From Rhizoctonia solani (taxonomy: Eukaryota > Basidiomycota > Agaricomycetes > Cantharellales > Ceratobasidiaceae): a stretch of 64,000 bases of DNA. A model generated the notes under the pieces. It was given only the letters and a program-made list of their open reading frames with translations. It ran no database searches and was not told where the DNA came from. How positions within the stretch are numbered: the stretch's first letter is position 1; each line of letters starts with the position of its first letter. Below are positions 1-64,000 of this stretch, in pieces. The stretch lies in contig NC_057381.1 in the NCBI RefSeq assembly GCF_016906535.1, positions 186,001 to 250,000 on the forward strand, in the 5' to 3' direction. Both the position numbers and the translations under genes were made by a program.

Positions 1-1429
1 CAGAGGAAAGCATACCAACGTTGTAGTTCTCAGGCCAAATTATACTAGAAAAAGATGTCTATGACTGATATACTGATTTTCAAGATCTTATCACACCATA
101 GTGAAATAGATAATTTAGACATATGTGCCCCTTATTGACAATAGTAACTAGTGGAAATTAGGGTAATTCTATCTACTCTATCCAGATATGGGAGTGAAAG
201 TTACTACATTTAAAAACTGGCTGTGCTATAGGACATTTTATACCTTACTTCCTTATTGTGCTTGCAAATATACATGTCAATCTATGCAAACTAGGCTTAC
301 TATCATTTCTAAAAGTTGTGGTATTTTTTGTACCATATATTTATATGTAGGAGCAGTGCTTACAGAGCATAGGACAAGTACTAGGAATAAGCATGGAAGT
401 GCCAGCATTTAGTAATTACAAATAAGCACCAAAGGTTGGCAGGGTGCACCAATGCCAATATCTTGGTGGTAAATAGGTATATTAGCACAGGGACAATTAC
501 CACTATGTTGGCTATGCTGGCATCTTACCTCCTGAAAGCAGTTGTCTGATTCTGAGCCAAACTGATGGAGCAACTAATAATTTAAGTTTCTGGCACTTTC
601 TATGAGTTCCTAACATGCCCAAAGGCAATTCTTAGCATTCAGACTAATGGAATTTAGTCATAAATGTACTAGAACATTCTATAAATAACTCTAGGCCTCT
701 CTCACTGGAACTTATTGTCCTTAAATGGTCTTGGCAAGGTTCCTATGTATCAAATAGTTCAGAGGGTACCTCTCATGTAACTTCCCTTTTTGTACATCAC
801 ATATATAGATATTTGTGCTCCCTTTGGGGTATATAAAGCCCATGAGGGAGACTCTTGAATGCATCCCATCTTTCACCTACTTTCATCAACTTTTATCCCT
901 CTTGTATACTTAAAGACCATTAGATCTTCTCTTCTCTTAGTTCAGAGTGCTTTATTTTACTTTCTTAGCCTCTTTAGCTCACTTAGCTTAGCCTGTAGAG
1001 TATTGTGGCACATATGGCTTTCAGTAAGGTCCTAACAGACACTGGGTGGCTTGGAAAGGCTTTAGTATAACCCTGCACCACTTGAGTAATTCAGTGGGGA
1101 GAGTTTAAGGCATTGAAAGCAGCATATCCACTCTAGTTAAGCACAATATCAGTCAAACAAATTGCTGATAAATTCAGATAGATAACAGTAAGTGACTGAG
1201 ACTCATTACTATATTTCATGCTATAGGTATTGGTACCACCAACCACCTGCATCTGCAAGTATTTGCTAGATTACTTGTTACTTGTTGAGTGTAGGGCTCA
1301 CACTGATTTGTAATATTGTCTACCTTTATATAGCTGACTTCTTACCATTTATATCCATATATACTTAATCTACCCATTGCTTTACTATATTCTGTATATC
1401 ATTAGATAGTCCAAATGCCCTATTCTTTA
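1..1429. other. Non-coding stretch with a degenerate LTR-like remnant
   Basis: No convincing gene. A TATA-like run at 830-838 is followed by a 'gaatgcatcc' block, then by 'accaaccacctgca' near 1220-1250. The same order of blocks occurs in the 1.5-kb LTRs at 19089-21402 and 40942-42450, so this is probably a diverged LTR of that kind. Bases about 90-175 are also similar, in inverted orientation, to about 4660-4745. Confidence 0.35.
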
Positions 1430-1552
1430 ACAGTCATCATGCTATCATTTTACATGGTGTGGTGAGTGTGATTGTGTACATTGTATGCAACTCTGTGTGG
1501 GAGGGGTGGCAAGTGGTCATTTGAGTCCTACTTTATAATGGGTGGTATGATA
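1430..1552. repeat. Left piece of 83-bp tandem repeat array
   Basis: Contains the same blocks (tgtatgcaactctg, gtggtcat, ggtggtat) as the array right of the foldback element. The foldback insertion at 1553-3119 separates the two pieces. Confidence 0.6.
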
Positions 1553-3119
1553 CACTGAGCAGCAAAAGTATTGCAGGTCAGGAGAGGTCAAAAGTTTACC
1601 TCCATTGCTGAGCAGCCAATCAGTGAATCCCATCCAAATTATACTGACACATATGGCCATTGTAACACTATGCTTTAGCATAGAATCTTACAAATCCATC
1701 AAAAACTGAGCTCACAACCCCACTTTTGCTATAATGCAACCTGCAAAACTTTTGCTGATTGTGTTGAGCATCTTACAAATCTGCACATAACTGAGTATGC
1801 AGTTCAGTATAAGTTCTGGTTTTTTGTACACACATTCCCAGTCATATGGGCCATTGCTGGACAGAGTATCAGCTTGTTCCACCCATTAGGGACTGTGTAA
1901 CAGAACTGTCTTCTCAGGGCCAGTCAAAGAAACTCAAAATGCAGTTGCATTGCACTCAAGGAACTGTGTGGGCTGGAAATGCTTTGGGGTATCTCAGGTG
2001 ACTGCTGGTACCCAATGAGACAGTTTCCATGACCTTCCCATTCATGGGATGGGCAATGTAAGAGATTGCAGTGGGTTAGGCTGTAAGAGCTGAAAATTGA
2101 AATGCCACTCATAAGCTGGAATCCAAGCCAAATGACATAGAACTTCTAGCAGTAGTAGACATAGATCAGGGGAATGCTGAGATCAGTTATCTATGGCAGC
2201 AGTGAAGTGTACACAAAGATAGCATGCAGTATACACAGTGATTGCAGCCAATGGGTGGGGTCTCACATTGAACATGTTATAACTCTGTGATTGTCAATTG
2301 GAAGAGGTTGAAACTTATACAGTAGAAGGTTTCTCTGAGATAGACCTTATGATGGAAAATTGGCTGTTTCCTGATTGACAATCACAGAGTTATAACATGT
2401 TCAATGTGAGACCCCACCCATTGGCTGCAATCACTGTGTATACTGCATGCTATCTTTGTGTACACTTCACTGCTGCCATAGATAACTGATCTCAGCATTC
2501 CCCTGATCTATGTCTACTACTGCTAGAAGTTCTATGTCATTTGGCTTGGATTCCAGCTTATGAGTGGCATTTCAATTTTCAGCTCTTACAGCCTAACCCA
2601 CTGCAATCTCTTACATTGCCCATCCCATGAATGGGAAGGTCATGGAAACTGTCTCATTGGGTACCAGCAGTCACCTGAGATACCCCAAAGCATTTCCAGC
2701 CCACACAGTGCCTTGAGTGCAATGCAACTGCATTTTGAGTTTCTTTGACTGGCCCTGAGAAGACAGTTCTGTTACACAGTCCCTAATGGGTGGAACAAGC
2801 TGATACTCTGTCCAGCAATGGCCCATATGACTGGGAATGTGTGTACAAAAAACCAGAACTTATACTGAACTGCATACTCAGTTATGTGCAGATTTGTAAG
2901 ATGCTCAACACAATCAGCAAAAGTTTTGCAGGTTGCATTATAGCAAAAGTGGGGTTGTGAGCTCAGTTTTTGATGGATTTGTAAGATTCTATGCTAAAGC
3001 ATAGTGTTACAATGGCCATATGTGTCAGTATAATTTGGATGGGATTCACTGATTGGCTGCTCAGCAATGGAGGTAAACTTTTGACCTCTCCTGACCTGCA
3101 ATACTTTTGCTGCTCAGTG
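1553..3119. mobile_element. Foldback (palindromic) TA-flanked element, copy 1
   Basis: Perfectly symmetrical about 2336. The arms 1553-2298 and 2374-3119 (746 bp each) are near-identical reverse complements around a 75-bp loop. Both ends read CACTGAGCAGCAAAAGT and both flanks carry TA, as expected for a Tc1/mariner/pogo-type TA target duplication. The 62-aa ORFs in the two arms are mirror copies, differ by one residue and resemble no protein, so they are not coding. No transposase is present, so it is non-autonomous. Related copies lie at 17520-19088 and 43976-45511. Confidence 0.85.
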
Positions 3120-3365
3120 TAGCATACAATGCATGCAGCTCTGTATGGGTGGGATGGTAGGTGGTCATGTGACTCACCCTTACTTTGAGGCAGGTGATAT
3201 AGTTGCATACAATGTAGGCAGCTTTGTTTGTGAGGGATGATACTTGTAAGTTGATACCCTCTAGCTTATTGGTACATGGTACATTCTGTTACATTCTTTT
3301 ATCATGTTATTATGCTTTTATGTTCTTATTGCTGTTACATGGTGTGGTGGGAATGGTTGTGTACA

Positions 3366-3403
<38 letters not shown>

Positions 3404-4300
3404 TATACAGCTTTGGGTTGGCAGGGTGTATATAGTCATGTGACTTACCATAGTTCTACAGAGGGTGGTATGATAGCATACATTGTATGCAACTATGAGT
3501 AAGAGGGGTGGTAAGTGATTATGCAACTCACTCTAACCTAGAGGTGATTGGTATAGTTGCATGCACTGTACACAGTATTGAGTGAGGAGTGAAGCTTATA
3601 GTATGTTCACCCTGACTATGGAATATGTGCTAAATTATTTTAGGATTTTATTATGTTGTTACATTATCATGTTTATGTGGTGTGGTGGGTGTGGTAGGGT
3701 ACATTGTGTGCAACTTTGCCTGAGTAGAGTGGTGGGTGGTCATGTGACTCACCCTAACATGATTGTGGGTCATATAGTTGCATACCAAGTACGCAACTCT
3801 GCATGAGTAGAGTGGTAGGTGGTCATGTGACTCACCCTAACACAACTATGGGTGGTATGGTTGTGTACCAAGTATGCAACTCTGCATGAGTAGAGTGGTG
3901 GGTGGTCATGTGTCTCACCCTAACATGACTGTGGGTGGTATAGTTGCGTACTTGGTATGCAACTCTGCATGAGTAGAGTGGTAGGTGGTCATGTGACTCA
4001 CCCTAACACAACTATGGGTGGTATGGTTGTGTACCAAGTACACAACTCTGCATGAGTAGAGTGGTGGATGGTCACGTGATTCACCCTAACACATTGCATG
4101 CGGTATAGTTGCACACCAAGTACGCAACTATGCATGAGTGGAGTGGTGGGTGGTCATGTGATTCACCCTAACATTGGCCATGGTGCTATGCTTCTGCATG
4201 TTGTACGCAATTCTGTGTGGCATGGGTGGTCAGTTGTCACATGACTCACCCTAACTTGGGATGGTGGTATTGCTGTGCGTAAAGTATGCAACTTTTTGTA
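3120..4300. repeat. 83-bp period minisatellite array
   Basis: The block 'gcatgagtagagtgg' or a close variant recurs at about 3718, 3801, 3884, 3967, 4050, 4132 and 4215, an 82-83 bp period. Each unit also has 'ggtggtcatgtgactcaccc' and a variable 'gttg(c/t)gtaccaagtatgcaac' block. Units become more diverged towards the left (3120-3660). Small ORFs here come from the repeat. Confidence 0.85.
3367..3402. repeat. (GTT)12 microsatellite
   Basis: Twelve uninterrupted GTT units inside the minisatellite region. Confidence 0.95.
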
Positions 4301-5647
4301 GGAGGGCTGACGCTTTCCCTATAATCCACCCTAACACCATATGTGGGTTGTGGGTTGGGTTGTGTCCACCTGGTCCCCACCCTGTGCCATATCACAGTTC
4401 ACCCTGCAGTGTAGCTTGGGTCACCCTGCAGTATAGCTTGGTTCACCCTACACCAACCTACTACTTTGTAATAATCTGTCAAAGGTTCTTAGCCCTGCTA
4501 TCTTTATAGCACAGTGCACTTTACTATAATTGGTCTTGTCCACCCTCTATCTGGCAATTGCCTTTGAGCATTGTTAGATCCCACTTGCTGATAAGTCCTA
4601 TATTAGGCAATAGCTTGTTGGGTTACCTCTCTGGTAGTTGTTGGCTCTGACACATACTTGGATAGAGCAAGTATGATTACTGTAATTTGCACTATTCACT
4701 ATTGGCAATTAGGGGTGCATATGTCTAAATTATCCATTTCATAACATCACAGTCCTGCACAAGCTGCTGCAACATGGCTCCCTTTCACCCTTCTGTCAAC
4801 TCCCTTGCTTGCAGGTCCTAACTCTGACAACAGGGATTGGGGAATATGACAATCCTCCAGAAAATATGCTGTAGTAAACAGACCACCCTTTAGCTTGGCT
4901 CAAATTTCTGGCAGTACAACAGCTTTCTCTTGGTGCCCCTCCTGAATACATCAAGGCCTTACCTACATTGGCCAACAAGTTACAAGAACTCACTATTTCT
5001 AGCCCAGATACATTTTTTATTGGTAGTGATCCAGAGCAGTACTCTGGTGACAACAAAGAAGCATACTGTGCAGCACTAGAGATTATTCTCACAATTGGCC
5101 TGAACACAATGCATTTGAACCTCCCACTTGGATACTGGTTGCATGCCTTTGTTGAGCACCTTGCCATGTTCAATCAATTGGTAACAATGGAACTGGCCAA
5201 CTGTTGTCTGGACCTGGAGTTGATGGACCATGCAAGAGGAAGGGTGGAGAGATGTACATGGGTTTATGGCAGTGGTGTTTGCACGTGATGTAATGTAAGG
5301 GAAGCGCAGTGTTAATTCATTGTTCTTGATTATATGTGCTGCCCCTCATGTGGCAATTCTTTTTCTTCTTCTTTTTTTAATAAATGCCCACATACATAGA
5401 AAGCATGAGAGCTACATGTCAATTAAGGCAAACTGCTTGTAGAAGCCAAACCACAGAAATCTACAAGGAAAAACACAGAGAGGGAACCATGTAGACAATA
5501 CACACAAAGCACATAGAGACATGTGGCATGGGCAGAAAGAAGGAGCTGGCAAACCAACATACAGGTGCCTTAAAGGCTAACTTGAGTAGAGGCCATAAGT
5601 GTGGGGATGGGGCAGCCATGGTGGCAAATCTAGTCACAATTTGTGAA
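4301..5647 (+). other. Mostly non-coding; one unrecognised ORF remnant at about 4968-5288
   Basis: The plus-strand ORF at 4968-5288 (about 106 codons, opening ANKLQEL) is acidic with hydrophobic helices, and its frame stays open a little upstream (from about 4930), so it could be the end of an older gene. An AATAAA at 5379-5384 lies downstream. I recognise no family. The rest has no gene I can support. Confidence 0.25.
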
Positions 5648-5706
5648 AGTAAATTTAGTGCATTTTGTTGAAGTGGGCAACTTCTGAAAAATGCACTAAA
5701 TTTACT
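5648..5706. repeat. 59-bp perfect hairpin
   Basis: A 19-bp perfect stem (5648-5666 with 5688-5706) encloses a second small hairpin (GAAGT 5670-5674 with ACTTC 5680-5684). It lies in AT-rich non-coding DNA. It may be a tiny foldback element or a small-RNA source; function unknown. Confidence 0.7.
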
Positions 5707-6470
5707 TCATTTCTCATTTTCTCCTCTCACACACTATATCTAGCTTTGAAACTCCACTATACGGGTAATCAAACCCCCTCTTTCCATTTATGGTAGTCTT
5801 GACTTCCAAAAATGGAAGGTGCATGCTCTGTTTGGCTATTAGTACACAAATTTCATTGATGTTTTCAAATTGCCATGATATGTATATGGATCGACGCAGA
5901 ATCACGTGGTTTATTAGTGGAATTTCATTTTCACAGTCGCTTAGCTAATAGATCCGTGCGCATAACGGCAGTTTTATGCAAAATATTGAAGACATGAATT
6001 CTAACAAATGATTTCAAATTGGCTTAGTAGGTGTGTGGATCAATGCGGAATCACGTGGTTTAATAGTGAAATTCTGTTTTCAGGGCAGGTTATCTATCAG
6101 GTTTGGGCGGAAAAATGCGATTTGATTTAAGGTTCTGCTCAAACCCCCCTTGAGCCAGACCCCTATAGTAGGTGATGCCACAACCTTTGGCCAGGGCTAG
6201 CTTCATTTCCTTTTCAGGTTGCACTCCTGAGTTGCTTCCCTCTGCACAATCTCAGCAAGCATGTGTTGAGTATCAGTTCATTTTCACACCTGGAGGGGAC
6301 AAATATTGGAGCAGCCTTGAGAGTATGACAATTGTATGTTTGTTTAATTTGTCTGGTCATGGTGCTACTACATCAGGGTTTCTTTGTTCTAGTGGGTTCT
6401 TAAGGTTCTTGTCCCTTACATCAAGCATGAACAAAAGCACTTGGGACTGCCTCACACACAACAGGCAATC
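5707..6470. other. Intergenic DNA with an imperfect direct repeat
   Basis: Two copies of a roughly 45-bp block containing 'gaatcacgtggttta' lie near 5888-5930 and 6038-6080. The rest holds only short ORFs without recognisable features. Confidence 0.4.
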
Positions 6471-6925
6471 TGTCACAACCAAGAATGAAATGATTGCTGT
6501 GAGATATTTGAGACAATTCACACAGATGAGAGAGTGGAAAATTGACAAGGTGAATTGTTCTTGGGGTGTCCAAGCCAATTCACAGTCTTCTTTTATAACA
6601 AAGTGAAAAGGGGTAGATACAAGGAGAAGGGATGGTGTCCGGACCGCACAACTTGGAAGCAAGATAGAGCATATGGCTCAGAAGCTCTACACATTGAACT
6701 GGGCTAGTGCGCAGCAAGATAAGCGAGATAGAAGCACTTAGAGTGGAATAAGTCCAGACTAAGTGCAAGAAGGGAACAAGGAAGAGGGAAGAACATAAAC
6801 AGGGAAGATAGGAACTATGCAAACAGATGAGATAGATACAGATGAGTTCCCCAGAGAAATACACTGGGGGGAGGAAAGAAGTGACAGTCAACACATAATC
6901 ATGTCAGGAGGTAAGGCTCATGACA
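6471..6925 (-). mobile_element. Family B LTR, copy 1 (3' LTR in minus orientation)
   Basis: 455 bp from TGTCACAACC to CTCATGACA on the plus strand. Just inside it (6926-6940) is a polypurine tract when read on the minus strand (gaggggggcaa), so this is the 3' LTR of a minus-strand element. Copies 2 and 3 have exactly the same length. Confidence 0.8.
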
Positions 6926-6967
6926 TTGCCCCCCCTCAAAAGCCCTTAGGCAGTGACAAAGGGCTGC

Positions 6968-7615
6968 TTACATCCATTCAGAACAATCAATGGCAAGTAA
7001 CTCCTCAAAATTAAACAGTTCCTCATTCTCCCTGCCTTCAAATGTTTCCACATTCCTTCTTATCTCCTCATTGCCCCATCCTAGGTAGCTCTGAGGTTCC
7101 TGTTGTGTTTCTCTCACTGGAGACGAGTATCCTGGGGTCCAGCGAGTGTCTAGCGTGCTGGAGAACAGGGGGAAGGGCAAGGGTGCTGGTGCATGCGCCT
7201 CTGTTGGCCTGGGAGTGTCTGGGCGTGCTGGAGGGGTCACTGGTATTGCTGGCCTGCTTGTGTAGGCCGGTGGGTCTGCTGGGTAGAGCAGAATGAGGTT
7301 CTGCATTGCCTGAGTTAGCTCTCTTGCAGATGGAGGTGTGGAGACTGTGGGGGGTGGCATAGCAAACCCATGGCGATGCCATTATGCCAGATCCCTGAAA
7401 GCACCTGGATGGGAGGCAATGAAGTGCCACCAGTGGTATACTTGCTTCCCATACAGTGTATCTGGTCCTTCTTCTCCCCTGGGGTCAAGTCAATAGAGGA
7501 ATCCCCACTTGGGGTGCTTGTACACGTTGCGCTTGAAGAACCTGACCTTGTTGCGACTGCTGGCGCTCATCAGAGTGTGAATGATGTTGGCAGAGCTGAC
7601 TAGGTGTGCTCTCAT
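6968..7615 (-). pseudogene. Accessory ORF between pol and 3' LTR of family B (broken)
   Basis: One frame runs from ATG at 7615 to a stop at 6968, 215 codons, broken by two in-frame stops. The first (7490-7492) is TGA after GFLY; the second is a TAA before WHRHGF. Both can arise from Arg/Gln codons by C-to-T change. The N-terminal third is basic (SSRNKVRFFKRNVYKHPKW), the middle is Trp/His-rich and the C-terminal half is Pro-rich and low-complexity. It resembles none of gag, protease, RT, integrase or chromodomain. It lies just upstream of the polypurine tract and 3' LTR, where some gypsy elements carry an extra ORF. Function unknown. Confidence 0.5.
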
Positions 7616-7623
7616 CTCCTCTG

Positions 7624-8078
7624 TGTCATGAGCCTTACCTCCTGACATGATTATGTGTTGCCTGTCACTTCTTTCCTCCCCCCAGCGTATTTCTCTGGGG
7701 AACTCATCTGTATCTATCTCATCTGTTTGCATAGTTCCTATCTTCCCTGTTTATGTTCTTCCCTCTTCTTTGTTCCCTTTTTGCACTTAGTCCGGACTTA
7801 TTCCACTCTAAGTGCTTCTATCTCGCTTATCTTGCTGCGCACTAGCCCAGTTCAATGTGTAGAGCTTCTGAGCCATATGCTCTATCTTGCTTCCAAGTTG
7901 TGCGGCCCAGACACCGTCCCTTCTCCTTGTATCTACCCCTTTTCACTTTGTTATAAAAGAAGACTGTGAATTGGCTTGGACACCCCAAGAACAATTCACC
8001 TTGTCAATTTTCCACTCTCTCATCTATGTGAATTGTCTCAAATATCTCCCAGCAGTCATTTCATTCTTGGTTGTGACA
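7624..8078 (+). mobile_element. Family B LTR, copy 2
   Basis: 455 bp, TGTCATGAGCC to GGTTGTGACA, inverted relative to copies 1 and 3. It is followed by 'ttttgaattg', the primer-site side of a 5' LTR, and then by gag. It is preceded by CTCTG (7619-7623), whose reverse complement CAGAG precedes copy 3 (11665-11669). Confidence 0.8.
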
Positions 8079-8596
8079 TTTTGAATTGTTCTTTCCTGGC
8101 TGTAGCCAATCTATCAACCTGGACATCACTCAGGTCCTCATCCCCACCTTTGCTTCTTACAGTTCTCCTTTCCCTTGCCACGGAGCGCACTGGGTTATTG
8201 CACATTGCCAACTAGGCTATCCTCACATTGATTCAGAAAAACCTGAGCTCTTTTACCTCAATACACCCCTCAGATTGCATGTAATTTGCATCAGATGCTA
8301 TGGCAGACACCAGATCACGCAAATCATCAATGGCCTCACTTGCATCAAGGCAGGCATCCCCTCTTATCACTCCAGCCACACTAGAAGGACCTTCCAATGC
8401 ACCTAAAAGTCGCACAAGAGTTGAACTCCGTCCAGATATCCTCTAGCAGCAAGAGGATGCTACAAAACTCAATCACCTGCACAGATATCTCATAGGCAAC
8501 GATGCCAGCAGCAGATCTCAACCCCCAGCACTCCACAGACTACTGGAAAAGAACACAGGGCATCTTATCAGCCATCTGGACGCTTGGAAACAAACC

Positions 8597-9952
8597 ATGT
8601 TGCAGGATGTGACACAAGCAGTAGAGAGCGCAATTCAGCGCCTGCTGACTGTCCCCAGCAACACAGATCCACACACACCTCCTAGAAGAGTCTTCACAGT
8701 CATAGACAACACCCCGGATTTCTTTATTAATTTCTATGGACCACCACCAAGGCCCCTTCTGGCTCAGGCAGCTCAGGCAACAAGGACTTGTTAGTCCCTA
8801 TCAAGGATGAACCTGACCCAAAAGGAAAAAGGGTCAAACTGGAGTCACCAGAACCACCTAAAGCAACCCCAAACACCTCCTGGGCAATCCCACACACTCA
8901 GGAACATCTTGACCCCAACCCAGAGCAGCTCTTCAACAGGCCAACACCTGTAGATCTCCCAAGCACATCTCAAGCAGCAACAAGTAGTCCCCTAAGCAAA
9001 GGATATCTATCAGCGCAACCAGGAGAAACAGATGAAGAAAAGGAGGCAAGAACGCTACACAACATTGCTACCATCATGGGCAGAGCCTTATCTGTCCCAC
9101 TTCAGAGCACCTTCAGGGGACTGTCCCAAACTCCTGGCCCAGCCCAAGTCAAATCAAAAATCCCTGCTCCTGAGAAGTACAATGGAAAGAAGGGCCCTGC
9201 AGCCAAATCATTTATCCTGGATTGCCAAACCTACTTCCTTAGCAATGCTTCCTCATTTCCTTCTGATCACAGTCAAATCTCCTTTCTTCTCATGAACCTA
9301 AAGGATGGACAACCCAAGAAGTAGGGACAGATCTATTTAGAGAAGCTGCTGAATGGGGATGACAAGCCAACCTTGGAATTCTGGAATACATTTGAAGCAG
9401 CATTCTTGCGCAACTGGAGCAATCCAGCAGTGGCACAAATTGCAGAACAACACCTGCGCAAACTCAAGCAGCTGAAATCAGCAAGCAATTATGCCACAGA
9501 GTTTAGAATCATAGCCAGCCAACTGGAATGTTTACACCCCGCCCCCATTGCCTCCTTCCACCAGGGACTCAAGGCAGAACTCAGAAGCAAGCTAATTGAA
9601 TACACCCTGCACAAGAACATCACTGCACTGGACAAGTTTATCTCCACTGCCTGTCTAACTAATTGATGACACGCTGTTTGAAGCGCACAAGGAGCTAAGA
9701 AAAGATAGCAACAGCAGCACTAGCTCACCACAACGCCCTGCTCAAGGGCGCTCAAGCAATTTGGTTTCCAAGAAGGTTCAGGAAGCAAGAGGAAGCGCTG
9801 GAGAATGTTCCAAGTGTGGGGAGAAGTCTCACAAATGGGAGGACTGCAAAAATGGATAGCGCCTGAAAACAATAGAACGCTCTAAGCCTGAATCAGAAAA
9901 GGCTGCAGAAGTAGAAGAGCTGGAATTGCTTCCCCAAGCGGGAAAAGTCTAA
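8597..9952 (+). pseudogene. gag: Family B Gag (decayed)
   Basis: Coding similarity runs through three frames. A coiled-coil-like N-terminal piece starts near 8597 (MLQDVTQAVESAIQRLL). A Pro/Thr-rich linker follows. The capsid-like part (8788-9666) contains a stop at 9322-9324 where a Trp is expected (KK*GQIYLEKLL). A zinc knuckle lies near 9808-9855 (C-X2-C-X4-H-X4-C, reading CSKCGEKSHKWEDC). The frame ends at TAA 9950-9952, directly after GGGAAAA (9940-9946), which is in the correct phase for -1 frameshifting into pol. Frameshifts and stops make it non-functional. Confidence 0.75.
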
Positions 9953-11533
9953 GGAAGTCTTGCCCTGTGTCTAGGCTTCCTGAATCTCCCCCAATTTCTA
10001 TAGAACCTATGTTTTGTGCAGCCCTGCAACCCAATAAATCACCACTGCTCAATCAGACCCTAAATCCATGCCCCACAGCATTGCACAAAAGTTCAAGGAC
10101 TATACAATTCAGGAGGGTCTACTTTTGTATCAAGGAAGAATAGTTGCGCCAGATGAACCTGAGATCAGACAGCAGCTCTTATCTCACTTCCATGATTCCC
10201 CTGTTTCTGGTCACCAAGGAAGAGCACAAACTCTGGAGTTAACCAGTCGTCACTACTACTGGCCAGCAATGAAATTCCAAGTCAATTGCTATGTGGAGCC
10301 TTGTGAAATCTGCCAAAGAAGCAAGGGCCATGTACACAACTATGCTCTCAACCCGCTTTCTGTGTCCCTGCAGCCCCCTGGGAAGACATCTCACATGATT
10401 TCATTGTCAAGTTTCCCAAGTGTAAGGGATATGACCGCATCCTGGTGGTTGTAGACCGCTTCTCAAAGATGATGCACCTGATTCCCTGCAAAGAAACTGC
10501 TACTGCTGAGGATGTAGCTCAGATGTTCTTGGAGCATGTCTGGAAGCTACATGGGACTCCCAAGCGCACTGTGTCAGACAGAGGGACTACATTCAACTCC
10601 AAGTTCCTCAAGGCACTCTACAAATCTCTGCAAATCATTCCTAGTTTCTCTACTGCTTATCACCCACAATCTGATGGGCAACCTGAAATCAAGAACCAAT
10701 GGCTATAGGCTTACCTACATCCCTTCATTAATCATAGACAGTCTGATTGGGTTAATTGGCTCCCATTGGCTGAATTTGCTCATAACAATGCCAGAAGCAA
10801 AGCAACAGGGAAATTGCCTTTTGAGATTGTGTATGGCTGTTCTCCTGTCATTTCACTGCTCCTGGAACCCACTGGATTGCCTATTGCTGATGATAGAGCC
10901 AAGCAACTAGCTGAGACTATTCAGGAAGTACAGGCATCAATCAAATGGGCTCAGGAGCGCTACAAACAGGCAGACAAAGGGAAACCACCTCCTGAGTTTC
11001 AACCAGGAGACAAAGTTTGGCTTCTGGCTTCCAATATCATGTTGCAGCGCCCCAACAAAAAGCTAGACCATAAGCAGTATGGCCTTTTCCCTGTCATGGA
11101 AAGAGTGGGCTCTCACGCCTATTGCCTGGCTCTCCCTGAGAACATGAAGATCCATGATGTGTTCCATGTCAGCTTATTGTCTGCTTTCAAACAAGACACA
11201 CAGTTTGATTGCACATTCATTCCTCCGCCGCCTGTAATCACAACAGAAGGAGAAGAAGAGTACAAAGTAGACAAATTTGTAGATTGGGCAGCAGAAGACA
11301 GAATCTGGAAGTACAGGGTCAAATGGAAGGGATATGCGCCCCATGAGGACACATGGGAACCAGCCAAAGATCCACAGCATTGCAAGGATGAATTGCGCAA
11401 CTTCTTTGCTAATTATCCGGATGCCCTGGCTGCCAACAACCCCATGCCTGCAAATGCGTGCAAAGTTAAAAGAGGCAAGATGGTCAAACAACTCAGCAAG
11501 TCAAAAAAAACTGCCCGCTTTGTCACTTTATAA
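9953..11533 (+). pseudogene. pol: Family B pol, internally deleted: integrase and chromodomain only
   Basis: After about 110 bp of pol start, sequence jumps to the integrase zinc-binding region near 10068 (H-H...C-C: HFHDSPVSGH...CEIC). Protease, RT and RNase H are missing (about 2 kb deleted). The integrase core follows in a shifted frame from about 10365: first Asp in EDISHDFI, second in VSDRGTTF, Glu near GQPEIKNQ, then a TAG at about 10706. The last frame (10766-11533, 255 codons) carries the integrase C-terminus and a chromodomain (EEEYKVDKFVDW...VKWKGYAPHEDTWEP). Chromodomains target such elements to heterochromatin. Its orientation is probably inverted relative to the outer LTRs. Confidence 0.8.
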
Positions 11534-11669
11534 GCTCTCACTGCCAAAACTTGCCCTGCTAACTTCTTGCACTCCCCACTATCCCAGCATGCCCATTTTC
11601 AGCTCCATCAATGCCTTGGCCTACAATCCTTGCCTCAACATTGATTGCTACATCATGAACGGCCCAGAG

Positions 11670-12124
11670 TGTCACAACCAAGAATGAAATGATTGCTGTG
11701 AGATATTTGAGACAATTCACACAGATGAGAGAGTGGAAAATTGACAAGGTGAATTGTTCTTGGGGTTTCCAAGCCAATTCACAGTCTTCTTTTATAACAA
11801 AGTGAAAAGGGGTAGATACAAGGAGAAGGGACGGTGTCTGGGCCGCACAACTTGGAAGCAAGATAGAGCATATGGCTCAGAAGCTCTACACATTGAACTG
11901 GGCTAGTGCGCAGCAAGATAAGCAAGATAGAAGCACTTAGAGCGGAATAAGTCCGAACTAAGTGCAAGAAGGGAGCAAGGAAGAGGGAAGAACATAAACA
12001 GGGAAGATAGGAACTATGCAAACAGATGAGATAGATACAGATGAGTTCCCCAGAGAAATACGCTGGGGGGAGGAAAGAAGTGACAGTCAACACATAATCA
12101 TGTCAGGAGGTAAGGCTCATGACA
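11670..12124 (-). mobile_element. Family B LTR, copy 3
   Basis: 455 bp, same orientation as copy 1 and inverted relative to copy 2. Its right edge abuts a family A gag fragment. With copy 1 it probably marks the two ends of the original minus-strand family B element. Confidence 0.8.
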
Positions 12125-12278
12125 CAAATGCAGCCAAAAGGGGCATGGGATCAAGCAATGTCCCAATGGTTGGAAGGCCACAATCAAAGAAGTAGTCAAG
12201 GCAGCAGAGGAGAGTTTGGAAAAAGAATGAGACCAAGGACTACCATCAAGCCCTTGGTCCAACCTATAGATGTGCACA
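12125..12278 (+). pseudogene. gag: Family A Gag C-terminus and start of pol (fragment)
   Basis: Translates to the second half of a zinc knuckle followed by the gag tail (KGHGIKQCPNGWKATIKEV), matching the Gag at 28678-29868, then a TGA. The usual CGQKG is CSQKG here, a GGC-to-AGC change. The DNA then runs into the pol start before the transposon at 12281. The rest of this element resumes at 16815. Confidence 0.75.
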
Positions 12279-13028
12279 TAAAGTAGGCAACAACCAAACT
12301 CAACAAACACCACCCAGGGTGGCAATCAAGGGTCTTGTTGTGGGTTGTTTGAGCACAAAAATGAATGTAGGTCCCAAATGGCATTGAATATAATTTGGAG
12401 GCTAACATATTGTAGAGAATGTATAATGGAGCGATAGGAATACATAAAAATAACCATAAATTACACGCATGGAGGCAAGATTCCAATATACACCATACAG
12501 GGGGTGACAGCAGTCTGACAGCTGGTATTGGGACCAACCAGCAACAGCGGTTTGGGGACCTTGGGTTGCAATACAGCAGTCCAGCATGCTCATTGGCCAA
12601 CAAGATTGTTGAATGCAACATTGTCCAAGGTGCCACAGACAGAATCCCTGGTATGCACTGCATATATCCATATATGCTTCCATATCCTTACACATTTGTT
12701 CCCTATTTCCCTGTTTTTTGCCTGTATACTCCCCTGTGACTTGCATTCCACATGGACTCAAAGGTTCTGTGGCCAGAAGAGAGTTCTGTACTTAGTCTAT
12801 ATAGTAGCAATGCTGATAGTTTGCTTTTGCACTGTTACCTCACTTGTTCCCTTCATTTAAAACTGTTTACTTTTTCACATGTGTGCTGTTTGTCTGTTGA
12901 GAATGCTGCAAAGGAGAAAAGCCAATATTCAATGCTCACACAACTTTTCATTGATAGGGGTCAGTTGTATTATATTTCCATTACTTTGTGCACATGCTGA
13001 TTGCAAGTAGGGGGCAGCACCACAGGTA

Positions 13029-16000
13029 TTGGAGGAGGAATCACATGCTGACAAGAGGAGCAACAACCCAGTTGCTTTGTCAAGCCAATTTACACCACAT
13101 GACAAGATACCTCCCAATTATACACATTCACAATTGCACTGTGCCTCCAAGAGTCCAGATAAGTTGGCAGGAAACCTTGATGCTCTTACGCTTGAGGTTC
13201 CACAGCTAGATGACAATGTTGTACTTGAGGACCCACCCAACAATGAGGAAGACCCCACAGACAATTGGAATCTCCCCAGTCTTGCAGATCCTGAGAACAA
13301 CCAGAACCCCAACCTACCTCCTCCCAAAGGGCCCAAGTTTGATGAGGATTCAAGCAGAAAGGGTAATTAACTTATATTAGCGGCATAATCTTGAGTTTAC
13401 TAACTGTTCTCAAGGTGAACCAACCAATCAAGGGCAGATTTCACTCAAGAAGGCTAAGGGATGGTTGAGGAACTACAAGAATTCATTGAGTTGTCCTTCT
13501 ATGGACATGGAAAGATGCATGTATGTAGCCTTGGCAATGTGGTACTCACCCAACTATGGTTCATGGCTGGAACGCTAAATTTAATGGTTGAGATGGAAAT
13601 GAAGCTCATTGTGGTGTCCAAAATGGCTGCATTTGTACTTTGTTGAGGGAAGTGGTTGGCGCAACAGGTTTGAGTGTGGATTTGGGCCTTTGAAGGAGAA
13701 GGAAAGTTGCCAACAAATGTGTATGGCACTTGGAACAGGACTGTAATGGAGGATGAAGATTTATCAGCAGCAATACAACTCTGGCTGTGAGACCAGGGAA
13801 AATACATACAGGCTTGGGATGTTATCAACTTTTTTGGCACAGAGGCAGTAATACAATTCAAATCAATTATTGATGCACCCCCATCACTTTGTACTGCCCA
13901 ACAATGGATGCATTGGGTGGGATATACCTGGATGAAAGAGCACCAAAATGTATTTGCAGATGGGCACAAACAAGATGATGTGAAAAATTAACAAACAAAC
14001 TATTATGTCCCCAAGTGGACCAAGCTTGAATGGCAAATGCAGAGCTGGGACTCTGAGGGAATAGAAATACCACCAGAATTTGATGAGGGAGAAACTCATC
14101 CTCTGCCTGCTTTTCTGCGTTGGCCACAAGACCCAGACCAGTGAGGTTGGGGAACCCCTGCAGCTGCAAAGCAGCAAGGGTGGACTGGGGGCGCCCTACC
14201 ACAAGTCTGGCTTGCCCCCAGAACAACCTGTGGGGTTCAAAGAAGCGTGTGGGACAGCCAGACAAGCAGAGAGGGGTGCCAAAGGGACGCCAAGGAAGCT
14301 GGGCCAACTTGACAGATGACAAGGCCACCCCCAAAGCGCAGGGTTGTGAACATAGGGCACAACCCAAGTGGTTGCAACAGGGCTCTGAATGGCAAGGTGG
14401 TCCTGATGCAGTTGATCCCTCAATGACTAACTTAAATCCCTTGTAAAATTAGAAAATGAATTGATAATCATGGGTACAGTGAACCAGGATAGGATAAGAT
14501 AAGATAAGATGAGATGAGATGAGATGAGATGAGATGAGATGAGATGAGATGAGATGAGAGATGAGATGAGATGAGATAAGATAAGATAAGATGAGATAAG
14601 AGATGAGAACAACAGGGGGTTCAGTAGCAGGACAATGGGGATCTAAAAAGAGAAGCCCCAAAAGAGAAGCCAGGACCCTTAAAAGAGAAGCCCAAATGGC
14701 TGAGAGAAAGTCAAGGACCCTCAAAAGAGGAAGATCAAGGACAATTAGAGAGGGCAAACAGGTATGCAAACCCTGTTTGACAAAAATTGGATTTATATAC
14801 CAGATGAGTATAAGGCAGCACAGGCAACATAAGGCAACACGTGCATGGACAGGAGAGAATACAACATCAGAATATATGCTGAGTTGGTGCAAATGGTGGC
14901 ATGCATGCCAACCATCCATAGGTCAAATGACTGGTGCAACTCCCCTCCCCTCTCCAACAGATATGCCTCTACCCCCCCAAGAAAACCCCCAGGTTATACA
15001 CCTGTAGAAAGGCTCCGTGAGAGCCAGTAGACAACACACATGGGCGTGCTGCAGCGCTTGGGATGTGCAAGGCCAGACACTGGAGAGGATTGGGTGCAAG
15101 TTGGTGTCCTTCCCCCCTGGAAGAATAGACACATCTCAACCCCCCAACAGCACTCCAAGTCAGGAGACTCATGCATAGAGGTCTGTAGGAACAACATGAA
15201 GCAGTTATCATGTGACTTGCTACATGCTCCAGCTAAGTCGCTGTTTTGTGACTCTGCAGGCTTTGTTGCAAAATGTCCCTGTGTTGTAGTAGTCTGGTTT
15301 CACAACAAATCTACATTCTATGCGCATGACCAACAGCTTACTTGATGGATTCATGAGAGCAAAAAGGCTGGGATAAACCAGAAGGGCAAGAGTGTATTGT
15401 TAATGGTTGCAGACTTTGTCTCTGCTGACTACAGGTGGCTGCAATCAAGACCAGACCCTCCCAGCGCAACACCAACTGCACCAGATGAAAGCGCTGCTGG
15501 AGAAGAAAATTTGGAGTGAGTATTGTGTATGAGGTTCAAGTGCTTTCTCTCACCTAAACTAGCAATGCACAGGTTGTATTTTGTGCAGGAAATTAGTGTG
15601 ATGGCTGGTTTGGGACAACTCATGTTGTCAAACAACTATTGCATGCAATGTTGATTGTCAAAAAGCACTACCCAAACAAGGATTATGTCTTCATCTTTGA
15701 CAATGCAACTATTCATACAAAGTTACCAGAAAGCACTCCCAACGTCAATAAAATGATGCTTGGTCCATTGCAGAAGGTGGGAGGAGAGGAAGAGAGGGCC
15801 TCAAGTGAAAAGGTCAAAATCAGTTATGCACCTGCAATCCTGCCAGACAGAACAACACAGCAGCTATACCACCCCTTGGACCATCCAAACAAAAAGCTCC
15901 AAGGCACATTTAAAGGTATGGTGTCAATCTTAGAGGAGTGGGGAGTCCCCAACACTTGAAAACTCAAGCTTGTATGCATGTCAACTGACAAGCAGAAGCA

Positions 16001-16293
16001 TGGGTGTCTGCCTGGTGCAACCAACTGCTGTGCTTGCTGTACAATGATGAACCAGCCCAATACTCTTGCCCAGAAATCAATTCTTCAAACTCTAGCCATG
16101 GCCAAAGGATTCTTGGTAATGTACCTTCCAAAATACCACTGCAAACTGAATCTGATCAAACAATACTGGGGTGTCACCAAACGTGTGTATCAAGACTTCC
16201 CCCCATCAAGCACCAAGGCTGATCTCAGACAAAACATGCTCAAAGCTCTAGATTTGGTGAGGTTGGTATCAATTAGACAGTGTGTACATTTGT
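13029..16293 (+). pseudogene. DDE transposase of the TIR transposon (degenerate)
   Basis: Pieces in several frames line up with a fungal DDE transposase type. An acidic N-terminal stretch lies at 13029-13370. Near 13680-14140 follow YGTWNRTVMEDED, WMHWVGYTWMKEHQNVFADGHKQDDV and VPKWTKLEWQMQSWDSEGIEIPPEF. The catalytic part is at 15250-16270: VWFHNKSTFYAHD (first Asp normally in HDES), FIFDNATIH (second Asp kept) and LPKYHCKLNLIKQYWG (third Glu normally in ...IEQYWG). So the first Asp reads Asn and the Glu reads Lys, both explained by G-to-A. About 1.1 kb of unrelated DNA (about 14143-15200) interrupts it. Not functional. Confidence 0.65.
14488..14608. repeat. GATGA/GATAA pentanucleotide microsatellite
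   Basis: About 120 bp of GATAA units, then GATGA units, then GATAA units again. It lies in the DNA interrupting the DDE transposase. Confidence 0.95.
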
Positions 16294-16814
16294 AGCTAAA
16301 TAGCTTTTGTTTCTATCTAAATACACTCATGATTTGCTGCCTGCTCCCAGCAATTTGTTCACAAATATGGCCGCAGTCTCTCAGGTAACAAGGCTGTCTG
16401 GGCTGCAAAGAGATATTGTGGCCACAGGATCATCCCAGCTGCAATATTGGAGAGTATGGACAAGCTGGATTGAGCATGTAGCCATTTCAGTTGCAACATA
16501 CATGGCTAGTTTGGGAGCCATACCAAGTTGGGCCCTGAACCACTGTTGCTGGTTGGTCCCAATGCTGGCTGTCAGACTGCTGTCACCCCCTGTATGGTGT
16601 ATATTGGAATCTTGCCTCCACACATGTAATTTATGGTTATTTTTATGTATTCTTATCATTCTATTATACATTCTCTACAATATGTTGGGCTCCAAATTCC
16701 AATATTCAATGCCATTTGGGACCTACATGCATTTTTGTGCTCAAACAACCCACAACAAGACCCTTGATTGCCACCCTGGGTGGCGTTTGTTGAGTTTGGT
16801 TGTTGCCTACTTTA

Positions 16815-17519
16815 CCTGTATCTAGTTTTGAATTTGTCTCTTTTGAGATCTAGTCATGCATGGCTACCCAATGGACCCACTAAAAACCCTGATTGATTCA
16901 GGAGCCACTTTGAACTTTATCTCCCCCTCCATAGTAGAAAAATATAAAATTCCAAAAACCCTACTCAAAAATCTGCAGGTAGTGAGAATGCTAGACAATA
17001 CAATTTCCCAGACTGGTTGCATTTGACACCAGGCTCAACTTGCAGTCTTGGCCAACAGCAACTCACACCACATTCCTTTCTTAGTTTGTCCCATTGGGAA
17101 CACTCCAGCAATTTTAGGCATGACCTGGTTAACAGCAGAAGTGCCCCTCATAGATTGGCAGCAAGGATCAATCACCTTCCCCAAACAGATCCAGATTACT
17201 TCCAAGGAAGAAGCTGATTTGGACCCTCTCTCAGACCTACCTCACCAGTACCACAAGTTCTCCAGGGTTTTTGGGGAAGAAGAATTCAAGGTCTTGCCAC
17301 CCCACAGAGAGTACCACATAGCTATAGATCCCTTACCCAATGCAAAGCTCTCCCCTGGTCCTATCTATGGCATGATGGATGCAGAATCCAAAGCACTCCA
17401 GCAACATACAGAGGAAGAACTGGCCACAGGCAAAATTAGGCCCAGTACTTCATCTGCAGGAGCTCCAGTCATGCTTGTGAAGAAGGCAGATGGTTCCCTG
17501 CAATTAGCAGTTGATTATA
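16815..17519 (+). pseudogene. pol: Family A pol fragment: protease and start of RT
   Basis: Resumes the family A element after the transposon. The aspartic protease motif LIDSGAT is intact. A TGA replaces Trp in the equivalent of GCIWHQ, and the next frame (from 17048) reads IPFLVCPIGNTPAILGMTWL and the RT thumb-side start LPPHREYHIAIDPLPNAKLSPGP up to LQLAVDY, where the foldback cuts it. Relative to the pol at 25268-28681 it is a separate, older copy on the opposite strand. Confidence 0.8.
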
Positions 17520-19088
17520 CACTGAGCAGCAAAAGTATTGCAGGTCAGGAGAGGTCAAAAGTTTATCTCCATTGCTGAACAGCCAATTGGTAAATCCCAT
17601 CCAAATTATACTGACACATGTGGCCATTGTAACACTATGCTTTAGCCCAAAATCTTACAAATCCATCAAAAACTAAGCTCATAACCCCACTTTTGCTGTA
17701 ACTCAACCTGCAAAACTTTTGCCCATTGTGTTGAGCATCTTACAAATCTGCACATAACTGATTATGCAGTTCAGTATAAGTTCTGGTTTTTTGCACACAC
17801 ATTCCCAGTTATATGAGCCATTGCTGGACAGAGTATCAGCTTGTTCCACCCATTAGGGACTGTGTAACAGAACTGTCTTCTCAGGGCCAATAAAAGAAAC
17901 TCAAAATTGCAGTTGCATTGAACTCAAGCCACTGTGTGGGCTGGAAATGCTTTGGGGTATTTCAGGTGACTGCCGGTACCCAGTGAAACAGCTTCCATGA
18001 CCTTCCCATACCTGGGACTGGCAATATAAGAGATTGCAGCAGGTTAGGCTGTATGAGCTGAAAATTGAAATGCCACTCATAAGCTGGAATCCAAGCCAAA
18101 TGATGTAGAACTTCTAGCAGTAGTAGACACAGGTCAAGGGTATGCTGAGACCAGTTATCTATGGCAGTGGTGATAAGTACACAAAGATAGCATGCAGTAT
18201 ACACAGAGATTGCAGCCAATGGATGGAGTCTCAAATTGAACTTGTTCTAACTCTGTGATTGACAATCAGGAAACAACCAATTTTCCATCATAAGGTCTGT
18301 CTTAGAGGAACCTTCTACTGTATGAGTTTCAACCTCTTCCAATTGACAATCACAGAGTTAGAACAAGTTCAATTTGAGACTCCATCCATTGGCTGCAATC
18401 TCTGTGTATACTGCATGCTATCTTTGTGTACTTATCACCACTGCCATAGATAACTGGTCTCAGCATACCCTTGACCTGTGTCTACTACTGCTAGAAGTTC
18501 TACATCATTTGGCTTGGATTCCAGCTTATGAGTGGCATTTCAATTTTCAGCTCATACAGCCTAACCTGCTGCAATCTCTTATATTGCCAGTCCCAGGTAT
18601 GGGAAGGTCATGGAAGCTGTTTCACTGGGTACCGGCAGTCACCTGAAATACCCCAAAGCATTTCCAGCCCACACAGTGGCTTGAGTTCAATGCAACTGCA
18701 ATTTTGAGTTTCTTTTATTGGCCCTGAGAAGACAGTTCTGTTACACAGTCCCTAATGGGTGGAACAAGCTGATACTCTGTCCAGCAATGGCTCATATAAC
18801 TGGGAATGTGTGTGCAAAAAACCAGAACTTATACTGAACTGCATAATCAGTTATGTGCAGATTTGTAAGATGCTCAACACAATGGGCAAAAGTTTTGCAG
18901 GTTGAGTTACAGCAAAAGTGGGGTTATGAGCTTAGTTTTTGATGGATTTGTAAGATTTTGGGCTAAAGCATAGTGTTACAATGGCCACATGTGTCAGTAT
19001 AATTTGGATGGGATTTACCAATTGGCTGTTCAGCAATGGAGATAAACTTTTGACCTCTCCTGACCTGCAATACTTTTGCTGCTCAGTG
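17520..19088. mobile_element. Foldback element, copy 2
   Basis: Symmetrical about 18304, with arms of about 740 bp, a central loop of about 85 bp and CACTGAGCAGCAAAAGT ends. TA lies on both sides. Left flank is family A pol, right flank a 1.5-kb LTR. The 90-aa ORFs at 17962-18234 and 18374-18646 are exact mirror copies and not real genes. The loop runs in the opposite direction to that of copy 1. Confidence 0.85.
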
Positions 19089-21402
19089 TATGGATATGAC
19101 ATTTCTCCTATAATCTGTACTTATTTTATTTATTACACAAGTAATACTACAGTAAATGAATGAGATATAGATGCAAACTAAGGTTTTCAAGGTCCCTCCA
19201 TCCAATTGCAACCTTCACAGAACCTACAAACCTCACAAATACCCTTAATATGCAAAATGTTTGCATATATGCTGTTTTCTCACTCATTTAAATATATATG
19301 AATTCAGCTGAGTAGATAAATAGTAACAAGTAATATTTCTCTTGTTTGTAGTATTTATTATTCAAGATTCTATCTTGTGGCTACACACAGAAATATTCAG
19401 GGTCCCCCCTGTTGCATAGGCAAGCAGTGTTGTTATCGACTCCATGGACACGTGAACTTGTCTGTCTGTTGGCCCGGTCTGTCTGCTGACTAAGCAGTTA
19501 GTTGAGAGTGTCTGTTGGTCCATGAACCATACAGACTGAATCTGGTCCAAAGCTGAAAATACAATGAGTTATGATGTAAATTAATAGAATAGTATATGTA
19601 GAGAGTGACATAGCAAGTCTTGAATGACAAAGAAAATGACATAGGTGGGAAAAGTTGAGAGTAAAAGGGTAGAAAAAGAGCTATATGCACTTGAATCAAA
19701 GTCTACCCTTGATACATGTTCTCATTCTCCTTGGCATCTTTTCTAGCAATATGGCACCTAAGAACTGGACTTGGTGCTTCTTTGTTAAGGGCATAAAGAA
19801 ATTTGGCAAAAATAAGTTGCAATATTGAACTGTAGACAACAAAGATGAAGGAAGACAACCTGGAGGCCCCTGGAGATGTTGGGGCTCCCTGCTCCCAGTC
19901 AACTGAGTGTCAATGGCCTCAAGTACGTCTTTTCTTTGGTACAGCACACCCTATTCCACTACATGATGTGTTCAAGTTTGCAGAGGTGAATAATAGTGTG
20001 GATGGCACTGGCTTGGGTGTATTCTGGAAGGATGGGGTGCAAATTTTGAGCAAGGAGTGCTCTGTCTATGAATCTATTTCATCCAAATCTGTACCATAAT
20101 AGGCTCATGTATATTATTATGTAATGGATTTGGAATTGTATGGACAGATGGACAATTACGTCCATGAGTTGGCTCCACAGACAAACTTTTGGTAAACTCC
20201 AGGGTTCAGGCTGTTTATAACAACACTGTAGGCAAGTGCTCCAGCGCTTAATCAGCGCTTAAGCACCAACGCACTAAATACGCCTTTTCTCCATCACCCG
20301 GGCATCTCACACTGCTGAATTGCTTGCGCTTAGGTGCACCTGCTTGTGCGCTCCAGAACGCTGGCTCAAACACCCAAAACGGACAACACTTGGCAGAGTT
20401 ATGCCCCATTTACTGTAAGTACCCAATACAGTGCTATCATACCTTTGGGACTATTTACTCCAAGGATGAAACACTTAGCCTTGGGACATCCAAGGACCCA
20501 CACAGGTAAATACTGCCTTGGGGCAAATATTAGGATATGTTATTGTTTACTATGTACCAAAGTATCAGCTCCCTCAAGTGTTTCAGTTGCCACATGTACC
20601 TCCTGTACCTCCTCTTGGTATCAATCATGTATATACTTGTTTGTGTGCCTTCTCAGGGTATAAAAGGACCCTGTGAAGACGCTTCTAATGCATCCTACTT
20701 TTACTCTTATATATTGACATATACACACAAGCCTTTAACAGCTTATCTGCACATTCACTTTAGTGATTGACTCACTGTAAATAGCATAGGAGGTTATTCA
20801 GTGCACTAAGACCATAGGCCAGTCCCAACAGACACAGGGTAACCTATTAGTGTACTTACTGCAACCCTGTGCCCCTTGACTGTCACAGTTGTTGAGTTCA
20901 ACATTGAGTATAGTGTGACAATACTATAAGGATTGTTGTGATTGAGTGATAGTGTTTCAATCCACCATACCCCCATATTGTAGATAGCTTTATCTACAAT
21001 ATCTCATAAATCCTAGATATATTTTAGGTAAACCCCATAAGTTTTAAGTCTTACTTAAGCATCTATAAGTCCTATACTTACTAGGCAAATCCTATGAATC
21101 CTGTACATTAGTCAGGTAACCCTCTTCCTTACAAGTACTATCCCAGACACCTTAGGTATACATAGCCTTAGTCACTCAGGCTTAGGTAACATTAGTCTAA
21201 GGTACTATACATCACCAACCACCTGCACTTCATAGTTGCTAGACTATTTGTTAGGAGTTGTTTTTTCCTGATAGACCTAGCTTATGTTGTGCATATATTC
21301 TGTGCATATATTCTGATTCTTCATACTAGTTCTTAGTTATTCCCATATACATCTTGTATATAGTAATTCTTTCTTACCCCGGTACTTACACAACTCTTAA
21401 CA
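19089..21402 (+). mobile_element. 1.5-kb LTR (R4), split by a hAT-type MITE
   Basis: Runs from TATGGATATGACATTTC to ACACAACTCTTAACA with a TATA element near 20658-20665 (gtataaaaggacc). It matches the uninterrupted copy at 40942-42450 and, inverted, 38233-39745. It has lost its first bases at the foldback junction. Internal coding sequence of its parent element is not seen in this window. Confidence 0.65.
19425..20228. mobile_element. hAT-type non-autonomous element (MITE), 804 bp
   Basis: Begins CAGTGTTGTTAT and ends ATAACAACACTG (12-bp terminal inverted repeat), flanked by an exact 8-bp duplication TAGGCAAG (19417-19424 and 20229-20236). The paralogous LTR near 41272-41280 has the empty site with one TAGGCAAG. 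Eight-bp target duplications and CAGTGTTG-type ends are typical of hAT elements. No transposase ORF. Confidence 0.85.
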
Positions 21403-21639
21403 CCAACCCCCACAAAATCCAAGCTCTGGGTGTGGGACATCTGAACCAAGGTGCATTTTCTCATTTATTAAAAATTATGACAATTGAATCAGGTTCTTGA
21501 ATACTAGGTACATTGCACAATAGATCATAGATACTTAATCTATTAATCACTTGGCTATATCCTGTATGCAATGAGATAACCCAAATACCCTGTCCTATAA
21601 CTCAAATTTCCTTTTGAATGAATATCTGTTGTAGACACA

Positions 21640-21799
21640 GTCATGCAGGACTGTCACATGTGGTTGCATGATGGCCTAAGCACAACTTGGGGGTTGCAGG
21701 TGCAATTATTGGTTATCAGCAGAGGAATATTATGACTCTATGGCTTAGTGTCCAAGCTTGTTCAATTCCAGCTAGTTCAATTTTCCTCTGTTTATGACA
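21640..21799 (+). repeat. R6 short dispersed repeat, copy a
   Basis: About 160 bp ending CTCTGTTTATGACA. Inverted copies lie at 22551-22712 and 40226-40388. It contains a tRNA-promoter-like block (TATGGCTTAGTG... then GTTCAATTC). Confidence 0.6.
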
Positions 21800-21900
21800 A
21801 TATTCAACACATGTCCCAGAACTGGACCATCCAAAGCATTCAACTAGCACCAAAATCCAACCCCTGGCAAGAGTCTGCCCCAAGAGAGAACAAGGATCCT

Positions 21901-22550
21901 GTTGTAGACACTCAATACCAGGGAATTTATTCCAATTTTCTTGATTTTAAACAAAGGCAATTGGACTACCTTTTCAATCACATGACATTGGTGCTTATAT
22001 CATACGCTAAGCGCCAAGCCACATCCCCATATGCACTTAAACAGCATACATAGCCACCTCCACCTATGACATCATCATGACACGTCAGTGACACATATGC
22101 ATGAGTAAGGCCAACTGCGGAACAGGGTTCTTATTGGATTACATATTTGATATTTTGTATTTGTAAATAGCCTGTACTTAGAATATATAAGGAGGCCAAC
22201 CAACCATGGTAACACCCAGGTCAATTACCTCTTGTTGCATCTCTCACACTGTACAAGGCCTTAGGCCAGTAACTACTAAGCCCCTACTTGTACATGTTGC
22301 CTTAAGCGGCTCTCTCATTGTAGATACATAGCTTGCCAATGCCCATAAGGCCTTGGTCATTGTATTTAGTTAGTTAGATGTTGTAGGTAGAACCTTCACC
22401 ACCTTACATGGTTTTACTTAGTCCCATACGGCCGCAAGCGCCTGCTGCCTTGACATCCCTTAAGGACATCTAGGACAGATCCAAATCCCACCAGGGGTTA
22501 GACTTTCACATCTGCAGCTCAGGCAAGTGCATCTACCTACAGTAGGGCAC
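21901..22550 (+). mobile_element. R3 LTR (starts TGTTGTAGACAC)
   Basis: Starts TGTTGTAGACACTCAATACC. Contains a TATA-like 'aatatataaggagg' near 22187 and a 'cctcttgttgcatctctcac' block. Related pieces are at 30957-31259 and 31693-31801 (inverted) and 45512-45788. It is directly followed by R6 copy b. Confidence 0.55.
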
Positions 22551-22712
22551 TGTCATAAATAGAGGAAAATAGATCTAGCCAGAATTGAACCAGCTTGACC
22601 ACTAAGCCATAGAGCCCTATTATTCCTCTGCTGACAACCCATGATTACACCTGCTACCCCCCAGATTTGGGCTTAGGCCAGCATGCAACCATTTGTACTG
22701 GTCATGTGACCA
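22551..22712 (-). repeat. R6 short dispersed repeat, copy b
   Basis: Starts TGTCATAAATAGAGG; roughly 90% identical by eye to copy c at 40226-40388. Read on the minus strand it has TATGGCTTAGTGG directly followed by GGTTCAATTC. Confidence 0.6.
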
Positions 22713-23510
22713 TGTCAAGAACAGGAACTGATTCCTGGGCATCCAACCTCCAGTGTAGGCTACCTGTGGCTTTTTGGTACTGTCCTAGACTTGGTCAAGG
22801 ATGGAGTGGAGGTTGGTGCTTGCAGCCATGTAACTCCAAGTGGAAACTGCATAAGGTGGTGACAAACTATCCTACAGCAATGATCAACTATACCACAGTG
22901 ACAAGACCACCTATGGGATTGAGTAGCTACCAAAGTACAACCAAGAACTTGCTTAAGGCAATGTGAGTACTATCTACTAAGTGGCTACTGGGCAGTAAGG
23001 ACCTTGTACAATGTGAAGTTGCAACAAGAGGTAATCAACCTGGACAATACTATGGTTGATTGTGTTATGTATCTCATAATATTTCATTCACAGCTCACCA
23101 TCCACCATAATCTGCATATATCTGACTTTCTGATTTAATGGCCATTTTTCTCTTATTTCCATTATTCCTGTCATTACTCTATGTAACGCTCATATTGACT
23201 GTATGTGTTACATATTGTTCAATAGAGCTCCTTTTGCTTATTCTAACGCTGCCTGACACATGCTCATACAATAGGATCTCATGGAGATATTAGCTTCACA
23301 AGATTCCATCTATGTGGCTCAAGTGCCTTACTAATTACTATATTTATATCTTTACATCTAGCTCATCACATGACTAGCTTTAACTCAGGAAATGAACCTT
23401 ATTCCTAGCTTGGTTGAGTCATACCTCTCATGAGATTACTAAGGTTTTCCTTATTTAGTAGTTTCTAGTGGTACTGCAAATCCTGCTTATGAGTCATTCT
23501 GCTTGCCACC
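22713..23510. other. Degenerate LTR-like DNA, no gene
   Basis: 22780-23040 resembles the R3-type block (ending 'gcaacaagaggtaat') also found at 24400-24695 and 30957-31205. The rest is AT-rich with no supported gene. Confidence 0.4.
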
Positions 23511-24060
23511 TGTTACACCCTTACAAATTATACCACTGGAATCTCCTAAATCTTCTATTATTTTTAGTATTGTTATGGACTTTTTATCTTTTATTTTCAA
23601 ATCACATGATCTTGGCACTTACACATGCCAAGATGCCATGCCAAGATGCTGTGCCATGGGCACTTACCACATGTCCACACTTCTGTGCAGCCCACAGCAT
23701 GCTTCTCTTACTTCTTTTCTCATGCGCACAGTCCACCTTGTAGATAGTTTCTTTTCTATATATACAGCAGGAAAATTGCTTGGAGACCCCAAGTTGATTT
23801 TACCTTGTCTCTCATCACAAGACAGGTTCCAGTAGTTTCAGTAGTTGGGTCCTTAAGACCTCTTACTGGCAGTAACTTGGACCCCTAAGGTCCTCCACTA
23901 ACACCAGTAGTATAGTTCCTGCCAGCCTTAGGCCTTCCCACACTGCCTTCAGCAGCTTACCCCAGTAGCATAGCCTTAGATTAGTCAGCAGTGACTGTAG
24001 TAGTATGGCCACAAGTGCCCTTCACTAGCAAGTAACCCACCTTACAGTGAGGTTACAACA
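23511..24060 (+). mobile_element. Solo LTR related to family A
   Basis: TGTTACACCC to GGTTACAACA, 550 bp, with 5-bp target duplications CCACC on both sides (23506-23510, 24061-24065). The sequence matches, diverged and inverted, the LTRs of the full element at 24696-30951. Confidence 0.8.
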
Positions 24061-24695
24061 CCACCAGAATGACTCACACTAATGACTATCTCTAAGTGCT
24101 CATTGGCTGCCAAGAATTTCTTGACAGACTGAGTCATGTATTTAGATGTTTCTATTTTTAACTAATTGCAGTTCAACCCAAGAGCAGCCACATTCCAACC
24201 TAGTCATATCTGTGCCTTCCTACCCACCAATCAAAGTCTTAGGAAGTACAGTCCTAAGCAAGTCATACTCATACTCTGACTAGGTGAATGACTCAGTAGC
24301 CTTGCCAATATAGGGTATAAAAGGGGATTGTTGCATACCCCTGGAGGGCACCCTTCCTACCACCCTTCACTCTTACCACTCACTGTTACTTTTGACTGTC
24401 ACTCTTGTGTTTGGGCTTCCCCCCCTGTCCTAGACATTGTCTGGGATGCCAAGGGGGTTGGCACTTGTGGCTGGTTCAGTACAAATATAAACTGTGTAAG
24501 GCAGTGAGTGCTATCCTATGGCATCTAACTGCCTATCTACAATGACTAAGGCCTTATGGGCAATGGAAAACTACATAAGTACAGTGGAGAGACAGCTTAA
24601 GACAGTGGTGATGATGTGAACTACTTAGTGGACCTGGGATTAAGGCCCTGTGTACAATGTGGGATGCAACAAGAGGTATCCTAGACATTGTCTGG
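24061..24695. other. Target DNA left of the family A element
   Basis: Non-coding. TATA-like 'ggtataaaagggg' near 24310. 24420-24695 contains two blocks with 'ctagacattgtctgg', the second being the insertion target of the family A element. Confidence 0.4.
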
Positions 24696-25257
24696 TGTTG
24701 TACGCCAACTGTAAGGTTGGGTACACGCTAGTGGGCGGGCGCTTGGGGCCGTACTAATACACTTGCTTATGTAATCTAACTATCTAAGGCTATACTATCA
24801 CCGCTTATGGCGGTCTACTGCTTCTATACTACTGCATGGGGGCCTTAGGCCTGGGAGGTGTGATAGGTGTATATAAAGGGGTAAGTGACTTAACGCTGCT
24901 GGGGGCCGGCAACTTAGCTGGCTGGCTACCTTCTCTAATGAGTAAGAGGCAAGGTAAAATTGACTTGGGGTCTCCAAGCAATTTTCCTGCTGTATATATA
25001 GACAAGGACGCACTATTTACATGGTCTGTGCGCGTGAGAAAAGAAGTACATAAAGGAAGTGAGAAGCGTGCTGCGGGCTGCGCAGAAGCGTGGATTTCTC
25101 CTAAGCGCCCTTGGCACGGCATCTCGGCGCGGCATCTTGGCATAAATAAGCGCCGAGATCACGTGATCGAAAACATGAGATACAAGGTTCGGAAAAAATA
25201 CTAAAAATATGAGAAAAATCGTGCGAGTCCAATGGTATATGTTAGGGGATTTTAACA
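24696..25257 (-). mobile_element. Family A 3' LTR (562 bp)
   Basis: Same length as the 5' LTR at 30390-30951. Preceded by the target duplication TCTGG (24691-24695). Differs from the other LTR at about 14 positions by eye, mostly transitions in CpG. Confidence 0.9.
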
Positions 25258-25267
25258 TTGCCCCCCC

Positions 25268-28200
25268 TTAAAGGCTCTTGGCGGCGTCACAAGCCTTTCT
25301 GAGTCTGGCTTGGTTGAAACGCTTGATTTCTTCCTGGCTATGTTCCAATAGTTCTTTGGGCTCCCAGGAGTTGTCTTCCGGACCGTAACCTTTCCATTTT
25401 ATCAGGTAAAACCATCTTCCCTGTTGTTTTTTGGAATCAATGATCTGCTCAACCTTGTATTCCTCTTCTCCCTCTATTGTTTCAGGGGGAGGTCAATCCG
25501 GAAATGGCTGATTTGGGGATTTGTGACTTTTGGACAATAACCCAACGTAAAAGACATCATGGATTTTCAAGGTGTCTGGTAATTCTAGACGGTAGGCGTG
25601 GCTGGAGACCTTTTTGATGATTTTGAAGGGGCCAAGCTGTTTGGGGTCCAATTTGTTTGAATTGGTCCTGAGTTCCATGTTCTTCCCATCTAACCAGACC
25701 TTCTTGCCTACTTAATATTCTGGTATTGTTCCTTTTTCCCTGGTCATCCGTTCTTTGCTCATCCTGAGGGCTGATTTGGCTTCTTTCCATTCTTGGGCTA
25801 ATGTATCTGCTACTGCATCTGCCTCTGGGACGTTGGCTGGGATGTTGGAAGGGTTCATTATTGGGTTTCGCCCATAGACGAGTTCAAAAGGCGTTTTCCC
25901 AGTTGCTGCATGTTTGGCATTGTTGTATGCGTATTCAGCCAAAGGTAGCCAAGTGGCCCAATCCAAATGATCCGCGGTTACGTAGGAGCGTAGGTAAAAC
26001 TCAATGAACTGGTTTACCCTTTCTGTCTGTCTGTCTGATTTGGGGTGGTACGCAGAGGAGAAGGCTGGTTTGACTCCAAGCCGCTGGTAAAGGGCCCTTA
26101 GGAATTTCCCGGTGAAAGTGGTTCCTTGGTCAGAGATTGTCTTGACCGGTAATCCGTGGAGTTTCCATACATGGGTGATGAATAGATCTGCCAGGCCTTT
26201 GGCAGTAACTTTCTTGGAGGTGGGGATGAAATGCCCAAACTTGGAGAATGAATCAATTACCACTAAGATAGCGTTGTGGCCCTGTGACTTGGGAAAACCA
26301 GTGATGAAATTGTACGAGATGGTATGGAATGGGAACGGGGGAACTTCCAAGGGTTTCAGCGCAATGACCGGTGCATGGGGTCTCCGGTTGGCTTGGCATA
26401 CGGGGCAGCACTCTACCCACTCCTTGGCAGAAGACTTCATTCCTGGCCACCAGTAGTTGCAACTTAGTAGTTCAAGGGTACGTTGTTGCCCAGGGTGTCC
26501 TGCCAGCGGTGAGTCGTGGAATTCCCTGAGTAGTTGGTTTTTTGTGGTTTCTGAGTCTGGAACCACCAACTTTCCGCGGTACCACAATAGGTCTTCCTCC
26601 CAGTCATATTCCCTGTAGGCTTTTTGGATTGATGGGGGTGCGTTGTTTGCGTCTTCTGTGAGGAACTTGATGATGGGTTCAAGTGACAGATCATCCCTGA
26701 GTTTAGTGCAGATTTCTGTGACAATCTCAAGTTCTTCTTCCAACGTGTTGGCAAATACTTCCACTGGTAACATGACTTCCAGATTTGGGGGCGTATCCAT
26801 GTAATTGGACCTTCTGGATAGTGCATCTGGTTTTCCTGACTGCTTTCCTGGGCAATAGTGTATTTCAAAATTGAAGTCACTCAGGAAGATGCGCCATCTT
26901 GCGTGTCTCCGGTTAAAGGTTTGTGCCTGTTTCCAATATTCCAGGTTTCTATGATCTGTGAAGACCTGGATTGGTCTATCTGTTGCTTCTAGGAAAATTT
27001 GCCATTCCTCCAACGCCTTAATGATTGCTAATAGCTCCTTGTTGTGCGTATCATAGTTTGCTTTGGTGCCTGAGAAGGACTTAGACATATATGCAATTGG
27101 ATGGAGCCGGTTATCCTCCCCTCGTTGACTTAGTATGGCTCCCATGGCTACCCCTGATGCGTTGGTTTCTAGGTAGTAGGTTAGATCCGGGTTGGAGTGG
27201 ACAAGGATGGGTGACCGGGTGACAAGGAGCTTTAATTCCTGGAACGCTATTTCTTCTAGGTTACCCCAGGACCACGGGGTTTCCTTTTTGGTGAGATTGT
27301 GCAGAGGGCGCACAACAGAGCTAAAGTTGGGGATGAACCGGCGGAGATAATTAACAAACCCTAGGAAAGCCTGAACCTGTTTAACCGTCTTGGGCTGTGG
27401 CCATGACGTGACTGCCTCAATCTTCTTCTGATCCATGGAGAAGCCGGCGGGGGTTATGACAATCCCCAAGTAATCCACTGTGGCAATGTGAAAGTGACAC
27501 TTGGAGAGTTTACAGAACAGCTGGTTCTTCATTAACCTTGACAAAACTTCCCTGACATGGCTGGGGTGTTCCTCTGGATTCTCTGAGAAGATCAGGATAT
27601 TGTCCAAGTAGATGACCACGGTTACGTCAATGAGATCCCTAAACAAGTTGTTCATGAAGTGTTGGAAGGCAGCTGGGGCATTGGTAAGGCCAAAAGGCAT
27701 GACTAGATATTTGAATAGCCCGTATTTAGTCTTGAACGCTGTCTTCCATTCATCTCCCTCCTTGATCCTGACGTTATTGTAACCCCAGCGTAGATCAAGC
27801 TTGGTGAATATTTTAGCATGTCTCAACTTTGCCATGAGGTTGTCCTGTCTTGGAAGTGGATATATGTTTTTGTGGGTTATGTCATTGAGTTTTTGGTAAT
27901 CCACAACCAGCCTAAGAGATCCGTCTGCCTTCTTAACAAACATGACTGGGGCGCCGGTGGAAGAGGTGCTGGGGCGGATCTTGCCCGTTGCTAATTCTTT
28001 GTCAATGTGTTGCTTGAGCGCCTTGGATTCAGCATCAGTCATGCCATATAAGGGTCCTGGGGATAGTTTGGCATCCAGGATAAGGTCTATGGATATATCA
28101 TACTCCCTATGTGGAGGGAGGACCTTAAATTCTTCTTTGCCAAAGACTTTAGCAAATTCATGGTACTGAGGGGGGAGACCTGCCAAAGGATCTAGGTCCG

Positions 28201-28681
28201 CTTCTTCCTCAGAGGCAATCTGCGCTTGTTCAGGGAAGGTGATTAGCCCTTGTTGCCAGTCAATAAGGGGGGCTTCTGTTGTTAGCCAAGTCATGCCAAG
28301 AATTGCCGGGGTGTTGCCAATGGGGCAAACAAGAAAGGGAATGGAGTGGGAATGGCCATTGGCCAAAACAGTGAGGTGAACCTGGTGCCAAATGCAACCA
28401 GTCTGGGATATAGTACCATCTAACATTCTCACAACTTGTGGATTTTTGAGTTGGGTTTTTGGGATTTTGTATTTTTCCACGATTGAGGGGGAGATAAAGT
28501 TTGATGTGGCTCCTGAGTTGATGAGGGTCCTAAGGGGTTCTGCCAGGAAGTTTTGGATATATAGGTCAATGAAAAGAAGTGGTTTTTTATTTGAGTCTAA
28601 ACCAAGATTTACAAATTCCATGCTATCTACTATAATGTCCATTTTTTGAGTCAGGGGCTTGGCAGCAGTCCTTGACTTCAA
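25268..28681 (-). pseudogene. pol: Family A Pol polyprotein (protease, RT, RNase H, integrase, chromodomain)
   Basis: An open frame of 989 codons (28681 to 25712) continues in the same frame past TAA 25712-25714 (Gln expected) and TGA 25493-25495 (Arg expected) to TAA 25268-25270. Numbering from 28681: protease motif INSGAT (Asn55 replaces catalytic Asp), RT YLDN (358-361, Asn for the second Asp of YxDD), RNase H ETNAS (Asn507), integrase HHCC (His722, His729, Cys759, Cys762), core SYNFI (Asn791 for Asp), Asp851 in ISDQGTTF and Glu887 in TERVN. The chromodomain ([11 protein letters not shown]...[15 protein letters not shown]) lies near 25320-25460. Every enzymatic domain has lost an Asp through GAY-to-AAY, each after a codon ending in C. 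Expression would rely on -1 frameshifting from gag. Confidence 0.92.
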
Positions 28682-29868
28682 TCTTTTCCCGATTTGGTAT
28701 CTTCAGCCACCTTAGCTACCTCCTTGATTGTGGCCTTCCAGCCATTGGGGCATTGTTTGATGCCATGTCCTTTTTGGCCGCATTTGACGCAAAGGCCAGA
28801 CGTGTGGTGACAATCCCTTTCTTCTGGGGTGACGTAATTGGGATCCTCCAATAGGCGGACCCTGGTGGTAGTGGTGGAAGTGGAGGTGGTTGCGGTGGTT
28901 GGAGCCTTGGCAGGAACCTTCTTTGGGCGGTTTTCCTTGTTCTCCCAATGAGTGTTGTCAATTTTGACCAAAGCGGCAAATATGGCCTCTAGGTCATTGT
29001 CAGGGATGTTGTCCTTGGTGGACAGGAGTTCTTTTACCTTCCAGTGAAGGCCGCGCGTGAATTGGGCAATATACGCCTCCTTGTTCCAGTCAAGTTCCGC
29101 CATAAGATTGCGGAATTTGGTGACGTACTCAGCCGTAGTTGTGGTCTGAGTCAGTGCAGCAATCTTCCTGGCAGCCGCCCTCTTGGCATTGGGGTCTGCA
29201 AATGCTTCCTTGAATTTAGCCGTTAAGGCCGTGATGGTAGTAGGGGGATTTCCCTTGCCCTTGATAATTGTCCCAATGATGGGGAGAGCCCAGTTGGCAG
29301 CTTTGTCAGTCATGTGGTACAGGATCCACACAACCATTTGTTCCTCCTTGTCAAACTGATCACAATGGAGGGCTACCCAAAGCATCATCCTATCCAGCCA
29401 TTGAGTGGCTTTTTGACCCCTGACTTCTCCCTTGTAAGGGTCTGGGAGATCCATCTTGGGGCGCTTCAGGCTGGACCCCGTGTCAAAGGGGGTAAGGGAG
29501 CTGAGGCTCCTAGGCGTGCTGCAAGGTTCTTTTTTGGGGCGTTTGGGTTCCTCTTCCTCCTCTGAGTCAAATCCCATTCCTCTTGATGGTCTAAAAGGGG
29601 CCTTAAGCCCAGGCCTAACCGTGCCTGGAGTGTGGGTTTCCCCTCCTGTGTGGGTTGGAGGGGTGACAGGCCCAGTCAATGGGCTAGGCTTGGCTTGGGT
29701 TCCACCCTGGTCCTTGTTGCCAACAAGGTTGTTGGTCTCCTTGCATAGGGCTTTGAGCTCAGAGAGCTGTTGGCCTTGAGAGTGGATTTGGGCCTGCAAG
29801 GACCCAACTTGGCTGGTGAGAGTGTTGATAGCCTTGAGGAGAGAGGCAAGGGTTGGTTCCGGTTCCAT
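28678..29868 (-). CDS. gag: Family A Gag
   Basis: The frame is open from 29931 but begins there with GTG (VAARSQ); the first in-frame ATG is at 29868 (MEPEPTLASLL), giving about 396 aa. A helical N-terminal region (LKAINTLTSQVGSLQAQIHSQ) is followed by a Pro/Thr-rich linker. The capsid-like region has WLDRMMLWVALH and AEYVTKFRNLMAEL. One zinc knuckle reads CVKCGQKGHGIKQC (C-X2-C-X4-H-X4-C). The stop TGA (28678-28680) lies one codon after GGGAAAA (plus strand 28684-28690), positioned for -1 slippage into pol. The GTG may be a mutated ancestral ATG. Confidence 0.88.
   Translation of the reverse strand: MEPEPTLASLLKAINTLTSQVGSLQAQIHSQGQQLSELKALCKETNNLVGNKDQGGTQAKPSPLTGPVTPPTHTGGETHTPGTVRPGLKAPFRPSRGMGFDSEEEEEPKRPKKEPCSTPRSLSSLTPFDTGSSLKRPKMDLPDPYKGEVRGQKATQWLDRMMLWVALHCDQFDKEEQMVVWILYHMTDKAANWALPIIGTIIKGKGNPPTTITALTAKFKEAFADPNAKRAAARKIAALTQTTTTAEYVTKFRNLMAELDWNKEAYIAQFTRGLHWKVKELLSTKDNIPDNDLEAIFAALVKIDNTHWENKENRPKKVPAKAPTTATTSTSTTTTRVRLLEDPNYVTPEERDCHHTSGLCVKCGQKGHGIKQCPNGWKATIKEVAKVAEDTKSGKD
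28684..28690 (-). promoter_or_regulatory. -1 ribosomal frameshift heptamer G GGA AAA
   Basis: In gag phase the minus strand reads TCG GGA AAA GAT TGA, a textbook X-XXY-YYZ heptamer. Slippage by -1 gives GGG AAA AGA TTG AAG, the frame of the 989-codon pol ORF. The same heptamer sits at gag ends of families B (9940-9946) and C (48710-48716). Confidence 0.75.
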
Positions 29869-30389
29869 TCCAGGCAGGTGTTGCAGAGTGGGTGATGGGC
29901 CGCAAGAGGGTGGTTGGGAGCGGGCTGCCACGGAATGTTGACTGGATCAACTGGGAGGACGGGAGTATGGGTGAGGGGCGCCAGAGCATGTAGAGGGAAT
30001 ATTTGAAACGGCGTGGGGGATAAGGGTGCCTGGTACAGGACTTATGAACGGTTTTTACGCAGTATGTATGCGCTAAGCCCTTGCATCAAAAACCTAGCGT
30101 TGGACAATCCCTACAGCAAATCAACAGATCTGGCAATTGTGATATGAGCGGGTTTTTTGCAAGCGGGTTCTTTGGCTGTCTAGGGCCACTAACTGCAGAG
30201 TTCTGGCAAAACTCGTGGTATGTGGGCAATCAGAACTAATCAGCCTTATAGCAATTTGGTACTATGTGGGGGTGGGGAGTTTTTGATTATTATACTCCGC
30301 AAGGTAGCCCCAATCACGGTTTTTTCCCTTGTGCTAGTACTGGTAGTCTTCTTGTTGTTGATCAAGCCTACACAAAGTTGATTTTACAA

Positions 30390-30951
30390 TGTTGTACGCC
30401 AACTGTAAGGTTGGGTACACGCTAGTGGGCGGGCGCTTGGGGCCGTACTAATACACTTGCTTATGTAATCTAACTATCTAAGGCTATACTATCACCACTT
30501 ATGGCAGTCTACTGCTTCTATACTACTGCGTGGGGGCCTTAGGCCTGGGAGGTGTGATAGGTGTATATAAAGGGGTAAGTGACTTAACACTGCTGGGGGC
30601 TGGCAACCTAGCTGGCTGGCTACCTTCTCTAATGAGTAAGAGGCAAGGTAAAATTGACTTGGGGTCTCCAAGTGATTTTCCTGCTGTATATATAGACAAG
30701 GACACACTATTTACATGGTCTGTGCGCGTGAGAAAAGAAGTACATAAAGGAAGTGAGAAGCGTGCTGCGGGCTGCGCAGAAGCGTGGATTTCTCCTAAGC
30801 GCCCTTGGCACGGCATCTCGGCGCGGCATCTCGGCATAAATAAGCGCCGAGATCACGTGATCAAAAACATGAGATACAAGGTTCGGAAAAAATACTAAAA
30901 ATATGAGAAAAATTGTGCAAGTCCAATGGTATATGTTAGGGGATTGTAACA
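30390..30951 (-). mobile_element. Family A 5' LTR (562 bp)
   Basis: TGTTGTACGCC to GGGATTGTAACA on the plus strand, followed by the target duplication TCTGG (30952-30956). Confidence 0.9.
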
Positions 30952-30956
30952 TCTGG

Positions 30957-31259
30957 GATGCTAAGGGGGTTGGTGCCTGTGGCTGGTTACAAGTAAGAGA
31001 CAACCATGTAAGGCAGTAACAAGCTATCCCACAGCATTGACTAACTATACTACAGTGATGAACATGCTTCAGGCAATGACAAACTACCTGAGTACTACAA
31101 GAAGAGCACTTAAGGCAGTGTAGACTATGTATGTGGCTAAGTACTAAGTAATTACCAGACTGCAAGGTCCTTGTACACTGAGTGGGATGCAACAAGAGGT
31201 AATTGACCTGGGGATTACCATGGTCAATTGCCCTCCTTATATATTCACAAAAGCTACTA
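30957..31259 (-). repeat. R3 LTR fragment, inverted
   Basis: Reverse complement matches the R3 LTR interior (tatataaggaggg, ccatggtaa, cctcttgttgcat). It is cut by the R1 LTR. Confidence 0.5.
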
Positions 31260-31692
31260 TGTCATGACCCATGCCTTTGCTGGCATGTCTCCTGACCAAG
31301 CCACCTACTAATAGGATATTTCACAGTCTTTAGAAAGCTGCATATACTCACATATATGCAGTCAGAACTGTCATTAATCTAAGGGCTCATGACTTAGAGG
31401 CTGACAGTCCACCAGGGTCACATGACCTCCCCCCCCTCCAGTCCTTTATCATATACTATACTAAGCTACTACAGATTTGAGGTGGGGGGATGACATAATC
31501 TCTTCTATAATAATATATTATTCAGACCTTGCCTGCAGGCCTTAACATTGGCCTGCGGCAAGGGGGGCAGGGGGAGTGCAACGTCCCTCAGCAACATATG
31601 TTATCAATATATCACTGTGCATCATATATACTATATATATCTTTGACAATGGATACATATGGTAATAACCCTTCCAGATATGGGTCATGACA
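31260..31692 (+). mobile_element. R1 solo LTR (433 bp)
   Basis: Ends TGTCATGACCCAT and ATGGGTCATGACA form a 13-bp inverted repeat. Homologous to the LTR split around 45789-45895 and 52636-52985 that borders the Rep region. No flanking duplication is visible; about 100 bp of R3 seem lost at the site. Confidence 0.7.
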
Positions 31693-31801
31693 CATATGAT
31701 ATAAGCACCAAAGTCACATGATTGGAAAAGTTGTCTGTTTAAGTTTGTTTAAAGTTGAGAAATTTGGAATAAATTCTGTGGTATCAAATGTGTCTACAAC
31801 A
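31693..31801 (-). repeat. R3 LTR fragment, inverted (start of LTR)
   Basis: Ends GTGTCTACAACA, the reverse complement of the R3 start TGTTGTAGACAC. Confidence 0.5.
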
Positions 31802-32503
31802 ATTCCCTGGTATTGAGTGTGTCTACAACACCCCCCTGAATTGTGTGATATATTGTGCCTCAAGATTTCAATAACTTAAACTCTTACAAGTGGATCTCCC
31901 AAGTACTCATAGTGTGGAAAGGTAGCAGACCTGATACAGAGTTCTTAGGTTAAGTGAACAGAAGGCAATCATCCTTAGAAGGATGTATACTAAGTTACCA
32001 GTTAGTTCCTGCAACTAGGAGTGAAACTTACATAACTATCTCTGCCAAAGGGAACCTGAGCCAGTACTCTTGCTCTTACAGAAATACTTACTAAGACACT
32101 TTACACTGTGAGAGGATATATCTGTAGTTGATTGTATTCAAGATAGTTAGACATAGAGAACCCTGAAGAAGCTACTTCTTTACTCAGCTTGGGAATTGGA
32201 AATCTTGCAACACAGACTCTGCTCAGCACCAGAGTCTCAACCTCTTTTCCCCCATTTTACAACAACATTCATTAAATGCAGTCAAATGTTGCATTTCATT
32301 TGCACACTTGTGTATCTGAATAAGCATGACTTAGAGAGAATAAGAGGAATAGTCTGTAAAATACAATAGGATAAAATATAAATAAATTTTGGGAATATGT
32401 GTTTCTATACCTCACTCTGCTTAGCTGACCTTTTATTGTTTGTATGCACTGCTTATTGTGAGTGTTCATCTTTTGTCTCTATTTACATGCATTGACTCAA
32501 TGG
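31802..32503. other. AT-rich non-coding stretch
   Basis: No gene, hairpin or repeat that I can support, apart from a second short TGTCTACAACA at about 31820-31830. Confidence 0.4.
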
Positions 32504-32701
32504 CTCTACGGGGTCACGCAAATCTCGGGAGCGCTCCGGGACTCGCTATTGTCGGCGAGCATTCCGGAGCGTTTGGTATGACGCTCGGACGTGCTCGTGG
32601 AGTGCTCCCAAATGCTCGTCGAGCAATCCGGATCCTAACGAGGAGGCTCCCAAAACTGGAGCACTCCAGAGCGCTCCCGGGTTTTTGGGGCCCCCGTAGA
32701 G
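32504..32701. mobile_element. GC-rich MITE, copy 1 (198 bp)
   Basis: Ends CTCTACGGGG and CCCCCGTAGAG, with subterminal complementary blocks (tctcgggagcgctcc near the left, gagcgctcccgggt near the right). An inverted copy of 207 bp lies at 36347-36553. Much richer in GC/CpG than the surroundings. Confidence 0.75.
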
Positions 32702-33133
32702 GGCTTCCAAGGCAGGGCACAGCTCGAAATTTATTGACAGCAGAGCGGTTTTAGTAAAGGTCGGGACCGTGACCAAGGCACCTCGAGGTGACCTTGCCAC
32801 CAACACTAGTCATCGCTTTACTCTATTCTTACTCATCAATTTGCACTTGTGTTATCGCATGCATGGTAACTTGGGGTTGAAGCGGGGCAAACCCTTCTAT
32901 TTACTGGGGGAGGTCAAGTGTCTGAGACGCATCTCCGCAGAGCTTCAAAGAACTTCGGCCCCCCACTGGGGAGTGAGTGCTTGGAGTTGATACAACTCCA
33001 GCTCTAAGTGGCCTTGGTGGAGAAAACGAGGGTTTACTTGAGAACAAATCTAACTAAACAAAAATAAAAAAGGAAGAACAAAACAAAAAACAATACCCGT
33101 TTGAAGAGAAATATGTCATTGGTATTCGTAGGT

Positions 33134-35727
33134 TCAAATTGCTAGTATCTGTTGAATTGTCGCGTCAGAATCGTCCGCTTCAAACCGACTAGTCTCAGAA
33201 GTGGCAAAGTGTACTCCACGGAGGGATGAAGCAGAAACAGAGGGTCGACGGGTCGCGGACATAGTCCGCAGAGATGATCGAGGGGGGATGGAATCAGAAA
33301 TACGCCTGCCAGGTTTGACAGTGTCCGGATTGGTGATAGTGACCTCTGCGGTCGCTCCATAGATGTTTGTACGAGAGCTCGTCTGAAGTGGGGTAGCGGC
33401 AACAGAATAGAAAGACGCCGTCGCCGTAGATTCAGAGGGTGCAAAATCTGGGTAATCCTTCCTGGTCATTGCACGTGGTAGTGGAGTTTCGAGCTCGGCG
33501 GACGAGGCTGTCGATTCGCGACGAGAATAGGATCCTTTGTTCATTCTCGATGGGGCAGGGGTTGTTCCTGCAGTTCCTCGAACGCCCAGCTTACGTTTAA
33601 TCTAGATATACATGATGAGCACGGTCTCGTCCGTGGACTCGAAATACTCACCAGTTCGAGCTCTTGTTGTTTCGATTGAAGGGCCACGTTGAGTCCTTAC
33701 TTATCTTCGAGATCCTGAGCACAAGCTTTGGACAACTGAACAATTCGGACTTCTTTATCGGCACTCTCCGTCATTAGTTCGTTCACGCGTCGTTGCGTGC
33801 GAGTGATCTCATCGACCAAGTGCTTCACTCGTTCCTGCAGTTGTGAAAGCTCGGTACTTTCAGAACGTAATTTGTGAGCATCCTCCAATTGTTTTCGCAA
33901 CTGGGACTCGGCTTGGAGTGCGTTGTCACGCTGGACTTTGATGCGCTCCAACTCGCGCCTATGAGATCGAAGTTGCTCGGCTTCTAATGCTTGAGTACGA
34001 ATGGATTCCTCGGTCTGGGCGAGTTCTGTATTACGGGCTTGTACAATCCGTTCCAGGCGACAGATAGTGTCCAAGGACGACTGGTGTTCGCGATCAAGGT
34101 CTTCGAGTCGCGCGACGACTCGCTGGTGCTCTTTGGCCACTGAAGAGCGGGCAGCTGGCTCAGAACTAAGCACATGTGCCAGCTGGAAATGTGTCAGCAT
34201 TTAGCCATAGGGAATTCGCATCATGTACTTACAGAATCGCATTTTTGTTCAAGTGAACCTCTTTCATGCCTGGCGTCCTCGAGCTCAATCCACATGCGCT
34301 CCATCTCGTCCTCAAGTTCGGCTCGGTCATTTTCAGCACGAACGCAGCGAGCTTCTGAACCCTGTATCTGCTTCTCGGTACGATCTATTTTCTCAAGGAG
34401 CTGGTTTCACTCATTTTCTAAATTCTTCCGCTCGGCTCGCAAGTCGCCCAGATCGCCCTGGAGCTGTTTTAGGCCTTGGTTGGAGTTTTCGTACACCTTG
34501 ATTTGGTCTTGCTGTTCGACTAGTTGGGACTGAGTGGTTCGCAACTCATTTTGTGTGGAGATGTACTTTTCTTCCGCGTGTTGGGCTCGATCAGCTAGTA
34601 TGGCCATATCCTTCTCCATGCGTTTCATCTCCTCCTGGACCTTGCCTGCCTCAGAGCACTCCTTACTAAACTTGACAAGTTCGGCTCTGACCTCGTTCGA
34701 TTCGGCTTGATAGGCGTCCCGCTTGTATACCAGCCCATCCATGTCCTCCTTGAGAGCGTCGATCTCGGCCTGCATATCCTCCTGGCGAGCTTGTTCTCCG
34801 GCATGTGACTCGGCCTTTGCCCGTTCCCATTCAGCCCATTGGCGCTCCCACTCGGCCTCCTTGCGCTTCTACCCTTCGTCCGACTGTGGACTCCGACGGC
34901 CGGCCTTTCGGGCGTTCTCGAGCTCCTTGTTGAGACGGTTGACATCGACTTCCAACGCCTTGATTGTAGCATCCGCTTGTTCAGCATATTTCCCCTGTGA
35001 CTCGACTTCAGCCTTGTACTCTTCCAACTGTCTTCGAAGCTTCTGGTTGGTCCCGGCCGTGTCGGGGTCCTTGGCAACATCGAGGGCTTGCTCATCCCGT
35101 ACGGCCCTATCCAGCAATGCCATCCGTTCCTTTTCCCACTGCTGCCTCTCCAACGCAAAGGCCTCCTTGGCTCCAGACCCATCCTTTTCTCTCTCCACAC
35201 GGACCTCCAAGTCTCGAACCTCGGTCTCCAGCACCCCACGCCGCTGGCCCCATCCGACGCGCGACTTCTCCACATCCTCAAGCCGAGACTCGAGTTCAGC
35301 CAACCTCGCACGGGCCTCGTCCCTCTCCTCTTTTCTCCGTAGACTCCTTTTGGCTTCCTTCTCGGCCCGGCTTAGTTGGACATGTATCTCCCGCATCGGA
35401 TTGCCACTGGCTGCATCGAGGACGCCACGAGCAGTCTGCGCTTGGGCAAGTGTATCCAGGTCGGTGCTCAAGTTTCCAACCTCCGACAGCAGCGAATCTC
35501 GCTCGGTCGACATGTCGACTATTCGAGCCTCCAGACCAGCTTGAGAAGTGCGCAATCAATCCCGTTCGTTGGCGATTCGCTCACGGTCAGCAATAAGCTC
35601 AGAGCGCTCCTTTTTCAATAGTCCAACCTCATGACCAAGCTCTCCACATAATCGCTCGAGCTCTTTGACATGGGTGCGGGCATCCTTGACAACACAGGAT
35701 AACCTCTGAGCCGAACCTTCAGCCGTC
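33134..35727 (-). pseudogene. Decayed multi-exon coiled-coil protein gene
   Basis: The minus strand encodes long heptad-type helices (ERDSLLSEVGNLSTDLD, EMKRMEKDMAILADRAQ and ERVKHLVDEITRTQRRVN) and a Ser/Thr-rich C-terminus ending ATIQQILAI. The 5' end is unclear (exon starts near 35727). One frame continues through TGA just upstream of 35555, TAG at 34869-34871 and TGA just after ENE at about 34407. A 50-bp GT-AG intron near 34175-34230 joins LEQKCDS to LAHVLSSEP. A TAA at 33697-33699 precedes GLNVALQSKQQELEL. A second 50-bp intron (gtgagtatttcg...atatctag) joins it to IKRKLGVRG. All four stops are one C-to-T from CGA, CAG or CAA. GC content is clearly higher than the flanks. It looks like a displaced host gene; I do not recognise the family. 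Confidence 0.65.
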
Positions 35728-36015
35728 TACTAAGTCACCTAACAACAAGTGGGATGGAAAATCGAAATATAGATTATTTCTGTAACAATTGCAATATAAA
35801 TAGAGGCTCAATGAAAAATTTCAACATTATCACTATATATCCTATGTTATCGATAGTTTATAAACCAACTACAACACACAGACAAACCCCCACTCCATGC
35901 CCCTTTAGAGATGGCCTAAATACAGACAAAGAGCTGAAGCATGCCATGGAACCAATTTTTGAGTCAGTAAGATCTTTCCTACTTCAATAATCAAGGACTT
36001 ACATAATCATAGCTG

Positions 36016-36636
36016 TCAGTCATGGTCGAGTTCGCCAAACTGTTCTTTGACTATTGACTTGACGTGACCACTCTTGATAAGGTCCTCATAGGCCAATGTG
36101 CTGAGTTTTGCATGGTATCCTTTGATGCCTATAAAGTACACAGTTATATGTGAGCAAACAAGCCCAATTTGGTTCATGAACAGGTGCTTGCTGTCAAACC
36201 AATTTAAGACTTGGCATTCAGAGAGATGGTTGGAAGGCTGGCGTGCCTGTGTCTGCATCCATTTCATGTGGTGTGTCATCTCAACATGTGATTTCAGCAT
36301 GACCTGGAAGAAGTGCATTGGTCAAGATGGGCAAAAGGTGGGTGTGCTCTACGGGGGCCCCAAAAACCCGGGAGCAATCTGGAGTGCTCCGGTTTTGGGA
36401 GCCTCCTCGTTAGGATCCGATGGATCTGGATTGCTTGGAGAGCACTTGAGAGCACTCCACGAGCACTTCCAAGCGTCATACCAAACGCTCCGGAATGCTT
36501 GCCAACAATAGCGAGTCCCGGAGCGCTCCTGAGATTTTCGGGGCCCCGTAGAGTGAAGACCTACAATGTATGTGTTGGCAAAAGTATCTCTCTCAGCCTG
36601 GGTAGGTGCTTCAATGCCGTTGTTATCCTGGCTCAT
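36016..36636 (-). pseudogene. Unrecognised small gene split by a MITE
   Basis: ATG at 36636 opens MSQDNNGIEAPTQAERDTFANTYIVGL, then the MITE at 36347-36553 interrupts. Coding resumes about 36318 (FFQVMLKSHVEMTHHMKWMQTQARQ) to a stop at 36016 (KSIVKEQFGELDHD). Both halves look protein-like, and a splice site (ttccag near 36305) precedes the second part. Family unknown; it may be a transposon protein. Confidence 0.4.
36347..36553. mobile_element. GC-rich MITE, copy 2 (207 bp), inverted
   Basis: Ends CTCTACGGGG and CCCCGTAGAG. Reverse complement of the copy at 32504-32701 with small differences. Confidence 0.75.
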
Positions 36637-37159
36637 TGTGGGATTCTGAGAGTTGGGTGGTGGCTGGTAGCGTTGCAGCCAAGGCAAGACAAGATGATGC
36701 AAACTCGTGAGAAGTCAAGCAAGTTTAAACTCAGCAAGGTTGACTAAGCAAAATCGACCCTAACTCGCCGACTTTACTGATGGTTTGTCAGCCAGCGGGA
36801 AGGCTTGGCGCCTACGTTGGTCCAAGATTTGGCAGGATTGTCAGCTCTGAAGAATGTAGTTCACAGATGATATGTGTACATAAGAGATAAAATCAAAAAT
36901 ATTCGACCTAATAGAGGCCCTAGGCGTCAGTAAATTTCATATTGCCATGAGTGAATTTTTGAACAGCCACTGGTTAAATTTTGTGCCACAGCCTCATTTC
37001 TATGTCAATTTACCTACTATTTTACAGGTATATAGAATATTGTGAGCCCAATCGTAGCGCCAAGCTTTGTGGAGAAACATCTATAAGAACGCGTGTTACA
37101 GGCTTTATCTTTGTAAAGGCCAAATCTCAAATTTCACTTGTGCAATCCCCCCTCCAATA
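36637..37159. other. Intergenic DNA
   Basis: No supported gene or repeat. Confidence 0.4.
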
Positions 37160-38232
37160 ATGACCAAAAACCCGCCTAATTTACGGGCATTTCTTACTGC
37201 ATATAATAGCCTGCCTACAGAAACCTACAAACGCCGTCTGTGCAAAGCTTTTACGTGTAAGCCATCACGCAGTGCCTCCCAACTTCCTGATTGGCACCCA
37301 TGCGGCCGTGCACATGCTTGTTCAAACCAGTGTCAATACACTCATACTGCATGGGAAGATTTTGCTGAAGAGACATGTTTTCTACTTACAAGGTATGATT
37401 TCAACTCAATCTATATCAATTTTGATTCTAATTTATAGCCCATATGCCCAACAGATTTAGCAAGATACAAATCAAGTACCTAGCGTTTCTGCTCTGTGTC
37501 CCAGACCCCTTGATCACTCAACAAAGGAATCCTACACCCGCTACCCTTGCTCTCTCAATACTACTTGGTTGCTTAACATCCCCTGGACAACTGATTGACC
37601 TTGAAAGTGTGTTTGGACTTTGGTATCAAACACTTTCAGCCATAGTTATTCAGTTGACTAACTACATATTCAAGACATGGACCAAACCCATCCTTGCTGG
37701 GTTTAAGAATAAACTGCTTACACCAACATGTCTTGAGGCATATGCTTGAGCTGTGTCAACTTGGGGCTGTCCAATTTGTAACGTCTGGGGCTTTGTTGAT
37801 GTGACATTTCATTTGATCTGCTGGCCAACACAACACCAGCACGTAAATTATAATGGATACAAGGGGCAGCATGCAAATAAACACAATGCAATTGCCACCC
37901 CCAGTGGACTTCTTGCACATTGCTCATTATCTGTTGAGGGGCGCTGTGCTGATAGTACTGTGCTTGCACTATTGGGAATGGAGGAGAAGCTCAACAAGCA
38001 TGCTTATGGTTTATTGGGGCAACAAATATTTATTTATGGCAATCCTGCATAAGGAACTACCAACACCCTTATCTCAGCAGCATAGGAGAAGATTGATCTC
38101 CCTCTCAACAAGCAAAAGTTTTACACAGCTATGTCCCGTGGTTGAATCTGTGTTGAATGGGGATTTGGTAAGCTGTTTCAGCTGTTTAAGTTTCTCAAGT
38201 ATATGCCAAGCATGCAACTACTTCTTTCACCT
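37160..38232 (+). pseudogene. PIF/Harbinger-type (DDE_4) transposase relic
   Basis: A possible first exon (37160-37392) is followed by a 46-bp GT-AG intron (37393-37438, branch ctaat). The next frame matches the Harbinger transposase order: RFSKIQIKYLAFLLCVPD, LIDLESVFGLW (helix-turn-helix side), CNVWGFVDVT (first Asp of WGFIDGT), YNGYKGQHANK, VEGRCADS and IYGNPA (second Asp, normally YGDPAY, is Asn). It ends at FYTAMSRG. A TGA at about 37748 (after LEAYA) and later frameshifts disable it. The 3' end is cut by an LTR at 38233. TIRs were not found. Confidence 0.65.
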
Positions 38233-39745
38233 TGTTAAGAGTTGTGTAAGTACAGGAGTAAGAAAGAATTACTATATACAAATGTATATGGGATCAACTA
38301 AGAACTAGTATTAAGAATCAGAATATATGCACCAAATACATGCACAATACTGGCTAGGTTATCAGGAATAACAACTCCTAACAAATAGTCTAGCAACTAT
38401 CAAGTGCAGGTGGTTGGTTATGTATAGTACCTTAGACTAATGTTACTTAAGCCTAAGTGACTAAGGGTATGTATACTTAAGGTCTCTGGGATAGTACCTT
38501 AAGTAAGAGGGTTACCTGACTAATGTACAGGATTTATAAGGTTTGCCTAATAAGTATAGGACTTATATATGCTTAAGTAAGACTTAAGACTTATGGGGTT
38601 TACCTAAAATATATCTAGGATTTATGAGATATTGTAGATAAAGCTATCTACAATATGGGGGTATGGTGGATTGAAACACTATCACTCAATCACAACAATC
38701 CTTACAGTATTGTTGCACTATACTCAATGTTGAACTCAACAACTGTGACAGTCAAGGGGCACAGGGTTGCAGTAAGTACACTAATAGGTTACCCTGTGTC
38801 TGTTGGGACTGGCCTATGGTCTTAGTGCGCCAAATAACCTCCTATGCTATTTACAGTGAGTCAATCACTAAAGTAAATGCGCAGATAAGCTGTTAAAGGC
38901 TTGTGTGTATATGTCAATATATAAGAGTAAAAGTAGGATAAAAGTAGGATACATTAGAAGCGTCTTCACAGGGTCCTTTTATACTCTGAGAAGGCGCACA
39001 AACAAGTATATACATGATTGATACCAAGAGGGGGTACAGGAGGTACATGTGGCAACTGAAACACTTGAGGGAGCCAAAACTTTGGTACATAGTGAATAAT
39101 AACAGATCCTAATATTTGCCCCAAGGCAGTATTTACCTGTGTGGGTCCTTAGATGTCCCAAGGCTAAGTGTTTCATCCTTGGAGTAAACAGTTCCAAAGG
39201 TAGGATACCGCTGCATTGGGTACTTACAGTAAATGGGGCATAACTCTGCCAAATGTTGTCCATTTTGGGAGTTTGACCCAGCGTTCTGGAGCGCACAAAC
39301 AGGCGCACCTAAGCGCAAGCAATTCGGCAGTGTGGGATGCCCGGGTGATGGAGAAAAGGCGCATTTAGTGCGTCGGCGCTTAAGGGTTGATTAAGCGCCG
39401 GAGCACTTGCCTATGCGACAGGGGGGACCCTGAATATTTCTGTGTGTAGCCACAAGATAGAATCTTGAATAATAGATACTACAAACAAGAGAAATATTAC
39501 TTGTTACTGTTTATCTACTCAGCTGAATTTATATATATTTAAATGAGTGAGAAAACAGCATATATGCAAAAGGCATTGCATATTGAGGGTATTCCCAAGG
39601 TTTGTAGGTTTTGTAAAGGTCACTATTGGATAGAGGGACCTTGAGAACCTTAGTTCGCATCTTTATCTCATTTGTTTACTGTAAGATTACTAGTGTAATT
39701 AATAAAATAAGTACAGATTAAAGAAGAAATGTCATATCCATAACA
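38233..39745 (-). mobile_element. 1.5-kb LTR (R4), inverted copy
   Basis: TGTTAAGAGTTGTG to CATATCCATAACA, 1513 bp, reverse complement of 40942-42450. No target duplication seen (flanks CACCT and GGGCT). Confidence 0.7.
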
Positions 39746-40225
39746 GGGCTGACAATACCTGTAATGGCAAGTAAGTGTAGTGCCAACTGGTGCCTGCTGT
39801 TTGGTTGTCACCTCTGGGGCTTATACCAGCCAGTGCAAAGCAACACACACCCTGCCACAGGGCCACAGAAATATGCTGCCCACATCCCTATACAACCATA
39901 ACTAATTGAAATATATTTATAAATTCTTGCATTTACAGGTTTCTGTATGATTCTCATATGCTACAGTTTTGAATAAATATTGGCATGCATTATGTGCTTA
40001 ATAGTCACATATATATACAGATTCAAACACAAGTACAGACATAAGCGTATCACATGATATTGTGATTGGTGTGTGCACCACAGATGCCTGGCCATGGTTG
40101 CACCAAGAGCAAATAACTATGAAAGCACAAGTTTCAGCTACTACAAACATTGAGCTTGGGAAATTATCCTACCTGTTGACACTGCCAGTGTAAGATCTCT
40201 GATGGTTGGAGTTCTAGTCAAGGCC
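39746..40225. other. AT-rich DNA, no gene seen
   Basis: No coding or repeat structure that I can support. Confidence 0.4.
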
Positions 40226-40388
40226 TGTCATAAACAGAGGAAAATAGAACTAGCCAGAATTGAACCAGCTTGACCACTAAGCCATAGAGCCTTATTATTC
40301 CTCTGCTGACAACCCATGATTGCACCTGCTACCCCCCAAATTTGGGCTTGGGCCAGCATGCAACCACTTGTACTGGTCATGTGACTGT
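40226..40388 (-). repeat. R6 short dispersed repeat, copy c
   Basis: Starts TGTCATAAACAGAGG. Near-identical to copy b. Confidence 0.6.
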
Positions 40389-40704
40389 GTCCAGGACAAG
40401 GCCCAAGCACTGATATTTGGAAATGTCAGTTCCTTGCAACTGTTCACAATTTTGGGCTATATCTCACCATTTAGGTATGTAGCCATGATCACTGCATAAG
40501 CTAGAGAAATGATGTATGAGACAACAAACAAGACCACTAGTGAGAAGAAACTAACTTGCACACAGAGATCAAAGGATGGTGGTGGTCCTACCTGCATCTT
40601 CTGAGCTGCCACAACCCAATTTATATTCATCCACATCTGTTCCTTGCATTTTGACAATCACATGCACTCACCAGTCAAGATTGAGATTGTTCATTGTTGG
40701 TTGG
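40389..40704. other. Spacer DNA, no gene supported
   Basis: A minus-strand ORF of 66 codons (40457-40657) has one hydrophobic stretch but no other support. Confidence 0.3.
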
Positions 40705-40941
40705 TGTTAAGAGTTGTGTAAGTACAGGAGTAAGAAAGAATTACTATATACAAAATGTATATGGGAATAACTAAGAACTAGTATTATAAATCAGAATATA
40801 TGCACAGAATATATGCACAATATAAGCTAGGTTATCAAGAATGACAACTCCTAACAAATAGTCTAGCAACTATGAAGTGCAGGTGGTTGGTTATGTAAAG
40901 TACCTTAGACTAATGTTACTTAAGCCTAAGTGACTAAGGGT
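40705..40941 (-). mobile_element. R4 LTR fragment (inverted, truncated)
   Basis: Starts TGTTAAGAGTTGTG like 38233 but stops at CTAAGGG where the direct copy at 40942 begins, making a head-to-head LTR junction. Confidence 0.65.
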
Positions 40942-42450
40942 GTTATGGATATGACATTTCTTCTTTAATCTGTACTTATTGAATTAATTACACCAGTAAT
41001 CTGACAGTAAATAAATAAGATAGACATGCAAACTAAGGTTCTCAAGGTCCCTCTATCCAATTGCAACCTTTACAAAACCTACAAGCCTCAAGAATACCCT
41101 CAATATGCAATATCTTTAGCATATATGCTGTTTTCTCACTCATTTAAATATATATAAATTCAGCTGAGTAGATAAACAGTAACAAGTAATATTTCTCTTG
41201 TTTGTAGTATTTATTATACAAGACTCTATCTTGTGGCTACACACAGAAATATTCAGGGTCCCCCTGTTGCATAGGCAAGTGCTCCAGCACTTAATCAGTG
41301 CTTAAGCACCAATGCACTAAATACACCTTTTCTCCATCACCCAGGCATCTCACTGCCAAGTTGCTTGCGCTTAGGTGCGCCTGTTTGTGCGCTCCAGAGC
41401 GCTGGGTCAAGCTCCCAAAACAGACCACATTTGGTGGAGTTATGTCCTATTTACTGTAAGTACCCAGTACAGTGGTATCCTACCTTTGGGACTGTTTACT
41501 CCAAGGATGAAACACTTAGCCTTGGGACATCTAAGGACCCACACATGTAAATAATGCCTTGGGGCAAATATTAGGATCTGTTATTATTCACTATGTACCA
41601 AAGTATTGGCTCCCTCAAGTGTTTCAGCTGCCACATGCACCTCCTGTACCTCCTCTTGGTATCAATCATGTATATACTTGTTTGTGCACCTTCTCAGGGT
41701 ATAAAAGGACCCTGTAAAGACACTTCTAATGCATCCTACTTTTATCCTACTTTTACTCTTATATATTGACATATACACACAAGCCTTTAACAGCTTATCT
41801 GCACATTTACTTTAGTGATTGACTCACTGTAAATAGCATAGGAGGTTATTTGGTGCACTAAGACCATAGGCCAGTCCCAACAGGCACAGGGTAACCTATT
41901 AGTGTACCTACTGCAACCCTGTGCCCCCAACTGTGACAGTTGTTGAGTTCAGCATTGAGTATAGTGCAACAATACTGTAAGGATTGTTGTGATTGAGTGA
42001 TAGTGTTTCAATCCACCATACCCCCATATTGTAGATAGCTTTATCTACAATATCTCATAAATCCTAGATATATTTTAGGTAAACCCCATAAGTTTTAAGT
42101 CTTACTTAAGCATCTATAAGTCCTATACTTACTAGGCAAATCCTATAAATCCTGTACATTGGTCAGGTAACCCTCTTACTTAAGGTACTATCCCAGAGAC
42201 CTTAAGTATACATACCCTTAGTCACTTAGGCTTAAGTAACATTAGTCTAAGGTACTATACATAACCAACCACCTGCACTTGATAGTTGCTAGACTATTTG
42301 TTAGGAGTTGTTATTCCTGATAACCTAGCTTATGTTGTGCATATATTCTGAGCATATATTCTGATTCTTAATATTAGTTCTTAGTTATTCCCATATACAT
42401 TTTGTATATAGTAAATCTTTCCTACTCCTGTATTTACACAACTCTTAACA
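40942..42450 (+). mobile_element. 1.5-kb LTR (R4), uninterrupted copy
   Basis: 1509 bp, TGTTATGGATATG to CAACTCTTAACA. TATA element near 41700 (gtataaaagg). Contains the empty site (single TAGGCAAG) of the hAT-type insertion seen at 19425-20228. Confidence 0.75.
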
Positions 42451-43251
42451 GTCCCAGTCTGGTGGGCTACTTGGCTATGTATCCTGGTGAGGATCAATGA
42501 AGCAAAGGTACTGGGATTGCTTCACACCCACTTGGGGCTTGGTTCCAGGCAAGGTGGGCTAGGATTTTAGCCCATGACCAGCAAAAAGATATTGGGCATT
42601 ATAGGTGAGGTTGTGACCATAGGGTGTTCTATGTGTAGCTCAGAGTCATAAATCAAGAAAAGAAAATCATTGCAACAAGGCAATACAAAGTGCCAGGGGA
42701 AAAGATATATTAAGTTTCTATCAAGTTGGAGCAGACACTATATAGATACACCACAACTCACAGAATTTCTTGAGTCCAGAATAGTTTCTCTTAACTTCTC
42801 TCCCTTGCCAGCTCTTGCCTGTGCAAGGATCTGACTGATAACAACCTCTGAAAAGTTGTAAAACACCCCAATGTGTCTAACTAACCCAGGTCACTACTGT
42901 CCAACCTGTCATTGTGAGACCAGAGCTTTGACTGAACACATTGGAAAGTATATCTTTGTATTTTCAATCTTCCTCCTCTTCTTTGAACTTCTCCCAGCCT
43001 GAAATGCTCTGTAGGCCAGTCCAATACTCCCTATGATGCCTGTAAAATATCATATTCCAATGGTCTTGATGCTGTTCACCAGATTGTTTTATTGGTTGAG
43101 CAATGTGGCATCAAGGAAAATGACCAGGCATACCTTGGGCTGCAGAATTAAGTGAATCCCAAAAATGTCACTCAACTCCTTTGATTGCAAGTATTGGCAA
43201 AATGCAACAAATGGTACATCACACACTCTGGAGAAACATTGGGTCACTTTG
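42451..43251. other. Non-coding or unrecognised DNA
   Basis: 43020-43251 has short protein-like stretches (DAVHQIVLLVEQCG) broken by stops, continuing after the solo LTR. It may be an old transposon gene; not recognised. Confidence 0.3.
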
Positions 43252-43811
43252 TGTTACACTCCCAAGAAATATACCATTAGAACCGGACAATTTTTCTATT
43301 ATTTTTAGTATTTTTTACGGACTCTTTATCTTTACCTTTTCAATCACATGACCTTGGCGCTTATGATGCCAAGATGCCGCGCCAAGATGCCGTGCCAAGG
43401 GCGCTTAGGAAAAATCCACGCTTCTGCGCAGTCCGCAGCACGCTTCTTATTTCACCAATGTACTTCTCTTTCTCATGCGCACAGACCATGTAGATAGCGC
43501 CTCTTGTCTATATATACAGCAGGAAAATTGCTTGGAAACACCAACTTGATTTTACCTGGTCTCATACTCATTGAGGAGGATTAGTCAGCCAGCTAAGTAG
43601 CCAGCCCCCAGTAGAACTCAAACACTCACCCCTTACCTTACTCATCACACCTCCAGGCCTAAGGCCCCCTTGCCAGTAGATAGAAATAGGTCACCTTACG
43701 TGACAGTAGTATAGCCTAGATACAGTAGATTACATAAGCCCTGCTTGTAGTAGTACGGCCTTAAGCGCCTGCCCCCACTAGCGTGTACCCACCTTACAGT
43801 GGTGTATGACA
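43252..43811 (+). mobile_element. Solo LTR related to family A
   Basis: TGTTACACT to GTGTATGACA, 560 bp, with 5-bp target duplications CTTTG (43247-43251 and 43812-43816). Confidence 0.85.
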
Positions 43812-43889
43812 CTTTGGGATTGGTTTGTTCCTTTGACCATTTTCTCATATTACTATAATCCTATAGGATGGTGTACAGATGCAGCATAA

Positions 43890-43975
43890 ATGTTGTACAC
43901 CAACTGTGAGGTTAGGTACTTGCTAGTGGGCAGGCGCTTAAGGCTGTACTACTACAAATACTGCTGACTATTCTA
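43890..43975 (-). repeat. Family A LTR fragment
   Basis: Begins TGTTGTACACCAACTG like the family A LTR (plus-strand left end) and is cut by the foldback after 86 bp. The remainder is not found on the other side. Confidence 0.6.
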
Positions 43976-45511
43976 CACTGAGCAGCAAAAGTCTTGCAGG
44001 TCAGGAGAGGTCAAAGGTTTATCTCCATTGCTGAGCAGCCAATTAGTGAATCCCATCCAAATTGTACTGACACATGTGGCCATTGTAACACTATGTGTTA
44101 GCACAAAATCTTACAAATTCATCAAGAACTAAGCTCATAACCCCACTTTTGCTGTAACACAACCTGCAAAACTTTTGCTAATGATGTTGAGCATCTTAAA
44201 AATCTCCCCATGACTGGTTATGCAGTTCAGTATAAGCCCTGGTTTCTTGCACACACATTCTCAGTTATATGGGCCACTGCTGGACAGAGTATTAGCTTGT
44301 TCCACCCATTAGGGACTGTGTAACAGAACTGTCTTCTCAGGGCCAGTAAAAGAAACTCAAAATTGCAGTTGCATTGAACTCAAGCCACTGTGTGGGCTGG
44401 AAATGCTTTGGGGTATTTCAGGTGACTGCTGGTACCCAATGAGACAGTTTCCATGACCTTCCCATTCATGGGATGGGCAATGGAAGAGATTGCAGTGGGT
44501 TAGGCTGTAAGAGCTGAAAATTGAAATGCCACTCATAAGCTGGAATCCAAGCCAAATGACATAGAGCTTCTAGCAGTAGTAGACACAGGTCAAGAGTATG
44601 CTGAGATCAATTATCTAGGTCAGCAGTGATGTGTACAGAAAGATAGGATGCAGTATACACAGAGATTGCAGCCAATGGGTGAGGTCTCAAATTGAACATG
44701 TTCTAATTCTGTGATTGTCAATCAGGAAACAACCAATTTTCCATCATAAGGTCAGTCTTGGATGAACCTTCTGCTGTATGAGTTTCAACTACTTCTGATT
44801 GACAATCACAGAGTTAGAACATGTTCAATTTGAGACCCCACCCATTGGCTGCAATCTCTGTGTATACTGCATCCTATCTTTCTGTACACATCACTGCTGA
44901 CCTAGATAATTGATCTCAGCATACTCTTGACCTGTGTCTACTACTGCTAGAAGCTCGATGTCATTTGGCTTGGATTCCAGCTTATGAGTGGCATTTCAAT
45001 TTTCAGCTCTTACAGCCTAACCCACTGCAATCTCTTCCATTGCCCATCCCATGAATGGGAAGGTCATGGAAACTGTCTCATTGGGTACCAGCAGTCACCT
45101 GAGATACCCCAAAGCATTTCCAGCCCACACAGTGGCTTGAGTTCAATGCAACTGCAATTTTGAGTTTCTTTTACTGGCCCTGAGAAGACAGTTCTGTTAC
45201 ACAGTCCCTAATGCGAACAAGCTAATACTCTGTCCAGCAGTGGCCCATGTGTTAAGAAACCAGCATAAAGTAACCAGGGGGAGATTTTTAAGATGCTCAA
45301 CATCATTAGCAAAAGTTTTGCAGGTTGTGTTACAGCAAAAGTGGGGTTATGAGCTTAGTTCTTGATGAATTTGTAAGATTTTGTGCTAACACATAGTGTT
45401 ACAATGGCCACATGTGTCAGTACAATTTGGATGGGATTCACTAATTGGCTGCTCAGCAATGGAGATAAACCTTTGACCTCTCCTGACCTGCAAGACTTTT
45501 GCTGCTCAGTG
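43976..45511. mobile_element. Foldback element, copy 3
   Basis: CACTGAGCAGCAAAAGT at both ends, arms homologous to the other two copies. The right arm has a small deletion near 45214 and a replaced block near 45250-45290, so symmetry is imperfect. The left flank is TA, the right flank TT. Confidence 0.85.
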
Positions 45512-45788
45512 TTGTAGACACACTTATACCCAAGGAATTTATTCTGATTTTCTCAATTTTAAACAAAGTCTAACAGACAACATTTTTGATCATGTGAGAT
45601 TGGTGCTTATATCATATGCTAAGTGCAAAGCCATATCCCTATCTGTGTTTAGTCAGCACACATAACCACCTCTGCCTATGATGTCATCATGACACATCAG
45701 TGACATGTATGCATGAGTAATGCCAACTGAGGAGCAGAGTTCTTATTGCATATAGTTTTGCATATTCAACATTTGTAATTAGTCAATC
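45512..45788 (+). repeat. R3 LTR fragment, interrupted by the R1' LTR
   Basis: Matches R3 from TTGTAGACAC to 'ttgtaattagtcaatc'. The expected continuation (tgtacttagaatatataagg in copy 21901-22550) is missing because the R1' LTR starts here. Confidence 0.6.
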
Positions 45789-45895
45789 TGTCATAACCCA
45801 TATCTGGAGGGGTTATTACCATATATATCCACTGTCAAAGATATATATAGTATATATGATGCACAGTGATATATTAATATGAGTTGCTGGGGGAC
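45789..45895 (-). mobile_element. R1' LTR, outer part
   Basis: Starts TGTCATAACCCATATC, homologous to the reverse complement of the R1 end (31580-31692). Cut at GGGAC by the family C element and resumes at 52636. Confidence 0.75.
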
Positions 45896-46344
45896 TGTCA
45901 TGACCTTGATTGGCATGACATAATTTTTTACTATTTTCTACCTTTTTTCTGAGACAATTCCCTTTTTTGGTATATATTTATGACTCATCAAGATCACATG
46001 ACATATTTGATATATGATGTGAAATTGTAAATGACTCACTATTTAGTACTGTTGTTTTTGATGTGGCTTTTCTCCTGTATATATAAACCAGGTCAAGTTG
46101 TTGCTAAAACAGCAAGACTTGACCTCTTTGTCAATTCATCCTCTACTCTCACCTATCCCTTTGTCCAAGCCCTTAGTTGGCTATAGCGCACTTTACTAAG
46201 CATCATCACCCAGGCCATTGTTGCCCTCTACCCTTAAACATACCCCCTGGGCCCTTGTCACCCCTCTCTGTCTCATAGTCCATTGGTGATAGGGCCATGG
46301 ACTTTAAGCCCCCTTGTACCATAGGTCCAAGTTGAGTCAAGACA
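45896..46344 (+). mobile_element. Family C 5' LTR (449 bp)
   Basis: TGTCATGACCTTG to AGTCAAGACA. Promoter-like 'ctgtatatataaacc' near 46075. Nearly identical to the 3' LTR except for the last bases. Confidence 0.88.
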
Positions 46345-46779
46345 CTAGGTCAAGTCTTGCCTTACTTGTACTCTTGTCAACAAACAAGAACTGCGCTTAG
46401 ATAAGCACCAAAGCCTGAAACAGTATCACATTGTAGCCCCTGTGTCATAATCAAAGACAGGAATACAAGTACCAGTAAGGTTGCAGGATAGCCCTTTGCC
46501 AGCAATTGTCCACATACCAGGGTGTCTGCACCCTTAGCCATATGCTGTTAGTCAGCCAAACCTCCACTTACTAAAAACCTGATTAATAATCACACTTGCA
46601 CACAGCTGTTGATATTAGTATAAGGATAGTTTAATGCTAGTGGGGAAGCAAACAGTTAGTAGTTTAGAGCTATAAATCTGTTTTTATCTATCTGATTGAG
46701 TACCAATTTATATCGGGAATGCACTCTAGTGTTTGATTTTTTACATCTCATCCTTTTGCCATCTTTTGGCCCTATTCCA

Positions 46780-48737
46780 TTGTCACCCACTACCTCTATC
46801 TTGAAAAAACCCTTAGTGACATCAACCACATATTAGTAGGTCACATCACTAACCTTGAAGAACATATTGCTTGCATTGAAGAACCAGGGCTAGTACAGAC
46901 CATTGCCCACATTAAACATCACAAGTCATTTGCTGAGCGCCTCAATATAATCTACAAGGCAGATCTTCAGGAACAGAAGAACCTTATCACCAACCTCAAG
47001 TCTCACAATCAAGATCTAGCTCTTACAATCAAAGAGCAAGAAAGGCACATTGAAGAAAAGAACCAACTGTTGGTTGAAAAAGAAATCAAGTTAGACAACT
47101 TACACACATCCATCCAAGACGCTACCCAAGATGGAAGGGGGCAGATTCACTACTACTGGGATTACAAATTTTGGGCAGTATCACACAACAACGCCTTGTT
47201 TGGGTGCAATGGGAGAGACTAGGTTAACCCCCTCCCAAATCCAATCTGGATGGTCTGCCTCATCCTCTCAAACCCATACTCCTGCTCCTGCAGCTGCGCC
47301 ACCACATGTATATTCTCCTATGTCATTTGATCAGATGTCAGATTGTGAGCTTCTTAATATGGTTGCACAAAATATGATTATCTTGAAAAAAGAATTTTTG
47401 CAATTACAAGGTGCTTACAAAGCCCAAGGAGACCAATTGGCATTATTAAGGGCTGAATTGGAAGAACATTGCAATCAATTGCATAATCAACACCTTTTTT
47501 ATTCCAATCAAATCCAAGGAGCTGCTGCTTCCATCCAGGCTGTGCAAGACCAGCTTCTCCATTTATCCACTTCTTGTTCTACAGCTCCCCCTCCCCCACC
47601 TCCACCTGCTGGCACTACCACAGCCACCACTTCCAACCTTCCCCCACCTGCTCCTACATCCTCCAATTCTGATTTAAAGTTGCCAAACCCAACAAGTTTA
47701 GCAGCAAAAAAGAGGACGCCCTTAATTTTATCATTGCTTACCAGGCTTATATAAGGGCAAAAGGAGCCAATTGTTCCCACAAAGAAAAAATCCTGTGGGT
47801 AACCTCATATTTTGAGGGAGCTGCTGAAGACTGGGTACACCCATACAAGGAAAGGAAAGTGTTCAGGGGAGAAGCAGTCCACTGTTGGAAGATATTGACG
47901 TATTTTGGACGGAATTTACTAAGCATTACATGGACACAAATTGTGATGAGAAGTATCCTCAAAAATGGAATAATTTGTGGCAGAAGGCTTCAGTCCAAGA
48001 ATATACTCAAGAATTCCAACAATACTCTGTCTCCTTGGGATATAGCAATGAGACCCTATGCAATAAATACTATGATGGTCTTAAAAATGATATCAAAGAC
48101 ATCATGCTATCAACCATGTTCCAGTGGTGTTGCACCACTGCCCAACAAGTATATGATAAGGCAGAAGAAATTGCTAATCATATTGAATCCACGCATTTAT
48201 CCAACCCATCTGTTTCTTCTTCTACAACTTGCGCACCCCAATGTTACCTCCAATCCCACTACCACTCCTACTTGTACTTGTCTTAATGTAGGAGATAACA
48301 TTTATATGATTGACCCCACTACTTGCTGTGCTAAAAAGGGCACCATTACCTCCATTGTGCGTACAACCTCCAGCAACATGCCAAATGTTAGGTGGAATGG
48401 GGAATCCAAGGACACTATGATTCCATTCCCCTCCCTTAAAAAAGACAAGCGCCCTGCCGCAGCTGCTCCAGTCAAACCAATCATTGCCCCTACCCCTGTC
48501 TTAGCCTCAAGCGCCAAAGGTCCAGGCCACATGGATCTTGATGGAAAAGGCTTTGCAAGCGTCACATGTCATGTGTGCGGTGGTAAAGGACATTTTGTGC
48601 GCAGTTGCCCCTCCAAGCCCATGTCTGGACATGTGGCTAATGTTGAATGGTCTTGGGAAAGGCCCAAGGAGGAGAATTGCATTGAAGTGGTCTCTGATGA
48701 GGAGGAATTGGGAAAAGGGAAAGCCAAGGCTGACTAA
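46780..48737 (+). pseudogene. gag: Family C Gag (frameshifted)
   Basis: A coiled-coil N-terminal part is readable from about 46800 (LEEHIACIEEPG; LTIKEQERHIEEKNQLLVEKE). The next frame (47131-47754) has a Pro-rich linker. Capsid-like coding continues in other frames after an A6 run near 47710 (IAYQAYIRAKGANCSHKEKI), near 47880 (LEDIDVFWTEFTKHY) and near 48235. The zinc knuckle CHVCGGKGHFVRSC lies near 48570-48612. The stop TAA is 48735-48737. At least three frameshifts. Six codons before the stop, GGGAAAA (48710-48716) is in the phase needed for -1 slippage. Confidence 0.8.
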
Positions 48738-48757
48738 GGAGTAAGGCACTTGGCTGT

Positions 48758-51700
48758 ATGCTAGCAGATTTGCATTATGTAAACAATGATCTCAAAATAC
48801 TTTCATTATGTAATACATCTCAAATATATGCATCATTCTCTGCAAATCCGTGTGAAACTCCCAAATCTCAAAAATCAAGTTTTTTGGCTAAACCCTTCCA
48901 AGGAAAAGCCATGATTGACTCAGGAGCTACCTCTTGCTTTATACACCCTCTTTCAGTTAAGACATACTGTCTACCCACATATCAACACCCTATTCCAAAA
49001 AAATTACGCGTTATTGATGGTTGAGAAATTGATTCCGGCCAAATCACTCACTTCACTTGTTTCAAATGCACCATTGGCAGTCATACCAAAGAATTGGAAT
49101 GCCATATTTCTAATATTGGCAACCATCAATTAGTTCTTGGAATGTTGTGGCTAAAAAAAACATAACCCCCAAATCTCTTGGGAAAAACATATGCTTGTCT
49201 TTAACTCCTTGTACTGTTCCAATAATTGCCTATCTGTACCTGCTGTCTTAGAACTCAAAGCAGTAGAAGAAATACCACACCCTTACCAAGAATTTGCTAA
49301 AGTCTTCTCAGAAGAAGAATTGTCCTAACTACCGCCCCACCATCCCTATGATATGGCAATTGAACTGCTTCCTGATGCAAAACCCCAACATGGTCCCATA
49401 TATAGTCTAGGGCCAAGGGAAGATGCTGAACAGGAAACCATTGAGAAGCAGCTCAAAGCAGGATTAATCTGCCCCTCTAAGTCCCCCATGGCATCACCAA
49501 TACTATTTGTCAAGAAGAAAAATGGGAAATTAAGGATGTGTGTGGATTACCAGCGCTTAAATAGCATGACCAAGAAAAACGTCTACCCCCTTCCCTTGCC
49601 ACAAAACCTCATTGAGAAATTACAAGGTGCTAAGATCTTTAGTAAATTTGATCTTAAGGCAGGTTACAACTTAGTCAGAATCAAAGAAAGCAATGAATGG
49701 AAAACAGCCTTCAAGACAAAATATGGACTATTTGAATACTTGGTTATGCCTTTTGGATTAACAAATGCACCAGCAGTCTTTCAGGACATGATGAACAAAA
49801 TCTTCAGGGATCTGTTAGATGTCTATGTCATCATTTACTTGGACAATATTCTAGTATTTTCTTTGAACAAAAAAGACCATGAGGCTCACGTCCAAGAGGT
49901 ACTAAGTAGGTTACAAGACAATAACCTTTTTTGTAACATTGAAAAATATCATTTCCACGTCAAGAAAATCGACTATTTAGGGTTCATTATATCTGAGTTT
50001 GGCATAGAAGTGGACCAATCCAAAGTCACAGATGCCATGAATTGGTCAATGCATAGGAATGTCAAAAACATACAAGAATTCTTAGGATTTGTGAACTTTT
50101 ACAGACAATTTATCCCCAACTTTGGCAATACGGTGCAACCCTTGTATAATTTGCTCAAAAAAGACAACCCTTGGAAATGGGAGTCAGTGGAACAGCAATC
50201 CTTTGATAGTCTAAAGAAATGTCTTACCTTGGCACCCCTACTATTACAGCCAGATACCACAAAACAGTTCTATGTAGAGTGTGATGCATCAGATTACGCC
50301 ACTGGAGCTATACTATCCCAACACAACCCTGAAGGAAAATTAGCCCCTGTAGCATATCTATCAAAATCCCTGTCTCCAGCCAAGAAGAATTACGATATTT
50401 TTGATAAGGAATTACTGGCAGTCATTAGGGCATTCAAAGAATGGCGTCATTTGTTGGAAGGTTCTGAATTGCCAGTCCAAGTTTTAATGGATCATAAAAA
50501 TTTGGAGTATTTTTCCACGTCTCAATCCTTAAACAAACATCAAATTTGATGGGCCAACTTCTTAGTGGATTACAATTTTCAAATTAACTACAGGCCTGGA
50601 GCACAGAATAAAAAGGCAGATATTCTCTCAAGACACTATGATTTAGTACCCCTTGAAGGGGGGTAGAGAACCAAGTTCTCCTGAAACCAGAACTTTTCAT
50701 TTCATCTATCACTCTGGATAAGGAAATCAATGATCTAATTGGCAGGGCAATTTATGAGGATAATTGTCTTAAGGAGATTCTGCACAAACTCCAGAACAAG
50801 GAGAAGGTCATAGATTGGGAACTGAAAGAAGGCTTACCATGGTTTCAAAAGAAGATATTTGTACCAAAAGACAAAACCATTAGGAACCTCATTTTAGAAT
50901 CAAGGCACAACACATTAGCCACAGGACACCCAGGACAAGCCAGAACACTAGAACCTGTCTCAAGGAATTACTACTGGCCATCAATGAAAAGATTTGTCAA
51001 CTCTTATGTCAGTCATTGCAAAACCTGCATCAGATCAAAACCAACCAACCAGGTACCTGTGGGATTATTAAAACCATTACAAATTCCTGAACGTCCCTGG
51101 GAAGACATAGCATACAATATGATTGTAGGATTACCAGTTTCAGAAGGCTTCAATGCTATCCTAACTGTGATTGATTGATTCTCAAAAATGGTTCACTTCA
51201 TTCCCACCCAATCCACAGCGTCTGCCATTGACATTGCCAACTTATTTGTCACATATGTATGGAAATTACACAGCCTTCCCAAGAGTACAGTCTCAGATAG
51301 AGGTCCCACATTCAACGCCAAATTCATTTGCCATCTATATAAAAGGCTGGACATTAAGCCCACATATTCTATGGCATACCACCCTCAAACAGATGGACAG
51401 ACTGAATGCATACAAAGAGAAGCCAAGATTTTATACATATGTTTGGAAATCATTGTCAATCAGACTGGGTATCACTACTACCATTGGCCAAATTTGCTTT
51501 AAATAATTTAAAGCAAACTTCCACAGGCAAATCCCCATTTCAAATATGCTACAGCTATAACCCAAGATTTTCAGTTGGTCAAAAATCAGATGAAGTAGTA
51601 CCTAATGCAGACAAACATGCAGAGTTTCTGGAAAAAGGATACAATGAAGTCAAGGCAGCTCTATCCTTATCCCAAGAAAGAATGAAATACTTATACAGTC

Positions 51701-52173
51701 AAAGACATAGGGATAAAGACAAAATCCAAGTAGGGGACAAGGCCTGGCTGAGTCATCAGAACATATCCACAGACAGACCCTCAATAAAACTCAGTCATAA
51801 AAAACTAGGTCCCTACTTTGTAATTGAGAGGATAGGATCACATGCATACAAACTCCAACTACCTCACATTATGCGCATACATCCTGTCTTCCATATCAGT
51901 CTTCTTACTAAGTTTCATTCCAATCCTCATGGACGCAATCCTCCCCAACCTGCACCTATCATTACAGAGGAAGGCAAGGAAGAGTATGAGGTAGAACAAA
52001 TCTTGGACAGCAAGTGGAAAGGATGTGGTAAAGCAAGGAAACTCTGGTATCTTGTCAAATGGAAAGGATATGACAAAGGAAGCAACTCATGGGAACCAGT
52101 GGACAATGTGGGTAATGCCAAAGAAGCTATAGGGGAGTTTTACAAGGAGCACCCTGAGGCGGTTGGAGCTTGA
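48758..52173 (+). pseudogene. pol: Family C Pol polyprotein with chromodomain (frameshifted)
   Basis: Protease motif MIDSGATSCF near 48910. RT in 49353-50549 (LPFGLTNAP-type block, YLDN at the active site where YxDD is usual). RNase H motif ECDASDYATGAILSQ is intact. Integrase HHCC (ATGHPGQ...HCKTC) lies near 50925-51020 and the core AYNMI has Asn for Asp. The final frame 51406-52173 holds the integrase C-terminus and a chromodomain (EEYEVEQILDSKW...VKWKGYDKGSNSWEPVDNV). TGA stops at 49022-49024, 50547-50549 and 51176-51178 all stand where Arg is expected (CGA to TGA). Frameshifts occur near 49160, in a G6 run near 50660 and near 51410-51500. Confidence 0.85.
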
Positions 52174-52184
52174 AGAGGGGGTAA

Positions 52185-52630
52185 TGTCATGACCTTGATT
52201 GGCATGACATAATTTTTACTATTTTCTACCTTTTTTCTGAGACAATTCCCTTTTTTGGTATATATTTATGACTCATCAAGATCACATGACATATTTGATA
52301 TATGATGTGAAATTGTAAATGACTCACTATTTAGTACTGTTGTTTTTGATGTGGCTTTTCTCCTGTATATATAACCAGGTCAAGTTGTTGCTAAAACAGC
52401 AAGACTTGACCTCTTTGTCAATTCATCCTCTACTCTCACCTATCCCTTTGCCCAAGCCCTTAGTTGGCTATAGCGCACTTTACTAAGCATCATCACCCAG
52501 GCCATTGTTGCCCTCTACCCTTAAACATACCCCTGGGCCCTTGTCACCCCTCTCTGTCTCATAGTCCATTGGTGATAGGGCCATGGACTTTAAGCCCCCT
52601 TGTACCATAGGTCCAAGTTGAGTTGTGACA
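52185..52630 (+). mobile_element. Family C 3' LTR (446 bp)
   Basis: TGTCATGACC to GAGTTGTGACA, directly after the polypurine tract and followed by GGGAC. Confidence 0.88.
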
Positions 52631-52635
52631 GGGAC

Positions 52636-52985
52636 ATTGCACTCCCCCCCCCCCTAGCTGCAGGCCAATGTTAATGCCCACAGGCAAGGTCTGAATAATA
52701 TTTATTATAGAAGAGATTATGTCATCCCCCCCACCTCAAATCTGTAGTAGTTTAGTATAGTATTTGATAAAGGACTGGAGGGGGGGAGGTCATGTGAACT
52801 GGACTTAGAGAATATCACTAAGTCCAGCCATGTTGACCATAATTCTCTTATATGTAGGAACTCGGAGGTTCTGAGTGCATATGTGCGAGTATATGCGTGC
52901 TTGCGGTCATGTTGGTGTGCAACATGAGTGTGTTGGAGGCTTGACAAGGTCAGGACTCATGGAAAGAATGGAGTGGGTTGTGACA
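52636..52985 (-). mobile_element. R1' LTR, inner part, bordering the Rep region
   Basis: Continuation of the LTR at 45789-45895 (about 457 bp in total). On the minus strand it begins TGTCACAACCCACTCC, immediately after a polypurine tract (52986-52999: minus strand aaaaggggggg then caa). So this is the 3' LTR of an element whose inside is the Rep-bearing palindrome. The same tract and LTR start appear, inverted, at 63947-64000. Confidence 0.75.
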
Positions 52986-53338
52986 TTGCCCCCCCTTTTG
53001 CACACAGTTTAGGGGACATGAACTTGTGCCATTACAAATGATGTCTGGATAGATATCTTGTTAGGTGTCAAGTCCTCCTAGGTATGATTGTGCAATGAGT
53101 TGTTCTGAGGTCACCTGACTTGTTCTGAGTCATGTGATCCTTGTTGGAATGTTGTTTTCTTCCTGTGGGAAAGTTCCCACACTACTGTCTTTGTAAGGTA
53201 GCTTCTCAAGTCTTCTGGAAGATCCTGGTTAGCAACATATTTCATGGTTGCTTGGTTACTGCATGGCGCCATTTTATTGTTCAGAGAGATTGGTAAATCA
53301 AGTCATTTTCCTCTGACTCAGTCTCTTGGCCACCATGG

Positions 53339-53346
53339 TATAAAGA
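53339..53346 (+). promoter_or_regulatory. TATA box of Rep gene, left copy
   Basis: TATAAAGA, 34 bp before the ATG at 53380. TGACTCA-type sites lie upstream at 53126 and 53314. The mirror copy is at 63600-63607. Confidence 0.6.
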
Positions 53347-53379
53347 AGAGGGTAGTGGGAGGTGGGATAAGTCATCACA

Positions 53380-55061
53380 ATGTCTCAATGCCCAACTGCC
53401 AGCGCCACTCCCTCCACAGTCTTGGATTCACAGCCTTCAGGGCTGTTGGATGCCACCCCTTATGTTTCCCAGATTGCATCTACTGTGTGGCAGAGTCAAG
53501 AGCTGCCTCTGTCACAGCTCACTCCCAGATCTCTCAAAAGAAGGTTGGATCTGGGCTCCCAAGAAGAAGCAGTAAGTGGTCTTGGTTGATAGCAAAAGGT
53601 TCTTTTACTAAAAGATAACTGTATAGTCACAGATATCTTGCAAGCTTCCCCCCTTGTCCAGGCATTGGTTAGCCATGCCCAGCAACAGGGAAGGCTCAGA
53701 AGATGGAGGAAACTCCATTGTCCCATCCATGGCTCCATTGGAGTCAAGGGACTCTATTGTTCCTGCAGCCCCTGAAGGGGAAGAGGACATTGGGGTTCTT
53801 CCCCAAGAAGGAAGGCGCTTTTGCCGCAAGGGGAAGTGTTACCTCTTGACATATGCCTGTTATGTCAAGGGTGAGGACACAGTGCAAGTCTCTTGTCATG
53901 AGGTTGTCAAGGAGTAAGTGAATTGATAGGATATTGTCTTCTTTTACTAATATCTCCTTTTTAGTCTTGTGGACCACCTCCTCACTCTAAGGAGTGGAGG
54001 GGGACCCCTTTTGGAATGTGCCATGGGGGTTACAGAGTCCCATGACTTGAAAGAAGGACAGTGGCATCCTGACTGGCATTGCCATGTCATTGTTTGGGCC
54101 AGGACTCTTATCTCCTCAGAGGGCCTGAACCTATGGAAGTATAAAGGAGTGCACCCCCATGAGCGTCTTCTTCTGCTCAAGGATAGTAATGGGAGATTTG
54201 CTCCCTTATCTGCCTATGAGTACCTCAAGACAGAGGCAGATGCCTGGGAGGCACAATATGGGACCCTTACAGAAGAGTTCCTATTGGGTCAATGCCCTGC
54301 AGGGTTGAAGGCCAAGACCAATGTAAGTTCTAAGACATGGAGTGAAATTACTTGCTAATAGTCTTCCTTTCACAGCGCAATGAAGACTTTGCCTATGCAA
54401 TGGAAGCAGAGGATGCAGAAGGTTTCTTTGGTTGCTTAAAGGAGCATCAACCTTGCAATATGGCCATGGGGTATAACAACCTCAAGGCCTTTACTGGTTA
54501 CTTCTACAGGGATAAGGGTGCCCTTCCTCAGGGTGTATGTGAGCCCAAGGCCCTTAAGAAGTGAGTCTCCTTCTTTTCTATGGTAGAAGGTAGTATTGAC
54601 ATATTGTTACCAGGGCTACAGTCAATTTGCCACCTGGTGTTCAGGAGTGGGTTACCTCCAATATATTGGAGCATGACCCTGAGTCTGATTGTGGTAAGAT
54701 CCTTGTTCTGTGGGGTCCCTCAGAGACAGGGAAGTCAGCCCTTGCTTGTTCTTGGGGCCACCACATTAGGTTCAGGCAGAACCTTAACTCTGATGATTTT
54801 AGTGACCATACTATGGTTCAGTATGCAGTGCTGGATGATATGGATTGGCCCAAGGTTCCTTTGAAGATGTGGGTGCAGGAAGATTTCAATTTCCACACTA
54901 GTTACAGATCAGAGCGCCATTGCCAATGGGGGCGCTCTACTGTTATTTGTTCCAATTCTAAGCCTTCTGTATTTGCTGATTGTAGTTATGCCACAGTTGA
55001 TGGCAAGAATTGGATAGACACCAATTGTACCTTTGTGTATATTGGTGATAAGTTGTATTAG
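53380..55061 (+). CDS. Geminivirus/genomovirus-like Rep protein (HUH endonuclease and SF3 helicase), left copy
   Basis: Five exons join in frame: 53380-53571, 53645-53913, 53965-54322, 54376-54560, 54614-55061. The four GT-AG introns are 73, 51, 53 and 53 bp, and the first three have TACTAA/CTAAT-type branch sites. Product 483 aa. Motif I YLLTY (130-134), motif II H-C-H (192-194), a geminivirus-type GRS-like stretch (205-224, GVHPHERL), motif III region YEYLK (238-242). Helicase: Walker A GPSETGKS (369-376), Walker B VLDDMDW (407-413), motif C ICSNS (446-450, Asn449). This domain order is that of rolling-circle initiators that nick and unwind circular ssDNA virus genomes. An N-terminal extension of about 125 aa is unusual. 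AATAAA near 55114. No stops or frameshifts, so probably expressible. Exon choice is by eye. Confidence 0.9.
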
Positions 55062-55252
55062 ATAGTTCCTCTTTGCTTTGTCTTTCCTTGTCTTGTCTTT
55101 TTTGGTCCCTGTCTTAATAAAAGTGTCTTTTCTTTTCCTACATCTGGTACTTAGAGATAAAATGATTCTTGGAAGATCAGATAAGACAGATGGTTACTAA
55201 GAAGGAGCAAACATTGGAAGAAAAGGAAGAAGAGAAGGATGTAAGGTTATTG

Positions 55253-55285
55253 GATGGAATGTTACATATTTCATCACATTCCATC
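55253..55285. terminator. Stem-loop between the two convergent genes, left arm
   Basis: 10-bp perfect stem GATGGAATGT / ACATTCCATC with a 13-nt loop, overlapping the stop end of the minus-strand gene. Its position between converging genes resembles the small intergenic region of CRESS viruses, but the loop lacks TAATATTAC. Mirror at 61661-61693. Confidence 0.5.
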
Positions 55286-56956
55286 AGCATAATCCAAGGG
55301 ATTCCATTTGTTCATGGCCTTGTTACTTTCAAGGTAAGACTCATGTCCTCCTTCATCACTTAGTTCATGGATTGCTAAGTTGGATATACTTCTGCTCAGA
55401 TCATTCTGAGCTGCTTGCATGGCCCATTGTTTGAGCCAGTCATGTAGATCCTCTATGCTCATTTTGCATTCTAGGATCATGTAATAGACATCCTCAGGAG
55501 TGAGGTTGTCCACATAGCCACCTAAGCCTGATGGCAGCTTGTTTTTCCAGTTTTCAATTTCTGCAGCCAGCCATTCCCTTACTGTTGAGATTGGTATCCA
55601 CCATTCAGGATCAATTTCCTCAATGTCTAGATGCCATTCTGCCAACTTCCTTGTGTGCTTTAGCACTGGGGCCCTCACTACATCCTCCACAGAGGCACCC
55701 ACATTACCTCTACACACAAAGAACTTGGTACTTTGCATTAGTTTGGGTTGTTTTGGTGGCTCACTGCCAACCCAGCAGAGGTATCCCCTGATTGGACAGT
55801 GTAGGGTTCTTCCAATCCAGTAGCACTTCCATTGTTGACCCATTGGTATGTAATCAAGGGTTGCTGAGGGATCAAGTAGTTTGGCATAAGCCTTGGATTG
55901 TTGGAAGGAGTCACATCTTGTGATGACCTTATGCCAGTCATAGATGTTGGTGATAGGGGTTTGATCATTCCCCATGTCCCAGCCCATGGATGGATCTGGG
56001 GGTGCCCATTGATCCAGGTTATCCTGGGACCAAGGGAACCTGGTCCTGTGCTCACTGGATCTGTCAAGGGGGTAAGAGGTGGCATCTCCAGTTGCCTTGG
56101 AGATCCTGGTCTCTGTTCTGATGGCAGGCATGATGTCTTAGTGATGGGAATGGATAAGAAGGTAGTGGTTCCAGTGGTGGTTTGTGATGACTTCCCAGGC
56201 ATGGGATGCCTTCCTTTATACCCTTATCTTTCCACTTATCAGACCCTTTATTGCCCTTTGCCCTAGGGTCACATGATTTCCTATGTTCTTCAGTAGAGTG
56301 GTTAGTTCTCTGACACACCTCACATTGGATTTCAGTAGACCCTGATTTGTCAGAATTGGATTCACTGTTATTCTCAGCCTCCCAGAGGGCAGACAAGGGA
56401 AGTACTTTATCCAGTTGGTCAATTACTTCCTGAGGAATACATGATCCAGCATTTCCTGTTCCATTTTCAGATGGTTGTCAATATGTTTCTCCAACCTTTT
56501 GACTCCCATTATTAGTTCCATTAAGAATCCATAGACCCTTTTGGTACATGTAAGGTGGTCATTAGTAATCTGTTTCTTGTTTGCCTCAGTTTTTGGTGGG
56601 TGAGTCTCCTCAGAGAATTTGGCAAAGAAGTCTTCAATAAAATCCTTCACTGTCTTATTCCTGGTTGCCTCATCTACCAAAGGGGTGTCCTTTTCCCTGG
56701 TGACAGGGTCCTCCAAGGGTGTGTTATCCCCTGGATTCTCATGCCTAGGGTCTAGGATCCTAGCTGTGGCAAGTTGAAATGGTTCCATATCCGGTTGGTC
56801 AGCCTGTTTAGGAGGGGTAATTCCTACTCCTCCCTGATGTCCCTGTTCCATGCCTTGCATAGGAGATGTCAGCTCCATGACATGATCATGTTCAGGGTTA
56901 TCCAATTGGGGCAAAGTCCCAAATACACGCCTAGGTTGCATCTTATGAAATCCCAT
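55274..56956 (-). CDS. Unknown zinc-knuckle-like protein convergent with Rep, left copy
   Basis: Probable exons 56956-56427, 56364-56222 and 56112-55274, giving about 503 aa (first ATG at 56956, MGFHKMQPRR). Exon 1 is acidic, then helical (VYGFLMELIMGVKRLEKHID). Exon 2 holds a zinc-knuckle-like C-X2-C-X4-H-X4-H-X3-C (191-208, CEVCQRTNHSTEEHRKSC) and a basic tail. Exon 3 is a Trp-rich domain (RFPWSQDNLDQW; QWKCYWIGRTLHCPIRGYLCWVG; IDPEWWIPISTVREWL) without recognised family. The three frames are all well open; intron borders (GTAATT...AACAG; GTATAA...AACAG) are my best fit and could be wrong. Layout of coiled coil then zinc knuckle recalls Gag, and ambisense pairing with Rep recalls a viral capsid gene. 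Function unknown. Confidence 0.65.
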
Positions 56957-57034
56957 ATTGTTGCAAAAGGCCAGATAGAGCACTACAATAGTCTCTATTA
57001 ATTGCAAGTTCCAAGATATACCTATCTTAGTCAG

Positions 57035-57184
57035 TAAAAGGCAAAATAGTGCAACCCACAGAGGAAGTCTTTAGCTATTTGCAAGTAGAAGACAAGAAGT
57101 CTCAGTTAGCAAGAGGCAAAATAGCGCAACCCACAGAGGAAGTCTTTAGCTATTTGCAAGTAAAGCAGTGGACACCTAGGGTCC
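57035..57184. repeat. 75-bp tandem duplication upstream of the zinc-knuckle gene, left arm
   Basis: 'gcaaaatag(t/c)gcaacccaca' begins at 57041 and again at 57116, followed by an identical 'gaggaagtctttagctattt'. Mirror at about 59762-59911. Confidence 0.85.
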
Positions 57185-57388
57185 TAGTGATGAGAAGACT
57201 CTGACAGTACTTCTTATCACTAATCAGATAGAAGGATCAGTGGAGATCCTTTGTTGACAGTTGTTGATAGTTGAATTTCAAATAAATCATGCAGTTGCTC
57301 TTTTTGAGGTGTAGCAACACCTGCTTGTCCCTATAGGTTGTAAGACAAGGGAAATCAAGCTGGCTTTCTAAGCAGCTTGTTCTGCCCC

Positions 57389-57396
57389 TATATATA
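57389..57396 (-). promoter_or_regulatory. TATA-like element for the zinc-knuckle gene, left arm
   Basis: TATATATA about 430 bp upstream of the ATG at 56956 on the minus strand. The long leader may contain an intron. Mirror at 59550-59557. Confidence 0.4.
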
Positions 57397-57479
57397 CCTG
57401 GGCATCACTTGGGTCTATATACATATTTCAAATGGAAGCACAGCCTCTTGGAGCTGTAGCACAGCCTCAAGAAACAGTA

Positions 57480-57922
57480 TGAGTCAAAGAACCATGTGGC
57501 AGTGTTTGATTAGCCAATTGGATGCCAAGAAATACACCAGTGAGGTGAGGTCTTGGCGGAGTTGGTTCTATTTTTAGCACATGATCACATGGAACACTGC
57601 TTAAGTATGACTCATACTCTTGGCATGCACAGCCACAATACAAGCATGACTCATCCAATTTCCTTATATGGTAATCCTATTCCCCAATCCGGCCTGGTTT
57701 TGCCTGGGGATCAGGCACAGCCATCATCATGTGATTGTGGCAGTGCAGGTAGTACTTGGTGACTAATCATCCATGACCACAGTCATGTGACTTGTGGCTG
57801 AGTTGAATACTTGCTGACTAAGCATTTGTCATCATGCTTGGTCATAGTTGATTTGTCATCAATGAGTCAATCATGTGACTTTGCTGCTGACTCATCAAAG
57901 TTCAGCTGACTAAGCTTAGTCA
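57480..57922. promoter_or_regulatory. Cluster of nine TGACTCA/TGACTAA heptamers, left arm
   Basis: Sites start at 57480, 57608, 57647, 57760, 57815, 57863, 57888, 57907 and 57916. The last two form the 16-bp palindrome TGACTAAGCTTAGTCA (57907-57922). Two more sites (53126, 53314) lie upstream of Rep. These look like bZIP (Gcn4/AP-1-type) sites or iterons for Rep. Mirror cluster at 59024-59466. Confidence 0.65.
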
Positions 57923-58005
57923 TCCATCCATTTCATCTTCTTTCCCAATTTGGGAAGAGGATTGCCATTTTTGGTAAGTCTAGGTTGCTTAGTCTTGATC
58001 TGTCT

Positions 58006-58940
58006 TGAAAGTCTTTTTCAAGTTATGTCTCTTTCCTAATTAGGAAGGTGAGTTACCATAAATGGTAATCTGAAGTTGTGTTGTTGGGATAACATGTTGT
58101 GCATCATTGATGTAAGGGCATTTGTCATCCCTACATCCCCTATAGGCAATACATATACACATATACACAGGCGTGCAAATGAAATGCAACATGTGACTGC
58201 ATTTCATGAATGTGAATGCAATGCAAGAACAATGAGGATTTACATATGGATGTATTAGTACAAGATGTAGATATAACTAATTAGAGCATATGTACAAAAT
58301 ATGGTGGTGATCCAATGAGGCTACATGAAGGTATGCCTTGAGGTATGCTGCTGGGTGTTGCATTTGATTTGCAAATCCAAACCAACTATCCCCAGCTCTT
58401 GTAGTTTTTGCCAATTTCAACCATTTCTTGGCCCAATTCAATCAGACAAAAAATGCAAAATTACTCCTATACACTAAAGAAGCTTAAATGCAGGCTTACA
58501 GTGCATATGAATGAGTTTCTGGTGCTCTATGGCTACCCAGTAAACATTAACTCTTCTCCCCCTCTCCCCTGGATTACTCTAGATGTGGGAACTATTGGGA
58601 GTCAAGAGTCAGTAGTTAAGTACATGGTACTATTTAGAGTATATTACTGCACTTTTTTGATGCATGGCTCAGGGAAAGGCAGAGATGTTCATGACATTCA
58701 TTGAAACTGAATGACCAGCCCAAAAGTGAGAGGCCTGTAATAGCAGTAAAAATGCAAAAGAGAGCAAGCAATTGTAGCCAGAACATCAACAGAGTGTTAG
58801 AGATATACTATGTCAAAACTGAGACCAAGGCCATAAAAACTGATGGTGTGAGAGACCATGCAATGGAAAACCACCCAAATATGCTCAATTTTACTATGAA
58901 ATTCCAACCATTCATGAGAGTTTTCCATTACATGGTCTCT
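58006..58940. other. Unique centre of the palindrome (935 bp)
   Basis: No credible gene. Left edge: about 50 bp (58034-58080, with TTCCTAATTAGGAA) is a diverged copy of the block at 57938-57985 (TTCCCAATTTGGGAA). A 9-bp stem TGAAATGCA/TGCATTTCA lies at 58180-58206. Right edge: a 21-bp inverted repeat (58851-58871 and 58920-58940, one mismatch) ends exactly where the right arm begins. Confidence 0.7.
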
Positions 58941-59023
58941 AGACAGATCAAGACTAAGCAACCTAGACTTACCAAAAATGGCAATCCTCTTCCCAAATTG
59001 GGAAAGAAGATGAAATGGATGGA

Positions 59024-59466
59024 TGACTAAGCTTAGTCAGCTGAACTTTGATGAGTCAGCAGCAAAGTCACATGATTGACTCATTGATGACAAATCAACT
59101 ATGACCAAGCATGATGACAAATGCTTAGTCAGCAAGTATTCAACTCAGCCACAAGTCACATGACTGTGGTCATGGATGATTAGTCACCAAGTACTACCTG
59201 CACTGCCACAATCACATGATGATGGCTGTGCCTGATCCCCAGGCAAAACCAGGCCGGATTGGGGAATAGGATTACCATATAAGGAAATTGGATGAGTCAT
59301 GCTTGTATTGTGGCTGTGCATGCCAAGAGTATGAGTCATACTTAAGCAGTGTTCCATGTGATCATGTGCTAAAAATAGAACCAACTCCGCCAAGACCTCA
59401 CCTCACTGGTGTATTTCTTGGCATCCAATTGGCTAATCAAACACTGCCACATGGTTCTTTGACTCA
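59024..59466. promoter_or_regulatory. TGACTCA/TGACTAA cluster, right arm
   Basis: Mirror image of 57480-57922, including the palindrome at 59024-59039. Confidence 0.65.
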
Positions 59467-59989
59467 TACTGTTTCTTGAGGCTGTGCTACAGCTCCAAGA
59501 GGCTGTGCTTCCATTTGAAATATGTATATAGACCCAAGTGATGCCCAGGTATATATAGGGGCAGAACAAGCTGCTTAGAAAGCCAGCTTGATTTCCCTTG
59601 TCTTACAACCTATAGGGACAAGCAGGTGTTGCTACACCTCAAAAAGAGCAACTGCATGATTTATTTGAAATTCAACTATCAACAACTGTCAACAAAGGAT
59701 CTCCACTGATCCTTCTATCTGATTAGTGATAAGAAGTACTGTCAGAGTCTTCTCATCACTAGGACCCTAGGTGTCCACTGCTTTACTTGCAAATAGCTAA
59801 AGACTTCCTCTGTGGGTTGCGCTATTTTGCCTCTTGCTAACTGAGACTTCTTGTCTTCTACTTGCAAATAGCTAAAGACTTCCTCTGTGGGTTGCACTAT
59901 TTTGCCTTTTACTGACTAAGATAGGTATATCTTGGAACTTGCAATTAATAGAGACTATTGTAGTGCTCTATCTGGCCTTTTGCAACAAT

Positions 59990-61672
59990 ATGGGATTTCA
60001 TAAGATGCAACCTAGGCGTGTATTTGGGACTTTGCCCCAATTGGATAACCCTGAACATGATCATGTCATGGAGCTGACATCTCCTATGCAAGGCATGGAA
60101 CAGGGACATCAGGGAGGAGTAGGAATTACCCCTCCTAAACAGGCTGACCAACCGGATATGGAACCATTTCAACTTGCCACAGCTAGGATCCTAGACCCTA
60201 GGCATGAGAATCCAGGGGATAACACACCCTTGGAGGACCCTGTCACCAGGGAAAAGGACACCCCTTTGGTAGATGAGGCAACCAGGAATAAGACAGTGAA
60301 GGATTTTATTGAAGACTTCTTTGCCAAATTCTCTGAGGAGACTCACCCACCAAAAACTGAGGCAAACAAGAAACAGATTACTAATGACCACCTTACATGT
60401 ACCAAAAGGGTCTATGGATTCTTAATGGAACTAATAATGGGAGTCAAAAGGTTGGAGAAACATATTGACAACCATCTGAAAATGGAACAGGAAATGCTGG
60501 ATCATGTATTCCTCAGGAAGTAATTGACCAACTGGATAAAGTACTTCCCTTGTCTGCCCTCTGGGAGGCTGAGAATAACAGTGAATCCAATTCTGACAAA
60601 TCAGGGTCTACTGAAATCCAATGTGAGGTGTGTCAGAGAACTAACCACTCTACTGAAGAACATAGGAAATCATGTGACCCTAGGGCAAAGGGCAATAAAG
60701 GGTCTGATAAGTGGAAAGATAAGGGTATAAAGGAAGGCATCCCATGCCTGGGAAGTCATCACAAACCACCACTGGAACCACTACCTTCTTATCCATTCCC
60801 ATCACTAAGACATCATGCCTGCCATCAGAACAGAGACCAGGATCTCCAAGGCAACTGGAGATGCCACCTCTTACCCCCTTGACAGATCCAGTGAGCACAG
60901 GACCAGGTTCCCTTGGTCCCAGGATAACCTGGATCAATGGGCACCCCCAGATCCATCCATGGGCTGGGACATGGGGAATGATCAAACCCCTATCACCAAC
61001 ATCTATGACTGGCATAAGGTCATCACAAGATGTGACTCCTTCCAACAATCCAAGGCTTATGCCAAACTACTTGATCCCTCAGCAACCCTTGATTACATAC
61101 CAATGGGTCAACAATGGAAGTGCTACTGGATTGGAAGAACCCTACACTGTCCAATCAGGGGATACCTCTGCTGGGTTGGCAGTGAGCCACCAAAACAACC
61201 CAAACTAATGCAAAGTACCAAGTTCTTTGTGTGTAGAGGTAATGTGGGTGCCTCTGTGGAGGATGTAGTGAGGGCCCCAGTGCTAAAGCACACAAGGAAG
61301 TTGGCAGAATGGCATCTAGACATTGAGGAAATTGATCCTGAATGGTGGATACCAATCTCAACAGTAAGGGAATGGCTGGCTGCAGAAATTGAAAACTGGA
61401 AAAACAAGCTGCCATCAGGCTTAGGTGGCTATGTGGACAACCTCACTCCTGAGGATGTCTATTACATGATCCTAGAATGCAAAATGAGCATAGAGGATCT
61501 ACATGACTGGCTCAAACAATGGGCCATGCAAGCAGCTCAGAATGATCTGAGCAGAAGTATATCCAACTTAGCAATCCATGAACTAAGTGATGAAGGAGGA
61601 CATGAGTCTTACCTTGAAAGTAACAAGGCCATGAACAAATGGAATCCCTTGGATTATGCTGATGGAATGTGA
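59990..61672 (+). CDS. Unknown zinc-knuckle-like protein, right copy
   Basis: Exact mirror of the left copy: probable exons 59990-60519, 60582-60724 and 60834-61672 (about 503 aa). The exon 1 frame ends at TAA 60523 if unspliced, and the exon 2 frame is -1 relative to it. A classical slippery heptamer is not present at the overlap (60469-60523), so a 62-bp intron is preferred over frameshifting. The second junction is less certain (donor 60725 or 60755, acceptor 60833). Confidence 0.65.
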
Positions 61673-61693
61673 TGAAATATGTAACATTCCATC
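61661..61693. terminator. Stem-loop between the two convergent genes, right arm
   Basis: Mirror of 55253-55285. Confidence 0.5.
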
Positions 61694-61884
61694 CAATAAC
61701 CTTACATCCTTCTCTTCTTCCTTTTCTTCCAATGTTTGCTCCTTCTTAGTAACCATCTGTCTTATCTGATCTTCCAAGAATCATTTTATCTCTAAGTACC
61801 AGATGTAGGAAAAGAAAAGACACTTTTATTAAGACAGGGACCAAAAAAGACAAGACAAGGAAAGACAAAGCAAAGAGGAACTAT

Positions 61885-63566
61885 CTAATACAACTTATCA
61901 CCAATATACACAAAGGTACAATTGGTGTCTATCCAATTCTTGCCATCAACTGTGGCATAACTACAATCAGCAAATACAGAAGGCTTAGAATTGGAACAAA
62001 TAACAGTAGAGCGCCCCCATTGGCAATGGCGCTCTGATCTGTAACTAGTGTGGAAATTGAAATCTTCCTGCACCCACATCTTCAAAGGAACCTTGGGCCA
62101 ATCCATATCATCCAGCACTGCATACTGAACCATAGTATGGTCACTAAAATCATCAGAGTTAAGGTTCTGCCTGAACCTAATGTGGTGGCCCCAAGAACAA
62201 GCAAGGGCTGACTTCCCTGTCTCTGAGGGACCCCACAGAACAAGGATCTTACCACAATCAGACTCAGGGTCATGCTCCAATATATTGGAGGTAACCCACT
62301 CCTGAACACCAGGTGGCAAATTGACTGTAGCCCTGGTAACAATATGTCAATACTACCTTCTACCATAGAAAAGAAGGAGACTCACTTCTTAAGGGCCTTG
62401 GGCTCACATACACCCTGAGGAAGGGCACCCTTATCCCTGTAGAAGTAACCAGTAAAGGCCTTGAGGTTGTTATACCCCATGGCCATATTGCAAGGTTGAT
62501 GCTCCTTTAAGCAACCAAAGAAACCTTCTGCATCCTCTGCTTCCATTGCATAGGCAAAGTCTTCATTGCGCTGTGAAAGGAAGACTATTAGCAAGTAATT
62601 TCACTCCATGTCTTAGAACTTACATTGGTCTTGGCCTTCAACCCTGCAGGGCATTGACCCAATAGGAACTCTTCTGTAAGGGTCCCATATTGTGCCTCCC
62701 AGGCATCTGCCTCTGTCTTGAGGTACTCATAGGCAGATAAGGGAGCAAATCTCCCATTACTATCCTTGAGCAGAAGAAGACGCTCATGGGGGTGCACTCC
62801 TTTATACTTCCATAGGTTCAGGCCCTCTGAGGAGATAAGAGTCCTGGCCCAAACAATGACATGGCAATGCCAGTCAGGATGCCACTGTCCTTCTTTCAAG
62901 TCATGGGACTCTGTAACCCCCATGGCACATTCCAAAAGGGGTCCCCCTCCACTCCTTAGAGTGAGGAGGTGGTCCACAAGACTAAAAAGGAGATATTAGT
63001 AAAAGAAGACAATATCCTATCAATTCACTTACTCCTTGACAACCTCATGACAAGAGACTTGCACTGTGTCCTCACCCTTGACATAACAGGCATATGTCAA
63101 GAGGTAACACTTCCCCTTGCGGCAAAAGCGCCTTCCTTCTTGGGGAAGAACCCCAATGTCCTCTTCCCCTTCAGGGGCTGCAGGAACAATAGAGTCCCTT
63201 GACTCCAATGGAGCCATGGATGGGACAATGGAGTTTCCTCCATCTTCTGAGCCTTCCCTGTTGCTGGGCATGGCTAACCAATGCCTGGACAAGGGGGGAA
63301 GCTTGCAAGATATCTGTGACTATACAGTTATCTTTTAGTAAAAGAACCTTTTGCTATCAACCAAGACCACTTACTGCTTCTTCTTGGGAGCCCAGATCCA
63401 ACCTTCTTTTGAGAGATCTGGGAGTGAGCTGTGACAGAGGCAGCTCTTGACTCTGCCACACAGTAGATGCAATCTGGGAAACATAAGGGGTGGCATCCAA
63501 CAGCCCTGAAGGCTGTGAATCCAAGACTGTGGAGGGAGTGGCGCTGGCAGTTGGGCATTGAGACAT
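61885..63566 (-). CDS. Geminivirus/genomovirus-like Rep protein, right copy
   Basis: Exons on the minus strand: 63566-63375, 63301-63033, 62981-62624, 62570-62386 and 62332-61885, identical to the left copy (483 aa, all Rep and SF3 helicase motifs). TATA at 63607-63600. Two intact identical copies point away from CRESS 'fossil' decay. Confidence 0.9.
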
Positions 63567-63946
63567 TGTGATGACTTATCCCACCTCCCACTACCCTCTT
63601 CTTTATACCATGGTGGCCAAGAGACTGAGTCAGAGGAAAATGACTTGATTTACCAATCTCTCTGAACAATAAAATGGCGCCATGCAGTAACCAAGCAACC
63701 ATGAAATATGTTGCTAACCAGGATCTTCCAGAAGACTTGAGAAGCTACCTTACAAAGACAGTAGTGTGGGAACTTTCCCACAGGAAGAAAACAACATTCC
63801 AACAAGGATCACATGACTCAGAACAAGTCAGGTGACCTCAGAACAACTCATTGCACAATCATACCTAGGAGGACTTGACACCTAACAAGATATCTATCCA
63901 GACATCATTTGTAATGGCACAAGTTCATGTCCCCTAAACTGTGTGC

Positions 63947-64000
63947 AAAAGGGGGGGCAATGTCACAACCCACTCCATTCTTTCCATGAGTCCTGACCTT
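63947..64000 (+). mobile_element. Polypurine tract and start of an R1' LTR, truncated by the window end
   Basis: AAAAGGGGGGG, then CAA, then TGTCACAACCCACTCC, the same arrangement as PPT-LTR junctions of families A and B. Inverted relative to the LTR at 52636-52985. Confidence 0.65.

What the first reader, a model, noticed from the sequence alone, without database searches (positions are those of the whole stretch)
53380..55061. Intact, intron-bearing CRESS-DNA-virus-type Rep gene in a fungal mobile region
Seen: five exons with canonical introns join into an unbroken 483-aa frame with HUH motifs, a GRS-like stretch, Walker A/B and motif C in the right order. Known: this set defines replication initiators of geminivirus/genomovirus-like circular ssDNA viruses; Rep-like insertions are known in some fungal genomes but are often decayed. 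Inference: this copy may be an active or domesticated part of a transposable unit, since it has gained introns, a TATA box and a poly(A) signal and has no damage, while its neighbours are riddled with mutations.
Basis: partly seen in the sequence, partly recalled or inferred. Interest (0 to 1): 0.93.

Follow-up and report, generated by a model that had tools for sequence, protein, structure and literature searches.

The report
Virus-type Rep gene inside fungal retrotransposon
In the crop fungus Rhizoctonia solani, a gene resembling the DNA-replication starter of small circular DNA viruses rides backwards inside a retrotransposon (a jumping gene copied through RNA), and natural selection has kept its protein sequence, which suggests that the protein does something useful.

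Summary
It lies in a non-autonomous Ty3/gypsy-type LTR retrotransposon of Rhizoctonia solani (~6.2 kb, ~465-bp LTRs, 5-bp target duplications, polypurine tract), antisense to the element's RNA strand and opposite a Gag-like gene. The genome holds 23 matches to the helicase exon, 18 of them full-length and stop-free. A relative with the same leader and LTR/primer-site junction carries Gag and reverse transcriptase and is the likely mobiliser. Rep exons 3-5 are under strong purifying selection (dN/dS 0.03-0.08). Two old Rep lineages (dS up to 0.79) sit on one young backbone (dS 0.04). Rep membership rests on motifs plus one relative just over Pfam's geminivirus-Rep cut-off. Rep's role is unproven; no canonical nonanucleotide origin was found in six copies. 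Best guess: Rep serves the element, perhaps on extrachromosomal circles. My limited literature search found no Rep inside an LTR retrotransposon.

The parts
53380..55061 (+).
   Evidence: motifs. The junction of exons 1 and 2 is doubtful.
53662..53719 (+). Proposed true exon 2 (frame ALVSHAQQQGRLRRWRKLH), followed by a proposed intron 53720-53768 and exon from 53769
   Evidence: CAG at 53659-53661 in 16 of 16 copies, GT 53720 in 16 of 16, AG 53768 in 17 of 17; frame constraint. Inferred.
53965..54322 (+). Exon with HUH motif II and motif III (most of the endonuclease domain)
   Evidence: dN/dS 0.08 between lineages.
54614..55061 (+). Exon with Walker A, Walker B and motif C (helicase)
   Evidence: 23 genome matches; dN/dS 0.05; relatives.
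53339..53344 (+). TATAAA upstream of Rep
   Evidence: expression not tested.
55116..55121 (+). AATAAA downstream of Rep
   Evidence: use not tested.
45789..45895 (-). Outer part of the element's 3' LTR, cut off by the gypsy insertion
45896..52630 (+). Ty3/gypsy element inserted in that LTR, TSD GGGAC on both sides (45891-45895, 52631-52635)
52631..52985 (-). Inner part of the 3' LTR
52986..53000 (-). Polypurine tract (reads purine-rich on the minus strand) next to the 3' LTR
   Evidence: same layout as in the nested gypsy element.
55277..56137 (-). Gag-like gene, 287-aa open frame
   Evidence: 28 genome matches; deposited in R. solani as part of ~490-aa proteins; no Pfam match.
56067..56477 (-). 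Gag-like gene, open frame with a zinc-knuckle-like CEVCQRTNHSTEEH
   Evidence: knuckle by eye only.
56426..57070 (-). Gag-like gene, first open frame (215 aa)
   Evidence: deposited proteins begin here.
57171..58165 (-). Element leader; the window copy ends at 58165 without primer site or 5' LTR
   Evidence: 45 genome matches.
58938..64000 (-). Second, inverted copy of the element (Rep at about 61885-63566, minus strand), 100% identical over 5063 nt, continuing past the window end

Best explanation
A non-autonomous Ty3/gypsy-type LTR retrotransposon of Rhizoctonia solani has captured an intron-bearing Rep gene of geminivirus/genomovirus type in antisense. Shown: LTRs, 5-bp target duplications, polypurine tract, many recent copies, purifying selection on Rep, two diverged Rep lineages on one backbone, and a relative with the same leader and LTR/primer-site junction that carries Gag and reverse-transcriptase frames. 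Inferred: the element's RNA is packaged and copied by that partner's proteins; Rep keeps its introns because they lie antisense in the copied RNA; Rep is transcribed from its own promoter; and its nickase/helicase activity benefits the element, perhaps by acting on unintegrated circular DNA. The window copy is one arm of an inverted pair, has lost its 5' LTR and can probably no longer move by itself.
For: Both LTRs seen in 7 of 19 fetched loci, identity 97.6-99.6% in six and 92.2% in one; perfect 5-bp TSD in 4 of 7. Polypurine tract on the minus strand, as in the nested gypsy element. 23 Rep matches, 18 full and stop-free. dN/dS between lineages 0.08, 0.03, 0.05 in exons 3, 4, 5, against a backbone dS of 0.04, with frame controls. 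Partner at C9:2103043: exact junction, 91% leader, Retrotrans_gag 3e-14, RT and RNase H. P0007 over the Gemini_AL1_M cut-off.
Against: No expression data. TSD imperfect in L012 and absent in L011 and L024. No canonical nonanucleotide in six element copies. The Gag-like gene has no Pfam match, and its deposited models have introns on the element's own strand, which is odd for a retrotransposon gene. The window's own pieces stay below Pfam cut-offs. Many copies are broken in some exon. The partner was read only in two stretches.
Confidence: 0.72

Rival explanations
1. Passenger: a viral or host-domesticated Rep gene was captured and is only carried along; its purifying selection was for the host (for example against circular ssDNA mycoviruses) or predates capture.
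For: Two Rep lineages are far older (dS up to 0.79) than the backbone (dS 0.04), so most of the constraint may have been laid down elsewhere; within lineages dN/dS is weaker, 0.21 and 0.27 over exons 2-5; no origin found.
Against: Within-lineage ratios in exon 5 are still 0.10 and 0.16. Of 23 matches, the two not seen with element sequence (L025, L026) are fragments with stops.
Confidence: 0.3
2. An endogenous circular ssDNA mycovirus: Rep and the opposite-strand gene are the two genes of an integrated virus, and the LTRs are secondary.
For: Two genes in convergent orientation, as in many such viruses (recalled); fungal genomes are known to hold Rep sequences (PMC3198968, passages).
Against: The whole ~6.2-kb unit has LTRs, TSDs and polypurine tract; no nonanucleotide origin; no IMG/VR relative in four scans.
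Confidence: 0.08
3. The protein is not a CRESS Rep but another HUH/P-loop protein that resembles one.
For: No Pfam match over cut-off for the window's pieces; no solved-structure relative by sequence; models unusable.
Against: Motif I, II, III, Walker A, B, C order; P0007, 25.8 bits against Gemini_AL1_M with cut-off 24, profile positions 15-105 of 107.
Confidence: 0.08

Closest known systems
Geminivirus-like transposon of Tuber melanosporum (Liu et al. 2011, PMC3198968; section 8 read)
   Same: Geminivirus-type Rep amplified in a fungal genome as part of a mobile unit (42 Rep genes or remnants).
   Different: There: 37-bp terminal inverted repeats, transposase ORFs, no obvious TSD, interrupted Rep ORF. 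Here: LTRs, 5-bp TSD, Rep antisense with introns, open in many copies.
Non-autonomous LTR retrotransposons with captured or extra ORFs (bdelloid rotifers, PMC5408684; listing, abstract start and two passages)
   Same: LTR element carrying an additional ORF.
   Different: There the passages name env, DEDDy, GDSL, CC and TM ORFs; 'geminivirus', 'Rep protein' and 'intron' do not occur. Here the extra gene is a Rep, antisense, and no reverse transcriptase was found in the Rep-bearing units.
Rep of geminiviruses/genomoviruses (CRESS-DNA viruses)
   Same: HUH motifs, central domain and helicase motifs in the same order.
   Different: Long N-terminal extension, four or five introns, no canonical nonanucleotide found in the unit, host is a retrotransposon.

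Membership tests
CRESS-DNA virus Rep protein | HUH endonuclease motifs I, II, III | tested here: met
   Motifs I and II in all copies with sequence; motif III tyrosine with lysine three residues on in 13 of 13 other readable copies, lysine replaced in the window copy.
CRESS-DNA virus Rep protein | C-terminal SF3 helicase motifs A, B, C | tested here: met
   GPSETGKS, VLDDM, STVICSN, by eye; fold model unusable.
CRESS-DNA virus Rep protein | Profile-level similarity to a Rep family | tested here: inconclusive
   Window pieces below cut-off; relative P0007 25.8 bits vs cut-off 24; six-frame genome searches with PF08283 and PF00799 gave nothing, nor did their controls.
CRESS-DNA virus Rep protein | HUH fold | tested here: inconclusive
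   Model of relative P0019 with pLDDT 50; Foldseek 0 matches at E 0.001 or better.
CRESS-DNA virus genome | Nonanucleotide stem-loop origin | tested here: not met
   No NANTATTAC or TAATATTAT in six element copies, both strands; 1.16 of the first expected by chance per copy. Other origins and circle junctions not tested.
CRESS-DNA virus genome | Capsid gene | tested here: inconclusive
   Opposite-strand gene has no Pfam match; Gag-like knuckle by eye only.
Ty3/gypsy-type LTR retrotransposon (non-autonomous) | Long terminal direct repeats with TG..CA ends | tested here: met
   ~465 bp, both seen in 7 of 19 fetched loci.
Ty3/gypsy-type LTR retrotransposon (non-autonomous) | Target-site duplication of 5 bp | tested here: met
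   Perfect in 4 of 7, 4 of 5 bases in L012, absent in L011 and L024.
Ty3/gypsy-type LTR retrotransposon (non-autonomous) | Polypurine tract and primer-binding site | tested here: inconclusive
   Polypurine tract met. The conserved sequence after the 5' LTR occurs 43 times, but does not begin with TGG and no primer tRNA was identified.
Ty3/gypsy-type LTR retrotransposon (non-autonomous) | Autonomous partner with matching ends | tested here: met
   C9:2103043: exact LTR/primer junction, 91% leader, Gag and RT/RNase H; 3' LTR not read.
Rep/transposase TIR transposon of Tuber type | Terminal inverted repeats and transposase ORFs | tested here: not met
   Ends are direct repeats; no transposase among the ORFs scanned.

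The most novel reading that the evidence does not exclude
A two-mode mobile element: an LTR retrotransposon that uses a captured virus-type Rep to amplify its own extrachromosomal circular DNA by rolling circle, so that RNA-based and DNA-based replication meet in one element, with Rep modules exchanged between element lineages.
Probability: 0.12. Interest if true: 0.93.

Novelty: new variant of a known kind. Interest (0 to 1): 0.74.

Why it matters
A replication initiator of the kind used by circular ssDNA viruses, kept by selection and carried inside an RNA-copied retrotransposon, would link two replication strategies usually seen apart. It makes testable how virus Rep genes spread and persist in fungi: many copies, two Rep lineages, mosaics and a likely mobilising partner lie in one 16-contig genome.

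Tried and rejected
Integrated virus: rejected as main reading because of LTRs and TSDs and no origin found. Tuber-type Rep/transposase transposon: the ends do not fit. IMG/VR relatives: four scans, candidates in each but none confirmed by tblastn. Solved-structure sequence searches: best E 0.16 and 0.064, judged chance, and none. AlphaFold models: pLDDT 50 and 34, not usable; Foldseek of the better one: best E 0.5. Genome searches with PF08283 and PF00799: uninformative, since no control rang. PHROGs: nothing better than E 0.2. One integration for the inverted pair: the outer flanks share no 5-bp duplication. Papers: nine listings; only the top rows of large result sets were seen, so absence from print is not shown.

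Slips: one search was meant for the LTR but by wrong coordinates searched a piece of the Gag-like region; one search is the LTR search (40 of 281 candidates scored, so a lower bound). In one search a third, looser motif was written in the script but not searched.

Full report
Setting. The window is C12:186001-250000 of a 40.7-Mb genome in 16 contigs. Two deposited Rhizoctonia solani proteins found with the Gag-like ORF come from contigs of 3,532,025 and 3,358,403 bases, the lengths of C3 and C1 here. I take the host to be R. solani; the strain is not determined.

The gene. Open exon pieces with GT/AG ends lie at 53380-55061. They carry CYLLTYA, WHCHVIVW, a motif III tyrosine, GPSETGKS, VLDDM and STVICSN in Rep order (motif names recalled). 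I kept the exons apart because this is a virus-type replication gene in a crop pathogen.

Family. The window's pieces give no Pfam match over cut-off: exon 5 reaches Gemini_AL1_M at E 0.044, exon 3 nothing. These searches see only proteins of 0.55 to 1.75 times the piece's length, so full-length relatives were out of reach. One relative, P0007, 57% identical to exon 4 and 75% over the half of exon 5 that it covers, scores 25.8 bits against Gemini_AL1_M (cut-off 24). Four IMG/VR scans confirmed no relative, and sequence searches of solved structures gave only chance-level rows. It is a geminivirus/genomovirus-type Rep by motifs and one profile match, far from the viruses sampled.

The unit. Nineteen loci around matches were fetched and compared with the window. 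Direct repeats of ~465 bp, TGTCATAACCCA..TGGGTCATGACA, flank a unit of ~6.2 kb. Both repeats are seen in 7 of 19 loci, 97.6-99.6% identical in six and 92.2% in L024; 4 of 7 have a perfect 5-bp target duplication, L012 has 4 of 5 bases, L011 and L024 none. A purine-rich tract abuts the left repeat on the minus strand, in the layout of the nested gypsy element. So the element is read on the minus strand, its 5' LTR on the right, and Rep runs against it. On the element's own strand lie ORFs that R. solani annotators deposited as ~490-aa spliced proteins, with a zinc-knuckle-like stretch but no Pfam match; introns on that strand are unexpected in a retrotransposon gene and unexplained.

The partner. 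The junction of LTR end and primer-site region occurs 43 times (up to 3 mismatches; 0 in the reversed control). Of these 43, 12 lie within 5 kb and 16 within 11 kb of a Rep match. The leader has 45 matches (53 candidates, 40 scored). At C9:2103043 an exact junction and a 91% leader are followed by a 675-aa ORF with Retrotrans_gag (E 3e-14) and a CCHC knuckle, and 0.6 kb beyond the end of that stretch lies an open RT/RNase H frame. This is a likely mobiliser; the gap between the stretches and its 3' end were not read. L037 and L042 hold shorter derivatives in which no Rep match was found.

Selection. Exon-wise Nei-Gojobori counts compared two groups that I set by similarity: lineage 1 (window, L009, L010, L015, L020) and lineage 2 (L012, L014, L016, L017, L019, L021, L022, L027). 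Left out: mosaics L011, L018, L023, L024 and fragments L013, L025, L026; the second window arm was not counted. Between groups dN/dS is 0.19, 0.33, 0.08, 0.03 and 0.05 for exons 1 to 5 and 0.11 for exons 2-5 together (40 pairs, not independent; exon 1 35 pairs). Within groups it is 0.21 and 0.27 for exons 2-5, and close to 1 in exon 2 (0.76, 0.87). In exons 3-5 the ratio is below 1 only in the Rep frame and in the minus frame that shares its third positions; 12 of the 15 other-frame readings exceed 1. Synonymous divergence between groups is 0.79 in exon 3 but 0.04 in the two Gag-like ORFs tested, whose own ratios are 0.29 and 0.64. Divergence rises from about 53800 and falls towards 54800. Two old Rep lineages thus sit on one young backbone, with mosaics: exchange or conversion of the Rep region.

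Gene model. The acceptor needed by the 483-aa model is AG in 5 of 16 copies; a CAG at 53659-53661 is present in 16 of 16. Over 53645-53773 the Rep frame has ratio 2.15 and the frame entered from that CAG 0.33, with QGRLR(R/K)WRKLH in 13 of 15 copies shown. A GT at 53720 (16 of 16) and AG at 53768 (17 of 17) would restore the phase. I propose exons 53380-53571, 53662-53719, 53769-53913, 53965-54322, 54376-54560 and 54614-55061, about 461 aa. The donor GTCCCA is weak and the numbers are small, so this is inference.

State of the window copy. Its 3' LTR is split by a gypsy element (45896-52630, TSD GGGAC). It ends at 58165 without 5' LTR; the nearest LTR/primer junction is about 72 kb away. It is one arm of an inverted pair, 5063 nt at 100%; the other arm reaches past the window end and has its own insertion in the LTR. 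The outer flanks share no 5-bp duplication. An assembly artefact cannot be excluded for so perfect a palindrome, though the different insertions in the two arms speak against it. The motif III lysine position is T here and K in 13 of 13 other readable copies. This copy is unlikely to be the active one.

Mechanism. Shown: a multi-copy, recently moved LTR element; antisense, constrained Rep; a Gag/RT-bearing relative with the same leader. Inferred: mobilisation in trans; introns kept because they lie antisense in the copied RNA (recalled logic); Rep serves the element. Against a classical rolling-circle role: no NANTATTAC or TAATATTAT in six copies, 1.16 of the former expected by chance. The passenger reading stays open at about 0.3, since much of the constraint may predate the present backbone.

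What is known. Liu et al. 2011 (PMC3198968; outline, passages and section 8 seen) list Rep-like genes in several fungi, 5 in Laccaria bicolor and 42 in Tuber melanosporum, the latter in a unit with transposase ORFs and inverted repeats; 'Rhizoctonia' and 'intron' do not occur in the main text. Two R. solani genome papers were searched for terms only: 'geminivirus' and 'Rep protein' have 0 occurrences (PMC4014442; PMC7884421). Nine listings were made in a library of openly licensed papers, mostly seen as top rows.

Verdict. The structure is well supported and, as far as I could search, new in its combination; the function of Rep is open.

Noticed in passing
window 52946-58008 and 58938-64000: Inverted pair of the Rep-bearing element, 5063 nt at 100% identity within the window, two Rep genes facing away from a 929-nt centre.
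   Followed up: partly
window 58166-58937: Centre of the palindrome belongs to another repeat family: 23 genome matches, several as adjacent inverted pairs (for example C7:2209513 and C7:2210202), like a foldback element.
   Followed up: partly
L028 273-812: About 540 bp inserted in the LTR of the second arm, at a place different from the gypsy insertion in the first arm.
   Followed up: no
window 57025-57162: Two 63-nt direct repeats 75 nt apart at the start of the Gag-like gene.
   Followed up: no
L037 1462-4565; L042 4878-7556: Shorter relatives with this LTR and leader pieces but no Rep match: likely non-coding derivatives.
   Followed up: partly
window 55277-57070, minus strand: The Gag-like gene is deposited in R. 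solani with introns on the element's own strand; two entries are named HET-E-1 without visible support.
   Followed up: no
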